NCBI RefSeq assembly: GCF_009695635.1
Contig: NZ_VUNN01000003.1
Coordinates: forward strand, 1-64,000
Origin: Bullifex porci
GTDB taxonomy: Bacteria; Spirochaetota; Spirochaetia; Sphaerochaetales; Sphaerochaetaceae
Length of the DNA stretch: 64,000 nt
Reading direction: 5' to 3'
Part shown: in pieces, positions 1 through 64,000 of the stretch
How positions within the stretch are numbered: position 1 is the stretch's first letter
Layout: each line of letters opens with the position of its first letter
The notes under the pieces: model-generated
Databases searched by the model: none
What the model was told of the DNA's origin: nothing
What the model saw: only the letters and a program-made list of their open reading frames with translations
Position numbers and translations under genes: made by a program

Positions 1-598
1 GATCTACAACAGTGTTTTCTAAGATATTATCTGTTTTAGAAGTACTCTTAACAGAACCATCACACTTAGGACACTCATAAACATCAGTAATCCTTCTAAC
101 AATTGAATAAGAAGTAGTCTTAACAATAGTATCATGAACTCTTTCTCCAACCTTTACTTTAACAGTACCACAAGATTCACAAACAGGAGCTTCTTGCTGT
201 TTATGAATAACAGTAACTGGCATATCTGCAGGAAGGTTGAGCATAGAGTATTGGCTCTTATGTTTAACATACTTTCTTTTAGCTTTATCGCTTAAAGGAT
301 CAGTATTAGCAGCACTATCTTCTGGCAAATCGTCAGAGTTATCATTAAGGGCTCCATCCTCAACATTAAACTCTGCTTCATTAAATAGTAATAGTTGGTC
401 TGAAGAAATGGCTTCGCTAGTTCTTCTATATTTTCTAGCTAACTGAGCTTTAAGATCAGCATTCTCTTTTTCAAGATTTGACTTATCACTTTCAAGTTTC
501 TTAATAATATTATCTTTATTATTAATAGTCTCTTGTAAGAGCTTAATTTGCATCTCTAAAGCTTGTTCTTTTGATATATTATTTGCCTTTTTCTTCAT
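1..598 (-). CDS. IS66 transposase TnpC, N-terminal part (truncated by window edge)
   Basis: Reading the minus strand from the ATG at 598 gives an open frame of 199 codons that runs off the window. It starts MKKKANNISKEQALEMQIK, continues with a coiled-coil-like Lys/Glu-rich stretch, and has RKYRRTSEA where IS66 transposases usually have a LFGRSSE-like motif. A CESCG and a later CPKCDG pair form the zinc-binding segment that precedes the DDE catalytic domain in this family. The catalytic domain itself is outside the window. It is the third gene of the IS66 set, after tnpA and tnpB, with a 71-base gap after tnpB. Confidence 0.85.
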   Translation of the reverse strand, partial: MKKKANNISKEQALEMQIKLLQETINNKDNIIKKLESDKSNLEKENADLKAQLARKYRRTSEAISSDQLLLFNEAEFNVEDGALNDNSDDLPEDSAANTDPLSDKAKRKYVKHKSQYSMLNLPADMPVTVIHKQQEAPVCESCGTVKVKVGERVHDTIVKTTSYSIVRRITDVYECPKCDGSVKSTSKTDNILENTVVD

Positions 599-669
599 GT
601 AAATATACTATCATAAAACGCAAATAATTACAACTATTACAAGAAATTATCTCTATTATTTACAACAAT

Positions 670-1026
670 TTAATAGATTATTTTTCTCGCCATTTGAGGT
701 AATCTTCTAAATATATCTTCACCTTGAATTATCCTCTTTATATCATCTTTTGTAATAGTTATTGCTTCTTCATTACTGCTTGGCCAAGCAAAGGATCCTT
801 TCTCTAATCGCTTAGTTAATACCCAATATCCATTATCCCATACTAATATCTTTAATGTGTTTCTTGCCTTATTACAAAAGATAAACATTGCTTTTGCTCT
901 TGAATCTAAATTCATCTCTTCATCCACAATGCAAGAGAGAGTTCTAAAGCTCTTTCTTGCATCTGTAAAACCTGGTCTTACATAGTAGCTATAAGAGTCG
1001 TATTCAAAGAACATTGCATTCTCCAA
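670..1026 (-). CDS. IS66 family accessory protein TnpB (IS66 Orf2-like)
   Basis: 118 residues, close to the usual length of the IS66 TnpB/Orf2 protein, which is needed for transposition by many IS66 elements though its biochemical role is unclear. Family hallmarks visible are SYYVRPGFTDARKSF near the start, AMFIFCNKARNTLKILVWDNGYWVLTKRLE as two consecutive blocks, and a C-terminal basic tail. Its start overlaps the end of tnpA by 23 bases, indicating translational coupling. This TnpB is unrelated to the RNA-guided TnpB of IS200/IS605 elements found next door. Confidence 0.9.
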   Translation of the reverse strand: MENAMFFEYDSYSYYVRPGFTDARKSFRTLSCIVDEEMNLDSRAKAMFIFCNKARNTLKILVWDNGYWVLTKRLEKGSFAWPSSNEEAITITKDDIKRIIQGEDIFRRLPQMARKIIY

Positions 1027-1381
1027 TAGCTTTTATTAAAGATATTAGATCCGAGTTATTCATTAACTTATTTATCTCGACTGTTAATGAGCCTTTCTTA
1101 ATAACTAAAGAGCCTTCAGTATATTTAGGTTCTTCATTAACAACTTTTACAAAGCTACTTGTTTTCTTCTCTACTTTAGCTGGTAGTAAAGTATTTATAT
1201 TTAGATGACTAAGTAGAGTTTCATCTGCTGGTGCTACATCAGCATAATTTTTGGATTTTTCCCAAGTATGAATAGATGAGCGAGGAATATTTAAGGCTCT
1301 AGAAAGGTTTGTTACAGTAATACCAGCTCTATGAGCTGCTACTACATTACGTCTTGTTTGCTCTGGATAGTGATTATACAT
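1004..1381 (-). CDS. IS66 family accessory protein TnpA (helix-turn-helix)
   Basis: 125 residues with an N-terminal helix-turn-helix of the IS3/IS66 type (RRNVVAAHRAGITVTNLSRA, then IPRSSIHTWEK), so it probably binds the element ends or controls expression. It is first in the tnpA-tnpB-tnpC order and starts about 70 bases inside the inferred element end at 1455. The C-terminal part (EGSLVIKKGSLTVEINKLMNN and onward) resembles the segment that in other IS66 TnpA proteins precedes the stop. It appears intact. Confidence 0.85.
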   Translation of the reverse strand: MYNHYPEQTRRNVVAAHRAGITVTNLSRALNIPRSSIHTWEKSKNYADVAPADETLLSHLNINTLLPAKVEKKTSSFVKVVNEEPKYTEGSLVIKKGSLTVEINKLMNNSDLISLIKAIGECNVL

Positions 1382-1451
1382 GTTGTTTTCGTCCTTTTAG
1401 AAGAATTTTCATACAATCGGAAAAAAACTTAAATATCAGCTGAAAACACGT

Positions 1452-1835
1452 TTACCGTCCGTCAGGAAGGAATCTGTATCCCGCCTGTTTGTAGGTGACG
1501 CTTTTGTACTTTTTGACCTTGCGACGACGGGGTGGCGAACATTTGACTCCCTTCTCCCTGTTAGTGAAAAACAGCCGGTATGCCCTGTATATCCTGTCGG
1601 TTATCTCCTGTACTACCTGACTTCCCACATATCGCCAGTGGCGGTTTTCATCCGCGTTGCGAAGACCACGGAGCTGTTTTTGGAGTTCGTATTTATCCAA
1701 AAGCTTCCCTGTCGCATCGTAGTGGTCCTGTATGATTGTCAGTGCCGTGTTGTATATGATCCCGGCGATATTTATCATATCACTAAGGTATCCGAAGTCA
1801 TCGCTACCATACAGTTTTACTGTCAGTGTCCGCAT
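1452..1835 (-). pseudogene. RNA-guided endonuclease TnpB (OrfB), N-terminal fragment
   Basis: The N-terminal 127 residues of an IS605 OrfB/TnpB: MRTLTVKLY opens the first beta strand, followed by the helical block with IYNTAL and a KYELQKQLRGLRN stretch, then VGSQVVQEITDRIYRAYRLFF and YKSVTYKQAGYRFLPDG, all in the order seen in TnpB proteins. The RuvC-like nuclease domain is missing: the stop codon at 1452-1454 lies within the GTAA end of the inserted IS66. An upstream in-frame ATG at 1853 is possible, but 1835 fits the family start better. Base composition differs sharply from the neighbours, a sign of transfer. Confidence 0.8.
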
Positions 1836-1923
1836 GACATCATTATAGCACATTTTATGGCATTACGCATTATCGCCTTTCATCTCACGGCCAAGGCGCG
1901 TGAGCTTTCTCGGCGGTTAATTT
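1456..1923 (-). mobile_element. Left part of a solo-TnpB element (IS200/IS605, IS1341-like), interrupted by IS66
   Basis: This GC-richer block sits between the IS66 end and a truncated response-regulator gene. On the minus strand the host gene ends ...GGTTAC and the element begins AAATTAACC. Nineteen bases in is a perfect 6-bp hairpin (CTCACG/CGTGAG), immediately preceded by AAAG. A TTAC cleavage site, an AAAG guide next to a subterminal hairpin, and a tnpB reading inward match the published IS608 left-end design. No tnpA lies in the visible part, so this is probably a tnpB-only element; its right end should be beyond the IS66 copy. Confidence 0.7.
1884..1904 (-). repeat. Subterminal hairpin of the TnpB element left end
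   Basis: Perfect inverted repeat CTCACG (1884-1889) and CGTGAG (1899-1904) around a 9-base loop GCCAAGGCG. On the minus strand it follows AAAG directly and lies 19 bases from the TTAC junction (1927-1924). In IS200/IS605 elements such a single-strand hairpin is what TnpA recognises. Confidence 0.65.
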
Positions 1924-2393
1924 GTAACCTTAATTGGCTTTGAATTTAAAAAGACTTCATGGGATGCAATATCTAAGGACAAGGTTTCTTTTCCTAAAAC
2001 CCAAGAAACAACGCCCTGTCTTATTTCAGACTTAACCATACGTCTTAGATGCGCATTAATCCTTAAAGAAAGCTCCTTAAAGGATAAAGGCTTAACTACA
2101 TAATCATCACATCCCAATTCAAAAGCTAATATTCTCTCACTCTCACTACCATCTTGACCAATAACAATTATTGGCATTGGATTTTTTGCTCTAATTTGTT
2201 TTAAAAACATTAATCCATCTCCATCAGGGAAGCTCCTTGCAATAAGTAAGAGATCAGGAAAGAATGACCTTAAGGTGTCCTTCAAAGAAGAAAGGTCACT
2301 AAACTCACTTACTGTATATCCTGATAAAGTTAGATAAGAGGAAGATAGGGAAACAAATTTTTGATCACTATCAGCGATAAATATCCTGCTCAT
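1917..2393 (-). pseudogene. OmpR-type response regulator, 3' end cut off by the TnpB element
   Basis: Residues 1-118 form a receiver domain: MSRIFIADSD supplies the acidic pair, YVVKPLSFKEL supplies the conserved Lys. At the phosphoacceptor site PDLLLIARSFPDGDG has Ala52 where Asp is expected. After a linker the winged-helix domain begins (ETLSLDIASHEVFLNSKPIKVT), but it stops at exactly the point where the family continues with about 75 more residues. The last true host bases are the TTAC at 1924-1927; the final Asn and stop come from the inserted element. The product would lack its DNA-binding helices. No partner kinase is visible in the window. Confidence 0.8.
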
Positions 2394-2524
2394 GGCAATT
2401 TTTCTAGCAAATTGGAGAAAATAATAAAAGTAATAGCTAAAAAATTACAGAAAGATTACCTATAACTACTTATTAATTACATAAATATGTGGCTAAATCT
2501 TCACAATCTTCACTGTTTCTGTGC

Positions 2525-2530
2525 TATATT
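2525..2530 (+). promoter_or_regulatory. Extended -10 box (TGC-TATATT) for the NusG-II gene
   Basis: TATATT preceded by TG with one base between, 8 bases before the ATG at 2539. Transcription would start about 2537, leaving almost no leader. No Shine-Dalgarno sequence is present, so a leaderless mRNA is likely. No good -35 is seen. Confidence 0.45.
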
Positions 2531-2538
2531 ATTCAGCA

Positions 2539-2883
2539 ATGAAGAAGCTTGATTATCTATTAATTCCACTAATTATTCTCCTATCTCTTTGGCCACTAAT
2601 TTCAACAAGTCAGGAGAAGAGCTCTGTTGTAAAAATTGAAGCGAATGGAAAGATTTATAATTATGATATTACAAAGGATAGAATCATAGAGGTAGAGGGA
2701 CCACTGGGAATAACTCAGGTTGAAATCAAGCAAAGAAGAGTTAGGATACTATATTCTCCATGTCCAAACCATACCTGTATGAGATCAAGTATTTCTAGAT
2801 ATCCAGAGAGTTTAGTTTGTCTTCCAAATGAAGTAATAGTCCAAATTGAGGGCGAAGGAGAGACAGATGCACTCACCTTCTGA
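2539..2883 (+). CDS. NusG domain II-containing protein (DUF1312), membrane-anchored
   Basis: 114 residues from the ATG at 2539 (MKKLDYLLIP). One N-terminal membrane segment or uncleaved signal (residues 5-22) is followed by a small extracytoplasmic beta domain with the family signature KIEANGKIYNYDI, GPLGITQVEI, then SPCPNHTC and LVCLPNEVIVQIEG. The CPxxxC and VCLP cysteines are conserved in this family, whose function is unknown but which is regularly encoded beside Gx transporters, as here. An upstream in-frame ATG at 2521 precedes the apparent -10 box and is unlikely. The 3' end overlaps the next gene by 17 bases. Confidence 0.8.
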   Translation: MKKLDYLLIPLIILLSLWPLISTSQEKSSVVKIEANGKIYNYDITKDRIIEVEGPLGITQVEIKQRRVRILYSPCPNHTCMRSSISRYPESLVCLPNEVIVQIEGEGETDALTF

Positions 2884-3910
2884 TAGAACACGCTTTTTAG
2901 CATATTTAATCGCACTTTCACTATTTTTCTCTGTTGCAGAAAATATGCTAATTCACCCCCTACCATTCCTACGCTATGGCTTTGCTATGATACCAATGCT
3001 ATATGCTCTCGATAAACTAAGCTTTAAGGAATATATGCTTCTTTCTCTAGGTAAGTGGCTAGCAAGTACATTAAGCCAAGGAACTATGCTTTCTCCATTT
3101 AGTGTTATTGCACTATCATCATCTGTAATATGTGCAATTGTAATGTACATACTTTTTAAAGCATTTAATAGGTATATATCCCTATATACTATTTCATTAG
3201 TATCTGCAATTGTATCTACATTTACACAGCTATTTGTAGCTTCCCTATTCTTAGGCTCTGCACTTTTAAGATTATCAATTGTAATGCTACCTCTTTCAGA
3301 GCTAACAAGTATAATTACAGCATTCTTAGCAAAGCATCTAAAGCTAAATAGTGAGCCACCAATTATAAATAATAGTGATGAAAGACACGATAACCCAGCA
3401 ACAGTTATTTTACACATCATATGTGCTCTATTAGTTTTCTTTGTCAAAGAGCCACTATTTTTATTATTAATTTTTTCTATTTCAATAGTTCTTTCATTAG
3501 TACAAAAAAGAAAGGTACTCTGGATAAACTATTCTATTACATTAATTGCTATAATTATTTGTAATTTATTCTCTCAAAATGGAGAGGTACTATTTTCTTT
3601 TGTAACTAAGGGCGCTTTAGAGGAAGGTATTGTTAAGGGCTTACAGCTAATTTCATTAGTTGCAATCTCTCAAAGCTTTGCAGCCTTAAAGCTTAAGGGC
3701 TCAAGCTTTTTATCAGATGTATTCTCTTATAATGCTGCATTTATAAGTAATTTCTCAAATACAGATGAGAAGCTATTTAAAAGAATTGAAATGGCTCTAT
3801 GCCTAGAAGAAGGCATGGTAGTAAAGCTCAAGGAAAGAAAAAGGAGTAAATATCTAATCCCTATTTTAGTGCTTCTTTTAGCTATTGAAATCCTCGAAAT
3901 ATTGTTGTGA
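2867..3910 (+). CDS. Gx transporter family membrane protein with C-terminal CbiQ/EcfT-like region
   Basis: 347 residues from ATG 2867, overlapping the previous gene. Residues 10-165 match the Gx transporter (ECF S-component-like) fold: several membrane spans with SVAENMLIHPLPFLRYGFA, LSLGKWLASTLSQGT and TQLFVASLFLGS. The usual family protein stops near here; this one continues through a hydrophilic linker into 5-6 more spans including GALEEGIVKGLQLISLVAIS, which resembles the coupling region of ECF T-components. A fused substrate-binding and scaffold subunit is therefore possible (inference). The ligand is unknown. An alternative start at 2846 would deepen the overlap. Confidence 0.7.
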   Translation: MHSPSDRTRFLAYLIALSLFFSVAENMLIHPLPFLRYGFAMIPMLYALDKLSFKEYMLLSLGKWLASTLSQGTMLSPFSVIALSSSVICAIVMYILFKAFNRYISLYTISLVSAIVSTFTQLFVASLFLGSALLRLSIVMLPLSELTSIITAFLAKHLKLNSEPPIINNSDERHDNPATVILHIICALLVFFVKEPLFLLLIFSISIVLSLVQKRKVLWINYSITLIAIIICNLFSQNGEVLFSFVTKGALEEGIVKGLQLISLVAISQSFAALKLKGSSFLSDVFSYNAAFISNFSNTDEKLFKRIEMALCLEEGMVVKLKERKRSKYLIPILVLLLAIEILEILL

Positions 3911-4071
3911 CCCCTTTCAGAATTATTTTATAAGCTTAGAAATTAATATACCAATTATTCTTAATAATGTGATAATAAGAATATTATTTTAATATAACAA
4001 ACGTTTTCATAAACATTTTTCTCATTAATATATGAAAAATAATATACTTTAAAAAATTTTAATTAGTTGTA

Positions 4072-4102
4072 TTGACTATTGTTTTTTACCCATATATATA
4101 AT
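4072..4102 (+). promoter_or_regulatory. Probable adhE promoter
   Basis: TTGACT (4072-4077) and TATAAT (4097-4102) with a 19-base spacer; TATATA at 4095-4100 gives the more usual 17. The stretch 3911-4141 holds no gene. I looked for a Rex-type redox operator and saw no convincing one. Confidence 0.5.
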
Positions 4103-4141
4103 TATTTATCGATTAAAAAAACTAATAGGAGAAACAGTTTT

Positions 4142-6802
4142 ATGGCAACCATTACTGAAGCCTTTCCTGGACAGAATGAACTACAGGAATTAATTGAAAG
4201 AGTAAAGAGAGCACAGACTATTTATGCTTCCTACTCTCAAGAACAGGTTGATAACATCTTCCGCGCAGCTGCAATTGCAGCAAACAATGCGAGAATCACA
4301 TTAGCTCAAGATGCTGTCCAAGAGACAGGAATGGGTATAATTGAGGATAAGGTTATCAAGAACCACTTCGCAGCTGAATATATCTTCCATAAATATAAGG
4401 ACGATAAAACCTGTGATATCATCGAAGAGGACCTTGGCTTCGGTTATGAAAAGATTGCAGAGCCTAAGGGTGTTATTTGCGGTATCATCCCTACAACTAA
4501 CCCAACTAGTACAGCAATCTTCAAGGCTTTAATCTCATTAAAGACTAGAAATGCCATTATCTTCTCACCACATCCAAGAGCAAAGAAATGTACCTGTGAT
4601 GCAGCTAGAATCGTACGTGATGCAGCAGTTGCAGCTGGTGCTCCAGAGGATATCGTTGCATGGATCGAAGAGCCTTCAATGGAAAAGACAGATTACCTAA
4701 TGAAGAATCCATTAGTTAACTTAATCTTAGCAACTGGTGGTCCTGGAATGGTTAAGTCTGCTTATTCCTCAGGTAAGCCAGCAATTGGTGTAGGTGCAGG
4801 TAATACTCCAGCTCTTATCGATAAGAGTGCTAATATCAAGATGGCTGTTGCATCTATTTTAATGTCAAAGACCTTTGATAATGGTGTTGTATGTGCATCT
4901 GAGCAATCAATTATCTGTCACAAGGATATTTATGACCAGGTAAAGGCTGAGCTCAAGAAGGAAGGAGCACACTTCTTAACTAAGGCAGAGGCTGAGAAGC
5001 TCTCCCCTATTATCCTTGATCCTCAGAGAGGTACAGTAAATCCAAAGATTGTTGGCCAGCCAGCTTATGTAATTGCTCAAATTGCAGGCTTTGAGGTTCC
5101 AAAGACAACTAAGGTTCTCATTGGAGAGGTTACAAAGATCGCAGTTGATGAACCATTTGCTCATGAAAAGCTTTCACCAGTACTTGGTATGTATAAGTGT
5201 AATAACTTTGGTGAAGGTGCTGATATGGCAGCTCGCCTTATTGCTATGGGTGGTTTTGGTCATACATCAGTTCTTTACATCGATGAAAACGAAAAGGAAA
5301 AGGTTGATTCCTACGGTAGAACAGTAAAAACAAGTAGAATCTTAATCAACATGCCAGCAAGCCAGGGTGCTATTGGTGATATCTATAACTTCCGCTTAGA
5401 GCCAAGCTTAACTCTTGGTTGTGGTTCTTGGGGTAACAACTCTATTTCAGAGAACGTTGGACCTAAACACCTTCTTAACATTAAGACACTCGCAGCAAGG
5501 AGAGAAAACATGCTCTGGTTCAGATTACCACCTAAAATCTACTTTAAATATGGTTGTCTCCCTGTAGCTTTACAGGAGCTCAAGGGCAAGAAGAGAGCAT
5601 TCATCGTAACAGATAGCTTCCTCTTTAATTCAGGTATGATTGACAAGATTACAGATCAGCTTGATTCACTTGGTATCGAAACAGAGGTATTCCACCAGGT
5701 TAAGCCAGATCCAACACTTGGAACAATCAACACAGCTATGCAGCTTGTAAATGCATATAACCCAGATATCATTATCGCTGTAGGTGGTGGTTCTCCTATG
5801 GATGCTGCTAAGATTATTTGGCTTTTATATGAGCATCCAGAAGTATCCTTCGAGGGTCTTGCATTAAGATTTATGGATATCAGAAAGAGAATCTACTCAT
5901 TCCCTAACATGGGTAAGAAGGCACAGATGGTTTGTATCCCAACGACCTCTGGTACAGGCTCTGAGGTTACTCCATTCGCAATCATCACAGATGAAAATAC
6001 AGGAATGAAGTGGGCTATCGCTGACTATGCATTAACACCTTCAATGGCAATCGTTGACTCTGAGCTTGCTATGGGACAGCCTAAGGGCTTAACAGCTTCT
6101 TGTGGTGTTGACGTATTAACACACGCTTTAGAGGCTCTCGTTTCATCAATGAGTACAGATTACACAAACGGTCTTTCAATTGAGGCAGCAAGACTTATCT
6201 TTAAGTACCTCCCAGTTGCTTATAGAGATGGCAGCGATAAGAAGGCAAGAGAAAAGGTACACAATGCTTCAACAATGGCAGGTATGGCATTCTCTAATGC
6301 ATTCTTAGGTGTTTGTCACTCAATGGCTCACAAGCTTGGTGCTAGATTCCACGTTCCACATGGTATGGCAAATGCACTTCTACTTAGTAACGTTATACGT
6401 TTCAACAGAAATGATAACCCTACAAAGCAGGCAGCATTCCCTCAGTATGAGTTCCCATCAGTAACAAGCAGATATGCACGTGTAGCAGATTACATTGCAA
6501 TGAATGTAAATGATACTCCAAATGGTAACTACATTGAGATTAAGCCAGGTATGACTATGGATCAGAAGGTTGACGCTCTTATCGATGGTATTGAAAAGCT
6601 TAAGAAGGATCTTGGAATCCCTGCTTCAATTAAGGATTGGGGTGTTGATGAGAAGGAATTCTTAGAGGCTGTTGATGAGCTTTCAGTAAAAGCATTTGAT
6701 GACCAGTGTACAGGTTCTAACCCAAGATACCCACTCATTAGTCAAATTAAGCAGCTTTACCTTGATTCCTACTACGGAAGAGCTTGGAAGGAAGAAAAAT
6801 AA
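4142..6802 (+). CDS. adhE: Bifunctional acetaldehyde-CoA/alcohol dehydrogenase AdhE
   Basis: 886 residues, full length for AdhE. The N-terminal half is a CoA-acylating aldehyde dehydrogenase with catalytic Cys251 in NGVVCASEQS and the nucleotide-binding GVGAGNTPALID. The C-terminal half is an iron-type alcohol dehydrogenase with GGGSPMDAAK, PTTSGTGSEVTPF and the metal-ligand histidine segment CHSMAHKLGARFHVPHG. It reduces acetyl-CoA to ethanol while re-oxidising NADH, pointing to fermentation, and such proteins form spirosome filaments. The start at 4142 is set by AGGAG 10 bases upstream; the frame is open further upstream to 4079 but that part overlaps the promoter. It is monocistronic, ending at a strong hairpin. 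Confidence 0.97.
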   Translation: MATITEAFPGQNELQELIERVKRAQTIYASYSQEQVDNIFRAAAIAANNARITLAQDAVQETGMGIIEDKVIKNHFAAEYIFHKYKDDKTCDIIEEDLGFGYEKIAEPKGVICGIIPTTNPTSTAIFKALISLKTRNAIIFSPHPRAKKCTCDAARIVRDAAVAAGAPEDIVAWIEEPSMEKTDYLMKNPLVNLILATGGPGMVKSAYSSGKPAIGVGAGNTPALIDKSANIKMAVASILMSKTFDNGVVCASEQSIICHKDIYDQVKAELKKEGAHFLTKAEAEKLSPIILDPQRGTVNPKIVGQPAYVIAQIAGFEVPKTTKVLIGEVTKIAVDEPFAHEKLSPVLGMYKCNNFGEGADMAARLIAMGGFGHTSVLYIDENEKEKVDSYGRTVKTSRILINMPASQGAIGDIYNFRLEPSLTLGCGSWGNNSISENVGPKHLLNIKTLAARRENMLWFRLPPKIYFKYGCLPVALQELKGKKRAFIVTDSFLFNSGMIDKITDQLDSLGIETEVFHQVKPDPTLGTINTAMQLVNAYNPDIIIAVGGGSPMDAAKIIWLLYEHPEVSFEGLALRFMDIRKRIYSFPNMGKKAQMVCIPTTSGTGSEVTPFAIITDENTGMKWAIADYALTPSMAIVDSELAMGQPKGLTASCGVDVLTHALEALVSSMSTDYTNGLSIEAARLIFKYLPVAYRDGSDKKAREKVHNASTMAGMAFSNAFLGVCHSMAHKLGARFHVPHGMANALLLSNVIRFNRNDNPTKQAAFPQYEFPSVTSRYARVADYIAMNVNDTPNGNYIEIKPGMTMDQKVDALIDGIEKLKKDLGIPASIKDWGVDEKEFLEAVDELSVKAFDDQCTGSNPRYPLISQIKQLYLDSYYGRAWKEEK

Positions 6803-6810
6803 TTTTATAG

Positions 6811-6833
6811 GGCCTGAGGTAACTCAGGCCTTT
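6811..6833 (+). terminator. Terminator after adhE
   Basis: Perfect 8-bp stem GGCCTGAG/CTCAGGCC with a GTAA loop, followed by TTT. The right arm also encodes the last codons and stop of the convergent small gene. Confidence 0.8.
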
Positions 6834-7063
6834 AATATATCTAATATAGATTTATCATCAAAAAGCTTATGAGCTAAAAAGCTTTTTAATTCCTCAACTG
6901 AGAACTCCCCTTTTAGCTCATACTCATAAATTGTCATAGGAGTATCACTACAAGCCCAAAGGAGTAAAAAATTTCTACATTTCTGAATCACATAGCCTTC
7001 ACTATTATAGCTAAACTCCGATTCACCGACATTAACTAATTCACTATAAATTTTATCAACCAT
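6824..7063 (-). CDS. Hypothetical small protein, 79 residues
   Basis: An acidic soluble protein (MVDKIYSELVNVGESEFS at the start) with no recognised domain. It is convergent with adhE, and its stop codon lies in the adhE terminator stem, so one hairpin may serve both transcripts. A weak AAAGAAG precedes the ATG. The predicted fold would be a short alpha/beta domain (an aromatic-rich central stretch FLLLWACSD, then a C-terminal helix). I believe it is real because it fills the only gap between adhE and hisS and has normal codon use, but I cannot assign a function. Confidence 0.55.
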   Translation of the reverse strand: MVDKIYSELVNVGESEFSYNSEGYVIQKCRNFLLLWACSDTPMTIYEYELKGEFSVEELKSFLAHKLFDDKSILDILKA

Positions 7064-7143
7064 AACTTCTTTGTCAGCTTATCACTTTGCTAAGTGGAAT
7101 AAAATGTATTTTTTCTGTAAATTATAGGAAACGGAGAATTATT

Positions 7144-8439
7144 ATGATCGAACCATTAGTACTTAAGGGATTTAGAGACAGTCTTCCAAAGACAGAGATC
7201 CCAAGAAGAAAGATAATGAGAATGCTAGAGGATGTATTTACATCCTATGGCTTTGTACCAATAGATACACCTGCACTCGAATACACAAATGTATTGCTTG
7301 GAAAAGGTGGTGGCGAAACAGATAAGCAAATCTTCCACTTCCAGGATAATGGTAAGAGAGAGGTTGCTATGCGCTTTGATCTTACTGTCCCATTTGCTCG
7401 CTTTTTAGCTACAAACTTTTCTTCTCTTCCAATTCCTTTTAAGCGCTACCACATGAGTAAGGTATGGCGTGGAGAAAACCCTCAAAAGGGTCGATATAGA
7501 GAGTTTATCCAGTGCGACTTCGATATGGTAGGTGCTGATAACGCTCTATCAGATTATGAAATTCTTTCATTGATGGATGCTTCCTTTAAAGCATTAAGCA
7601 TTGAAGGCTATACCTTCCATGTATCACACAGAGGGTTATTTAATACCTTCTTGGAGCACAATGGTATCTTAGATAAGAGTGTTGATATCCTACGCTTAGT
7701 CGATAAGCTTAGAAAGATTGGAGAAGAGGAAGTTACAAAACAGTTAATTGAGCTAACTGAAAGTGAAGAAAAGGCAAAGAAGATTATCTCATATATCTCA
7801 AGAGCTGAGGATGAAAATTTCTTAGATTGTGTAAACCGTCTTGAAGCTTTAGCTGGTGGAGAGTGTGAGTCTTCAAATAGACTTAGAGAGATTTATGCAC
7901 TCTTACAAGCTCAAGGAATTGAAAAGCACTTTATCTTAGATCCTTCTATCACAAGAGGCTTAGATTACTACACAGGTATTGTATATGAAACCTTCCTCGA
8001 CGAGCTTCCATCTATTGGTTCTGTATGCTCAGGTGGTAGATATAATAACTTAACCTCACTATATAGTAAGGAATGCTTACAGGGTGTTGGCTCATCTATC
8101 GGTCTTGATAGACTTCTAGCTGCACTTGAAGAGCTTAAGCACCCTCTACTTAAAGAGGTTGCAAATGCAGATGTTATTATCTACATGAAGGAAGGACAAG
8201 AGAAGAAGGCAGTAGAGTGTGCTTCCATCTTAAGAGGTGAAGGAATAAAGACAGATATTTATCTCTTACCTGGAAAGAAGATGAAGGCCTTCTATGATTA
8301 CGCAGCTAAATGTGGTACACGCTTTGTTGTTATGTTCGATGATGATTGTAAGGAAAGCTTAAAGGATTTAATCACAAGAGATACAACAGCTGCAGACATT
8401 AATACAATTGCTAAGATAATAAAGGAGCACAATAGTTGA
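7144..8439 (+). CDS. hisS: Histidyl-tRNA synthetase
   Basis: 431 residues, class II aminoacyl-tRNA synthetase charging tRNA-His. Motif 2 is seen as SKVWRGENPQKGRYREFIQC, the histidine-binding motif as RGLDYYTGIVYE, and motif 3 as GVGSSIGLDRLLAAL, followed by an anticodon-binding domain (about residues 335-430). The start at 7144 follows GGAAACGGAGAA; an in-frame ATG at 7087 lacks a ribosome site and would run into the intergenic region. The stop overlaps the start of the next gene by 4 bases, so the two are translationally coupled. Confidence 0.96.
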   Translation: MIEPLVLKGFRDSLPKTEIPRRKIMRMLEDVFTSYGFVPIDTPALEYTNVLLGKGGGETDKQIFHFQDNGKREVAMRFDLTVPFARFLATNFSSLPIPFKRYHMSKVWRGENPQKGRYREFIQCDFDMVGADNALSDYEILSLMDASFKALSIEGYTFHVSHRGLFNTFLEHNGILDKSVDILRLVDKLRKIGEEEVTKQLIELTESEEKAKKIISYISRAEDENFLDCVNRLEALAGGECESSNRLREIYALLQAQGIEKHFILDPSITRGLDYYTGIVYETFLDELPSIGSVCSGGRYNNLTSLYSKECLQGVGSSIGLDRLLAALEELKHPLLKEVANADVIIYMKEGQEKKAVECASILRGEGIKTDIYLLPGKKMKAFYDYAAKCGTRFVVMFDDDCKESLKDLITRDTTAADINTIAKIIKEHNS

Positions 8440-10952
8440 TTAACTACCAACAGCTACCGGTTTATAAGCATAAAAAAGATATTCTTGATGCTCTAGAAAA
8501 GAACCAAGTAATTGTAATAGAAAGTCCTACCGGTAGTGGTAAGACTACTCAGCTTCCTATCATATTGATGGAGGCTGGGTATGATTTATCAGGCATGATT
8601 GGTATTACTCAGCCAAGAAGAATTGCTACTCTATCAATTTGTGAATACATTAAAAGTCAGCTTAAACTAGAGGGTAATCTATGTGCATATACTATGCGCT
8701 TTGCCGATACTAGTGATGAAACTACTAGAATTAAGATAATGACAGATGGAATTCTGCTACAGGAATTAAAGAGTGACCCACTACTCTCTCGCTACTCTGT
8801 TATTATGGTCGATGAAGCGCATGAAAGAAGTCTTAATATCGACTTTATTTTAGGCTTATTAAAGCAAATTACAGAAAAAAGAAAGGATTTAAAGGTAATA
8901 ATTAGCTCTGCAACAATTAATACTCAAAAGTTTTCTACATTTTTTGATGGTGCAAAAATAATCTCTATCGATGCTAAATTATTCCCTATAGAAATTAAGT
9001 ATATAAATCCATTTAAAGATAATAAGAGTGCTCTTGAAAAGCTTCAGCAAATTATAGATCCAAGAGAGCTAGAGGAGAAAGCAAATAGTCTTACTATATT
9101 AAATATAGTAGAGGATAATGTAAAAAATAAACGTGGAGATATCTTAATCTTCTGTAGTGGAGAGTATGAAATAAAGACATATGAGACAGCATTAAGAAAT
9201 GCTCCAATATGGTCCTCTCTACAGGTTTATCCTCTATATGGAAGACTCTCTAAGGAGGAACAGGAGAGAGTATTTATCCCTACTGCAGAGGGAAAAACAA
9301 AGGTTGTAATAGCAACTAATATTGCAGAAACTAGTATTACTATAGATGGTATTACCACAGTAATTGATTTAGGTGTTGCTAAGGTTAACTTCTACAACCA
9401 AAAGGACTTTACATCTGCTCTAGTTCCACTCCCAATTAGCCGATCAAGTGCCCAGCAAAGAGCTGGTAGAGCTGGTAGAACTCAAGAGGGAACATGCTAT
9501 AGGCTATATAGTGAAAAGAGCTTAGAGCAACGACCTGAATTCAACCAAGAGGAAATATTACGCTCTGATCTAGCTGAGGTTGCTCTTAGAATGAGTGATC
9601 TTGGTATTTACGATTATGAGAACTTCCTATTTATTACTAAGCCACAGCTAGCAGCACTTCACTCTGCTGAGGAAACTCTAAAGCTTATTAATGCAATAGA
9701 CGATAATAGACATCTAACCTCTATAGGTGAGATGATGGTTCAATTTCCTCTCCTACCTAGACACTCTAGAGTAATTGTAGAGGCAATAAGGAACTTCCCT
9801 TCTGTACTTAAGGAAGTATTAATTGCTACAGCCTTTTTATCAACAAAGGGACCATTTCTATACCCAAGAGGATATGAGATGGTTGCAAGAAAGCGCCAGG
9901 AGCGCTTCCAAAGTGCTAAATATGGAGACTTCTTTGGGTATTTAAAGCTCTTTAATGAATATAGCGCTCAGCTTGAGGCAGGAAAGAAGGATGCAGCAGC
10001 CTTCTTAAAGAAATACTACCTTGATGAGCAAACAATGAATGAAATTATTCACATCGAAGAGCAACTTGAAGAGATAGTATCTTCAATGCAAATTCCTATT
10101 ACTAGTGGTGGTAGTGTTAGTGAATATTTAACATGCTTAGCATCTGGCTTAATTCAATATGTTTGCTATCAATATTCAAGAGGTGTATATCGCTCCTTAA
10201 CAGCTAATCAAATATATATACATCCATCCTCATCCTGGTTTGCAGCTCCTCCAAAGTTTTTACTAGCAGGTGAAATCGTAAAGACATCTAGAATGTTTGC
10301 ACGTACCGTTTCCCCTCTTGATAGCAATACCTTAAACCTCCTTGATAAGAGCTTAATTGAGGCACTCGTCAAAAATAAAAAGGAAAAGAAGAAGGAAGAG
10401 GAGGAGAAAAAGGTTCAGGGCGACTTTATTAGAATCTTTGATAGAGATTATCCTCTTACAACAAAGAAAAAGAAAACAAGTGCTATTATTCCTCTTTTCG
10501 ATCTTCCATACCTTGTTAAGAAGGGCTTTGAGCGTGGTAAGGTTAGAAAGATTAATGTCTTCTTAAAGGAGAATAACGCTTTTACTACAAAGGCTGTAAA
10601 GCTAAAGGATTTAGTCCAAGAAGGTGCAATCGTTAAGACCGATAAGACATTATCAACATACTCTAATAAGAACTTCGATTTAGAAAAGAATTATAAAGAG
10701 GTTGAAAAGGAATTAGATAATCTATTTTGTCCATATGTAAATAACCAGATTCTGTTTGTTGGCTTAAAGTATATAGATAATAATAAAAAATTCTGCTTTA
10801 AGCTCTATAGTACAATTACTGGTATGATCGATGATACGTACTATGCACTATCAGAGATGAATATTAGGACAAAGGAAAATACAAAGCTTAAAAAGAAGGT
10901 TACCTCTCTTTTAAAGCAAATTGATGAAATTGTTGACTATAGCGCTGAATAA
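8436..10952 (+). CDS. DEAH-box ATP-dependent RNA helicase, HrpA-like
   Basis: 838 residues. Motifs in order are Walker A PTGSGKTTQ (residues 31-39), QPRRIATLS, DEAH (126-129), SSATIN, TNIAETSITIDG and QQRAGRAGR (340-348), then the HA2 helical domain and an OB-fold region typical of HrpA/HrpB and Prp-type helicases. A Lys/Glu-rich tract (KKEKKKEEEEKK, about 647-660) interrupts the C-terminal part. The start is TTG, supported by AGGAG 8 bases upstream inside hisS, with a TTGA overlap. A role in mRNA or ribosome metabolism is likely; HrpA itself acts on stalled ribosomes. It is shorter than E. coli HrpA. Confidence 0.88.
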   Translation: MINYQQLPVYKHKKDILDALEKNQVIVIESPTGSGKTTQLPIILMEAGYDLSGMIGITQPRRIATLSICEYIKSQLKLEGNLCAYTMRFADTSDETTRIKIMTDGILLQELKSDPLLSRYSVIMVDEAHERSLNIDFILGLLKQITEKRKDLKVIISSATINTQKFSTFFDGAKIISIDAKLFPIEIKYINPFKDNKSALEKLQQIIDPRELEEKANSLTILNIVEDNVKNKRGDILIFCSGEYEIKTYETALRNAPIWSSLQVYPLYGRLSKEEQERVFIPTAEGKTKVVIATNIAETSITIDGITTVIDLGVAKVNFYNQKDFTSALVPLPISRSSAQQRAGRAGRTQEGTCYRLYSEKSLEQRPEFNQEEILRSDLAEVALRMSDLGIYDYENFLFITKPQLAALHSAEETLKLINAIDDNRHLTSIGEMMVQFPLLPRHSRVIVEAIRNFPSVLKEVLIATAFLSTKGPFLYPRGYEMVARKRQERFQSAKYGDFFGYLKLFNEYSAQLEAGKKDAAAFLKKYYLDEQTMNEIIHIEEQLEEIVSSMQIPITSGGSVSEYLTCLASGLIQYVCYQYSRGVYRSLTANQIYIHPSSSWFAAPPKFLLAGEIVKTSRMFARTVSPLDSNTLNLLDKSLIEALVKNKKEKKKEEEEKKVQGDFIRIFDRDYPLTTKKKKTSAIIPLFDLPYLVKKGFERGKVRKINVFLKENNAFTTKAVKLKDLVQEGAIVKTDKTLSTYSNKNFDLEKNYKEVEKELDNLFCPYVNNQILFVGLKYIDNNKKFCFKLYSTITGMIDDTYYALSEMNIRTKENTKLKKKVTSLLKQIDEIVDYSAE

Positions 10953-10955
10953 AAA

Positions 10956-10992
10956 AATAACCATAAAGTCTCATAATGGCTTTATGGTTATT
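10956..10992. terminator. Bidirectional terminator between the helicase and aroB
   Basis: A 13-bp perfect stem AATAACCATAAAG (10956-10968) and CTTTATGGTTATT (10980-10992) with an 11-base loop, lying between two convergent genes, with an A-run on its left side that gives a U-run to the aroB transcript. Confidence 0.8.
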
Positions 10993-10998
10993 AGCTCT

Positions 10999-12066
10999 TT
11001 ATTTTATTCTAGGACTTGCAATAACTATTCTTTGAACAAGCTTCATATCAAGTGGCTTTAATACAGGCTTTCCAAAGCCCTCTATTAGAACAAATTTTAC
11101 ATTACCACTCATTCTCTTTTTATCCTTTCCAATTGCTTCTTGGAAATCAAGCCACTCGCCACGCCCTACTCTATAGGACATATCAAAAGGATACATTTCA
11201 AATAAGCTACTTACTTTTTTATAGAATGCTTCATCTATTAAGCCAAGCTCATAGCTTGCCTCAAAGGCTCTTCCACATCCCCAAGCTACAGCCTTTCCGT
11301 GGCTAATACCTGAAAAATGAGTAATTGATTCAAGTGCATGAGCAAATGTATGACCTAAGTTTAAAGCACTACGAATACCCTTCTTCTCCTCAGGATCTCT
11401 TTCAATGTAGTTATTCTTTACAGCGATAGATAGCTTAACCATCTCAGTAACTGTAGCTCTATCACGATTAAGAACCTTATCCTTATTATTAACTAGGAAA
11501 TTGTAAAGGTCCTCATTATCACTTAAGATAGCATGCTTTAATACTTCCCCCAGTCCTGAGATATACTCACTTTCTGATAGTGTTCTTAATACATCACTTG
11601 ATATTAAAACATCCTGTGCTGGATTAAAGGTTCCAATTAAATTTTTAGCCCCAGCATAGTCTATTGCTGTCTTTCCACCTACAGAGGCATCAACCATACA
11701 AAGTAAGGTGGTAGGAACTAAGATAAGCTTAGTACCCCTCATATAAAGAGAGGAAGCTAATGCTGTCATATCACAAACAACTCCACCGCCAAATGCAATA
11801 AAATAGGAATCTCTAGCAAGGTGAAAATCTAGAGCGGCAGAGATTATTCTTTCTATACTCTTCCAATTCTTACTCTTTTCACCACTCTCTAATACTATTC
11901 TATTAGGTGGAAGATTCTTAAATAGAGGAGCTGTATTAGTATCAAAGACCCAAAGGGCGTTTAGTCCATAGCTTGATAATTTAGATGATAAATCTTTAAT
12001 ACTATCGGCGAAAAAAACATCTGTTGTTTTTCCGCCCTGTAATGTGACTGTAAAAACCTTTTCCAT
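10999..12066 (-). CDS. aroB: 3-dehydroquinate synthase
   Basis: 355 residues, normal length. It converts DAHP to 3-dehydroquinate in the shikimate pathway, using NAD and a divalent metal. The signature blocks are AFGGGVVCDMTALASSLYMR, LVPTTLLCMVDASVGGKTAI, SGLGEVLKHAIL (metal ligand Glu) and NLGHTFAHALE (metal ligand His). It stands alone here, away from other aro genes. The ATG has no Shine-Dalgarno sequence and a -10-like TAAAAT ends 6 bases before it, so the transcript is probably leaderless. Confidence 0.95.
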   Translation of the reverse strand: MEKVFTVTLQGGKTTDVFFADSIKDLSSKLSSYGLNALWVFDTNTAPLFKNLPPNRIVLESGEKSKNWKSIERIISAALDFHLARDSYFIAFGGGVVCDMTALASSLYMRGTKLILVPTTLLCMVDASVGGKTAIDYAGAKNLIGTFNPAQDVLISSDVLRTLSESEYISGLGEVLKHAILSDNEDLYNFLVNNKDKVLNRDRATVTEMVKLSIAVKNNYIERDPEEKKGIRSALNLGHTFAHALESITHFSGISHGKAVAWGCGRAFEASYELGLIDEAFYKKVSSLFEMYPFDMSYRVGRGEWLDFQEAIGKDKKRMSGNVKFVLIEGFGKPVLKPLDMKLVQRIVIASPRIK

Positions 12067-12072
12067 GTATTT

Positions 12073-12078
12073 ATTTTA
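12073..12078 (-). promoter_or_regulatory. -10 box of aroB, likely leaderless start
   Basis: On the minus strand TAAAAT is followed by AAATAC and then the ATG at 12066. Initiation 7 bases after the box would fall on the start codon. The -35 region is poor. Confidence 0.4.
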
Positions 12079-12145
12079 CAAACAATGATACAACTAATAA
12101 ATAGCCTACTTGAAAAAAAAGTATGCATTCTGAGAAAATAGAGTT

Positions 12146-13270
12146 ATGTTAGATTCATATTATTTTGATAACGCTGCTACTACAAAGATAAGTAGCGACG
12201 CACTCAATAGTTATATAGAAACAAGCTTAAATTATCCAGGAAACCCTTCTTCTAAGCATACACTTGGATTAGAAGCTAAAAAGGAGCTTGAAAGAGCAAG
12301 GGTAGGCTTTTCAAATATTTTACATACAAAGCCTGAGCAGCTATTCTTCACTAGTGGAGCTAGCGAAGCAATTAGTATTGTTATCTCATCCCTTCTTTGG
12401 CTTAAGAGACCAGGAAGAGTTATATTTTCAGCTATAGAGCATGAAGCAGTTCTTTCCTTTGCTCCAATACTAAAGGAAAAGGGCTTTGATGTTGTTATAT
12501 TAAAAGCTAAGGGTGGATATGTCACTCCAGAGGAGCTTGAAGGTGCTTTAACTCCAGAGACTAAGCTAGTTGCAATTCAAGCTGTTAATAATGTAGTTGG
12601 CACTATAAATGATATAAAAGCACTTGTTAAGGTTGTAAGAAGGAAGGAGGAGGAGTTTAAAAGAAAGATTTTCTTTTTCTCAGACTCTGTTCAAGCACTT
12701 GGAAAAATTGATCTAAACCTTACAGATTTAGATATCGATGGAGCTTCATTTTCATCACATAAAATACATGGTCCAAGAGGTATAGGACTTCTATATTTAA
12801 AGCGTGGTGTAATACAAGCCTTAGCTAAAGCAGGTGGTCAAGAAAAGGGAGTTAGAGGTGGAACTGAAAATCTTCCTGCAATAGTTTCATTCTATACTGC
12901 TCTAAAAGAGTTTAAACCAAGGAGTAATATCCTAGATTTAAATTTAAAATTAAGAGAGATATTTATTAACAACAATATAAAGGTACTCTCCCCTGCTAAT
13001 AACATAACAGGCTATGTACTTACTATCACTACTCCACTTCCTTCAGAAGTATTAACTAGAATGCTTAGTGATGAGGGCTTTGCTGTGTCCTCTGGCTCTG
13101 CTTGTTCAAATAACGCTAAAGGAAAGAGTGAAAATGTTATTTTAGCCTTAGGCTACACTCCGCAGGATGCAAAAGGAACTATTAGAATATCATTTTCACC
13201 AGAAAGTGATGAAAAAATTGCTCTAGAGCTTGCACAAACAATTATAAAAAAGGTAAATGAATTTAAATGA
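12146..13270 (+). CDS. Cysteine desulfurase (NifS/IscS class)
   Basis: 374 residues, PLP enzyme taking sulfur from cysteine as a protein persulfide. DNAATTKIS opens the fold, SSHKIHGPRGIG contains the PLP lysine (Lys206) and SSGSACSNN contains the active-site Cys320 on a loop of the type seen in class I enzymes. It is directly followed by thiI with an ATGA overlap, so its main job here is probably to pass sulfur to ThiI for tRNA 4-thiouridine and/or thiamine thiazole. No iscU or suf gene is adjacent. No clear Shine-Dalgarno sequence precedes the ATG. Confidence 0.93.
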   Translation: MLDSYYFDNAATTKISSDALNSYIETSLNYPGNPSSKHTLGLEAKKELERARVGFSNILHTKPEQLFFTSGASEAISIVISSLLWLKRPGRVIFSAIEHEAVLSFAPILKEKGFDVVILKAKGGYVTPEELEGALTPETKLVAIQAVNNVVGTINDIKALVKVVRRKEEEFKRKIFFFSDSVQALGKIDLNLTDLDIDGASFSSHKIHGPRGIGLLYLKRGVIQALAKAGGQEKGVRGGTENLPAIVSFYTALKEFKPRSNILDLNLKLREIFINNNIKVLSPANNITGYVLTITTPLPSEVLTRMLSDEGFAVSSGSACSNNAKGKSENVILALGYTPQDAKGTIRISFSPESDEKIALELAQTIIKKVNEFK

Positions 13271-14457
13271 AGAAATTATATTTAATAAAGCTTGGTGAGA
13301 TATCACTTAAGGGTCAAAATAGAGCATTATTCGAAAATAGATTAAGACATAATATTAAGGATAAGCTAAGACCATATCACTCAAACGTTGTAAAGCAAAA
13401 GGGTAGAATCTTTTTCTACATAGATGAGGAGTGTCCAGATGAGGTAATTGATAAGGCTTTATCAACAACATTTGGTATCATCGCATATGCAGAGGCTGTA
13501 GTTTGCGAAAAGAATATGGAGGTAATCAGAAGTAAGGCTGAATATCTCTTAAAGAAAGCAGGCTTAAGCGGCAAGGAAACATTTAAGGTCCATGCTAGAA
13601 GAGAGGATAAGGGCTTTGCACTTTCAAGCTATGATATTGCATGTGATCTTGCAGATTTAATTCATAATATCTACCCAGATATGAGAGTTGACCTTACAAA
13701 TCCAGATTTTGTTCTCAATGTAGAAATTCGTAGTGAAGCTTATCTATATACAAGCCAAAAGAAGGGCATCGGCGGACTTCCAGCTGGAACGGCAGGAAAG
13801 GGTATTTTACTACTCTCTGGTGGTATCGACTCCCCTGTTGCAGGCTTTGAGATGGCAAAGAGAGGTGTTAATCTCGATTGTCTCTATTTCCACGCTTATC
13901 CATATACTAGTGATGAAGCGTTAGAAAAGGTAAAAACCTTAGCAAAGCTAATTAGCCCTTACTTGGGCGGAACAAGACTCTTTGTTGTTCCATTTACTCA
14001 GCAACAGCTCTGGATTAGAGATCATGCATATGAGGATGAGACAACATTAATGTTTAGAGCCTGCATGATGCAGGTTGCTGAAAGACTTTGTAAGCAGAGA
14101 GGCTATAACGCTATTATCACAGGTGAAGCATTAAGCCAGGTTGCTTCACAAACTCTTCCTGCTATGGCCTTTACCGATAGCATGACAGAATATCTAGTAC
14201 TTAGACCATTAGTTGGTATGGATAAGGAAGAGATAATTACAATTAGTAAAAAAATAGGAACCTATGAAACCTCAATACTTCCATTTGAAGATTGCTGTGT
14301 AATATTCTCTCCAAAGCACCCTGTAACTAATCCAGATAAAAAGCTAATGACTAAGCATTTTGAAAAGCTTGAAATGGATAAAATGCTTGATCAAGCAGTA
14401 GAAGAAACTCAAATCTTTGCCTACAACGCTAAAGGCGAAGAGATAGAAAATAATTAA
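13267..14457 (+). CDS. thiI: tRNA 4-thiouridine synthetase ThiI
   Basis: 396 residues with the ThiI layout: an N-terminal ferredoxin-like domain and THUMP domain (about 1-165), then a PP-loop ATPase with LLLSGGIDSP (181-190). It adenylates U8 of tRNA and inserts sulfur received from the cysteine desulfurase encoded just upstream. The E. coli C-terminal rhodanese domain is absent, as in many non-enteric ThiI proteins; a CC pair in EDCCVIFSPKHP near residue 343 is present. The start overlaps the previous stop by 4 bases. Confidence 0.94.
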   Translation: MKKLYLIKLGEISLKGQNRALFENRLRHNIKDKLRPYHSNVVKQKGRIFFYIDEECPDEVIDKALSTTFGIIAYAEAVVCEKNMEVIRSKAEYLLKKAGLSGKETFKVHARREDKGFALSSYDIACDLADLIHNIYPDMRVDLTNPDFVLNVEIRSEAYLYTSQKKGIGGLPAGTAGKGILLLSGGIDSPVAGFEMAKRGVNLDCLYFHAYPYTSDEALEKVKTLAKLISPYLGGTRLFVVPFTQQQLWIRDHAYEDETTLMFRACMMQVAERLCKQRGYNAIITGEALSQVASQTLPAMAFTDSMTEYLVLRPLVGMDKEEIITISKKIGTYETSILPFEDCCVIFSPKHPVTNPDKKLMTKHFEKLEMDKMLDQAVEETQIFAYNAKGEEIENN

Positions 14458-14465
14458 GATATAAA

Positions 14466-14499
14466 TGCACAGAGTAAAAAAGCTTTGTGCAATTTTTTT
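14466..14499 (+). terminator. Terminator after thiI
   Basis: Stem TGCACAGAG (14466-14474) with CTTTGTGCA (14483-14491), one G-U pair, then a run of seven T at 14493-14499. Confidence 0.85.
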
Positions 14500-14644
14500 C
14501 GTTTGTAATCTTAGGTAATTATTTTTCAAATTGTAAATCAAACATTTTAAGCAAAAAATATAACAAAATAAACATAAATATTTGAGAAAATACAACAGAT
14601 AGGTTATATTAGAAGAACAAAATCTTATTAATAGGTGGTAAGAC

Positions 14645-14767
14645 ATGAAAAAGAATTTTATGTTCGTATGCATTGCACTTCTTTTAGCAATGACTCTTGT
14701 CGTATCTTGTGAAAACAAGACCCCTGTTGTTGAAAAGTTTACAGTTACTTTTGACACCGACGGGGGG
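14645..14767 (+). pseudogene. 5' fragment of an InlB-repeat surface lipoprotein gene
   Basis: ATG at 14645 after GGTGG encodes MKKNFMFVCIALLLAMTLVV then SC, a signal peptide with lipobox LVVSC, so Cys22 would be lipidated. The mature part begins ENKTPVVEK and enters an InlB B-repeat (VTFDTDGG), where an IS1182-family element interrupts it in a run of G. The interrupted frame ends in the element at 14779. The rest of the gene resumes at 16914 in the matching frame. As it stands only a 44-residue peptide is made. Confidence 0.85.
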
Positions 14768-14895
14768 AGACTGTCCTAAAAGTCTGAGAAACTAAAATTA
14801 AAATTCAGCTTAGTAAAGCTATTAAAAATAGTCTAAAACAACTCTTAAAACCTCTTAAAAATCTTATTTAATTTATTATAATACAAGTATTTATC

Positions 14896-14924
14896 TTGAT
14901 TAAAAGTGCTTAATTTGATATCAT
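14896..14924 (+). promoter_or_regulatory. Transposase promoter
   Basis: TTGATT (14896-14901), 17-base spacer, TATCAT (14919-14924) with an upstream TG making an extended -10. The predicted +1 (about 14931) abuts the transposase ATG at 14932, and there is no Shine-Dalgarno sequence, so the mRNA would be leaderless. Confidence 0.5.
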
Positions 14925-14931
14925 ATTATGC

Positions 14932-16728
14932 ATGGAATATGTAATAGGAACAAACAGAAATCAACTAGAATTTACATCATTAGACATGATGGTAAGTGAG
15001 GATTCTCCTGTTAGAGTAATAGATTCTTTTGTTGAAAAGACGTTAAAAGGTAAAATTTCATTAAAATATAGCGAACGCCCAGCTATGGGAAGACCATCAT
15101 ATAATCCATTAACACTAGTAAAGCTATATTTATATGGATATATGTCTGGAGTAAAGTCATCAAGAAAGCTAGCACGATTAGTAAAAGTTAATATAGAGGC
15201 AATGTGGCTGGTAGAAGGCTTAAAGCCAGACTTTAGAACAATATCTGATTTCAGAAAGAATAATATTGAAGCAATAGTAGCTGTATTTGTAAAGTTTAGA
15301 GAGTTTTGTTCAACGGATCTTGTTAAAGCAACAGGTAAGAATGTATTTAGTGGTTATAAAGCAATAGATGGAACAAAGATAAGAGCTGTTCAAGCTAAGG
15401 ATGGAGTTTATACAGCAAACAAAATAGATGACAGGATCGCTAATGATAATAGTAGAATAGCTGAAATAAAAAACTATCTTAGTGAATTAGATGCAAATGA
15501 TTATATAGAAAATAATGAAGAACTTAAGATTAAGAAAGATGAATTAGAAAAAGCCTTAAAGGCATACGAGGATAGAAAAGAAAAGCATGAAACTATACGC
15601 AAAGTTGTCGAAGAGACAGGAGAGCAGTATGCAGAAAATGATTGTGAATCAAGATTAATGAAAAACCACTATGGTGGATATAATCCATCATATAATGTTC
15701 AAACAGCTGTAGATAGTGAAAGCCATATGATAGAGAATGTGGACGTAACAAACCAGTGCACTGATCATGGTTTAATAGAGCAAACAGCTCTTGGATGTGG
15801 AAAAGAAGATGGTGAAATAGTAGAAATTGTTGCTGATAATGGCTATGAACAACCAGAAGATATGGCAGCATGTTTAGAAAATGGTATAAAGCCAAATGTA
15901 TTTCTCTCAAAAGTTGAAAATGAAGAAGGCTACAAAGTCCATAAGAAGGAAATTGAATTAAGCTTTGACTACGAAGAAAAAGAAATAACTGAAGAGGAAA
16001 AGAATTCTTCAAAAAGAGAAGATATAAAGAAATGTTTACATGCTGGAGTTGTTCCTAATTGCTATAAAAAATGTCTTGAAGTTGAGAAAGATGAAGAAGG
16101 AAATGTATTAGTAAAGACTTCTAAAGTTTATGATGTTAGTAAAGAAGACCCTATGGGAATTGATAATCTAACAGATGAGCAAAAGATAGAATTAGCAACT
16201 AAAGGATACTTTGTTAGAGATATAAAGGCTGATAGAGTTTATTGTCCTGCTGGTACGATACTAAGACACAAAGCTGTTAAAGCAAATGGTGCAATTAGAT
16301 ATGTAAACAAACTAGCATGTTCTAAATGCCCTTTTAAAGAGAAGTGCTTTAAAGCATCGAAGACAACTAGATGGAAAGAAATAGATTTTTCTAAAGACTG
16401 TAGAATTAAAAAGGCTAACTTTAGAACTGATGGTAAAGATGAAGATATAGCTGAGATTCCAAAAGCTATAACAACCAGGACACAAGTTAGAGTTAAAAAG
16501 AAAGTAATTTTTAGGTTTAAACCAGATAGAGAGAAATTGGATAACCGTAAATGTCTTTCAGAGCATCCTTTTGGAACTATTAAAAGATATATGAATGGAG
16601 ATCATTTCCTATTAAAAGGTATTAGAAAAGTAAAGGCAGAGATATGTCTTACTGCTCTTGGTTATAACTTTAAAAGGTTAATTTCAATATTTCCAACAAC
16701 AACTCTAATGACCGCATTAGGTAAATAA
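14932..16728 (+). CDS. IS1182-family transposase (DDE)
   Basis: 598 residues, apparently intact. The N-terminal part has the family look: SPVRVIDSFV, ERPAMGRPSYNPLTLVKLY and RKLARLVKVNIEAMWL. The catalytic residues can be placed as Asp146 in KAIDGTK, Asp302 in VADNGYE and Glu544 in LSEHPFGTIK. A long insertion between the second Asp and the Glu contains a Cys cluster (LACSKCPFKEKCF) normal for this family. The gene spans nearly the whole element. Long Ser/Leu/His-rich frames on the opposite strand are shadows. Confidence 0.93.
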   Translation: MEYVIGTNRNQLEFTSLDMMVSEDSPVRVIDSFVEKTLKGKISLKYSERPAMGRPSYNPLTLVKLYLYGYMSGVKSSRKLARLVKVNIEAMWLVEGLKPDFRTISDFRKNNIEAIVAVFVKFREFCSTDLVKATGKNVFSGYKAIDGTKIRAVQAKDGVYTANKIDDRIANDNSRIAEIKNYLSELDANDYIENNEELKIKKDELEKALKAYEDRKEKHETIRKVVEETGEQYAENDCESRLMKNHYGGYNPSYNVQTAVDSESHMIENVDVTNQCTDHGLIEQTALGCGKEDGEIVEIVADNGYEQPEDMAACLENGIKPNVFLSKVENEEGYKVHKKEIELSFDYEEKEITEEEKNSSKREDIKKCLHAGVVPNCYKKCLEVEKDEEGNVLVKTSKVYDVSKEDPMGIDNLTDEQKIELATKGYFVRDIKADRVYCPAGTILRHKAVKANGAIRYVNKLACSKCPFKEKCFKASKTTRWKEIDFSKDCRIKKANFRTDGKDEDIAEIPKAITTRTQVRVKKKVIFRFKPDREKLDNRKCLSEHPFGTIKRYMNGDHFLLKGIRKVKAEICLTALGYNFKRLISIFPTTTLMTALGK

Positions 16729-16729
16729 T

Positions 16730-16760
16730 GCGGGAAATAGAGGGAAACCGCTATTTTTAT
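16730..16760 (+). terminator. Hairpin after the IS1182 transposase
   Basis: GCGG (16730-16733) pairs with CCGC (16748-16751) before TATTTTTATT; an alternative fold pairs AAATAG with CTATTT. A second hairpin, CTCTCAGA/TCTGAGAG (16833-16840 and 16856-16863), lies further inside the element end. Confidence 0.5.
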
Positions 16761-16913
16761 TAATGATACTTTTAAGGCTTAAAAATTAGGCCTCATTTTT
16801 TACACAACAAACTATAAAATTATAAAAAAGAGCTCTCAGAAGCCCTCTATGATGCTCTGAGAGGCAAATATAGGAGTAAAAAATGGCTAATAAATGGACT
16901 TTTAGGACGCTCT

Positions 16914-19496
16914 GGGGGGGGGCAGGTAGAAGCCCAATCTGTTGAAAAAGGTAATACTGCGGTAGAACCTAAAGATCCAGTTAAAAATGGATATGTTTTT
17001 AAGGGGTGGACACTTAATAACGAGTCCTACAATTTCAATACTCCTGTAACAGCTAACATCACACTTAAAGCTAAATGGACCCCTTCTTTAATTAACCAAG
17101 TCACAGTTACATTCGATTCTAATGGTGGTACAAAAGTTGACACCTTAGCAATTGAAAAAGGTAGCATAATTAATGCTCCTGAAGATCCAACTAGAACAGG
17201 TGCTACATTTAAGGGTTGGACACTTAATAATCAAACATTCACCTTTGAAGAACCAATAACATCTGATATTACTCTTGTTGCATCTTGGGAATGGACTGGT
17301 ATAAAGGTATCAAATGAATCAGAACTACGTGAAGCAGTTTTAACTGAAGGTGCAAATATTCTCCTTGAAAAAGACTTAGTTCTTTCAGATTATCTTCCTC
17401 TTACAAAACCAGTAACTATTGATGGAAATGGGAAAAAAGTAGTGGTTATGTTCCCAGGTCAAGATTGTGCTGATTCTGGTTTATTAATTCAATCAGCTGG
17501 TGTAACACTTAGAAATCTTGTTCTTGAAAGTGGAGAAACAGCTAAAGCTCAGATGGCTTTAATATATATCTTTAAGGTAAATGGAACAGAAGAGGCACCA
17601 ATAATAATTGAAAACAATACTCTTATTTGTGAACAAAATACTATTGGTATCCAAACAACTCATGCTGCAGGATCTAATCTAATTATAAAAGATAATGAGA
17701 TTTATGATTCAAAGTATGGTATGTACTTCAATCAAATCAGTAATTCAATCATTGAAAATAATATTATTGAGAGAACAAAGTACAATGGTATCATAATTGC
17801 TGGTGGTAATGAAACATATATTAGCGATAATGTAGTAATACAAAACAATGAATTGAGCAACATTGCAACAGCTAATTTTTCTAATAAGACATATGCAACT
17901 GGTATCTATGTTGATTCATTCACTAACGATGTTACAGTAGATGATACTAATAATGTTGATATGTATATTTCTTCTAATCCATCAATTCATTTTGAGAATG
18001 ATGGTGTCTTAGTAGTTAATGAAAATGAACTAAAATCTGCTATTGAAGCAGGAAAGAGTGTTGTTCTTTGTGAAAATGTAACACTGTCTGAAACAGTAAA
18101 TATTAATAACGGTCAAGATATTGTTATTAATCTTAATGGCAATGATATAACTACAAGTAAATATTTTAAAATCTCAGCTAATGGTGAGGATATTAATGGT
18201 GGTAATGTCAAAGTTACAGGATCAGGAACTATAGATGGACAAAATGGTTTTACATTCTTAATATACGGTAATGGCAATAATTCTGAAACAAAAGAATGTA
18301 AATTAACAATTGATAAGGACGTTATTGTAAAAGGCACATATGCAATATCATTATATGATACCAACAATAAATCTTATGATGTTAGCATTGATATTTATGG
18401 ACAATTAGAAGGCTACCAGCCTATTTATATTAATGGAAACATAAATAATACTGATCGTTGTCCTATATTAAAAATAAATGATGGTGCTAAAATCATTTGT
18501 AATGAAAATAGTGGTATTTATATCGCAGGATACTCCAATACTATCATTGGTGATGCTGAAATAACAAGTAAAGGAAATGCTATCAATATTGCAGCAGGAA
18601 AACTTGAAATCAATGGTGCTGATATTACAGGTGGCGATGGTTATGGAACAGATGCTGGCTCCGGTGGTTCAATTAGTACTGTAAAATCTTCTGCAGTTTT
18701 CGTAAAACAACATACAACTAATTTACCAGTAGAAGTAACCATTAATTCAGGAACTCTCAGTGCTTATATTCCTTTCTATCAGCATAAAGGAGAATTAGAA
18801 GATAACGCTAATCCAGAAGACGTAAGAATTGTAATTGATGGCGGTAATTTTATTAGTAATAATAAAGAAGGAAGCATTTCAATAAAGTCTGATGATAAGA
18901 CAGGTTTTATTACAGGTGGTTCTTTCAGTACTGACCCATTCGAATACTTAGCAGTTGGTTCTTTTGCAGAAAGGAATTCAGATGGTACATTCACAGTCAC
19001 ACAAAAAGATTACGTTGAAATTACAGAAGAAAATAAAGCTGAGCATTATGATGAATATCGTAATTTAGGAACAATTGCATATGCCTCAAATATAATGGCT
19101 ATGCTTAACGAAGCAGCAGGATATTATGAAGGAGTAGGCTTCAAGAGTACAGAAGATGGCGGCGTATATTATTCTTTTAAAAATGCAAGAATTACACTAT
19201 CTAGAAACGCTTTAGAAACCAAATTAAATGTTGAATTTCCTGAAGAAGACTATCCTGACAGCTTCCAAGTAACACTTAATGGAACAGTTTATGTACATAC
19301 AGAGGAAAATGTTGCTTTAGATGAAATGATTTTTGATTTCACTGATGGCTATACCATTAATGAGGTACGTCATACAGGATATTTTAGAATGAAACAAACA
19401 ACTTCTAATCCTCCAAAATCCATAGTTCTTCTTGATGACAAATTGTTATACGGCATAGAAGTCTTTATTCCATCTAATAATCCTTCTAACCCATAA
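16914..19496 (+). pseudogene. 3' fragment of the InlB-repeat / beta-helix surface lipoprotein gene
   Basis: The open frame resumes directly at the element edge (GGG GGG GGG CAG) and runs 860 codons. It completes the first InlB B-repeat (VEKGNTAVEPKDP, FKGWT), adds a second full repeat (VTFDSNGGTKVD ... FKGWTLNN ... ITLVASW) and then a long parallel beta-helix region rich in Asn/Gly/Ile (ENNTLICEQNT, IIENNIIERTKYNGIII). Both parts suggest a cell-surface adhesin or polysaccharide-binding protein of about 900 residues before disruption. The downstream part has no start signal of its own that is in frame; internal ATGs such as 17442 lack ribosome sites and would give an unexported product. Confidence 0.8.
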
Positions 19497-19548
19497 TCTT
19501 TTGAATTTAAATCTTAAATCTAATTCCCCCAGTATTTAAGATTTTCCT

Positions 19549-19582
19549 CTCCTCTAGTGCTTCTTTGCACTAGGGGAGTTTT
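19549..19582 (+). terminator. Terminator after the lipoprotein gene
   Basis: 12-bp stem CTCCTCTAGTGC (19549-19560) with GCACTAGGGGAG (19567-19578), one G-U pair, TTCTTT loop, then TTTT. Confidence 0.85.
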
Positions 19583-19710
19583 AAATCAATACAGAAATTT
19601 TATTTTCTTAACACATACCTTACAGTTTGTTACATATTAACTAATTACTATTATAAAATAGTTAATATTCATAATTGACTTTTTTCGATACAAATAGCAT
19701 TTTTCATTAT

Positions 19711-22620
19711 ATGTTGCATTTAGGAATTGATGTTGGCTCTACAACTATAAAAGTCGTTCTATTAGACGAAGATAAAAAAATACTTTATTCCGATTACCAG
19801 AGACACCTTTCCTTAATAAAGGAAAAGAGTGCAGAAATGCTAGAAAAGGTAAAGCCTTTTACAAAGGATGAAAAAGTCACTATATCAATCTCTGGATCAG
19901 CAGGTATGGGTGTTGCAACTGAGTGTAATATAAACTTTGTACAGGAAGTATATGCAACTAGAGTTGCAGCTAAGGAATATGAGCCAGATACAGATACAAT
20001 AATAGAATTAGGAGGAGAGGATGCTAAAATTCTCTTCTTAACAAATGGACTTGAGGTAAGAATGAATGGTACCTGTGCAGGTGGTACAGGAGCATTCATT
20101 GACCAAATGGCTACCCTACTAGGAATTGGTAGAGATGAGGTTGATTACTACTCAAAGAAATCAAAGCAGATATATACTATTGCATCTCGTTGTGGTGTAT
20201 TTGCAAAGTCAGATATCCAGCCTCTTATTAACCAGGGTGCAAAGGTAGAGGATATAGCATCCTCTATTTTATTAGCTGTAGTAAACCAAACTATTGCAGG
20301 CCTAGCACAGGGAAGAAAGATAAAGGGAAAGGTCCTCTACTTAGGAGGTCCCCTAACCTTCTTATCTCGTTTAAGATACTTCTTTGACCAGGAGTTAAAG
20401 CTTACTGGAATTTGTCCTGAAAATTCTCTTTATTACGTTGCCTTAGGAGCAGCTCTATCACCATCAGCCACACAGCTTTCAATATCAGAATGTATTTCAT
20501 TAATTCAAAGCTACAGTGGTAAAGGGAATTTTAACCAGCTATCTCCACTCTTTAATAGTGATGCTGATTACAAAAGCTTTGTAGAGAGACATAATAAGGC
20601 TACTGTTGAGGCTATGAATCCTAAAAGCTATGTTGGAGATGCATACCTTGGAATTGATTCAGGCTCTACAACAATTAAAATGTGTTTAATTAGTATCGAT
20701 GGAAAGCTTTTACTAACTAGGTATTCATCAAATAATGGAGACCCAGTACAGGCAGTTACATCGTTTTTAAAAACACTTTATACAGAGTTTCCATATATAC
20801 ATATTAGAGCAGCAGCATCTACTGGATATGGTGAGGATTTATTAAAGACAGCATTCAAGCTTGATTACTCATTAGTTGAAACTCAAGCTCACTTCCTAGG
20901 CGCTAAGTTCTTCCGTCCTGATGTTGACTTTATCATCGATATCGGTGGCCAAGATATTAAGTGCTTTAAAATAAGAGATGGTGCAATTGATGATATCTTC
21001 TTAAATGAGGCATGCTCCTCTGGCTGTGGCTCATTTTTACAAACCTTTGCACAGGCAATGGGTAAGAGTGTTTCAGAGTTTGCAGGCTTAGCTATAAAAT
21101 CACACTCACCAGTTGAGCTTGGCTCAAGATGTACAGTATTTATGAATTCATCTGTAAAGCAGGCTCAAAAGGATGGCTCCCCTATTGAGGATATCTCAGC
21201 AGGACTTGCTATCAGTGTAGTAAAGAATGCAATTTATAAGGTAATAAGAGCACCAGGCGCCGATGCACTTGGAAAGAATATAGTTTGCCAAGGTGGAACC
21301 TTCTTAAATGATGCAGTACTTAGAGCCTTTGAGCTTGAGATGGGGCGTGATGTAATTAGACCTAATATTGCTGGACTAATGGGTGCCTTTGGAGCAGCAC
21401 TATATGCTCAAAAGAGAGCAATTAAGGAAGACCTTAAGAGTAGCTCTATATTAACTGAAGAGGAGCTCGATGAGTTCTCTCATAAGGTAACAAATATAAA
21501 TTGTAATGGATGCACTAACCATTGCTTATTAACTGTAAATAGCTTTAGAGAGCGTAAGATGATTAGTGGTAACCGTTGTGAGCGTCCAACTCTTAAAAAG
21601 GATTCTAAAGCCTTAGAGGAGCTAAATCTTTATAAATATAAGCAGGAGCTACTCTACTCATATTTAGATAGAGAAAGTAAGAATAAGGATGCGAAGTCAA
21701 TCGGTCTTCCTTTAGCTTTAGGTATGTATGAGCTTCTACCATTTTACTACACTCTATTTGATGAGCTAGGCTTTAATGTAGTTGTAAGTGGAAAATCATC
21801 AAGAAGTGTATATGTTAAGGGACAAGGAAGTATCCCAAGTGATACAGTATGCTTCCCTGCAAAGCTTATGCATGGACATATCGAGCTTCTTAAGGAAAAG
21901 AATGTCGATATGATATTTATTCCTTGCTCATCATATAATGTAGATGAGGAAAAGGGTAATAACCATTATAACTGTCCTGTAGTTGCATACTATGGAGAGG
22001 TTATAAAAGCAAACCAAGAGCTAGGAAATACTAAGCTCTTAATTCCATATCTTTCTGTAGATAATAAAAAGCACTTTATTAAGCGTATTAGCGAAACCTT
22101 TGGTTTAAATAAAGGTGCTGTAAAGAAGGCTACAGAAAAAGCTTTTTCAGCTCTTGAGGATTACCACAAAAAGGTATGCACAAAGGCTGAGGAGCTAATT
22201 ACTAAGGCTCGAAATGAGCATAGAAGGATTATTGTTCTTGCTGGTAGACCATACCATGTTGATGAAGAAACAAACCATGGCATAGATCGTTTATTAACAG
22301 GACTTGGCTGCTGTGTAATTACAGAGGATTCAATTAGCAATAGAGTTCCAAAGGATAATGTTAATGTACTAAACCAATGGACCTATCATGCTAGACTATA
22401 TGATGCAGCACGCTATGTTGCAACTCAAGATGATATGGACCTAGTTCAGTTTGTATCATTTGGCTGTGGTCTTGATGCAGTAACAACAGATGAGGTTAGA
22501 GAAATCTTGAGAAAGCAGGATAAGATTTATACACAAATTAAGATAGACGAAATAACAAATGTAGGTGCTGTAAAAATAAGAATACGCTCACTCTTGGCAG
22601 CTTTGGAGGATAGAAAATGA
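19711..22620 (+). CDS. Acyl-CoA dehydratase activase (BadF/BcrA-type ATPase, HgdC-like), two ATPase domains
   Basis: 969 residues from ATG 19711 (MLHLGIDVGSTTIK). Two tandem ASKHA ATPase domains are seen: the first with NGTCAGGTGAF (Cys122) and ASRCGVFAKSD, the second with LGIDSGSTTIKM, NEACSSGCGSF and GSRCTVFMNSS. The cysteines bind the [4Fe-4S] cluster in activases of 2-hydroxyacyl-CoA dehydratases. A Cys-rich segment (NCNGCTNHCLL) and a DUF2229 region follow. Family proteins of this kind are often about 1400 residues; here the remaining part is the next gene, with an ATGA overlap. The exact substrate is unknown. The upstream in-frame start at 19675 lacks support. Confidence 0.85.
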   Translation: MLHLGIDVGSTTIKVVLLDEDKKILYSDYQRHLSLIKEKSAEMLEKVKPFTKDEKVTISISGSAGMGVATECNINFVQEVYATRVAAKEYEPDTDTIIELGGEDAKILFLTNGLEVRMNGTCAGGTGAFIDQMATLLGIGRDEVDYYSKKSKQIYTIASRCGVFAKSDIQPLINQGAKVEDIASSILLAVVNQTIAGLAQGRKIKGKVLYLGGPLTFLSRLRYFFDQELKLTGICPENSLYYVALGAALSPSATQLSISECISLIQSYSGKGNFNQLSPLFNSDADYKSFVERHNKATVEAMNPKSYVGDAYLGIDSGSTTIKMCLISIDGKLLLTRYSSNNGDPVQAVTSFLKTLYTEFPYIHIRAAASTGYGEDLLKTAFKLDYSLVETQAHFLGAKFFRPDVDFIIDIGGQDIKCFKIRDGAIDDIFLNEACSSGCGSFLQTFAQAMGKSVSEFAGLAIKSHSPVELGSRCTVFMNSSVKQAQKDGSPIEDISAGLAISVVKNAIYKVIRAPGADALGKNIVCQGGTFLNDAVLRAFELEMGRDVIRPNIAGLMGAFGAALYAQKRAIKEDLKSSSILTEEELDEFSHKVTNINCNGCTNHCLLTVNSFRERKMISGNRCERPTLKKDSKALEELNLYKYKQELLYSYLDRESKNKDAKSIGLPLALGMYELLPFYYTLFDELGFNVVVSGKSSRSVYVKGQGSIPSDTVCFPAKLMHGHIELLKEKNVDMIFIPCSSYNVDEEKGNNHYNCPVVAYYGEVIKANQELGNTKLLIPYLSVDNKKHFIKRISETFGLNKGAVKKATEKAFSALEDYHKKVCTKAEELITKARNEHRRIIVLAGRPYHVDEETNHGIDRLLTGLGCCVITEDSISNRVPKDNVNVLNQWTYHARLYDAARYVATQDDMDLVQFVSFGCGLDAVTTDEVREILRKQDKIYTQIKIDEITNVGAVKIRIRSLLAALEDRK

Positions 22621-23861
22621 GTGTACCATTTACAAAAGAGATGAAGAAGGATTACACCATTTTAATCCCTAATATGTCTAATATCCATTTTAATATCATG
22701 AAAGCGCCATTAGCTCTTCATGGATATAAATGTATCCTACTAAATAATAACTCTCACAATGTAATAGAGGAGGGATTAAGGTATGTTCATAACGATATGT
22801 GCTACCCTGCTCTATTAGTTATTGGTCAAATGATAGATGCAATAAAAAGTGGAATCGTAGACCCAAATAAATGTGCTTTAGTAATTACTCAAACTGGAGG
22901 AGGCTGTAGAGCAAGTAACTACTACTTTCTCTTGATCAAAGCCTTAGAGAAGGCAGGATACCCACAAATCCCTGTAATAAGCTTAAACTTTCAGGGGATG
23001 AATAGTAATCCTGGCTTTAAAATTACAGCTAGTATCCTTATTCAAGCATTTACTGGTCTCATTTATGGCGATATGCTCATGATGCTTTCTCATCAGGTAA
23101 GGCCATATGAGGTAAATAAGGGTGATACAGATAAGCTAATTGAAAAATGGACAAATAAGCTTACAAGCTACTATGAGAAAAATAGAGGCTACTTTGGTCA
23201 TAATTTAAAAAATAATTTAAATAAAATGAGTGATGATTTCAAAGCAATACCAGTTACAAAGGAAGAAAAGGTCAAGGTTGGTGTTGTTGGAGAAATCTAC
23301 ATGAAGTATGCAATGCTAGGAAATAATAACCTAGAAGCCTTTCTTGAGTCTGAAGGGTGTGAGGTAATGCTACCTCCTATGCTAGGCTTCTTCTTATATG
23401 GCTTTAGCAATGGAATTAAAGATAATGAGTATTATGGCAGAAAGCCTATATATGCATTCTTTATGAAGCACATTGCACTACCATATCTACATACCTATGA
23501 GAAGGTTATGGAAAATGCCTTAGAGAGAAATGGCTTTAAGGCTCCTGCTTCTATAAAGGAGCTTCAAAAATATAGTGAAGGCATTATCGATCTTGGGTGT
23601 AAGATGGGTGAAGGCTGGCTACTAACAGCTGAAATGGTAGAGCTAATTAAGAAGGGATATTCTAATATAGTTTGTACTCAGCCATTTGGCTGTCTTCCAA
23701 ACCACATAGTAGCTAAGGGTATGATTAGACCTCTAAAGGAGCAATATCCTCTTAGTAATATTGTCCCTATCGATTACGATCCTTCAGCAACAAAGGTAAA
23801 CCAAGAGAACAGAATTAAGCTAATGCTTGCTGTTGCTAAAGAAAATCTTAATAAGAAATAA
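22617..23861 (+). CDS. 2-hydroxyacyl-CoA dehydratase-like protein (separate C-terminal half of the activase system)
   Basis: 414 residues. It corresponds to the C-terminal part of the large fused activase/dehydratase proteins: KDYTILIPNMSNIHF at the start, CYPALLVIGQMIDAIKSG, TQTGGGCRASNYY with clustered Gly/Cys, CTQPFGCLPNHIVAKGM near the end. The conserved cysteines are likely cluster ligands. Its start overlaps the activase stop as ATGA, so the two are made together and presumably act as one complex. No classical HgdA/HgdB or CoA-transferase gene is nearby, so this belongs to the poorly characterised branch of the family. Confidence 0.75.
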   Translation: MSVPFTKEMKKDYTILIPNMSNIHFNIMKAPLALHGYKCILLNNNSHNVIEEGLRYVHNDMCYPALLVIGQMIDAIKSGIVDPNKCALVITQTGGGCRASNYYFLLIKALEKAGYPQIPVISLNFQGMNSNPGFKITASILIQAFTGLIYGDMLMMLSHQVRPYEVNKGDTDKLIEKWTNKLTSYYEKNRGYFGHNLKNNLNKMSDDFKAIPVTKEEKVKVGVVGEIYMKYAMLGNNNLEAFLESEGCEVMLPPMLGFFLYGFSNGIKDNEYYGRKPIYAFFMKHIALPYLHTYEKVMENALERNGFKAPASIKELQKYSEGIIDLGCKMGEGWLLTAEMVELIKKGYSNIVCTQPFGCLPNHIVAKGMIRPLKEQYPLSNIVPIDYDPSATKVNQENRIKLMLAVAKENLNKK

Positions 23862-23866
23862 TTTAC

Positions 23867-23896
23867 TTGACTTTAGTTATTTTATAAACAAATAAT
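23867..23896 (+). promoter_or_regulatory. Promoter of a candidate small RNA
   Basis: TTGACT (23867-23872), 18-base spacer, AATAAT (23891-23896). It starts right after the stop codon of the dehydratase-like gene and no gene follows on this strand. Confidence 0.45.
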
Positions 23897-23902
23897 TATT
23901 CT

Positions 23903-23967
23903 GTAGTTTTGTAGACCATTCCGGGTTTGCACCTCCTTAGGCTGGTGGATGAGATGCCAGCCTTTTT
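23903..23967 (+). ncRNA. Candidate small RNA of about 65 nt carrying an anti-Shine-Dalgarno-like sequence
   Basis: Between two convergent genes there is a promoter, then about 35 unpaired-looking bases containing CACCTCCTTA (23930-23939), then a 7-bp hairpin AGGCTGG (23939-23945) with CCAGCCT (23957-23963) and a T-run. CACCTCCTT is the sequence at the 3' end of 16S rRNA that pairs with ribosome-binding sites. The surrounding bases do not match a 16S 3' end. It could be a trans-acting translation regulator or simply a terminator with a chance motif. No known RNA family was recognised. Confidence 0.4.
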
Positions 23968-24004
23968 AATATAGGAGGCTTTTCAATTAAGAATCGTAAA
24001 AAAA

Positions 24005-24032
24005 AGCTCTTTGAGGAAAATCCCAAAGAGCT
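24005..24032 (-). terminator. Terminator after trpS
   Basis: Perfect 9-bp stem AGCTCTTTG (24005-24013) and CAAAGAGCT (24024-24032); on the minus strand it is followed by a U-run (plus-strand A-run 23998-24005). Confidence 0.8.
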
Positions 24033-24038
24033 ATATTT

Positions 24039-25052
24039 TTACATTGTTACATGCATCTTTTCTTTTATTTGGCGAATGTTCTCATTTCCAATTTCATTTG
24101 CCTTCTTAGTACCTTCAGCAACTATTTCCTTAATTAAGGAAGGATTTGCTTCATACTTACTTCTTCTCTCTCTCATTGGATCAAGAAGCGCATTAAGCTT
24201 TTCATTTAATAGCTTCTTACATGCAACACATCCCATCTGTGCGTTTTTACACATTGAGCAAACATTCTCAACCTCTCCAGCATTGAAGGCCTTGTGGTAG
24301 TGATAAACAGCACAAACATCTGGGTTTCCAGGAGTCTTAACACTAATTCTATTAGTATCTGTTTTAGCGTTTCTAACCTTATTCCATACCTCTTCTGGAG
24401 TATCAGAAAGGTAGAGAGCATTTCCTAAGCTCTTACCCATCTTACTATTACCATCTAAGCCAGCAAGTCTTGGAACTTGAGAGAGTTTGTAATCAGGAAC
24501 AGTAATTGATGTACCATAGAGCTCATTAAACTTTCTAACTAGCTTTCTAGAGAACTCTAGGTGAGGAACCTGGTCCTCTCCTACTGGAACTAAATCGGCA
24601 TTACAGAAGGTAATATCTGCAGTTTGTGATACAGGATATCCTAAAAATCCATATGTAAGCTTAGAGAAATCATAGCTGAAATCACCATCATTTTCTCCAA
24701 AGCCATAGTTTCTTGATTCACTCTTAATTGTTGGGTTAATCAAGAGGTGGTTAACTGTTGTGAGCATTGAATAAAAAATTGTAAGCTCTGCAATAGCTGG
24801 TACCATTGACTGCTGAATAAAGGTTACCTTCTCAGGATCAAGTCCAGCAGCAATATTATCCATTGCTACATTATAAATACTCTCATTAATTAACTCAGGT
24901 CTTTCAAAGTGAGTTGTTAGTGCCTGTACATCAGCAATCAAAATAAAGGTTTCATAATCATTTTGAAGAGCAACTCTTGTTTGTAAAGATCCAACATAGT
25001 GTCCAATATGGAGCTTTCCTGTAGGTCTATCTCCTGTTAATATCCTTTTCAT
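24039..25052 (-). CDS. trpS: Tryptophanyl-tRNA synthetase
   Basis: 337 residues, class I synthetase charging tRNA-Trp. The start MKRILTGDRPTGKLHIGHYV contains the HIGH-type motif (HIGH) and SKMGKSLGNAL contains the KMSKS equivalent. The ATG at 25052 follows AAAGGAAAG; an in-frame start 93 bases upstream would overlap the fmdB-like gene. A Cys cluster (CSMCKNAQMGCVACKK) in the C-terminal half resembles the iron-sulfur or zinc-binding cysteines found in some bacterial TrpRS. It is the last gene of a minus-strand run from ileS. Confidence 0.95.
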   Translation of the reverse strand: MKRILTGDRPTGKLHIGHYVGSLQTRVALQNDYETFILIADVQALTTHFERPELINESIYNVAMDNIAAGLDPEKVTFIQQSMVPAIAELTIFYSMLTTVNHLLINPTIKSESRNYGFGENDGDFSYDFSKLTYGFLGYPVSQTADITFCNADLVPVGEDQVPHLEFSRKLVRKFNELYGTSITVPDYKLSQVPRLAGLDGNSKMGKSLGNALYLSDTPEEVWNKVRNAKTDTNRISVKTPGNPDVCAVYHYHKAFNAGEVENVCSMCKNAQMGCVACKKLLNEKLNALLDPMRERRSKYEANPSLIKEIVAEGTKKANEIGNENIRQIKEKMHVTM

Positions 25053-25065
25053 ATTCTTTCCTTTT

Positions 25066-25284
25066 TTAGTGTTTGCAATGATCACAATTGCATGATCCAG
25101 AATGAGGATTATCTGTACAATAATATCCTGAGCCGTGATATACAACAGCTACATCAGAATATATCTTATTAATTGATTTCTTTGCACCACAATATGGACA
25201 ATCCTCTAAAGGTGCATCACTAAATGATCTCTGCAATTCAAATTCTTTATGACAATTCTTGCATCTATAATTATAGATCGGCAT
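25066..25284 (-). CDS. FmdB-family zinc-ribbon protein
   Basis: 72 residues. MPIYNYRCKNCHKEFE followed by DCPYCGA gives the two CxxC zinc knuckles of the FmdB/CxxC regulatory-protein family, and the tail is Cys/His-rich (SGSCNCDHCKH). FmdB proteins are small metal-binding proteins of uncertain role, sometimes linked to transcription of amidase genes. It lies 13 bases before trpS and one base after the preceding lipoprotein, so it is in the same operon. Confidence 0.85.
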   Translation of the reverse strand: MPIYNYRCKNCHKEFELQRSFSDAPLEDCPYCGAKKSINKIYSDVAVVYHGSGYYCTDNPHSGSCNCDHCKH

Positions 25285-25285
25285 T

Positions 25286-26191
25286 TTAAATTAAACTCCC
25301 GCTAGCAGCTTTAATCTGTAGCTCAAAAGCAGCAAGCTCACTCTCACTCATAACTCGATCACGAATCATTACCTTATCATCTTCGGTATAATATTGCAAA
25401 GCAAGAGCCTTGAAATCTGGCTTTTCACCTAATCTCTTTAGCTCAGCAACTACTTGGTTCCTAAGTAGAGTATTTAGTGTCTTTGCTAAGCTTGGACTCT
25501 TCATTGTAATATCAGCATAGAGGTAGAAGACACCTTCATTCTCTATTACATATATAACTGCATCACTCATCTGGATGATAACAGAATAAGGTAAATCAAA
25601 GCCAAGAGAAATCATTGTCTGAGGAGATCTTACATATAAGCCCATTACACTTTCACCTAATAGCTTTGCCTTTTCATCACTAATCTTGATAACTCTATTT
25701 TTAATAGTACTATCATAGAGCTCTGCATAGCTATCATTAGAGAAAAGTATAACGCCATTGGTAGGAGAACCAAGCTCTATAGTTCTACCCTCATTTGAAT
25801 AGAACTTTACTCCATCCTCCTTAAACTTTGAGAACTCCTTTGAAAAGCCGAGTCCAGTGTTAATCATGAACTTGCTATAATCCCCTTCTATTGCACCAGA
25901 GATATCCATAGATGCAATATCAGCAGGATAAGGATCATCCTCTAAATACTCATCCTTTGAAAGAGAGACAGAAATACGTGAGCTCTTTTCTAGGATACTA
26001 TTTAGAAGAGAATCATTGACACCCAAAATAGAGGGTCTTACCTCTCTAGCCTTTTGAGTATCAACGGTTACAACAATTTCAGAATCCTCCCCCATAGCTT
26101 GGAAATAATATCCATCTGTAAATTCATGTGTGTGTTTACATGAAGCGAGTAATAAAACTACAACAACAAAGAGGAGGATCCATTTTTTCAT
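25286..26191 (-). CDS. Predicted lipoprotein of unknown function
   Basis: 301 residues beginning MKKWILLFVVVVLLLASCKH, a signal peptide with lipobox LASC, so Cys18 is predicted to be lipidated. The mature part is a mixed alpha/beta protein with no recognised domain. It overlaps the end of ileS by 4 bases and is followed one base later by the FmdB-like gene, so it is co-transcribed with tRNA synthetase genes; that context says little about its job. It is probably located on the periplasmic face of a membrane. Confidence 0.75.
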   Translation of the reverse strand: MKKWILLFVVVVLLLASCKHTHEFTDGYYFQAMGEDSEIVVTVDTQKAREVRPSILGVNDSLLNSILEKSSRISVSLSKDEYLEDDPYPADIASMDISGAIEGDYSKFMINTGLGFSKEFSKFKEDGVKFYSNEGRTIELGSPTNGVILFSNDSYAELYDSTIKNRVIKISDEKAKLLGESVMGLYVRSPQTMISLGFDLPYSVIIQMSDAVIYVIENEGVFYLYADITMKSPSLAKTLNTLLRNQVVAELKRLGEKPDFKALALQYYTEDDKVMIRDRVMSESELAAFELQIKAASGSLI

Positions 26192-29100
26192 ACTTTTTCT
26201 ACCTTTACCTTTGCTTTTTCTTCTCCAACTTCAGCCTCAATACCATCGTTATCTGCGATGATAATCTCATCAGAAAGAGTTTCATTTGCAATATAAGCCT
26301 TAAAATTCTCAAATGCCTTATTAGCAACCTCAGATGAGAATACTGTAAGTCTGATGTGGTCAGAAACAGCTAAATTAATTTCCTTACGTCTTGTTTGAAC
26401 TGCTCTAACTAGATCTCTTGAAAGTCCTTCCTCTAAGAGCTCTTGAGTTATTTCAGTATCAAAACCAACTGTCAAAGCACCTTCGTTAACGACCTTAACG
26501 TTTTCCTTCTCGCTTCTCTGAACAAGGATATCATCCTTAGTGATATCAATCTCGCCAGCACTGAAAGCAACCTTCTCAGCCTTACCATCAAGGATTTCAG
26601 CAATCTTATTTGATGTGAAGCCCTGAATGATAGCTGCAACTTCCTTCATATTCTTTCCAAGCTTAGATCCAAGTACCTTGAAATTAGCTTTACAAGAGTA
26701 TGTTACAAGCTCACCCTCATCGCTTTGGAGTAATACCTTCTTAACGTTAAGCTCTTCACGAATGATATCACTATCTTTTTCTAGGATAGCTCTATCCTCA
26801 TCATCTCTATCAACAATGAAGTAAACAGAAAGAGGCTGTCTAACCTTGAGGTTAGAGTTTGCTCTTAAGGAACGTCCCATTGCAACAGCCTTCATTACAA
26901 GATTCATTTCCTTCTCGAGCTTACCATCTCTCTCGTTCTCGTTGTAAACAGGGAAAGAGCAAAGATGAATTGACTCTGGCATATCATCACTTCTTAAATT
27001 CTGATAAATCTCTTCGGTTACAAAAGGAATGACAGGACATGATACCTTTATAAATGTCATGAGTACCTTATAGAGTGTATCATATGCACTCTTCTTATCG
27101 CTATCACTCTCACTCTTCCAGAATCTTCTTCTTGATCTTCTGATGTACCAGTTATTTAAATCATCAACAAAGGCAACAATAGCTTGACATACAGCTTGAA
27201 CATCATATGCATCAAAGGCCTTAGTAACTGCATCAACAAGGTGGTTGCTCTCTGAGATAATCCACTTATCAAGAGGATTAGCAAGCTCATCATATGGTGT
27301 CTCTGATGGTGTATATCCATCGATGTTAGCATATGTAACAAAGAAGGAATAAGCATTCCAAAGAGGTAGTAATAAAGTCTTAATTACTTCCTTAACACCC
27401 TCTTCACTAAACTTTAAGTCATCAGCCTTAACAACTGTTGAATTTAAAAGCGCAAAGCGAAGAGCATCAGCACCATAGGATTTAACGATCTCCATTGGGT
27501 CTGTGTAGTTATGTAAGCTCTTACTCATCTTCTTACCATCAGCAGTTAATACAATACCTGAGCAGATACAGTTCTTAAATGCAGGCTTATCGAAGATACC
27601 AGCTGCGATAACAGTAAGTGAATAGAACCAGCCTCTAGTTTGGTCAAGACCTTCATTAATGAAGTCAGCAGGGAAATGAGCTTCGAATCTTTCCTTGTTC
27701 TCAAATGGATAGTGCATCTGAGCATATGGCATTGAGCCTGACTCAAACCAACAGTCGAGAACGTCAGGAATTCTTCTCATTGTTCCCTTTCCATCTGGGC
27801 TTGGCCATGTGATGTTATCAACAAAGTGCTTATGGAGGTCTGTTACCTTTACTCCACTCTTCTCTTCAAGCTCTGCACATGAACCAATTACTTCAATGTA
27901 ATCAGAACCATCACACTTCCAAACAGGAATTGGGTTACCCCAGAATCTATTACGGCTAATAGCCCATTCTCTAGCACCCTCAAGCCACTTACCAAAGCGT
28001 CCATGCTTGATATGGTCAGGAACCCAAGTAATCTGCTCATTAGCAGCAAGCATCTTTTCCTTAATCTTTGGTACATCAACAAACCAACAGCTCATTGCTC
28101 TATAAATTAAAGGAGCACCTGTTCTCCAGCAGAATGGATATGAGTGGAGGTAGTTTTCTCTCTTTACGAGCTTACCATGGTCCTTTAACCACTGAATAAT
28201 TGGTTTATCTGCATCCTTAACAAATACACCCTCCCAATCTGGAACCTCAGAAGTAAACTTACACTCTTCATCAATTGGACAGATTGTAGGAATTCCAGTA
28301 CCCTTAAGTACCTGGTAGTCCTCTTCACCAAAGCCAGGAGCTGTATGTACGATACCACAGCCATCCTCTGTTGTTACGTGGTCACCACAAACAACAACAA
28401 AGGCACCCTGCTTCTTGAGGTCTGCAAAGTAAGGGAATAGAGGTTCATATGTCATGCCCTTTAGCTCAGAGCCCTTAACCTCTTTAACGATTTTATAATC
28501 CTTTGCATCCTTGTAATACTTACCAATTAGGTTCTTTGCAAGGTAGTAATAGTCATGGCTCTCAACATCCTCAAGCTTAACATAGTCAATATCTGGACCT
28601 ACACAAAGCGCAAGGTTTGATGGAAGTGTCCATGGAGTTGTTGTCCATGCTAAGAAATATGAATTTTCTTCACCATCTACTGCGAAGCGGATAGTAACAG
28701 CTGGATCTGTTACATCCTTATAGCCGCCAAGGTTAACCTCCATATTTGAAAGAGGACAAGCCAAAGCAGGAGAATATGGAAGGATGTTAAAGCCTTCATA
28801 GATAAGTCCCTTGTCATATAGGGTCTTGAATACCCACCAAATGGACTCCATATAGTCCTTATCCATGGTTCTATATCCATTTTCAAAGTCAACCCAACGA
28901 CCCATTCTATTTACGGCATATTCCCACTCTTTAGTATATTTCAAAACAGATGAACGACACTTTTCATTGAAGCGGTCAACACCATATTCAACTATAGCAT
29001 TATGACCTGAAATTCCAAGCTCTTTCTGAATTAAGCTCTCAACTGGGAGTCCATGGCAGTCCCATCCAAAGCCTCTAACTACTCTCTTACCCTTCATAGT

Positions 29101-29316
29101 CTGGTAGCGAGGAATTGCATCTTTTATTGTACCTGGAACAAAGTGACCAAAGTGAGGAAGACCTGTAGCAAAAGGAGGTCCATCATAAAATACATATTCA
29201 TTGTCAGCCGGTCTACCCTCAACCGACTTCTTAAAGATATCATTTTGCTTCCAAAAGCTGAGAACACCCTCTTCCATTGAAGCAAAATCAACTTTATTGT
29301 TTACGCTCTTAAACAT
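26188..29316 (-). CDS. ileS: Isoleucyl-tRNA synthetase (long, eukaryote-like type)
   Basis: 1042 residues, class I synthetase with editing domain. The HIGH motif appears as GLPHFGHFVPG and KMSKS as GKKMSKSLHNY; GWDCHGLPVE and WTTTPWTLPSNLALC (editing domain) are clear. Length and the absence of the C-terminal zinc finger of the E. coli type fit the second IleRS class shared by eukaryotes, some archaea and spirochaetes, a class often insensitive to mupirocin. The start MFKSVNNKVDF at 29316 is preferred over an in-frame ATG 27 bases upstream. It heads the minus-strand run ending in trpS. Confidence 0.95.
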   Translation of the reverse strand: MFKSVNNKVDFASMEEGVLSFWKQNDIFKKSVEGRPADNEYVFYDGPPFATGLPHFGHFVPGTIKDAIPRYQTMKGKRVVRGFGWDCHGLPVESLIQKELGISGHNAIVEYGVDRFNEKCRSSVLKYTKEWEYAVNRMGRWVDFENGYRTMDKDYMESIWWVFKTLYDKGLIYEGFNILPYSPALACPLSNMEVNLGGYKDVTDPAVTIRFAVDGEENSYFLAWTTTPWTLPSNLALCVGPDIDYVKLEDVESHDYYYLAKNLIGKYYKDAKDYKIVKEVKGSELKGMTYEPLFPYFADLKKQGAFVVVCGDHVTTEDGCGIVHTAPGFGEEDYQVLKGTGIPTICPIDEECKFTSEVPDWEGVFVKDADKPIIQWLKDHGKLVKRENYLHSYPFCWRTGAPLIYRAMSCWFVDVPKIKEKMLAANEQITWVPDHIKHGRFGKWLEGAREWAISRNRFWGNPIPVWKCDGSDYIEVIGSCAELEEKSGVKVTDLHKHFVDNITWPSPDGKGTMRRIPDVLDCWFESGSMPYAQMHYPFENKERFEAHFPADFINEGLDQTRGWFYSLTVIAAGIFDKPAFKNCICSGIVLTADGKKMSKSLHNYTDPMEIVKSYGADALRFALLNSTVVKADDLKFSEEGVKEVIKTLLLPLWNAYSFFVTYANIDGYTPSETPYDELANPLDKWIISESNHLVDAVTKAFDAYDVQAVCQAIVAFVDDLNNWYIRRSRRRFWKSESDSDKKSAYDTLYKVLMTFIKVSCPVIPFVTEEIYQNLRSDDMPESIHLCSFPVYNENERDGKLEKEMNLVMKAVAMGRSLRANSNLKVRQPLSVYFIVDRDDEDRAILEKDSDIIREELNVKKVLLQSDEGELVTYSCKANFKVLGSKLGKNMKEVAAIIQGFTSNKIAEILDGKAEKVAFSAGEIDITKDDILVQRSEKENVKVVNEGALTVGFDTEITQELLEEGLSRDLVRAVQTRRKEINLAVSDHIRLTVFSSEVANKAFENFKAYIANETLSDEIIIADNDGIEAEVGEEKAKVKVEKV

Positions 29317-29366
29317 TATGAAATCTCCTAAAAGATATTGCAATTATGTTATTATATACTCATATT

Positions 29367-29396
29367 TTGTTCAATATGACATAGAGAAACTATAAT
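29367..29396 (+). promoter_or_regulatory. Probable promoter of the CCA-adding enzyme gene
   Basis: TTGTTC (29367-29372), 18-base spacer and a consensus TATAAT (29391-29396) in the divergent region between ileS and the next gene. Confidence 0.4.
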
Positions 29397-29440
29397 CGTG
29401 TGTTTGCATATTTATGAGTTTTTTCATACACTTATTTTTG

Positions 29441-30796
29441 ATGACAAAATACCCTTTTAATAGCGACATGTTAGCACTCGGAAAGAAGTTTAATGAAGCA
29501 GGCTTCTCACTATATCTTGTAGGAGGAGCAGTTCGTGATTTTCTCCTTAAAAAGGAAAATGATGATGCTGATTTCACAACAGATGCAACACCAGATGAAG
29601 TAATAAAGCTTTTTCCAAAAGCAACAATTCCAACTGGGATCAAGCATGGAACTGTTACAGTTATCTTTAATAAGCAATCATATGAAATAACAACTTTTAG
29701 AACAGAGGGTAAGTATTCAGATAGCCGTCATCCAGATAATATATCCTTTGTACGCTCTCTTGAGGAAGATTTATCTAGAAGAGACTTTACTGTAAATGCA
29801 TTTGCTGCTTCTACAAAGGATGGAGCTATTATAGATTTGCACAATGGCCTTGAGGATTTAAAAAATAAAGTTATAAGGGCTATAGGATGTGCTAAGCAAC
29901 GTTTTGATGAAGATGCATTAAGAATGCTAAGAGCAATACGTTTTGCATCAAAGCTTGGGTTTAAAATTGAAGATACTACCTTCGATGCTATAAAAAAGGA
30001 CTCATCAAGAATAACTATTATTTCAAAGGAAAGAATCAGAGAAGAAATATTTAAAATAATTGATAGCCCTAACCCTTCTTATGGCTTTAAGCTCTTAAGA
30101 GAATCAGGGTTGCTAAAGTATATTATTCCATGCTTAGACCAAGCATATGGCTTTGAGCAATTAGGAAATCATAAGGAAGATGTTTTTTTTCATACCCTTT
30201 CTGCGCTTGAGGCTGCTAAAAGCTTAGGTTATCCATTTATAGTTAAGCTAGCTATATTATTTCATGATCTTGGAAAAATAGAGGCTCGTAGAGGTAGCGC
30301 TCAAGAAGGCTACACCTTCTATGGTCATGAATTAATCTCTGCAAATATTGCAAGAAAAAATCTAACAGAGCTTAAGTGCTCAAATGAAGAAATTGAGAGA
30401 ACAACCAATTTAGTAAAAAATCATATGTTCTCATATACTCCAAATTGGACAGATAGTGCTGTTAGAAGATTTATATTACGTGTAGGGATAAATGATATTC
30501 CATATCTCTTTGACTTGAGAAAAGCAGATGCTCTATCAATGGATGAAAAAGCAGATTTTACACTCTTAAATGAATTTGAAAATAGAATTCAAAAAGAACT
30601 AGAAACTCAAAATGCGCTTACTCTAAAAGACTTAAAGCTTAATGGAAACGACATTAAAAGCTTATTTAATGTTCAAGGTAAAACTATCGGAAATGTTCTC
30701 TCATACTTACTCGAAGAGGTTATTGAGGATCCTTCGCTAAATGATAGGGATAAGCTCATTAATCTTACTAAATTATTTCTATCAAAATTGTCTTAA
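29441..30796 (+). CDS. CCA tRNA nucleotidyltransferase / poly(A) polymerase family, with HD domain
   Basis: 451 residues from ATG 29441. The head domain of class II nucleotidyltransferases is clear: FSLYLVGGAVRDFLL, then DADFTTDATPDEV carrying the catalytic acidic residues, RRDFTVNAFA, and the RNA-binding block RFDEDALRMLRAIRFASKLG. An HD phosphohydrolase domain follows (LAILFHDLGKIE). The likely role is adding or repairing the 3' CCA of tRNAs; poly(A) polymerase activity cannot be excluded. An in-frame ATG at 29414 is possible; neither start has a Shine-Dalgarno sequence. Confidence 0.9.
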   Translation: MTKYPFNSDMLALGKKFNEAGFSLYLVGGAVRDFLLKKENDDADFTTDATPDEVIKLFPKATIPTGIKHGTVTVIFNKQSYEITTFRTEGKYSDSRHPDNISFVRSLEEDLSRRDFTVNAFAASTKDGAIIDLHNGLEDLKNKVIRAIGCAKQRFDEDALRMLRAIRFASKLGFKIEDTTFDAIKKDSSRITIISKERIREEIFKIIDSPNPSYGFKLLRESGLLKYIIPCLDQAYGFEQLGNHKEDVFFHTLSALEAAKSLGYPFIVKLAILFHDLGKIEARRGSAQEGYTFYGHELISANIARKNLTELKCSNEEIERTTNLVKNHMFSYTPNWTDSAVRRFILRVGINDIPYLFDLRKADALSMDEKADFTLLNEFENRIQKELETQNALTLKDLKLNGNDIKSLFNVQGKTIGNVLSYLLEEVIEDPSLNDRDKLINLTKLFLSKLS

Positions 30797-30857
30797 ACCT
30801 CAAATTTGTGAAAAATTAAAAATTTTTTTGTATTACTAGTAGGAGGTAATAAAAAAA

Positions 30858-30886
30858 GAGAAAGTAAATTCTCGTTATACTTTCTC
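30858..30886. other. Hairpin upstream of the PD-(D/E)XK gene
   Basis: Perfect 9-bp inverted repeat GAGAAAGTA (30858-30866) and TACTTTCTC (30878-30886). An A-run on its left would make it a terminator only for minus-strand transcripts. It may be a degenerate element end or an mRNA 5' structure. Confidence 0.4.
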
Positions 30887-30920
30887 GCCAAATACTACAT
30901 TTTCAAAAAGGATTATAATT

Positions 30921-31742
30921 TTGATCATAAGAACAAAATATACAAAAGAAGAAAGGGAAATTGTGCAGGAATTAAGGCCAATTGATGACACCTTATTTCG
31001 AACAATGGCTAAGGGTAATATTATTCTTGTAGAGCATATCGTCAGATTATCTTTAAATAGAGATGATATAAAAATCTTAAGTGTAAATACTCAAGATGAT
31101 ATTCACCTCTTTAAAGATAGTCACTCTGTCATACTAGACTGCCTTGCAGTTGATAGTGAGGGTAATTTATATAACATAGAGGTACAAGCAACTAACACGG
31201 GTAATTTGAGAAAGCGAGCAAGGTATATATCATCGGCAATAGATGTTAAATATACTTTGGAAGCTGGAGAAAAGGACTATAATAAAATAAAGGACCAAAT
31301 TGTTATATTCTTGATGGAGGATGATATCTTTGATAAAGGTAAGCAGTTATATGAATTTAAGAGGTATGATGACCAATCGAAGTTGTCACTTGATGATGGC
31401 AGTCGTATAATTTATATAAATGCAAAGAATAAAGGCAGAGAAGAATTAGACAATTTAATGCAAAGCCTTATATCAAGTGATTATAAGACAATGAAAGACG
31501 ATGTAATTAGGGAGTGTACTATGTATTATAAGACAAGTGAAATTGGTGAAGACGAAGTTTGTGAAGCTATGCGTGAGTATGTTGCAAGGAATGTTGAAAA
31601 ATCCTTTAAATCAGGCAGGGCTGAAGCTTTATTAGACTTAGTTAAAAAAGGCAATATTACCTTAGACTGTGCAATTGAGAACTCAAAATTACCTAAAGAA
31701 GAGTTCTTATCTATCGCTAAATCATTAGGGTATAATATTTAA
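30921..31742 (+). CDS. Rpn/PD-(D/E)XK nuclease family putative transposase-like protein
   Basis: 273 residues. The N-terminal half matches the PD-(D/E)XK nuclease family transposase group: LRPIDDTLFRTMA, then VILDCLAVDSEGNLYNIEVQ, in which Asp and the Glu-x-Gln form the nuclease core, followed by KRARYISSAIDVKYT. A conserved tail (SLGYNI) ends it. Family members include recombination-promoting Rpn proteins and occur in many copies in spirochaete and Bacteroidetes genomes. The start is TTG, supported by AAGGA nine bases upstream. It stands alone between two terminators. Confidence 0.8.
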   Translation: MIIRTKYTKEEREIVQELRPIDDTLFRTMAKGNIILVEHIVRLSLNRDDIKILSVNTQDDIHLFKDSHSVILDCLAVDSEGNLYNIEVQATNTGNLRKRARYISSAIDVKYTLEAGEKDYNKIKDQIVIFLMEDDIFDKGKQLYEFKRYDDQSKLSLDDGSRIIYINAKNKGREELDNLMQSLISSDYKTMKDDVIRECTMYYKTSEIGEDEVCEAMREYVARNVEKSFKSGRAEALLDLVKKGNITLDCAIENSKLPKEEFLSIAKSLGYNI

Positions 31743-31750
31743 GAACAAAA

Positions 31751-31782
31751 AAGAGCAGTAGTTATAAGCTATTGCTCTTTAA
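31751..31782. terminator. Terminator between the PD-(D/E)XK gene and rnc
   Basis: 11-bp stem AAGAGCAGTAG (31751-31761) and CTATTGCTCTT (31769-31779), one G-U pair, T on the right and A-run on the left, so it can serve both convergent transcripts; the right arm reaches the rnc stop codon. Confidence 0.75.
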
Positions 31783-32519
31783 TCACAAAGTCCAAGCTGC
31801 TTAAGAGCTAAATGAGCAGCATTTTGTTCTGCCATTTTCTTATTACTTCCTTCTGCCATACCATAGCACTTTTGTCCCAAGAAAACCTTAACAAAGAATT
31901 TCTGTTCATGATTAGGACCTTCAACATGGTCCAAGAAATACTCTGGTACTTTATTTTTTTTCTTTTGAAAGTAAATTTGTAATATGCTCTTATAATCTTT
32001 ATTATTATTTCTACCTTCTAAAACCTTCTCTACCTGCCCAACAATAAAGGAAAGAATAAAGCTCTTTGCACATTCAAAGCCCTTATCAAGGTAAATAGCA
32101 GCAATTATTGCTTCCATACAATCGGCAAGGATTGCTTTCTTTTTTCTACCTTGATGCATCTCCTCACCCTTACTAAGTAGTAGATAATCAGAAACACCAA
32201 GCTTTAAAGCAACCTCATTTAAGCTATCCTCAGAAACAACAGATGCTTTAATGCGAGAAAAATCACCTTCCTTAAGAACTGGAAGATTTTCGAAAAGATA
32301 CTCAGCAGTTACCATACCAAGTATACTATCACCAAGAAATTCTAGACGCTCATTATTATCAACATCACCTATTACCTCATTTGCATATGAGGTATGGGTA
32401 AAGGCAAGATTGAGCAACCTTATCTCAGTAAAATGGATACCAATTGTATCTTGAAAAACTGAAAGCTCCTCAATACGCTTTTGATTAAGCTGAGGAGCCT
32501 TTAGGTAGTACTTTTCCAC
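31779..32519 (-). CDS. rnc: Ribonuclease III
   Basis: 246 residues. The signature NERLEFLGDSILG (56-68) and a second acidic site in ADCMEAIIAAIYLD form the two-metal catalytic centre; a double-stranded RNA-binding domain occupies about residues 170-240 (KNKVPEYFL ... NKKMAEQNAAHLALK). It cuts double-stranded rRNA precursors and structured mRNAs. The start codon is GTG at 32519, two bases after the acpP stop. Gene order rpmF-acpP-rnc is a conserved bacterial arrangement. Confidence 0.95.
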   Translation of the reverse strand: MEKYYLKAPQLNQKRIEELSVFQDTIGIHFTEIRLLNLAFTHTSYANEVIGDVDNNERLEFLGDSILGMVTAEYLFENLPVLKEGDFSRIKASVVSEDSLNEVALKLGVSDYLLLSKGEEMHQGRKKKAILADCMEAIIAAIYLDKGFECAKSFILSFIVGQVEKVLEGRNNNKDYKSILQIYFQKKKNKVPEYFLDHVEGPNHEQKFFVKVFLGQKCYGMAEGSNKKMAEQNAAHLALKQLGLCD

Positions 32520-32521
32520 AA

Positions 32522-32764
32522 TCAGCCGAGCTGTTCGCTTAAGAATTTGACAGCATCGCCTACTGTCTCGAACTCAGTAGCCATATCATCAGGAATGGTA
32601 ACGCCTAACTCCTCTTCAATAGCATATACAAGCTCATATGTATCAAGGCTGTCAGCGCCAAGATCCTTTCTGAAAGATGCAGAAGGAACAACCTTTGCAG
32701 GATCGACAGAAAGCTTCTCAGCAACGAGATCTCTTACTTTTGCAAGAACTTGATCTTGTGTCAT
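32522..32764 (-). CDS. acpP: Acyl carrier protein
   Basis: 80 residues, acidic. FRKDLGADSLDTYELVYAIE contains Ser39 in the DSL motif, the site of 4'-phosphopantetheine attachment. It carries growing chains in fatty-acid synthesis. It lies between rpmF and rnc in one operon, 11 bases after rpmF, and follows a good Shine-Dalgarno sequence. Confidence 0.97.
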   Translation of the reverse strand: MTQDQVLAKVRDLVAEKLSVDPAKVVPSASFRKDLGADSLDTYELVYAIEEELGVTIPDDMATEFETVGDAVKFLSEQLG

Positions 32765-32775
32765 TTTAATTCTCC

Positions 32776-32961
32776 TTATTCAGCATCCTTCTCGATGACC
32801 TGCTTACCATTGTAGTAACCACACTTTGGGCATACCTGGTGTGATGGAACAAGGTTTCCACATGTCTGGCAAGGGGAAAGAGTTGGAGCTGCGAGCTTCA
32901 TGTTAGCAGCCTTGCGTGATGCTGCCTTAGATTTTGATGTTTTATACTTTGGAGTTGCCAT
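32776..32961 (-). CDS. rpmF: 50S ribosomal protein L32
   Basis: 61 residues. It begins ATPKYKTSKSKAASRKAAN after Met and has the zinc-ribbon pair CQTCG and CPKCG that many bacterial L32 proteins carry. It heads the rpmF-acpP-rnc operon behind a near-consensus promoter at 33008-33036. Confidence 0.95.
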   Translation of the reverse strand: MATPKYKTSKSKAASRKAANMKLAAPTLSPCQTCGNLVPSHQVCPKCGYYNGKQVIEKDAE

Positions 32962-33007
32962 TTATTTTAACCTCTCTAGTTTATTTCCGTGATAAGACAC
33001 TTTTACG

Positions 33008-33036
33008 ATATTACCAATATCAATAATATTCGTCAA
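33008..33036 (-). promoter_or_regulatory. Promoter of the rpmF-acpP-rnc operon
   Basis: On the minus strand TTGACG (33036-33031), a 17-base spacer, and TAATAT (33013-33008), about 40 bases before the rpmF Shine-Dalgarno sequence. Confidence 0.7.
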
Positions 33037-33062
33037 TACCGAGCCAATTTCTTATTGTAGAA

Positions 33063-33099
33063 AATAATCTGCTAACAATACTATTATTAACAGATTATT
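33063..33099 (-). terminator. Terminator after ilvB
   Basis: Perfect 9-bp stem AATAATCTG (33063-33071) and CAGATTATT (33091-33099), 27 bases beyond the ilvB stop; a short T-rich stretch follows on the minus strand. It separates the branched-chain operon from the rpmF promoter. Confidence 0.6.
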
Positions 33100-33125
33100 C
33101 TTCTGTGTCAAGAAAAACTAATTGC

Positions 33126-34811
33126 TCAGTTCCCTTCGTTATCGATAAAGCCCATCATATCATTAATTGATGCCCCTGGAGCAACCATTGGAAGAACCTT
33201 ATCATCGATAGGAATCTCACAATCAACAACTACACCCTCATTAAGTTCGAATGCAGATTTCAAGATTGCTTCAGCATCATCATCGGCCTTTAATCTCATA
33301 CCCTTAACGCCATAAGCATTAGCAAGCATAACCCAATCAAGTGGAGTATCAAGAGTAGTCTCACTATAGTGCTTTTGGAAGAATAGGTTTTGCCACTGTC
33401 TAACCATACCTAAGCAATGGTTATTAAAGACTAGGATAACTACTGGGAGCTTATATCTTGCAATAGTGGCTAGCTCATTGCAGTTCATTCTAAAGGAACC
33501 ATCACCTGCAACATTTACTACCCTTGCTTCAGGATTAGCAATTTGAGCACCAATTGCAGCACCTGTACCAAAGCCCATGGTACCTAAGCCACCAGAAGTA
33601 AGGAAATGTCTTGGCTTGTTGTGCTTTAAGTATTGAGCTGCCCACATTTGGTGCTGACCAACCTCGGTAGCAACAAATGCATCCTTCTCAGTAGAAAGAA
33701 CATCATCAAGAGCCTTTAAAATCTCTCTAGGTCTTTTAGACTCTAAGGTTACCTTCATAGGGAAGCGTCTCTTTGCATCCTGAACTCTATCCATCCAATC
33801 CTTATGCTCTCTCTTTTCAAGGCGAGAGTTAAGAATTGTTAATATCTCCTTTATATCACCAACAACATGACTATCAGAGATAATGTTTTTGTCAAACTCT
33901 GCTGGATCAATATCGAGCTGAAGGATACGCGCTTGAGTTGCAAAGGTAGAGCCCTTACTAATAACTCTATCAGAGAAACGAGCACCAATGACTATTAATA
34001 GGTCACAGGAGTTGACCATTAAATTACTAACCTTAGTTCCATGCATTCCAACCATACCAGTAAAACGTGGATTAAAGCTTGGAACAGCTCCTAATGCCAT
34101 TAGAGAAGAACATACTGGAGCATCAATTCTATCGATAAATTCAACTAATTCAGCTGAAGCATCAGATCTAATAACGCCACCACCAATGTAGCACATAGGT
34201 CTCTCTGATAATGAAATTAAATTAATAGCCTTTTCAATATCATCATCTCTTAATCTAGAGGTGCTTCTCTTTACTGGCTCGATCTCAACTCTTTCATACT
34301 CAATTAAATCCTGCTGAATATTCTTTGGGATATCAACTAAGACAGGACCTGGTCTACCCTCTTTAGCAATTTTGAAAGCCTCTCTCAAAGTTGCTGCAAG
34401 CTCATTTTTATCCTTTACTATGTAGTTATGCTTAGTAATAGGCATAGTAACACCTGTAATATCAACCTCCTGGAAGCTATCGCGACCAAGAAGAGTTACA
34501 GGAACATTACCTGTAATAGCAACTACTGGAGATGAGTCCATATATGCTGTAGCTAATCCTGTAACAAGATTAGTAGCACCAGGACCAGAGGTTGCAATAC
34601 ATACACCAACCTTTCCAGAGGATCTAGCATATCCATCAGCAGCGTGGCTAGCACCCTGCTCATGGGCTGTAAGGATATGTTTAATTCTATCCCTATTCAT
34701 ATACAATGCATCATAGAGAGGGATTACCTGACCACCTGGATAACCAAATACACGGTCAACTCCCTGTTCAATAAGACATTCTATTATTAATTGTGCACCT
34801 GTTATTTGCAA
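33126..34811 (-). CDS. ilvB: Acetolactate synthase large (catalytic) subunit
   Basis: 561 residues, ThDP enzyme making acetolactate/acetohydroxybutyrate for Val, Leu and Ile. FGYPGGQVIPLYDAL and AHEQGASHAADGYARSSG (catalytic Glu), and the ThDP-binding segment from GDGSFRMNCNELA to LVFNN, are clear. The start is TTG at 34811, one base after the ilvD stop, with AAGGAG lying inside the last ilvD codons. The in-frame ATG further upstream (34865) lies deep in ilvD and is rejected. Its regulatory subunit gene ilvN is at the opposite end of the same operon. Confidence 0.94.
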   Translation of the reverse strand: MQITGAQLIIECLIEQGVDRVFGYPGGQVIPLYDALYMNRDRIKHILTAHEQGASHAADGYARSSGKVGVCIATSGPGATNLVTGLATAYMDSSPVVAITGNVPVTLLGRDSFQEVDITGVTMPITKHNYIVKDKNELAATLREAFKIAKEGRPGPVLVDIPKNIQQDLIEYERVEIEPVKRSTSRLRDDDIEKAINLISLSERPMCYIGGGVIRSDASAELVEFIDRIDAPVCSSLMALGAVPSFNPRFTGMVGMHGTKVSNLMVNSCDLLIVIGARFSDRVISKGSTFATQARILQLDIDPAEFDKNIISDSHVVGDIKEILTILNSRLEKREHKDWMDRVQDAKRRFPMKVTLESKRPREILKALDDVLSTEKDAFVATEVGQHQMWAAQYLKHNKPRHFLTSGGLGTMGFGTGAAIGAQIANPEARVVNVAGDGSFRMNCNELATIARYKLPVVILVFNNHCLGMVRQWQNLFFQKHYSETTLDTPLDWVMLANAYGVKGMRLKADDDAEAILKSAFELNEGVVVDCEIPIDDKVLPMVAPGASINDMMGFIDNEGN

Positions 34812-34812
34812 T

Positions 34813-36489
34813 TTAATTCTCCTTAAAGATAGCACCCATATTGGCAGATGTAACTCTCTGAGCATAGCGTGCTAAGTATCCACTATTAATCTTAGGCTGA
34901 TGTGGCTTTAAATTCTTTCTTCTTTCCTCTAATACTTCATCACTTACTAAGAGCTCAAGAACTCCATTGTTAATATCGATGTGTATTTCATCACCACTTT
35001 CAACTAAGGCAATAGTACCACCTAGAGCAGCCTCTGGAGATACATGTCCAATTGAAGCACCACGAGTAGCACCTGAGAATCTACCATCTGTAATCAATGC
35101 TACTTCCTTATCAAGTCCCATACCTGCAATAGCTGAGGTTGGGGAGAGCATCTCTCTCATACCTGGACCACCCTTTGGTCCTTCATATCTAATAACAACT
35201 ACATCTCCTGAGACAATCTTACCGGAGAAGATTGCTGCAATAGCTTCCTCTTCACTGTTATATACCTTTGCCTTACCTGTATGCTCTAGCATCTCTGGAG
35301 CTACTGCTGATCTCTTAACAACAGCACCATCTGGAGCAAGGTTTCCACGAAGGACTGCAATACCACCAGTTGCAGAATATGGGTTATCAATAGGTCTAAT
35401 AACCTCATTATCCCAGTTATGAGCCTTATCAAAGCTATCTGAAATTGGATGACAGGTTACAGTCATCAAATCTCTCTTAAGAAGATTCTTCTTATCAAGC
35501 TCCTTCATTACAGCCATAACACCACCAGCAAGATTTAAATCCTCAATATGGTCCTTACCAGCTGGAGCTAGGTGACAAAGATTTGGAACCTGTGCAGAGA
35601 TCTCATTAGCTTTGAAAATATCAATCTTAAAGCCCGCTTCATGAGCTAATGCTGGCAGGTGAAGCATAGTATTTGTTGAGCAGCCAAGAGCCATATCAAC
35701 CTTTAAAGCATTTTCAAATGCATCTGGAGTCATGATATCGCGAATTCTAATATTCTTCTCTAGAAGCTCCATAATCTTATAGCCACTTTCCTTGGCAAGT
35801 CTCTCTCTTGCTGAATATACACAAGGTATAGTTCCATTTCCAGGAAGCGCAGCACCAATAGCCTCACAAAGACAGTTCATACTATTTGCAGTGTACATAC
35901 CTGAGCATGAGCCACATGAAGGACATACACTATTTTCCCACTGAAGAAGCTCCTCATCATTCATCTTTCCAGCTGCATGCTTACCTACTGCTTCAAACAT
36001 GCTAGAAAGACTCATTCCTCTCTTGTCCCCTCCTGGAAGGTGACCAGCTAGCATTGCACCACCAGATACAACGATAGTAGGAAGATTTAATCTTAGGGCA
36101 GCCATAAGCATACCAGGTACAATTTTATCGCAGTTTGGAACAAGTACTAAGGCATCAAAAGGATGAGCTGTAGCCATAACCTCAATTGAATCAGCAATTA
36201 GCTCACGGGAAGCAAGAGAGTACTTCATACCGGTGTGTCCCATTGCAATACCATCACAAACACCAATAACAGGGAAGGTTACAGGATTACCACCAGCTTC
36301 TCTAACTCCAGCCTTTACAGCATCAACAATACGATTAAGCTGTACATGTCCTGGGATTATCTCATTATAACCAGAGACGATACCAATCATTGGCATATTA
36401 ATTTCTTTATCTGTCCATCCGAGAGCCTTCATAAGGCTTCTATGAGGAGCTCTTTCTGGCCCCTGTGTCATTACATCACTTCTTTTCAT
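34813..36489 (-). CDS. ilvD: Dihydroxy-acid dehydratase
   Basis: 558 residues. It dehydrates dihydroxy acids to the 2-keto acids of Val and Ile using an iron-sulfur cluster. Cluster cysteines are seen in [10 protein letters not shown] and in [36 protein letters not shown] and [20 protein letters not shown]-like blocks ([10 protein letters not shown]) are family markers. It overlaps leuB by 4 bases and is followed one base later by ilvB. Confidence 0.96.
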
Positions 36490-37553
36490 TTAATTCTCTC
36501 CACTATAGCGTCACCCATTCCAACAGTACCGACCTTAATCATTCCATCTGTATAGATATCTGGAGTTCTGTAGCCATCCTCAAGTGCTTGATAAACAGCA
36601 GCTTCAACACTATCTGCTTCCTTAGCTAAGCTGAAGGTATATCTGAGCATCATAGCTATAGACAAAATAGTTGCAATTGGATTAGCAATATCTAAGCCCG
36701 CAATATCTGGTGCAGAGCCATGTATTGGTTCATACATACCAAAGCTATCCTCTCTCAAGGATGCAGATGGAAGCATACCAATAGAACCAGTAATCATACT
36801 TGCTTCATCAGATAAAATATCACCAAACATATTCTCAGTTAAAATAACATCAAATTGATGTGGGTTTCTAACTAGCTGCATTGAAGCGTTATCAACATAA
36901 AGATGGTCTAAGCTACAATCTGGATAATCCTTCTTAACCTCTTCAGTAGTTGCTCTCCAAAGTCTACTTGTCTCAAGAACATTTGCTTTATCGACACTAG
37001 TTACCTTTCCATTTCTCTTTTGAGCAATTTCAAAGGCCTTTCTTGCAATTCTTTCGATCTCAGGCCTTGTGTAGCTCATGATATCATAAGCTTCATTTCC
37101 ATCTTCGCTTTTACCCTTTTTACCAAAGTAAATACCACCAGTTAGCTCTCTAACAACCATGATATCTAAGCCATCACCAATGATATCTGAACGAAGAGGA
37201 CAAGCACTTTTTAGCTGCTTATATAAAATAGCTGGTCTAAGATTACAAAAGAGTCCTAAGCCACTTCTAAGTCCTAAAAGAGCCTTTTCAGGTCTATTAG
37301 AGGACTCAACCTTATCCCATTTAGGACCTCCTACAGCACCAAGAAGAACTGCATCGCTCTTTTTACATACCTCTAGAGTCTCAGGAGGAAGAGATACTCC
37401 CACCTTATCAATAGCAGCTCCACCTGCAAGAACAGTCTCGTAGCTTACACTATGGTTATTTAGCTGACAAACCTTATCTAAAACTCTAATTGCCTGTGCA
37501 ACAATATCTGGTCCAATTCCATCACCTGGAACTACAGCAATTTTTAAATTCAT
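36486..37553 (-). CDS. leuB: 3-isopropylmalate dehydrogenase
   Basis: 355 residues. It oxidises and decarboxylates 3-isopropylmalate in leucine synthesis with [20 protein letters not shown] at the start, [14 protein letters not shown] (substrate arginines), [11 protein letters not shown], and [18 protein letters not shown] (metal-binding Asp region) are typical. It overlaps leuD by one base upstream and ilvD by four downstream. Confidence 0.96.
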
Positions 37554-38044
37554 TAATTATTCTCCTTTGCCATATATGGAGCTAGCCCGCCTGCAGATAT
37601 CAAGCTCTGCATAAATGGAGGGAATGGTTCAGCCTGATACTCCTCATTTTTAGTAAGGTTCTTAATTACTCCACTATCGAAATCAACCTCTACCTCATCA
37701 CCTGCTTCAATATTGTCGCAAGCCTCTTCACACTCTAGGATAGCAAGACCAATATTAATTGAATTTCTATAGAAGATACGAGCAAAGGAACGAGCAATTA
37801 CACATCCAATACCACTTGTTTTAATAGCTAATGGAGCGTGCTCACGGCTAGAGCCACATCCAAAGTTTTTATCAGCTACGATGATATCACCCTTTTTAAC
37901 CTTCTTAACGAAATCCTTATCAATATCCTCCATGCAGTGAGAAGCAAGCTCCTCAGCATTGCTAGTATTTAAATAGCGTGCAGGAATGATTACATCTGTA
38001 TCAACATTATCCTTATATCTGAATACCTTTCCTTTAGTCTTCAT
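37553..38044 (-). CDS. leuD: 3-isopropylmalate dehydratase small subunit
   Basis: 163 residues, partner of LeuC in isomerising 2- to 3-isopropylmalate. The swivelling domain is marked by [14 protein letters not shown] and [16 protein letters not shown]. The short length fits the small-subunit type found in archaea and many anaerobes rather than the 200-residue enterobacterial type. ATG 38044 is chosen because GGAGGA lies at the right distance; a GTG six bases upstream is too close to it. Confidence 0.94.
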
Positions 38045-38056
38045 AATCACTCCTCC

Positions 38057-39316
38057 TTATAGTGCATTTGGATCTGTAATATAACCAGTTACAGCACTTG
38101 CTGCAGCTACATGTGGAGAAGCAAGGTAAACCTCACTCTCTACATGACCCATTCTTCCAACAAAGTTTCTATTTGTAGTTGAAATAGCTCTTTCTCCGGC
38201 AGCTAAGATACCCATATAGCCACCAAGACATGGTCCACAGGTAGGAGTAGAAATTACACAGCCAGCATCAAGGAAAATATCAAAAAGACCTTCATGCATT
38301 GCTTCACGATATATCTTTTGAGTTGCAGGAATAATGATAGCACGAACAGACTTATCAATATGTCTTCCCTTCAAGATTTCAGCAGCAGCTCTTAAATCTG
38401 AAATTCTACCATTAGTACAAGAACCAATAACAACCTGGTCAATCTTTACTTTAGGCATATTACTAAAGGTTTTTGTATTAGATGGGAGGTGTGGGAAGGA
38501 TACTGTGCTTTCAAGCTTAGACAAATCAATTTCAATTACTTCGTCATAGCTAGCATCACTATCACTATTAAAGATTACAGGAGTCTTAGCACCAGCTTCC
38601 TTTAAATAAGCTAAGGTCTTTTCATCAACTGGGAAGATACCATTCTTTGCACCAGCCTCGATAGCCATATTACAAACTGTAAATCTATCATCCATTGAAA
38701 GGGAAGCAACTCCCTCTCCTGTAAATTCCATGCTTTTATAAAGAGCACCATCAACTCCAATTTGTCCAATTATATGTAAGATAAGATCCTTACCAGTTAC
38801 ATATCTATTAAACTTACCCTTTAAAACAAACTTAATTGATGATGGAACCTTGAACCATGCCTTTCCTGTTGCCATTCCACAAGCCATATCTGTAGAACCA
38901 ACTCCAGTAGAGAAGGCACCAAGGGCACCATAGGTACAGGTGTGGCTATCAGCACCAATTACAACATCTCCTGCTGTAACTAATCCCTTCTCAGGAAGAA
39001 GAGCGTGCTCGATTCCAGCCTCACCTACTTCAAAGTAGTTTTTAATATTTTGTTCATTAGCAAAGCATCTTACACATTTGCATTGCTCTGCCGCTTTAAT
39101 GTCTTTATTAGGAGCAAAGTGATCAGGGATCATTGCAACCTTAGTATTATCAAAGACAGTCTTCTTTCCAAATTTTGGAAATTCCTTAATAGCAACTGGG
39201 CTAGTAATATCATTTCCAAGAACCATTGATAAATCAGCCATAATTAATTGACCTGAATGTACACTATCTAATCCGGCTGCTTTGGCTAAGATTTTCTCAG
39301 TTATAGTCATTCCCAT
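38057..39316 (-). CDS. leuC: 3-isopropylmalate dehydratase large subunit
   Basis: 419 residues, aconitase family. Cluster cysteines are visible in [13 protein letters not shown] and [33 protein letters not shown] is the substrate-site block. The compact length matches the LeuC/homoaconitase-type partner of a short LeuD. It ends 12 bases before leuD and starts 3 bases after the leuA stop, with GAGGAG upstream. Confidence 0.95.
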
Positions 39317-39319
39317 AAC

Positions 39320-40918
39320 TCACTTCTCCTCAGTTTTATCGGTGTGACCCATGAGCATATCATTTTCAAAGCTCATCTTCATGGCACTTTCACCAGTTCT
39401 CATACCACTCGAATTCTCATCGAGCATCTTATTAACAGCATTGAGACAAGCTAAAATACTTGCTTCAATAACATCGGTTGAAACACCTCTACCACGGAAC
39501 ACACCATTGTTATCGCTAATTTTGACTAATACTTCCCCGAGAGCGTCCCTATGTTCCGTTACAGCCTGTAATTGATAATCCTCAAGGCTGAATGGGTGTT
39601 TAATAATCTTTTCTACCGTTCTTAATGCGGCATATACAGGACCTGTACCAGCAGCAACCTCTTGATAGAGCTTTTCACCCTTTTTGAGAGTAATACATGC
39701 TGTTGCAGTCATATGATTACCACTATTAACAACGAAATTATCAAGTGTCCAAAGCTGACTCTTAACATCCTCTGTAGATTCTACTAAAGCGATAATATCT
39801 CTATCAGAGATAGTTTTCTTTCTATCTGTCAGCTTCTTGAACTCTGCAAATAGGCGATCAACATCCTCTTTTGGTAAATCATAACCAAGCTCTACAAGCT
39901 TCTTAGTAAAGGCATGCTGACCTGAGTGCTTTCCAAGTACTAAATTGGTTTGGGTTAAGCCAACACTCTCTGGAGTCATAATCTCATAGGTCTTACTATT
40001 TGCCATAACACCATGCTGGTGGATACCAGACTCATGTGCAAATGCATTTTGACCAACAATAGCCTTAGATGGATTAATCTTTACACCAGTAGTAGAGGAT
40101 AATAATCTAGCAGAACGAGTAATCTCTGTAGTAACAATATTATTCTGGTATGGATATAAATCAGGACGAGTATGCATAAGCATTGCAAGCTCCTCCATAG
40201 CTGCGTTACCAGCTCTTTCACCAATACCACAAAGAGTACACTCAATCTGTCTTGCACCAGCTACAACACCAGCCATTGAGTTTGATACTGCAAGGCCAAG
40301 GTCATTATGACAGTGCATAGAAAGAATAGCTTTATCAACATTTGGAACGTGATTTCTTACATATGAGACCATAAGTGCGATCTCATCAGGAGTAGAATAA
40401 CCAACTGTATCAGGAAGGTTAACTGTTGTTGCACCCTCCTTAATTGCGAGTTCAACTACACGACACATATAATCAAGATCTGTTCTTGTAGCATCCTCCA
40501 AGCTAAACTCAACATTAGAACAAAGAGAAGAAGCATAACGTACATTCTCTTTAATTCTTTCAAGAGCCTCCTCCCTACTCATTTTCAGCTTATATTGTAG
40601 GTGAAGATCACTTGTTGCTAAAAAGAGGTGAATTCTAGGGCTTACTGCATGCTTAACAGCATCATAGGCTGCATCAATATCCTTCTTTAAGGCACGAGCT
40701 AAGGATGCAACTGTACAGTTTTTTATTGCACCAGCAATTGCAGTAACACTCTCTTTATCACCAGGAGATGAGATGGCAAAGCCAGCCTCAATGATATCTA
40801 CTCCTAGTGCTTCGAGCTGCTTTGCAATTTTAATTTTCTCTTCCAAGTTCATGGAGTAACCTGGAGCCTGCTCACCATCTCTTAGCGTTGTATCAAAAAA
40901 ATAGACTCTATCTGCCAT
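39320..40918 (-). CDS. leuA: 2-isopropylmalate synthase
   Basis: 532 residues. FFDTTLRDGEQAPGYSM (metal-binding Asp and catalytic Arg), LSMHCHNDLGLAVSN (metal-binding His) and a C-terminal allosteric LeuA-dimer domain (about 370-510) identify the committed enzyme of leucine synthesis, normally inhibited by leucine. Citramalate synthases share the fold; presence of leuBCD and the overall layout favour LeuA. It has its own AGGAG and lies 21 bases after ilvC. Confidence 0.92.
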   Translation of the reverse strand: MADRVYFFDTTLRDGEQAPGYSMNLEEKIKIAKQLEALGVDIIEAGFAISSPGDKESVTAIAGAIKNCTVASLARALKKDIDAAYDAVKHAVSPRIHLFLATSDLHLQYKLKMSREEALERIKENVRYASSLCSNVEFSLEDATRTDLDYMCRVVELAIKEGATTVNLPDTVGYSTPDEIALMVSYVRNHVPNVDKAILSMHCHNDLGLAVSNSMAGVVAGARQIECTLCGIGERAGNAAMEELAMLMHTRPDLYPYQNNIVTTEITRSARLLSSTTGVKINPSKAIVGQNAFAHESGIHQHGVMANSKTYEIMTPESVGLTQTNLVLGKHSGQHAFTKKLVELGYDLPKEDVDRLFAEFKKLTDRKKTISDRDIIALVESTEDVKSQLWTLDNFVVNSGNHMTATACITLKKGEKLYQEVAAGTGPVYAALRTVEKIIKHPFSLEDYQLQAVTEHRDALGEVLVKISDNNGVFRGRGVSTDVIEASILACLNAVNKMLDENSSGMRTGESAMKMSFENDMLMGHTDKTEEK

Positions 40919-40939
40919 CTCTATAACTCCTAATTAAGA

Positions 40940-42470
<1,531 letters not shown>

Positions 42471-42493
42471 CAAGACCTCCTAATAAAAAAAAT

Positions 42494-42521
42494 AACCCGT
42501 GATTCTTTTTAACCACGGGCT
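42494..42521 (-). terminator. Attenuator terminator of the ilv-leu operon (segments 3:4)
   Basis: On the minus strand AGCCCGTGGTT pairs over 11 bp (two G-U) with AATCACGGGTT around a short loop, followed by a U-run (plus-strand A-run 42484-42492). It stands between the leader peptide and ilvN and, when formed, would stop transcription of the operon. Confidence 0.88.
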
Positions 42522-42533
42522 ACAACAAAAAAG

Positions 42534-42554
42534 AACTAAGCCGGTGGTTTAGTT
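42534..42554 (-). promoter_or_regulatory. Attenuator hairpin 1:2 and antiterminator segment
   Basis: AACTAA and TTAGTT form a hairpin holding segment 2 in its loop and stem. Segment 2 (minus strand AACCACCGGCT, 42549-42539) is complementary at 10 of 11 positions to segment 3 (AGCCCGTGGTT, 42521-42511), so pairing 2:3 would break the terminator. The leader peptide stop codon lies in arm 1, as in classical attenuators. Confidence 0.75.
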
Positions 42555-42638
42555 TCTAAGTAGCACTACAATAATAAGAGAAATAAGAGCGATCAAAGGA
42601 AGTGGCTTTTTAATATCTATTGTTTTAAAAACTGTCAT
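42549..42638 (-). CDS. ilv-leu operon leader peptide (29 residues)
   Basis: ATG at 42638 behind AAGGAGG. The peptide starts MTVFKTIDIKK and residues 13-27 read LPLIALISLIIVVLL, so 12 of 15 codons specify Leu, Ile or Val, before RN and the stop. Ribosome stalling in this stretch when a charged branched-chain tRNA is scarce would free the antiterminator. Position between promoter and terminator, its own ribosome site and overlap with hairpin 1:2 all support a genuine leader. Confidence 0.9.
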   Translation of the reverse strand: MTVFKTIDIKKPLPLIALISLIIVVLLRN

Positions 42639-42676
42639 CTTTGACCTCCTTTAATCTCTAAGCTTGATAACAAGTA

Positions 42677-42704
42677 TTTACAACTTTTTCTACTCTTAAG
42701 TCAA
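42677..42704 (-). promoter_or_regulatory. Promoter of the ilv-leu operon
   Basis: On the minus strand TTGACT (42704-42699), 16-base spacer, TGTAAA (42682-42677), about 35 bases before the leader peptide ATG. The AT-rich stretch 42705-42878 beyond it contains no gene that I can see. Confidence 0.55.
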
Positions 42705-42878
42705 TGTGTTATACAAAAAAATGTATTTTTTTTCACCATTTATTCATAAAACAAAACACATTAAAATATATACAAATGTCTAGTTTTAGAAATAAGATTT
42801 TATATTATATCAATTTATAAAAATATTATCCTATTAGCATTATATATACGTGACTACATATGATATATCTTATGATAA

Positions 42879-42917
42879 TTTTAAGATAAGCAAGCAAAAC
42901 GCTTACTTATCTTAAAA
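42879..42917 (-). terminator. Terminator after the YiaK-like gene
   Basis: 12-bp perfect stem TTTTAAGATAAG (42879-42890) and CTTATCTTAAAA (42906-42917), with AAGC/GCTT pairing again inside the loop. It lies just beyond the stop at 42924. Confidence 0.75.
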
Positions 42918-42923
42918 AATTAG

Positions 42924-43922
42924 CTATAAATTAACTATTCTATTATAGGAATCATCTGTGATTTCGATTCCATCCTTTAAGCTTTTTTCTCTAATTTTCA
43001 TTAAATTCTCACTTGGATACCTAACACTACTAGCACCATCTAATGGAGTACAACCCTTTATAGCCTCCACTATATTTGAAACAGCATTATCACCAATACC
43101 CTTCTCTACCTTAATAGCTATAAATATTTGAGATAAATCACGCTCTGCTAGAGGAGTATTACCCTGCTTAGCTATATCAGGGACTGTAAAACCACCTGCT
43201 ATTGAGTTAACCATCATATCCATTAATATTGATATACTTGAGCCCTTCCAGAACCCCATAGGTAGTACTCTTCCACTTTCGCTAATTGCCTTTGGATCAT
43301 CTGTCAGATTGCCATCCTTATCATAGCCACCAGGAACTGGAAGCTTTTTTCCTGCTATTATAGCCTTCTCTAGAGCTCCATAAGAAAATTGAGACATAGC
43401 TCCATCAAAAAGCACATAGCTATCTTTATATGGGACAGCCATTACTAATGGGTTATTTCCGATAGCTTTATTAGCAGCACCCCAAGGAGCCATATTTGCA
43501 ATTGTATTTGTCCAGCAAATTGCTGCATAACCCTTTTCTGCAGCTTGAGCACCAAATGCACCGCCTCTCATCCAATGGTTTGTATGAGATAAAGCGATAC
43601 AGCCAATTCCATAGCTATTAGCAAGCTCAATAGCCCTAGTCATCATATCCTCAGCATTAGTATTACCCATTCCAAGGTTACCATTCCAAACCTCTAAGGC
43701 TCCTAGACTTCTTTCTAAGCTTGGGCGATTTGCAGGCTTAACAAATCCACTATCTATCATAGTAATAAGTCTTTCAAATCGATAAACTCCATGTGAGAGA
43801 ACTCCATCGCGAGAGGATGAAGCCATATTTCTTGCAGCACGTGTAGCTAAATCCTCAGGACAAGAGTGCTTTACTAGCTTTTCCTTCATTAAATTAAATA
43901 AATCTTCATAGCTAATTACCAT
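42924..43922 (-). CDS. Malate/lactate-type dehydrogenase, 2,3-diketo-L-gulonate reductase (YiaK) family
   Basis: 332 residues of the LDH2/MDH2 NAD(P)H-dependent oxidoreductase family. It follows E. coli YiaK closely by memory: SHGVYRFERLI, ALSHTNHWMRGG with the catalytic His, GYAAICWTNTIANMAPWGA, DGAMSQFSYGALE and LPMGFWKGSSISILMDM. YiaK reduces 2,3-diketo-L-gulonate in ascorbate-type or uronate-derived sugar breakdown; here the natural substrate may be another keto acid. It lies 9 bases after the GH172 gene, so both are probably co-expressed for carbohydrate use. Confidence 0.85.
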   Translation of the reverse strand: MVISYEDLFNLMKEKLVKHSCPEDLATRAARNMASSSRDGVLSHGVYRFERLITMIDSGFVKPANRPSLERSLGALEVWNGNLGMGNTNAEDMMTRAIELANSYGIGCIALSHTNHWMRGGAFGAQAAEKGYAAICWTNTIANMAPWGAANKAIGNNPLVMAVPYKDSYVLFDGAMSQFSYGALEKAIIAGKKLPVPGGYDKDGNLTDDPKAISESGRVLPMGFWKGSSISILMDMMVNSIAGGFTVPDIAKQGNTPLAERDLSQIFIAIKVEKGIGDNAVSNIVEAIKGCTPLDGASSVRYPSENLMKIREKSLKDGIEITDDSYNRIVNL

Positions 43923-43931
43923 AAAAACCTC

Positions 43932-45020
43932 CTAGCGTGGCCATCTTAATTCTTTTTTAGGCAATTCAGGAAATTTTTGATGCGGCTCACTTTGATAATA
44001 AAAAGAAACAGATGAGTAGTCATCAGACCTTTCAAAAAGTCCACTATGTGATACTCCAATCTGTTGAACTGTAACTTTTAAATCCTTTTTAAAGAAAATA
44101 GGGTCATTTAAATGCCAACGATAGAAGGCTCTCATAGGTGGAACATCATCGTTATGATAAGCATTGTATAGTCCTGTATCATGGCGAGAGTAAAATGGAT
44201 ATCCTAAATCAGGATATGAATAATTTGTCTCAATTGTCTTATTGTTTTCATGGCGAGCAAAGCTCCAGGAGCCTCCAAAATAATCTTCAACTCCAGTTCC
44301 ACATATAGTTGGATATTCCTCATCGCCATCTATATAGAATTTCATCTCACCCTCTCCATACCAGTACCTTGATAGAGTTGAAATACATAGAAAGGTTCCA
44401 AGGTATGCACCTTCACCCTTTATATTATCAAGGAGTGTATAATCCTTCTTTAAAACTGTTGGATTTTCTCTTCTCCACTGAGCATGAAAGTAAAGAGTAT
44501 CATCATCTATAGCATCACCTAGAGTATAATCAATTTGATAAAAGAAGGCTGGAATAGGATTTGCATGTTGGTTTTCAATAGTTATTCTTGCGCTCTTTCT
44601 AAAAGGCATCTTAAAGTAGCAGTTATAGCCTCTTAAAGGAACAACCTGTACTAGAGCTGAGTTAACTGGATAGGTTTCTCCAAATCCATTTAAAAAGAAA
44701 TCACCAAGAGGAACCTCTACAGATGGATATTCTTCATCATCCCAATACATTCTTAAAACAATATCTCGAAGAAGAAATCTATTTTTATCATCTGTTCTAT
44801 CATCAACTGTAATCCAAATATGTCTTATCATACCTAGTCCTGTAATATTACATAACTCTGTTATCGAATTAGGTAAGATATTTAGTAAGCAAGGAGAACC
44901 CTTTCTAGAAGGTCCTAAGACAGAGGATGCCATTCCTCCTCTACCCTTCTCTCCATTTCTATTTTCTGCATTTATCGATCTAGAAATAATAGTATTTCTC
45001 TTAAAAATTAAATCATCCAT
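43932..45020 (-). CDS. DUF2961 / glycoside hydrolase family 172 protein
   Basis: 362 residues from ATG 45020. Two jelly-roll-like halves with family motifs GLGMIRHIWITVDD, YWDDEEYPSVEVPLGDFF, FRKSARITIENQH, and GTGVEDYFGGSWSFA, where the Glu is a candidate catalytic residue. Characterised GH172 members act on alpha-fructofuranosyl or arabinofuranosyl linkages. There is no signal peptide, so it should act in the cytoplasm on imported oligosaccharides. The frame is open to 45146, but that start overlaps the divergent mutT gene. No Shine-Dalgarno sequence precedes the chosen ATG. Confidence 0.85.
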   Translation of the reverse strand: MDDLIFKRNTIISRSINAENRNGEKGRGGMASSVLGPSRKGSPCLLNILPNSITELCNITGLGMIRHIWITVDDRTDDKNRFLLRDIVLRMYWDDEEYPSVEVPLGDFFLNGFGETYPVNSALVQVVPLRGYNCYFKMPFRKSARITIENQHANPIPAFFYQIDYTLGDAIDDDTLYFHAQWRRENPTVLKKDYTLLDNIKGEGAYLGTFLCISTLSRYWYGEGEMKFYIDGDEEYPTICGTGVEDYFGGSWSFARHENNKTIETNYSYPDLGYPFYSRHDTGLYNAYHNDDVPPMRAFYRWHLNDPIFFKKDLKVTVQQIGVSHSGLFERSDDYSSVSFYYQSEPHQKFPELPKKELRWPR

Positions 45021-45096
45021 ATTAAAATGGTCATTAAATTCAACTCTAATTTCAAGTCTATTTTTAGTTTTTAAGGAAAAAAACCGCTTACTGTGG

Positions 45097-45102
45097 TATA
45101 TT
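45097..45102 (+). promoter_or_regulatory. Extended -10 box of mutT
   Basis: TGG-TATATT, 9 bases before the ATG at 45112, so transcription would start about 2-3 bases before the start codon. No Shine-Dalgarno sequence is present. Confidence 0.45.
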
Positions 45103-45111
45103 CCACTTAAA

Positions 45112-45501
45112 ATGAAAAGTATAAAAGTTGTAGCCGCAGTAATCATCGATAATAAAAAAGTATTTGCAACTCAAAGAGGATATGGAGAGTATAAGGATTG
45201 GTGGGAGTTTCCAGGTGGTAAGATTGAAGCAGGTGAAAGCCCAGAAGAAGCTTTAAAGCGTGAAATATTAGAGGAGCTTGATACAAAAATAGAGGTTAGA
45301 TCTTTAATTAAAGCTGTTGAGTATGATTACCCTAATTTCCATCTTTCTATGCTATGCTATCAAGCTAGGATAATAAGTGGAAGCTTAATATTAAAGGAGC
45401 ATGAAAATGCTAAATGGCTTAAAAAGGATGAGCTAAAAACAGTTAATTGGCTTCCTGCAGATTTAGAAGTTTTAGAAACTGTGAAGACGTTAATTGTATA
45501 A
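45112..45501 (+). CDS. mutT: NUDIX hydrolase, 8-oxo-dGTP diphosphatase (MutT) type
   Basis: 129 residues. The NUDIX box is complete: GGKIEAGESPEEALKREILE then EL, with WWEFPGGK just before it as in MutT. The length and AAVIIDNKKVFATQRGYG start fit the nucleotide-pool sanitising enzyme that removes 8-oxo-dGTP. It is divergent from the GH172 gene and convergent with the histidine kinase. Probably translated from a leaderless mRNA. Confidence 0.9.
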   Translation: MKSIKVVAAVIIDNKKVFATQRGYGEYKDWWEFPGGKIEAGESPEEALKREILEELDTKIEVRSLIKAVEYDYPNFHLSMLCYQARIISGSLILKEHENAKWLKKDELKTVNWLPADLEVLETVKTLIV

Positions 45502-45525
45502 TTATTAAAGCAGGGAATGCAGTAA

Positions 45526-47196
45526 TTAGTTATTTAAATGTATTTCAATTTTTACTTCATTTGAAAAGTAAGGAATTGAGTAAAAAGAGATAATACAATC
45601 TTTATCAAACATCTTTAATCGCTTTGAAATATTAGCAAGTCCTACCTGCTTATTATCATCTCCAGAAATAGAAGCATTTGCTTTTTCAATATCAATTCCA
45701 ATACCATTATCAACAACACTGATAATTAGAACATCTTCTTCTTTTTTTATACTTACCTCGATAAAAGGATTAAAAAGCATGGACGAATTTAAGTTATCAA
45801 AACCATGTTTTATCGAGTTTTCAACTAAAGGCTGCAATATTGATTTAGGAATTAAAATATCACTACAATCATCTAAAACGTTAACTCTGAATTCAATTAC
45901 TCCATTTAACCGATAGTTCATTATCTTCATATAATTTTCAACTTGAAGTAGCTCATTAGAAACAGTAATCAAATATTCTCCATGATTTAGTGAATGTCGT
46001 AAAAAGAGAGAAAAAGCAGAAACCATATCAGAAGCACTTAAATAATTTCCACTAGCAATTTCCATATTTATCATTTCTAAAGTGTTGTATGTAAAATGAG
46101 GATTAATTTGCTCTGTAAGCATTTGAGAAAGATACTTATATTTTTGTTCTTCCTCCTCCTTTATTCTTTGCATTGTATCTGATAGTTCCTTGTACATATC
46201 ATTCAATCCAGCAATTAATAATCCTGATTCATCACTGTTTTCAGGCTTTACATCAAAATGATACGAACTATCCTTCATCTCCCTCATCATACGGGTAATA
46301 CGGGAGAATGGTGCTGTTAAACGTAATGCTGTTAAACGAATTAAAATAACACCTATTAAAATTAATATAAAAGTAAGACTAATAACCCAAATAAATAAAA
46401 TACTCTTCATTGGTGTAAGCTCTGATCTATTTACAGAGATTTCTACCTCTAAGCCTTCAATTGAGCATTCATTTCTAACAACAAGCATATCACCAATATC
46501 GAATTCAGGGCCTAAAATTAATTCTCCATTAAAAAATAATCTAGGATTTAAAAAGACTTCCTTTGAAGTACTCTCATATAGTTCATTTTTTAGTAAAGTA
46601 GAATTCAATAAGATTACAAGTATCAAATTAACATCTCTATCAGATGTAATCCCAAGATAAGGAGAACTATCTATTTGTTTATAAGGTATTAAAATAGGAA
46701 TAACTAAACCATCTCTTTTAAATGGAGAGTTACACTCCTTTAACACAGTAATGCCGTCAATATTTTTCAATTTATCAAAAGTAAAGTTACCTAATTCATC
46801 TGTTGGAATATCATTAAAGGAATAAATAATTTCATTATTATTTGTTAAGAAAAAGGATGAATAAATAAATGATGAGGATGAATTAATATTCTCAATTGAA
46901 TCCTGTAAATCAACCCTTTTTTGTAACTCTGATAATTTTGTATTTGTAATTTTAGTAACAAAATCTCCCTTAACTACTGTTTTTAATACTCTCTCGCTAA
47001 TATTAGACCAAATCTGACTGATATTTCTTTCAGAAACTCTTGCCCATTGAGTTGCAATATCAGTTGCCTCTTTTTCATAAAAAGATGTAAACATCATTAA
47101 ACTGATAGATGTTAAAATAATAGCAAGGGATAAAAAGATAGTAGCCATTACTATAGATATTTTCTGATGCAATTTTAAATCAGAGTAATTTTTCAT
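45526..47196 (-). CDS. Sensor histidine kinase, YesM-like (LytS/YesM class)
   Basis: 556 residues. Two membrane spans (about 13-38 and 268-293) flank an extracytoplasmic sensor domain of about 230 residues; a HAMP region follows, then the His_kinase domain with QINPHFTYNTLEMIN (phospho-acceptor His) and an ATPase domain with PLVENSIKHG and VDNGIGID. Kinases of this class usually sense sugars together with an AraC-type regulator and control a neighbouring ABC importer. It overlaps the regulator gene by 4 bases. Confidence 0.9.
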   Translation of the reverse strand: MKNYSDLKLHQKISIVMATIFLSLAIILTSISLMMFTSFYEKEATDIATQWARVSERNISQIWSNISERVLKTVVKGDFVTKITNTKLSELQKRVDLQDSIENINSSSSFIYSSFFLTNNNEIIYSFNDIPTDELGNFTFDKLKNIDGITVLKECNSPFKRDGLVIPILIPYKQIDSSPYLGITSDRDVNLILVILLNSTLLKNELYESTSKEVFLNPRLFFNGELILGPEFDIGDMLVVRNECSIEGLEVEISVNRSELTPMKSILFIWVISLTFILILIGVILIRLTALRLTAPFSRITRMMREMKDSSYHFDVKPENSDESGLLIAGLNDMYKELSDTMQRIKEEEEQKYKYLSQMLTEQINPHFTYNTLEMINMEIASGNYLSASDMVSAFSLFLRHSLNHGEYLITVSNELLQVENYMKIMNYRLNGVIEFRVNVLDDCSDILIPKSILQPLVENSIKHGFDNLNSSMLFNPFIEVSIKKEEDVLIISVVDNGIGIDIEKANASISGDDNKQVGLANISKRLKMFDKDCIISFYSIPYFSNEVKIEIHLNN

Positions 47197-48683
47197 ACTT
47201 TATCTTTCCTAAAATCCGAAGGAGTCTTTCCTGTTTGTCCTCTAAATATTCTATTAAAGGATCTATAATCAGAGTAACCTAGAGAAAGAGCAATCTCTTC
47301 AACAGATAGATCACTTTCAATTAATAATCTTTTCCCCTCATCTATCTTTACTCTGTTTGTAAAATCTCTAAAATTCTCACCAGTCTTGTTTTTAAAATAT
47401 ACAGAGAAATAGGAAGCATTCATCCCAAGTTTTTCTGCAATATCTGATGATTTTATTAATTTATCATAACTTGATAGCACCATTTGTCTCGCACGATGAA
47501 TTATAGGATCATTGCCCATGATTGAATTAGGAATTGAAATATTCATTAAATATTTTAGCTTGCTATTAAGAATATCCTTTAACTCACCTATGCTATCAAC
47601 CATATTTATATCAGCTGTAGATAAATTTTCTAAATAATTTTTATTGAGCAAGGAGGAATCATATAATCTTTTTGTTACATCATTTAATAAAAAGATACAC
47701 ATTCCTTTAATATAGTTAGGAGGAGGTGTTCCTCCATCAAGTAAAGAGTTTATAAATTTATCAATCCATTTTTCAATTTCTTCTTCATTTCTTGTGAGTA
47801 AAATAGATTTAACACTCTCACTATCTATATCGCTTGTAGTCATATTAGGTCTAATGGTAGAAATATCACTTTGAGTAAAAAGTTTATTTCCATTCTTATA
47901 AAATGAATATGAAAGAGAGAGTAATGCACTATTATATGACTTTGTTAATAAAAAGAATTGATTAACACTGCACCCAACACTTATTTGTAAGGTATTATCA
48001 TACTCTAGTAGTATTCTCATTGAGTGAATAGCATATTGCTCTTTTCCAGGCAAAATTACGATAGTATATCCTAAATAAGGAAATGAAGCTAAATAATCTA
48101 TAGCAGATAAATCAACAGCCTTTGACTTTGCAACAATAATACAAACTGTTTTATCCCCCTCCTTCATATTAGGAATAAAGGCTTTAATCCCCTTAGATGC
48201 TTCCTCTTCTGATTTCACTTCACCCCTAATAAGCCGTTCTAAAAACATATTTGATGCGGCTTTTATAGCCTCGTCATCATACCTGTATTTATTATTTTCA
48301 ACCTTATTATTCATCTCTTTTAAGATTGTTGCTAATAATTCATTTTTTGATATAGGTTTCAATATATATGCACTAACAGATAACTTAATTGCTTGTTGAG
48401 CATAAGCAAACTCATCATAACCACTGATTAATATTACAGGAGTATCATACCCTTCTTCTCTAAGATTTTTTAATAGCTCTAATCCTGTTAATCCTGGCAT
48501 TACAATATCTGAAATAATTAAATCAGGATTATACTGCTTTATTAATTCAAAACCCTCAGCCGCATTTTTAGCTAGAGCTGGAATAAAAACACCTTCAAGA
48601 TCCTTTTCAATAATATTTTTAATCCCATTTCGAATTGAAGGTTCATCATCTATTATTATAATTGAAAATGTTTTACTACTCAT
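47193..48683 (-). CDS. Response regulator with AraC-type DNA-binding domain, YesN-like
   Basis: 496 residues. The receiver domain is complete: IIIIDDEPSIRNG, phospho-acceptor Asp59 in LIISDIVMPGLTG, and YILKPISK. A middle domain of unknown role follows, and the C-terminal 100 residues hold two AraC helix-turn-helix motifs (SDIAEKLGMNASYFSVYFK and SVEEIALSLGYSDYRSFNRI). It is divergent from the solute-binding protein gene 137 bases away, so its likely target is that region. Confidence 0.92.
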   Translation of the reverse strand: MSSKTFSIIIIDDEPSIRNGIKNIIEKDLEGVFIPALAKNAAEGFELIKQYNPDLIISDIVMPGLTGLELLKNLREEGYDTPVILISGYDEFAYAQQAIKLSVSAYILKPISKNELLATILKEMNNKVENNKYRYDDEAIKAASNMFLERLIRGEVKSEEEASKGIKAFIPNMKEGDKTVCIIVAKSKAVDLSAIDYLASFPYLGYTIVILPGKEQYAIHSMRILLEYDNTLQISVGCSVNQFFLLTKSYNSALLSLSYSFYKNGNKLFTQSDISTIRPNMTTSDIDSESVKSILLTRNEEEIEKWIDKFINSLLDGGTPPPNYIKGMCIFLLNDVTKRLYDSSLLNKNYLENLSTADINMVDSIGELKDILNSKLKYLMNISIPNSIMGNDPIIHRARQMVLSSYDKLIKSSDIAEKLGMNASYFSVYFKNKTGENFRDFTNRVKIDEGKRLLIESDLSVEEIALSLGYSDYRSFNRIFRGQTGKTPSDFRKDKV

Positions 48684-48820
48684 ACCTACTCAATACTATA
48701 AATAACCATAAACCAAAATAGCAACCTAAAAAAATGTTACATTTACTAAAATAAGAGTCATACAAGGATTAAAAAAATAGACTCAGAATTTTATCAACAA
48801 CAAAAAAAAAGGAGATATAA

Positions 48821-50200
48821 ATGAAAAAGATTGTATTGATTGCAATGCTTATTGCTTGTACACTTTCTTTAGTTTTTGCATCAGGCTCACAAGAAGCTGC
48901 AGCTACTACAAAAACAGAAAAGACAGTAGTTGAAATTTGGACAAATGACAGACATGACGCTGAATATATGTCTAAAGTTGTAGAGGACTTTAATAATAGT
49001 AACGATAAAATAGAAATAAAGCTCACAACTATTGTTGAAGACTATCCTAACATGCTCGTAATGTCTTACACATCAGGAAATGCACCAGATTTATTCTATA
49101 TGAATGCAAGAGGAACAGGTTTTGATTTACAAACTTTTGTTAAGTCTGGCATGCTTGAAGCATATCCTGAATCCCTTTTAAAGGATCCTGAATTTGAAAA
49201 GGTAACAGATGCAAGTAAGCACATTGTAGAAGGTATCAATGCTATCGATGGTAAACCTTATGGTATTTACAATGTAATGAGAAGTGGTACTAGAATGATT
49301 TATAACGTTGATTTACTTAAGAAATCAGGTTATACAGAGTTCCCAAAGACTCTTGAAGAGCTTGTAGATATGACTATTCAGATTTCAAAAGATGGCAATG
49401 GAGAATATTATGGTATTTCAACATGTGCATCTGCTCAATTTGAAAGATGGTTAGAGGGTATTATCAACAAGAGTGGTATTTACCACTATGACTATAAAAA
49501 CGGTGTATTCAATTTTGATGGCTACAAAGAAGCAATGCTCTTAGCTCAAAGATTCTTCAAAGAGGGCGCAATGTTCCCTGGTTCAAATACCCAAGGCGTT
49601 GATGCAATGAGAGCTCAGTTCGCTAATGGTACATTTGCAACTTGGGGTAATGCATCACAAGAAGCAGGTGTATTTACTGACCAATTCCCTATTAAAGATT
49701 TTGAATGGGCTGTAACAGAACTTCCTTCACTAGATGGAACAACAAAGGGAACAGTAGATTCTCGTCCACAGAAAGGTCTTTTCATGTTCTCATCATCTAA
49801 AAATAAGGATGCAGCTTGGGAAGTAGTAAAATATCTAAATAGTGAAAGTGTTGTAAAGGGTTATGTAGAAAAAGGTTATGCACTTCCTCTCTCAATATAC
49901 ATGCAGAGTGTTGTTGATATGTCAAAAATTGGTCGCTTAGCAGATTTCGCGCCAGTAAGCTATGAAGGCTTATATCCTTCTGTACCTGCAGTTTCTGTTG
50001 CTGGAGATAGCTATGCTAAAGCAATTTGGAACTGTATTGTTAGTGGCACAGATGTTGATAAGTGTATTGCAGATCTTAACAAGAGATATAATGAAGCACT
50101 TGAGAAGGATATTAAACTTGGCAAAGTAAAAAGAGTTGTAATTGCTAATTACGATCCACTTAATCCTAACGCTGGTGAAATTTCATACTTATCAAAGTAA
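48821..50200 (+). CDS. Sugar ABC transporter substrate-binding protein
   Basis: 459 residues with a signal peptide ending FASGSQEAA, without a lipobox cysteine; this Gly/Ser/Glu-rich start after the signal is common in spirochaete binding proteins. The mature part is a family 1 extracellular solute-binding protein (TVVEIWTNDRHDAEYMSKVV, then GNAPDLFYMNARG and SSSKNKDAAWEVVKYLNSE). It should bind an oligosaccharide in the periplasm and deliver it to the permease pair encoded next. AAGGAG stands 8 bases before the ATG. No ATPase gene is in the cluster, as is usual when a shared MsmK-like ATPase exists. Confidence 0.93.
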   Translation: MKKIVLIAMLIACTLSLVFASGSQEAAATTKTEKTVVEIWTNDRHDAEYMSKVVEDFNNSNDKIEIKLTTIVEDYPNMLVMSYTSGNAPDLFYMNARGTGFDLQTFVKSGMLEAYPESLLKDPEFEKVTDASKHIVEGINAIDGKPYGIYNVMRSGTRMIYNVDLLKKSGYTEFPKTLEELVDMTIQISKDGNGEYYGISTCASAQFERWLEGIINKSGIYHYDYKNGVFNFDGYKEAMLLAQRFFKEGAMFPGSNTQGVDAMRAQFANGTFATWGNASQEAGVFTDQFPIKDFEWAVTELPSLDGTTKGTVDSRPQKGLFMFSSSKNKDAAWEVVKYLNSESVVKGYVEKGYALPLSIYMQSVVDMSKIGRLADFAPVSYEGLYPSVPAVSVAGDSYAKAIWNCIVSGTDVDKCIADLNKRYNEALEKDIKLGKVKRVVIANYDPLNPNAGEISYLSK

Positions 50201-50217
50201 TTTAACTTTAAACCTTC

Positions 50218-50251
50218 ACCCGGGTGGGAATACTCATCCGGGTTATTTTTT
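50218..50251 (+). terminator. Hairpin between binding protein and permease genes
   Basis: 11-bp stem ACCCGGGTGGG (50218-50228) and CTCATCCGGGT (50233-50243) with two G-U pairs and an AATA loop, followed by a run of T. Partial termination here would make the binding protein more abundant than the permeases. Confidence 0.75.
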
Positions 50252-50266
50252 CAGGAGATAACTTAA

Positions 50267-51178
50267 ATGATGACACAAGAAGCAAAAAGGCTCAGAAGAA
50301 AGGAAGGTATTAGCGCAGGATTAATGCTTTCTCCAAGCTTAATACTGCTACTTATAACTTCAATATATCCATTCTTCTGGTTGTTTAGATATGTTCTATA
50401 TGATTACAATGGATTTGTTGCATACTTCACCGGCTTAGATAATATAAAAAGAGCTTTTACCGATGTAGTATTTTGGCAAAGTGTATTACACACATTTGAA
50501 TATGCTATTTGTAAGTTAATTATTGTAATACCTCTCTCTCTTCTTTTAGCTGTAATAATTCACAAAAATATTCCAGGTAGCAAAGGCTTTAAAATGATAT
50601 TCTTTCTACCTACAGTAATAAGTGCATCAATTTATGCTCTTATCTTTACCTTTATATTTGCAGTATTTAAGGGACCTTTAAACACTGTATTACAATCTAT
50701 GCATTTGATATCAGCACCAATTGATTGGCTTGGAGATGCTAAATGGGTAATGACATCTGTTATTATCGTTGCTGTTTGGGGTGGTGTTGGTAACTATATG
50801 ATTTACTTTCTATCAGGACTTTCAAGCGTTTCCTCAGAGGTATATGAAAGCTGTATGATTGATGGAGCAAATGCACGACAAACCTTCTTTAAGATTACTC
50901 TTCCTATGCTCTCACCTATTTTAAAAGTTATTCTCTTATTAGCTATCACTACAGCCTTTAAGGATTACCAATCGATAATGGTATTAACAGGAGGAGGACC
51001 TAACAACCGTTCTCAGGTAATGTTCTTATACATTTACCAGCTTATCTTTGGTTCAACATCTAGTTTCAATATCCAAATTGGATATGCAACTGTATTAAGT
51101 ATTATTGCTGCCGTAATTATTGGTGCTGTAACTGTAATCTATAATAAGTTTGCTAAAAAACTTGATGATGTAATGTGA
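50267..51178 (+). CDS. Sugar ABC transporter permease (MalF/UgpA type)
   Basis: 303 residues with six predicted membrane spans. The cytoplasmic EAA-like loop is YESCMIDGANARQTFFKITLP, where the permease meets the ATPase. It forms a heterodimer with the next gene product. The ATG follows AGGAG, downstream of the intra-operon hairpin. Confidence 0.93.
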   Translation: MMTQEAKRLRRKEGISAGLMLSPSLILLLITSIYPFFWLFRYVLYDYNGFVAYFTGLDNIKRAFTDVVFWQSVLHTFEYAICKLIIVIPLSLLLAVIIHKNIPGSKGFKMIFFLPTVISASIYALIFTFIFAVFKGPLNTVLQSMHLISAPIDWLGDAKWVMTSVIIVAVWGGVGNYMIYFLSGLSSVSSEVYESCMIDGANARQTFFKITLPMLSPILKVILLLAITTAFKDYQSIMVLTGGGPNNRSQVMFLYIYQLIFGSTSSFNIQIGYATVLSIIAAVIIGAVTVIYNKFAKKLDDVM

Positions 51179-51185
51179 GGAAAAA

Positions 51186-52052
51186 ATGGAAAAATCAAGA
51201 GCAATTTTATCTACAAATCAAAAGATAGGAAGAGGAATTATCTCTTTTATTACAGTCCTTTTTTCTCTCTTAATGCTGTATCCTATTATTTATATCATAT
51301 TAGGTTCATTTAAGGAAAACCAAGAACTATTACTTGGTGGTGCAAAGCTATTTCCTTCAAAGTGGGTAATTGAAAACTATATTCAAGCTTGGCAGACAGC
51401 TAACTTCTCTGTTTATACTAAAAACTCAATATTCCTTGGCATTGGAGTTATGCTTCTTACTGTAATTACAGCTACAATGGCAGGCTATGTATTTTCAAGA
51501 AAAAAATTTAAAGGAAAAGAGTTTATTTATGGAATATTCTTAGCTTTTATGTTTGTAAATGTTGGCTCTGTAACACTAAGACCTTTATTCGAACTTTCAG
51601 TAAAGCTACACCTAAATAAATCCTTGTGGAGTGTAATTTTTATAATTACAGGCACAGGTCAAGCGACCTATATCTTCTTATGTAGAGGATTTGTCAATTC
51701 AATTCCAAAGGAGCTTGACGAGGCAGCAAGAATAGATGGATGCACATTCTTCCAAACCTTTTATAAAATTATTTTCCCTCTTCTAAAGCCTATTACATCT
51801 ACCGTTGCACTATTATCATTTAGAGCAGGATGGAACGAATATATACTTCCTTTAGTCTTTACAATGTCAAATGACAGTATGAGACCTCTTACAGTAGGCG
51901 TAAATATGCTCAAAAATAATGGTGATGGAGCAGCTGCGTGGAATATTATGTTTGCTGGTGCAACACTCGCAATTATTCCTATGATTTTAATTTATTTATT
52001 ATTTAGTAAGTACTTTATGCAGGGCACAACAGCTGGTGCTGTTAAAGGTTAA
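51186..52052 (+). CDS. Sugar ABC transporter permease (MalG/UgpE type)
   Basis: 288 residues, six spans, with the coupling loop LDEAARIDGCTFFQTFYKII and LPLVFTMSN typical of the MalG-side subunit. It begins 8 bases after the first permease, with GAGGAAAA as ribosome site, and ends just before the large unassigned enzyme-like gene. Confidence 0.93.
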   Translation: MEKSRAILSTNQKIGRGIISFITVLFSLLMLYPIIYIILGSFKENQELLLGGAKLFPSKWVIENYIQAWQTANFSVYTKNSIFLGIGVMLLTVITATMAGYVFSRKKFKGKEFIYGIFLAFMFVNVGSVTLRPLFELSVKLHLNKSLWSVIFIITGTGQATYIFLCRGFVNSIPKELDEAARIDGCTFFQTFYKIIFPLLKPITSTVALLSFRAGWNEYILPLVFTMSNDSMRPLTVGVNMLKNNGDGAAAWNIMFAGATLAIIPMILIYLLFSKYFMQGTTAGAVKG

Positions 52053-52056
52053 AAAT

Positions 52057-54417
52057 ATGAAATATGTTGATAAATTTAGAATTTCAAATGTTATAGAAAA
52101 ACAATATGATCCTCAGTTTACAGATGTTGATCAGTTGAGATTTGAAAAACGGGTTAGAGAAAAGGTTGCTATTCGAAACCTTAGCTATCCTACTAATCTA
52201 AACCATGAAGAATGGGATTTTTACTATTCACACGGTAATTACTATGTAGATAAATCTACATTCTACTCTGAACTATCTTATGTCTCATTTAATGCTGTAA
52301 CAAATTTACATTCAAAAAAAGAGAAAAAAATTAATCTTACAATTTGGACTTATGGGGCTGTTACTGTATTTTTTAATGGAGAAAAGGTAGCTAATGATGA
52401 CATTCCAGTATACAAACCTATAAAGAAACATTGTTTTGTAGTAAATGCAAAAAAAGGTGACAACGAATTATTAATTCTATTCCAAAATTTAGGTGTTAGA
52501 GATACTCGTAATCTGTTTGGAATATCATACGAGGAAGATAAAGACATTGAATTTCATGTATTTGGAAACAAAGAGGATGAAATAATAGCAACCTTCCTAG
52601 ATAATGTTGTCCTTGAAGACCATAAATTAATGCTTCCTTCAAAAAGAGATGATATTCAACTTGGATTTGACATGGCTTCTCCTGACTATGGAAAAGTAAA
52701 ATACAGATATAGCTGGGAAAAGCTTCATCCTTGCACAGAGGTAGATATTCCAAAAGGGAATCCGTATATCCTCTTAAAAATTAAAAATCTATCAAGAAGA
52801 TTTGAAATAGCAAGTGAGGTTATTCCAATTTATTCGTCAATAAAGGATAAAGATGGAAACTACAAACGCATGCTTGGAGTGATTGCAGCAGCAGATGGCT
52901 TATCACGTGGCGATAAATTCGGATTTTATATCCAAAATATCTTAGCACGTAAGGCTCTAGGAATTGAAGGGAAAAGAGATGAAGAGTATTTCTATGAAAC
53001 TCTAAATCAAATTGAAAGACGTTTTGACTGCTCAGATTTTCTTATTTCAGGAGTAATACGATATCTAAAAAACTATGAGATCGCCCCTACTCTTTCAGCT
53101 AGAATAAAAGAGGTACTTTTAAACTATAGATATTGGATGACTATGGAAGGTAGTGATGCAATGTGCTTTTGGAGTGAAAACCACTCACTGCTATTCTACT
53201 CATGTGCAATGCTTGTAGGACAAATGTATCCTGATGATTATTTTCCAAGAGCTAAGATGACAGGAAAGGAATTATCAGAATTTGGCCGTAGGCTTACAAA
53301 AGAATGGATGGATGATCTTGAAGAGTATGGCTTCGAGGAATTTTTAAGCACTGTATACATGAATGTCACCTTTGCCTGCCTACTAAATATTATCGATTAT
53401 GCAGATGAAGAAATCTCAAAAAGAGCTAAGAATATTACAGATTTAATGCTTAGAGAATTAGCACTCCATACATTTAAAGGATGTATTATTGCTCCAATGG
53501 GAAGGGTTTATAGAGGTGTTATTAATCCATTTAAACAAGGAGCCCAAGCTCTCATGAACCTTGCTAATCCAGAAAATCCTACTTCATTTGGAGAAGGCTG
53601 GCTTAGCTATTATGCAACCTCATCATACCAGCTCCCTTCAGATTTAATCGAGTTAATGAATAATTCTCAAGATAAGGAGTATTCTACAGGTGATGCACTA
53701 ATCAAGCTATATAAAAAAGATGATTATATCCTTACCTCAGTACAATCACCAAGGAATGATAATTTTGTTCGTTGGCACAATGTTACTCTTGATAAGAATC
53801 CAGAGAAATATCTGAATACTCATTTATATACTAAGAGCTTTAATGAACGTTTCCACGGTACTACCTATTTTGAACCTGGTACTTTTGGTTATCAGCAACA
53901 TATGTGGTCTGTAGCACTTTCAGGAGAGGCCCTTGTCTTTGCAAACTGTCCAGGAGCATCTTCAGACTCATCTTCAATGAGACCTGGATATTGGTATGGA
54001 AATGGTATAATGCCTGCTGTAAGACAAGATGGAAATATGCTTGCAAGTATATTTGTACTAAATGATGACTATCCTATTGATTTCACACATTTATATCTTC
54101 CTGAATGTAAATTTGAGAAGGTTGAAAAGTATGAGAATTGGATATTCTTAACTTTAGGAGAAGGTAAGATTGCTATTTGGTGTAATACTAAGCTATCTCC
54201 ATATTCTGACCATTTAGCAAATTGTGAGCTAAGAGCTTATTCACAAAAATCTGCATACTTTGTCTTAGCAGGTGGCAGAGAGATAGATGAAAAATTATTC
54301 AAGGAAAATGCAATAAAACTTAACCCTACTTTTATTGAAGATAAAAACATTTTATTTGTTGATGGTAAAGAGTTTATTTCATTTACTCCTTCTAATGATA
54401 AAACTCAATATATTTAA
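52057..54417 (+). CDS. Large protein of unrecognised family, possible polysaccharide lyase or heparinase-like enzyme
   Basis: 786 residues from ATG 52057, no signal peptide. The N-terminal 180 residues look like a beta-sandwich (NLTIWTYGAVTVFFNGEKV resembles a jelly-roll carbohydrate-binding fold). The middle (about 270-520) is all-helical with CFWSENHSLLFYSCAM, typical of (alpha/alpha) toroid enzymes; the C-terminal part is beta-rich with YFEPGTFGYQQHMWSVALSG and MRPGYWYGNGIMP. This order resembles heparinase/alginate-lyase-type proteins, but I cannot name the family or substrate. It follows the permeases by 4 bases, so it should process the imported sugar. Confidence 0.6.
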   Translation: MKYVDKFRISNVIEKQYDPQFTDVDQLRFEKRVREKVAIRNLSYPTNLNHEEWDFYYSHGNYYVDKSTFYSELSYVSFNAVTNLHSKKEKKINLTIWTYGAVTVFFNGEKVANDDIPVYKPIKKHCFVVNAKKGDNELLILFQNLGVRDTRNLFGISYEEDKDIEFHVFGNKEDEIIATFLDNVVLEDHKLMLPSKRDDIQLGFDMASPDYGKVKYRYSWEKLHPCTEVDIPKGNPYILLKIKNLSRRFEIASEVIPIYSSIKDKDGNYKRMLGVIAAADGLSRGDKFGFYIQNILARKALGIEGKRDEEYFYETLNQIERRFDCSDFLISGVIRYLKNYEIAPTLSARIKEVLLNYRYWMTMEGSDAMCFWSENHSLLFYSCAMLVGQMYPDDYFPRAKMTGKELSEFGRRLTKEWMDDLEEYGFEEFLSTVYMNVTFACLLNIIDYADEEISKRAKNITDLMLRELALHTFKGCIIAPMGRVYRGVINPFKQGAQALMNLANPENPTSFGEGWLSYYATSSYQLPSDLIELMNNSQDKEYSTGDALIKLYKKDDYILTSVQSPRNDNFVRWHNVTLDKNPEKYLNTHLYTKSFNERFHGTTYFEPGTFGYQQHMWSVALSGEALVFANCPGASSDSSSMRPGYWYGNGIMPAVRQDGNMLASIFVLNDDYPIDFTHLYLPECKFEKVEKYENWIFLTLGEGKIAIWCNTKLSPYSDHLANCELRAYSQKSAYFVLAGGREIDEKLFKENAIKLNPTFIEDKNILFVDGKEFISFTPSNDKTQYI

Positions 54418-54428
54418 TGGAGGAATTT

Positions 54429-56018
54429 ATGAATAGAATTGCAAAAAACTTTGAGAAAGAGCTTAAAGAACTTGGAATCTATGAAGAGTTTTCCTCATTA
54501 AATTCATATGTTGGAGATATTCATAACCATTGTGGAATTAGTTATGGTTACGGAAAACTCGAGAATGCAATTGCTTTTGCAAAAACACAATTAGATTTCT
54601 TCTCTGTAACTGGACATTTTGCTTGGCCTGATATGGAAAATGATAGCAAAATGATGATTCCACCAGATGTTGTAAAATATCATAAGGAAGGCTTTGCAAA
54701 GCTTAGACGTAATTGGCCTGAGTACAAGAGGTTGATGAAAGAGTGTGAAAGTGATGGATTTATTCCATTCTTCTCCTATGAGTATCATAGTTTTAAGTAT
54801 GGAGACTATACTATTTTATGTAAAAATACAGATGAAGACCTTCCAAATCCAGTTGAAGAAGGGGAAGAGGATAATCGATTAACAAATCTTCTAAATGGAG
54901 ATGAGAAACAAACAGATAGATTCCTTTCAACGCCTCATCATATTGGATATAAAGAAGGATACAGAGGTATTAGTTGGAAATACTTTAATGAAAAAGTATC
55001 TCCAGTAGTAGAGATAGTATCAATGCATGGATGTGCAGAAAGCTATGAAGCTCATCCTTTGTATTTACATACTATGGGGCCAAGAAGCGGTAAAAATACA
55101 TATCAAGGAGGATTAAGTTTAAAACACCACTTCGGTGTAGTTGGATCAACAGACCATCATAATGCGGCTCCAGGAAGCTACGGCTCTGGAAGAACAATAA
55201 TTTTTCTTCCTAATATTGATAGAGAAAGTATTTGGAATGCTCTTAAAGCAAGACATACTTCCGCCGCAAGTGGGGATCCTATAGAAACATTATTAATTGT
55301 AAATAATGCTATAGCAGGGGACATTGCTCCAAAACATAATGGATTTATAAACATAGACGGGTTTGTAGCAGGTTTTGATAAACTCGAAAAGGTTGAAATA
55401 ATTCAAGATGGCAATGTTATAGCAGGAGAGTATTCCTTTAATGGTGATGACAGCTATGAAGGATTTATCTCATTTAAGTTTGGATGGGGAAAAAAGCATA
55501 AGGCGGCTATTTGGGATATTGAACTTGAGGCAGAAAATGGAGAGATAAAGGACTATATTGGAAGGCTTAGAGGAATTGATATGGTTGATCCTCTTGATGT
55601 ACCTAAAGATAGTGGTTCAACATTACCTCGATTAAGTTTTGATGGTAAAAAAGTAGTTTTACATGTCGTTACAGATGGAAACCCAACAGCGCAAACAGAT
55701 AGTACTGCAGGTTTAGCTCTTGAAGTAGAAGGTAATAAAAACACTAAAATTATTTGTTCAGTGAAAGTCCTTTGGAATAATGAGATTATTAATAAATGTT
55801 ATGAATTTAAGCTGTCAGAGTTAAAGGAAACTCAACAGACTCAATATATTAATGGTTTCGTTTCCCCTGCAATAGAAGTAGGCTTACTAAGAACAAATAG
55901 AGAATGCTGTTGCCACATAAAAAAATCTATAAAAACAGAAAGCCAAGGCGCTGTATATCTTAGAGCATATGAAAAGAATGGAGATTGTGTATTTACTTCC
56001 CCTATTTCTTTTAGATAA
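54429..56018 (+). CDS. PHP-like metal-dependent protein (DUF3604-like)
   Basis: 529 residues. The opening VGDIHNHCGISYGYGKLENA carries the HxH metal motif of PHP-type phosphoesterase folds; further His/Asp clusters are FSVTGHF, FFSYEYHS, STPHHIGY and GSTDHHNAAPG. The C-terminal 200 residues form a beta domain. Related DUF3604 proteins occur in sugar-lyase and sulfatase gene clusters and their reaction is largely unknown. ATG 54429 has GGAGG five bases upstream; ATG 54417, overlapping the previous stop, is also possible. It closes the ABC operon. Confidence 0.7.
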   Translation: MNRIAKNFEKELKELGIYEEFSSLNSYVGDIHNHCGISYGYGKLENAIAFAKTQLDFFSVTGHFAWPDMENDSKMMIPPDVVKYHKEGFAKLRRNWPEYKRLMKECESDGFIPFFSYEYHSFKYGDYTILCKNTDEDLPNPVEEGEEDNRLTNLLNGDEKQTDRFLSTPHHIGYKEGYRGISWKYFNEKVSPVVEIVSMHGCAESYEAHPLYLHTMGPRSGKNTYQGGLSLKHHFGVVGSTDHHNAAPGSYGSGRTIIFLPNIDRESIWNALKARHTSAASGDPIETLLIVNNAIAGDIAPKHNGFINIDGFVAGFDKLEKVEIIQDGNVIAGEYSFNGDDSYEGFISFKFGWGKKHKAAIWDIELEAENGEIKDYIGRLRGIDMVDPLDVPKDSGSTLPRLSFDGKKVVLHVVTDGNPTAQTDSTAGLALEVEGNKNTKIICSVKVLWNNEIINKCYEFKLSELKETQQTQYINGFVSPAIEVGLLRTNRECCCHIKKSIKTESQGAVYLRAYEKNGDCVFTSPISFR

Positions 56019-56026
56019 AACAAAAT

Positions 56027-56057
56027 GGGTCTAAAACAGAAGCTCTGTTTTAGATCC
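56027..56057. terminator. Terminator between the ABC operon and the HAD gene
   Basis: 14-bp stem GGGTCTAAAACAGA (56027-56040) and TCTGTTTTAGATCC (56044-56057), one G-U pair. Its right arm contains the stop codon of the convergent HAD gene. Confidence 0.7.
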
Positions 56058-56628
56058 TATCCTTAAAGAAGTTAAGTAAAGCTTCATCATCACCTGTATA
56101 ATGGAAGGTCTCTATTCCTAATGCTGCAGCACCTTCGATATTTTCAATATAATCATCTACAAAGGTAGTATTTTCAGGTGTAAAGCCCTCTTTATCCATT
56201 ATATATAGCCAAAATTCTTTATCAGGCTTTATTAAGTGAATTTCATGAGAAGCATAGCAATTTGTAAAGCTTTTTCTAATATCAAGCTTATCAATAATTG
56301 GCCAATGAGGAGCAAATGTATTTGAACCTATAGCTGTCTTATTGCCCTTAGCTTTAAGCTTTCCAGCAATTTCAATCATCACTTCATTCCTAACTGGATG
56401 GAAGGTATCTTTAAAGAAATCTCCATTAACCTTATAGCCATAATGTGTAAGAAGATGATCATAATAATCATTAGTTGACATATAGCCTTCCATAAGGGGT
56501 CTAGCATATAGCTCGAAATCATCATTGAGCTCCTTCTCGCTTACACCCATTATCTTAGCCATCTCAGGAAGTGTATGGAAATTCTTTATTAACACTCCTC
56601 CTAAGTCAAAAATATATAATCTATTCAT
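56050..56628 (-). CDS. HAD-family hydrolase (YihX-like)
   Basis: 192 residues. LYIFDLGGVLIKNF gives the catalytic DxG-type motif I in which the second Asp is replaced by Gly, as in the YihX/haloacid-dehalogenase-like phosphatase group; TAIGSNTF supplies motif II, KPDKEFW motif III and FVDDYIENIEGA motif IV. YihX acts on glucose-1-phosphate; the substrate here is unknown. It lies 11 bases after the amidohydrolase gene and is the last of three minus-strand genes. Confidence 0.85.
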   Translation of the reverse strand: MNRLYIFDLGGVLIKNFHTLPEMAKIMGVSEKELNDDFELYARPLMEGYMSTNDYYDHLLTHYGYKVNGDFFKDTFHPVRNEVMIEIAGKLKAKGNKTAIGSNTFAPHWPIIDKLDIRKSFTNCYASHEIHLIKPDKEFWLYIMDKEGFTPENTTFVDDYIENIEGAAALGIETFHYTGDDEALLNFFKDRI

Positions 56629-56639
56629 TAATCCTCCCT

Positions 56640-58205
56640 TTAAAATAGCTTACCTGTTAGCGTATTATTATATACCCCTTTTTCATATGCTACCACACCC
56701 CCAACAATAACAAATTCAACACCTTCATTTTTTGTAAAGCCACCACTTAAGGTAGCTGTTGGAGCTAATGTATTTAAATTTAAAATATTTATATCTGCCC
56801 TCATATCCTCTTTTATTATACCAACGTCCTTTAAGCCTAATCGAGAAGCACTCTCACTACTCATTCTTCTTATCGCCTCACTAAAGGTGATAATCCTTTT
56901 ATCAAGAACTAAATCCTTTAGCAGATGGATAGTTGCTGAAAAGCTCCTTGGATGAGGTATAGGTGTTGAATATAAGGAATCTGTTCCAAAGCACATTAAT
57001 GGATGCTTTAATATTCTCTCTAAGGTTTCTTCACTCTCTGTTACATCTATCATAACAGCAGCACCCTTCTCATCTGCTAATAAATCTAAAAGTGTATCAA
57101 GAGGATCTTTATCTATTATTTTTCCAATTTGACTTAGTGATAAGCCATCATACTCATGCGTATGATCTAAAGATAAAATTGAAATATCATCTGGGCCAAC
57201 AACAGGGTATAAGCTTTCCCATCCATTTGGATGCAGCATCTCATCCTTTATAATAGCTCGTTCTCTTTCATCCTTTAAAACTCTCATTTGTTCTATTCTA
57301 GGAAGTGCAAGTACATGTGCAGGTAGAAGAGAAAATAGAGAGGTTGAGCCATAGTGATATGGGTATTGATCAAATTTGACATCAACACCCTTTGCTGTAT
57401 ATTCATCAAATAAATTAAATATATCATCTAAAAGATATCCAAATTTTCTACCAATTATCTTTAGATGACTTATTTCAAGCCTTACACCTGTCTCTAAGGC
57501 TAAATCAAGGACCTCCTTAATTGATGAAACAATCTCAGGACCTTCAATTCTATGGTGAACACAAAATAGCTTATCATGCTTTCTAACAACTCTCAAAAGT
57601 GCTAAAAGCTCATTTCTATCGGCAGATGAGCAAGGAGCATAGTATAAGCCTGAGGATAGACCATAGCACCCTTGAGTTAATGCTTGATCTAATAAGGCAC
57701 ACATTCTATCAATTTCTTCTTTATTTGCTATTCTGCCACTATCAGAGCCAAGGACTGCTATTCTTAAAGGAGCATGTGAACAAAGGTATGCTTGGTTAAT
57801 CCCCATCCTACCTTCAATAACCTTCTTATAGGAAGAAAAATCGCTCCAGGAGTAATTATCGTAGTGACCTAAAACATCATCATTTAATGGTAATAAATAC
57901 TCCTTATTCTCATTTAATGGAAAAATCCCTATACCACAATTTCCACATAAATCTGTTGTAATACCTTGCGCAATACGAGCTTTCATATAGCTGTCCTTAA
58001 GGCCATATATTTCACTATGAGTGTGAAAATCAATAAAGCCAGGAGTTACTACTAAACTCGATGAATCAATTACTTTTCTTGACTCTAAATCTATATTATT
58101 TGAAAGCTTTATTATTTTGCCATTATCTATTGCGATATCGCTAGTAAAGCAATCATTACCGGTGCCATCATAAATGGTGGCACCCTTAATTAATAAATCA
58201 ATCAT
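56640..58205 (-). CDS. N-acyl-D-amino-acid deacylase family amidohydrolase
   Basis: 521 residues. The amidohydrolase core is complete: TPGFIDFHTHSE (metal-binding HxH), GNCGIGIFP, YGLSSGLYYAPCSSAD, VHHRIEG, EISHLKIIG, FDQYPYHYGST and FGTDSLYS (catalytic Asp). This is the D-aminoacylase / dihydroorotase-like layout; substrates could be N-acyl-D-amino acids or related amides from cell-wall material. No signal peptide, so cytoplasmic. Its start overlaps the preceding Fic-like gene by 8 bases. Confidence 0.85.
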   Translation of the reverse strand: MIDLLIKGATIYDGTGNDCFTSDIAIDNGKIIKLSNNIDLESRKVIDSSSLVVTPGFIDFHTHSEIYGLKDSYMKARIAQGITTDLCGNCGIGIFPLNENKEYLLPLNDDVLGHYDNYSWSDFSSYKKVIEGRMGINQAYLCSHAPLRIAVLGSDSGRIANKEEIDRMCALLDQALTQGCYGLSSGLYYAPCSSADRNELLALLRVVRKHDKLFCVHHRIEGPEIVSSIKEVLDLALETGVRLEISHLKIIGRKFGYLLDDIFNLFDEYTAKGVDVKFDQYPYHYGSTSLFSLLPAHVLALPRIEQMRVLKDERERAIIKDEMLHPNGWESLYPVVGPDDISILSLDHTHEYDGLSLSQIGKIIDKDPLDTLLDLLADEKGAAVMIDVTESEETLERILKHPLMCFGTDSLYSTPIPHPRSFSATIHLLKDLVLDKRIITFSEAIRRMSSESASRLGLKDVGIIKEDMRADINILNLNTLAPTATLSGGFTKNEGVEFVIVGGVVAYEKGVYNNTLTGKLF

Positions 58206-59085
58206 GTAGAATATGATAACTCTTTATCAACGATCTTTCCACGATACGTGCTAAATCTTGGTAGGAATCTCTACGATAAGCAAGAGAAAGAGCCGCATTT
58301 ATTTCATCACACATATCACTATCAAAGGCAGGGATAATATATCCTGCAGATTCAAGCATGCATAAGAGCAATAGAAGAGCAAAGTCCTCATTATGGCTTT
58401 CAAATGGTTTAATCTTCATAATCTGACCAAACATTAATACAGCCTTAAATATCTCATTTATCCCCTTCCACTCTCTATCAAATTGCATAAAAAGAGTTTC
58501 CATTTGATATTTAATTTTTAAAGCATCACCACTTTCAGATTTTACATCTGAAAAGCCATCTCGATATGAGCCTCCTGTTAAATCATCAATCCCCTGTACA
58601 AAGGATTGATGAAGCTCTAATACTCTCTTTGAATCCCAAAGAAATGAATTTTCCTTAGTAGTAATTAATAAAGATGAAAAGTTTGAATATAAAAGATGCT
58701 TTTCAAGTGATGTAGATGCAATAACCTTTCCAGATAAAATCTGTTCAATAGATTTCTTTTGAAACTTTTCTCTACTTAAAGCTAGTGCAAGTGTTAGGTT
58801 ATCTACTCTTAAGGCCTTGACCTTATCACTCATCCTATCATAGCCCTTATTTTCTTCCCTTAAATTCATAAGTGTCGTAAGATCAATAGTACCTAGACGG
58901 ACACTATTATTCTTAAAAGGTCTCATTGTACGACCATCAAAAGGCTTTGGCGCATCTGCTGGAATTGTCCAAGACCACTCAAGCTTAATAGCTCCTTCTA
59001 CTCTTCCATCATCACAGAGGATTCTTACTCTTCTGTCTGATATACCCCATTTTTTTGCAGCTTCTTTAACACCAATATATTTCAT
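58198..59085 (-). CDS. HTH-Fic-like protein with degenerate Fic motif
   Basis: 295 residues. The N-terminus is a helix-turn-helix (VKEAAKKWGISDRRVRILCD). The C-terminal half has Fic-fold landmarks: LHQSFVQGIDDLTGGSYRD (156-175) and a helix-loop equivalent to HPFxxGNGR reading KIKPFESHNEDFALLLLL (224-241). The catalytic His is Lys, and the Gly-Asn-Gly-Arg anion-binding loop is lost, so AMP transfer is unlikely. It may be a DNA-binding regulator or a binding protein for the co-encoded amidohydrolase's pathway. It is first in the three-gene minus-strand operon. Confidence 0.7.
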   Translation of the reverse strand: MKYIGVKEAAKKWGISDRRVRILCDDGRVEGAIKLEWSWTIPADAPKPFDGRTMRPFKNNSVRLGTIDLTTLMNLREENKGYDRMSDKVKALRVDNLTLALALSREKFQKKSIEQILSGKVIASTSLEKHLLYSNFSSLLITTKENSFLWDSKRVLELHQSFVQGIDDLTGGSYRDGFSDVKSESGDALKIKYQMETLFMQFDREWKGINEIFKAVLMFGQIMKIKPFESHNEDFALLLLLCMLESAGYIIPAFDSDMCDEINAALSLAYRRDSYQDLARIVERSLIKSYHILHD

Positions 59086-59221
59086 ACAATTATTCTAATC
59101 CAAATTTGGTATATATTCAATATAATATCTTATCTCAATATTTTACATATCTACTATAAATAAAAAAATCTATTATTGTTTTTATTTTTTGTTTCTGTTT
59201 AAATAGTAAGGGAAAATTTTT

Positions 59222-60508
59222 ATGGAAAAATATGATGTAATAATCGTTGGCAGTGGTCCTGCCGGAATGGGTGCAGCTTTCTCATTACTAGAAAGTGGCA
59301 AAAAGTGTTCTATTCTTATGCTCGATAAAACTCCATATTCAACTGGAGGCATGAGAAATGACTGTAAGATGAACTTTACATTCCCAATTGGCTTTCCGCT
59401 TGAATACTGGGAAGAAAATACAGCTAATCACTATCTTGAAAAGGTAACAGCTTTTTTAAAGCCTACTATACTTCCTAAATCAAATATTGAAACCTACCAA
59501 AAGAGAGCGGAGCGTCTTGGGTGTTCTCTTTTAGAGATTAAGCAAACACATTTAGGCACAGATGGCGGCTTACAGCTTATTAAAGAGCTTCAAAAAAAGC
59601 TTTCAGATGCAGGTGTAACACTTGCTTTGGGAGAGACTGTAACTGGTATCGATAATGTTAATAAGTTTATTACAACAGATAAAAGAGAAATCGGATATAA
59701 AAACATTCTTATCGCACCAGGTAGACAGGGCTTTCACTTTTTGCAGGAGATAATGAAGGCTCTAGGCGTTAATTACATCGACAATGTTGTTGATGTTGGT
59801 ATCAGAGTTGAAACAAGAATTGAGCATTACCCTATTGTTAAGGATTACTATGATCCAAAGTTCTATTTCCCTGAAAAGGTAAGAACCTTCTGTACAAATA
59901 GTGGAAATGCACATGTAGTTAGAGAAAAATATACTACTAGCAGAGGTGATGAGTGGTTTAGTGTTAATGGACACGCCTTTAAAGCAGATGAAAACAAGAA
60001 CAATGGACTTGTTAACTTTGCTATCTTAAAAACTGTACGCTTTACAGAGCCTCTTGCAAGTGGACAGGAATTTGCAGAGCACCTTGGACTAATGGCTGTA
60101 TTAATGGGAGGTGGTAAGCCTCTAATGCAAAGAGTTGGTGACTTTAGAATGGGTAGAAGAAGTAAGGAATCCGATTTCAATGGTGATTTATATGACTTCA
60201 AGCCATCCTTAGTAGGAGCAAGTCCATCAGATATCTCACTTGCAATGCCAAGTAAGATTTTAAGATATATTTGGTCTGGTATGAAAAAGCTCGATACTAT
60301 CGTACCGGGTATTCTCCATCCATCAACAATTATGTACTACCCTGAAATCAAACTTTATGCAAATAAGCCACAGTACATTGATAACCATTTCTGCGTTCAG
60401 AAGAATGTATACTTTGCTGGAGATGGAGCTGGTACTAGCCGTGGTATTACAGGTGCATGGGCAAGTGGAATCAGAGCAGCTGAAGGAATAATAGAAAACT
60501 TAGACTGA
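59222..60508 (+). CDS. FAD-dependent oxidoreductase (NAD(P)/FAD family)
   Basis: 428 residues. YDVIIVGSGPAGMGAAFSLL is the Rossmann FAD motif, NILIAPGRQG the second dinucleotide segment, and VYFAGDGAGTSRGITGAWAS the C-terminal FAD-binding block. The pattern matches the FAD-dependent dehydrogenase group annotated by homology only; its substrate is unknown. AAGGGAAA precedes the ATG. Its stop overlaps the MATE gene start by one base (TGATG), so the two are coupled. Confidence 0.85.
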   Translation: MEKYDVIIVGSGPAGMGAAFSLLESGKKCSILMLDKTPYSTGGMRNDCKMNFTFPIGFPLEYWEENTANHYLEKVTAFLKPTILPKSNIETYQKRAERLGCSLLEIKQTHLGTDGGLQLIKELQKKLSDAGVTLALGETVTGIDNVNKFITTDKREIGYKNILIAPGRQGFHFLQEIMKALGVNYIDNVVDVGIRVETRIEHYPIVKDYYDPKFYFPEKVRTFCTNSGNAHVVREKYTTSRGDEWFSVNGHAFKADENKNNGLVNFAILKTVRFTEPLASGQEFAEHLGLMAVLMGGGKPLMQRVGDFRMGRRSKESDFNGDLYDFKPSLVGASPSDISLAMPSKILRYIWSGMKKLDTIVPGILHPSTIMYYPEIKLYANKPQYIDNHFCVQKNVYFAGDGAGTSRGITGAWASGIRAAEGIIENLD

Positions 60509-61869
60509 TGAACAGCACTGAATTTGGGGAAGGTGATATATTTAAGCTTACCTTAAAGCTTAGTATCCCAACCTGTTTAGCTCAGGCCGTAAACGTTCTT
60601 TACGCTATGATCGATAGAATGTTTATCGGCCATATTCCATTTATTGGCGATTTAGCATTAGCAGGAGCTGGAATAGCAGCTCCTATTACAACATTTATTT
60701 CTTCCTTTAGCTACATCATTGCTTTAGGCGGTGCGCCGATAATGGCAATGAAGCTAGGACATAATGAAAGAAATAGTGCAGAAAATATTTTATATACATC
60801 ATTAATACTATTAATTATTTTCTCAGTAGTATTAACTCCATTAGCATTAATATTTGCTCACCCTCTATTAACAAGCTTTGGAGCAACAAATCAAACAATT
60901 GTTTATGCTCTTCCATACTTCTTAATATATGTATTAGGAACACCATTTGCTCTTTGCCAAATAGCATTAGCTAGCTTTTTAATTAATATAGGAAATAGTA
61001 AGGGTGCTATGATTTGTAATGTTTTAGGTGCTATTACAAACATCATACTCGACCCAATATTTATTTTTACATTAAATCTAGGTGTTAGAGGGGCTGCGAT
61101 AGCAACCATTATGTCTCAAGCTCTTACAGCAATATTACTATTTATAATACTTGCTAAAAGTAAAAGTATTTCAATAAAAAGAAGTACAATTAAGAAAGGT
61201 GTAATAGTAAAAATCTTTAAGCTTGGTGCCTCTCCATTTTTAATCATGGCAACAGATAGTCTTTTACTTATTTTATTAAATACTATCTTAAAGCTTCAAG
61301 GAGGAGCTAATACAGATATATTAATTACTTCATCAACTATAATTCAAAGCTACCATCTACTTGTTATGAACCCACTAGGAGGAATAACAGGTGGTTCTGG
61401 TGGTTTATTAAGCTATAACTATGGAGCAGGTAATATTGAGAGAGTAAAAAAGTCATATAAATCGATACAGCTATTAGCATCAACATATATAGTAATAATA
61501 TTTGCTCTTACATACATTGCAGGAAGAGGCTTTATATCACTTTTTACATCAGATGAAAACATCATTAATGTTACTTATAAATATTTAAAGATATTTACAT
61601 TGATGATAATTCCTCTTTCATTCCAATATAATAATGTTGATACCTTTACAGCGCTTGGACAAGTGAAATACTCTCTATCCTTATCATTGTTTAGAAAAGC
61701 AATATTTCTAATTTCAATGATTACTCTTCCGATATTTTTCAATGCTGAAGCTGTTTTCTTTGCTGAGCCTATTTCCGATTTACTAGCAGCGATAACATCT
61801 ACAACAATTATGACGATAACCTTACCTAAGATTTTAAAGAAGAGAGAAACTCAAGGACTTCAATTATGA
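60508..61869 (+). CDS. MATE family efflux transporter
   Basis: 453 residues with about twelve membrane spans in two similar halves, starting with a short cytoplasmic tail (NSTEFGEGDIFKLTLKLSIP). Typical MATE blocks are MIDRMFIGHIPFIGDLALAG, SFLINIGNSKGAMICNVLGA and a PLGGITGGSGG stretch. It should export drugs or metabolites using an ion gradient. Coupling to the FAD oxidoreductase suggests the pair handles one compound, which I cannot identify. Confidence 0.92.
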   Translation: MNSTEFGEGDIFKLTLKLSIPTCLAQAVNVLYAMIDRMFIGHIPFIGDLALAGAGIAAPITTFISSFSYIIALGGAPIMAMKLGHNERNSAENILYTSLILLIIFSVVLTPLALIFAHPLLTSFGATNQTIVYALPYFLIYVLGTPFALCQIALASFLINIGNSKGAMICNVLGAITNIILDPIFIFTLNLGVRGAAIATIMSQALTAILLFIILAKSKSISIKRSTIKKGVIVKIFKLGASPFLIMATDSLLLILLNTILKLQGGANTDILITSSTIIQSYHLLVMNPLGGITGGSGGLLSYNYGAGNIERVKKSYKSIQLLASTYIVIIFALTYIAGRGFISLFTSDENIINVTYKYLKIFTLMIIPLSFQYNNVDTFTALGQVKYSLSLSLFRKAIFLISMITLPIFFNAEAVFFAEPISDLLAAITSTTIMTITLPKILKKRETQGLQL

Positions 61870-61894
61870 GCAAAAGTAATTCATACTATTAATT

Positions 61895-64000
61895 ATGAAA
61901 CGGCTTTTAGCTTTAATTGTAGTTCTATTAATTTCAACACTTCTTTTTTCTAAAAGCGAGCTTATACATGAAACTCAGCATTTTAGAATTATTTATTCTG
62001 AAAACACAAAATCAATAGCAAATAATATTATTGAAATAGCCGAAGAGGAGTATGACAGACTTAAAGCCTTCTTTGGGGAGGACCCTAATTTTAATATCCC
62101 AATATATGTAGATGAAGAAATAAAACAGTTTAATGCTTATTTATCAACCTACCCTTCTAACCATATTTTATATTATAGTGCATATTTTTCTCCGAGCATT
62201 TTCGATGGAAGCGATACAATTAGAAACATATTAAGGCATGAGCTAACTCATACATTTTGTAATACGATGAAGGGATTATCAGCAAAGATAACAACTCTAT
62301 TTGGAGACTCATATAATTTTCCATTTTATCTTCATTTTTTAGATTTCATTACTGAAGGTATAGCTGTTTATACAGAATCGATGGATGGAAAGGGAAGATT
62401 AAATGATCCCGTTTATAAAGCTCCTTTAATACAAGCAAGGTTAGAAAATAAAAAACTTAATTATCTAGATGCAGCTGGAAGTAGAGACTCTTATCCAGTA
62501 GGTACACTCTCATATTTATTTGGAGGCGCATTTTTAGAGTGGGTTTCAGATAAATATGGAGAAGAAAAGCTTTCAGCTTTTATCGTAGATATATCAAAAA
62601 ATATTATCTCGTTCCCTCAAAATGCATATTCTAAACACTTTTCTTCACGCTTATACGATGATTGGAAAGCATTCTTAGCAGATATTGATGTACCTCAGGA
62701 CATTCTTGAGCCAAGAATTAAAGATAGTAGCAAGTACTATAGTGATATGGTAGCTTCTAACGATGAAGTATTTGCAATAGATTCATATAGCTCAGAAATT
62801 ATAAAGATAGATAGTAATAAAGCTAAAAAGCTTTTTTCTTACCCATATGACTCTTATTCAAGAATAGATACTAAAGACGATAAATTTCTAATATCATATA
62901 CATCCTCAGAACTTTGCTACACAGCGCTATATAATAATAAAGGTAAAGAGTTAAAGAGATTTAATGGATACTATGAAGGACACTTTATTAATGATGATAT
63001 AGCGTTAATTAAATATGATGATGGTTACACATATTTAGACATAGTTGGAAAGGATACTATTAATCTTGGATACTCTATACTTGTAAATAATCTATTCTCC
63101 TATAATGATAAATTAGGATTTCTCTTTGAGGACCAGGAGGGACAAGCAATAGCTATTATTGATAATGATATTAAGCTATATAGAGTTCCTAAGCAAATAA
63201 AGATAGATACTATAAGCTCTAACAATGATATTTTATCATTTTCTTATGCAAAGGAAGGTGAGCTAGTTAAATATGGTGAGATAGATATTAATAATAAAAA
63301 GCTATATCTATCTGATACAAACATTAATGGTGGCATTTATAACCCAGTTAGAGTAAAGGATGAAATTTATTTTATCTCAAAATTCTTTTCATCCTCTGCA
63401 GTTTCCTATATAAGCATTGAGGATATTAGCTTAAAAGAGGAATATGAATTAACAGAAGAAACCTATTTAATAGCTGATAAAAAAGAAGTTTTAATAGATA
63501 AAAAAAGCTATAACCCAATATTATCAGTTCAAAAAGGGCAGATTTTACCTTTTGCAGGTACTTCCTCCAATATATTAACATACAGTGGATTTGGTATTAC
63601 TTGGATCTCTGCAGATCCTACAGAAAAGCTTAATTTTGCAATATCTTCAGGCTTTGAGCAGAATTCTAAGAGATTATTTTTAACATTAAATGCCTCTTAT
63701 AATAATATTAAGGCTTCCTTTTTTATTAATGAAAATAGAAGCTTATCAGAGTTAACATATACAAAGGAGTTCTTCTTTAAGAGCTCGTTAAATAAGCTAA
63801 AATTACAAAATACACTATATTTTATGACTCCAAGCAATAAGCTTAGTAATAATTTTTATATTTCATATAAGGATTTACATTTCAAAGGAAGGTCAAGATA
63901 TGATTATTCTGGATACAACATATACCTAAATTTATATAATCTTTCACCAATTGTTGGAACTATTGTTTATATTCCTGGTATTTTTCCAACTGAAGTAAGC
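61895..64000 (+). CDS. Exported gluzincin metallopeptidase-like protein with C-terminal barrel-like region (truncated by window edge)
   Basis: An open frame of 702 codons from ATG 61895 to the window end. MKRLLALIVVLLISTLLF is a signal peptide. Residues 20-230 form a peptidase-MA-like domain: zinc motif HELTH (115-119) and ITEGIAVYTES supplying the third ligand Glu. The middle (about 250-540) has short repeated beta units resembling a WD/TolB-type propeller. The last 120 residues show alternating strands (LNASYNNIKASFFINEN, YISYKDLHFKG) like an outer-membrane barrel. It is 25 bases after the MATE gene. The ribosome site is weak. The C-terminus lies outside the window. Confidence 0.75.
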   Translation, partial: MKRLLALIVVLLISTLLFSKSELIHETQHFRIIYSENTKSIANNIIEIAEEEYDRLKAFFGEDPNFNIPIYVDEEIKQFNAYLSTYPSNHILYYSAYFSPSIFDGSDTIRNILRHELTHTFCNTMKGLSAKITTLFGDSYNFPFYLHFLDFITEGIAVYTESMDGKGRLNDPVYKAPLIQARLENKKLNYLDAAGSRDSYPVGTLSYLFGGAFLEWVSDKYGEEKLSAFIVDISKNIISFPQNAYSKHFSSRLYDDWKAFLADIDVPQDILEPRIKDSSKYYSDMVASNDEVFAIDSYSSEIIKIDSNKAKKLFSYPYDSYSRIDTKDDKFLISYTSSELCYTALYNNKGKELKRFNGYYEGHFINDDIALIKYDDGYTYLDIVGKDTINLGYSILVNNLFSYNDKLGFLFEDQEGQAIAIIDNDIKLYRVPKQIKIDTISSNNDILSFSYAKEGELVKYGEIDINNKKLYLSDTNINGGIYNPVRVKDEIYFISKFFSSSAVSYISIEDISLKEEYELTEETYLIADKKEVLIDKKSYNPILSVQKGQILPFAGTSSNILTYSGFGITWISADPTEKLNFAISSGFEQNSKRLFLTLNASYNNIKASFFINENRSLSELTYTKEFFFKSSLNKLKLQNTLYFMTPSNKLSNNFYISYKDLHFKGRSRYDYSGYNIYLNLYNLSPIVGTIVYIPGIFPTEVS

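Follow-up and report, generated by a model that had tools for sequence, protein, structure and literature searches.

A conserved Leu/Ile/Val-rich leader upstream of ilvN in the Sphaerochaetaceae, read as a ribosome-mediated transcription attenuator

The first 64,000 nt of contig NZ_VUNN01000003.1 of Bullifex porci (hereafter the window) carry on the minus strand an operon for the synthesis of branched-chain amino acids (BCAA), headed by a short open reading frame crowded with Leu, Ile and Val codons. How is transcription into this operon controlled, and is the upstream region a leader-peptide attenuator? Attenuators in ilv and leu leaders are known in Proteobacteria and Actinobacteria, and those of leu, ilvGMEDA and ilvB in Escherichia coli and Salmonella follow the classical design, in which protector (1:2), antiterminator (2:3) and terminator (3:4) pairings compete. 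A previous inspection of the locus, the sequence-only reading, had proposed this arrangement in what it rightly took for a spirochaete, and we assessed it here in the window and in related genomes.

Parts of the ilvN leader and its operon

NCBIfam models named all eight genes that had been assigned to the operon, in the order ilvN-ilvC-leuA-leuC-leuD-leuB-ilvD-ilvB on the minus strand. The first, encoding the acetolactate synthase small subunit, spans 41949-42470 when read from the ATG at 42470 (the automatic ORF start is a TTG at 42473), and is followed by ilvC (40940-41965), leuA (39320-40918), leuC (38057-39316), leuD (37553-38050), leuB (36486-37553), ilvD (34813-36489) and ilvB, listed as an ORF at 33126-34865 with its true start probably near 34805. 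This order is kept across the sampled genera of the family. Most genera have an extra gene between leuA and leuC (L167:3551-5248, and at the same place in L168-L176 and L179), absent from the window and from the sampled g10 genomes; the L167 gene looks LeuA/citramalate-synthase-like by eye, and at the other loci the observation is of a gap of like size.

Upstream of ilvN, the promoter, Shine-Dalgarno sequence and 29-residue leader of the sequence-only reading were all found on the minus strand. The −35 hexamer TTGACT (42704-42699) is separated by an 18-nt spacer from a −10 element, TAAATA (42680-42675), that is weak, matching the consensus at 3 of 6 positions, and was overlooked by the promoter scan. 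Family-wide, a TTGACA-type −35 lies upstream of the leader, and many g10 genomes display TATAAG. The Shine-Dalgarno sequence AAGGAGGT (42651-42644) precedes the leader ORF, which runs for 29 codons from the ATG at 42638 to the TAA at 42551-42549, encodes MTVFKTIDIKKPLPLIALISLIIVVLLRN and has homologues throughout the family. Leu, Ile or Val occupies 12 of the 15 positions of its control run, and the final two sense codons, Arg-Asn, fall outside this set.

The end of the leader ORF merges with a series of potentially pairing segments. Segment 1, AACUAA (42554-42549), comprises the final codon and the stop, which places the stop codon inside hairpin 1:2 as had been claimed; both folding and covariation within the clade support its pairing with UUAGUU (42539-42534) in the 1:2 protector. 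Segment 2, or arm A (AACCACCGGCU, 42549-42539), begins at the leader stop and pairs with segment 3, or arm B (AGCCCGUGGUU, 42521-42511), at 10 of 11 positions, the same count as in the sequence-only reading. Arm B is common to the antiterminator A:B and the terminator B:C, whose 3′ arm is segment 4, or arm C (AAUCACGGGUU, 42504-42494), located by the terminator scan and by covariation of B:C in the relatives that we term class I (g1 and g10). The terminator hairpin as a whole (42523-42492, 13 pairs including G-U) is the longest of five detected in the 12 kb scanned, and the Shine-Dalgarno sequence of ilvN, AGGAGGT, lies at 42481-42475. A terminator with a U-run before ilvN is thus present as proposed, but position 42494, given as its end, bounds only the 3′ arm, and the run of eight U extends from 42492 to 42485. 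At 42543, the one mismatch between arms A and B, the window species and its two closest relatives have C, A or U, and none has the G that would complete the antiterminator; judged from these three genomes, this may be tuning.

Conservation, covariation and distribution in the family

None of these parts is compelling on its own. Small ORFs rich in Leu/Ile/Val also occur out of frame within ilvC and ilvB, and among those listed only the leader has a Shine-Dalgarno sequence. Terminator-like sites are no more numerous than in shuffled sequence, and the folding stability of the whole leader is unremarkable (z of −1.68). Minimum-energy folds of the full-length leader favour the terminator; a kinetic switch should look so, and full-length folding gives no support by itself.

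We therefore turn to the relatives. The sample consisted of 139 genomes of the window's GTDB family, of which 94 encode IlvN, and a Leu/Ile/Val-rich leader was found upstream of ilvN in 93 of these 94. In 92 it precedes the best ilvN copy, with its stop 73-140 nt before the gene; in the 93rd (G021) the best ilvN copy has no leader and the element adjoins a second ilvN fragment. A hairpin kept in relatives devoid of the leader had been named as counterevidence, and the sole leaderless genome, G059 (L070/L178), has no hairpin either. It nevertheless keeps the usual ilvN-ilvC-leuA-leuC-leuD order. Throughout the family the leader stop is separated from arm A by a few nucleotides at most, usually 0-1. 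The arm cores are nearly invariant (CCACGG in A, CCGUGG in B), with a change on both sides in G078, where GCCACA:UGUGGC replaces the usual arms.

Because loop lengths differ, RNAalifold yielded little on MAFFT alignments, and covariation was scored instead by an alignment-free partner-swap test, in which each arm is paired with its own versus foreign partners. Kinship among the sequences makes the permutation counts optimistic, and tests on thinned sets are the fairer ones. In class I, own partners in the 1:2 helix gained 1.3 kcal/mol over foreign ones (0/5000 permutations), a result that withstood thinning to 21 clusters (0/10000) and to 8 clusters at least 7 edits apart (51/10000); within genus g1 alone the 1:2 signal was not significant (2024/5000). 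Changed-yet-paired examples include AUACUG:CAGUAU, AUGCU:AGCAU, AACUA:UAGUU and CUUGA:UCGAG. The terminator helix B:C of class I behaved similarly (0/5000; 2/10000 after thinning to 32 clusters). Through their common arm B, antiterminator A:B and terminator B:C are mutually exclusive in the window and in class I. The comparison with relatives suggested in the sequence-only reading thus turned out in its favour, the leader with its BCAA codons being conserved and the helices covarying. That the leader is present in 93 of 94 genomes, and that its helices covary, rules out a chance origin, even though the single parts are not rare, and confirms that the leader-attenuator observation is real.

To delimit its distribution we used a covariance model, R1, of 54 positions and 6 pairs, built from 49 family sequences. 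In 91 of the 139 family genomes it has a single match, which in each case lies shortly before ilvN in the same orientation (place lists compared by eye). Training sequences match by construction; what is informative is that there is one copy, that its place is fixed and that other genomes lack it. Two further genomes, G076 and G078, possess the leader and score under the R1 threshold. A phylum draw of 393 genomes yielded 27 with a match, all of them in the window's family, and none of 357 spirochaetes of other families was matched. Likewise, 40 ilvN upstream regions of other families revealed no such leader, save one unrelated-looking case. These 40 regions, with their one exception, and the 0/357 R1 matches rule out an element common to all Spirochaetota. 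On the minus strand of L126, from a GC-rich genome of family f4 (G442), a leader-like ORF ending in LSTLYILIIIVLLLILGI stops 238 nt before ilvN, and the GGGCUC at this stop is complementary to a GAGCCC further on; judged from these features, it is possibly an independent attenuator.

How the leader would act, and what else it could be

The arrangement described above is very probably a classical ribosome-mediated transcription attenuator of ilvN-ilvB, a reading drawn from sequence comparison and already favoured at first inspection; the conserved leader with its BCAA codons and the covarying helices make it the best one. From this architecture we infer that the leader is translated, that ribosomes stall on it, that transcription terminates or reads through, and that each of the amino acids elicits a response. 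RNA polymerase would start near 42670, with a ribosome following on the leader ORF. When charged Leu, Ile or Val tRNA is scarce, the ribosome would stall in the control-codon run and leave arm A free to form the A:B antiterminator (2:3), so that transcription would continue into ilvN-ilvB. With all three amino acids plentiful, it would finish the leader and cover arm A, and the B:C terminator (3:4) with its U-run would then stop transcription before ilvN. If the leader is not translated, its end would pair behind arm A (1:2) and leave B for the terminator.

Ensemble folding is consistent with ribosome position deciding between these structures. For 11 leaders, the RNA up to arm B was folded with the ribosome masking it to 12 nt from the A site, an assumed footprint. 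The probability of A:B was ~0.8-0.99 with the A site at the last several control codons (about nine in the window's genus). It came down to 0.1-0.6 once the first trailing codon occupied the A site, and to 0-0.17 for the second one or the stop. In the window it amounted to 0.83 at each position of an eleven-codon stretch that opens with Ala and closes with the last Leu; Arg gave 0.46, Asn 0.16 and the stop 0. The ten other class I leaders resembled the window near the end of the run, and in several g10 leaders A:B dropped with the ribosome further upstream, where competing pairs become free. Given the two trailing codons of class I, the change-over would fall where the control codons end.

The near-invariance of the CCACGG/CCGUGG arms, even where only A:B must pair, is what a binding site would produce, and the conserved hairpin could accordingly be imagined as a riboswitch or protein site sensing a metabolite or a protein, with the Leu/Ile/Val ORF incidental. 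We regard this as very unlikely. An incidental ORF would not explain why arm A stays so close to the leader stop (a few nucleotides, mostly 0-1), nor why the ORF retains its Leu/Ile/Val run while other parts of the peptide vary freely and rare codons are enriched. Rfam offers no such RNA either: searches of the window and its relatives against release 15 returned no match beyond chance-level ones to unrelated families.

Control by a T-box, which the sequence-only reading had held to be the more usual solution for such operons in low-GC lineages, was rejected for the ilv-leu leader, where no T-box covariance-model match was found. T-boxes do occur in this genome: the sole one found lies before the threonyl-tRNA synthetase gene thrS (G000:C26:15251-15482; L163:1501-1732). 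Nine sampled genera have one T-box match each, three of them above the Rfam cut-off.

Codon usage bears on a further explanation. The last twelve leader codons were compared, per class, with codons of the same classes' operon genes. CUA makes up 33%, 33% and 46% of the Leu codons in leaders of class I, class II (g16, probably Sphaerochaeta, together with g12 and g13) and class III (g4, g5, g11, g15, g17, g19 and g20), respectively, versus 1-2% in operon genes, whereas CUG falls from 26-34% of Leu codons in operon genes to 1-6% in leaders; AUU and GUA are also commoner in leaders. In the AT-rich window genome the leader has no special CUA enrichment (1 of 6 Leu codons). Codons of the E. coli leu leader are chosen for sensitivity to tRNA charging, and we take the family-wide bias towards rare codons to reflect selection for such codons; RNA-pairing constraint may add to it. 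This synonymous bias is left unexplained if the ORF is a small membrane peptide, or an aid to translation through re-initiation or coupling to ilvN, next to an ordinary partial terminator. Leader peptides are hydrophobic, and leader genes have been proposed to boost translation of downstream genes (PMC4833913), yet a stop 73-140 nt from ilvN is too distant for simple coupling. What the peptides have in common is the Leu/Ile/Val run close to the stop; they share neither their N-terminal parts nor their lengths (17-71 aa). Such a role appears very unlikely, if anything still less probable than a sensing RNA.

Output designs in relatives and known attenuators

All 53 class I leaders possess a U-run, compared with 5 of 28 in class II and 4 of 11 in class III. 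In class III a long hairpin takes the place of the terminator: in most leaders a second copy of CCACGG pairs with arm B, nested in a long A′:C′ stem; B:C and A′:C′ both covary (0/5000 each; 1/10000 on clusters). Covariation in class II is seen for the distal A:B pairs (0/5000), and a separate C-rich/G-rich second hairpin stands clear of arm B, followed in most leaders by a conserved UAUACCC at fixed spacing. A window-pair scan of class II, looking for a counterpart of B:C or further covarying helices, recovered only A:B and the second hairpin. Unlike class I, class II has no B:C, and its A:B and second hairpin are without a common arm. A candidate class II pairing, E:F (GGGAGC with GCUuauaCCC), was dropped as inconsistent across genomes. 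The IlvN tree unites the g1 and g10 rows (98/94) and, in a second clade, those of g5, g15, g19 and g20 (100/100). Leaders of g16 (L053-L081) reach about 70 codons, versus the usual 15-30, and many apparently start at GTG behind GAGGAG.

Several known systems resemble the ilvN leader. As in E. coli and Salmonella, a BCAA operon is preceded by a Leu/Ile/Val leader with CUA codons (here family-wide) and competing protector, antiterminator and terminator; set against general knowledge of those leaders, arm A here abuts the stop and the core arms are near-invariant across genera, and no kinship is claimed. The rarity of such control outside proteobacteria and actinobacteria had been overstated at first reading: a ribosome-mediated ilv-leu attenuator has been shown with mutants and reporters for Listeria Rli60 (PMC5864092), one is supported for the Staphylococcus ilvD leader (PMC5794164), and the Leptospira ilvB motif (PMC8632094) has been reinterpreted as a BCAA-rich uORF and predicted attenuator (PMC10272879). 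The Listeria and Staphylococcus leaders differ from ours in that they precede ilvD, work beside CodY and have other peptides and structures. The Corynebacterium ilvB-II motif likewise combines a BCAA-rich uORF with a terminator/antiterminator before ilv genes (PMC10272879), and differs in sequence, first gene and phylum. Compared by its description, the Leptospira motif is also from a spirochaete, with its uORF about 70 nt before the ilv gene, but precedes ilvB rather than ilvN, has seven representatives and features prominent Thr and Val codons. Our literature search, with subscription journals outside its reach, returned no ilv/leu leader attenuator for the Sphaerochaetaceae; as far as we found, the ilvN leader is a very probable attenuator of textbook kind that Rfam does not list and that is apparently undescribed in this family.

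The finding adds a well supported, family-wide leader-peptide attenuator to the spirochaetes, a group with few known cases of RNA regulation, and a genome with both this leader and a T-box presents two tRNA-sensing solutions side by side. One tentative reading, which we consider somewhat less probable than its opposite, is that the family has kept the Leu/Ile/Val leader and the stop-abutting A:B sensor and swapped the output step outside the window's clade. If true, a leader-peptide sensor would there act not on intrinsic termination but on Rho-dependent termination, on cleavage by an RNase or on translation. The about ninety leaders and their three output designs offer a natural series on how a terminator changes while the sensor is kept.
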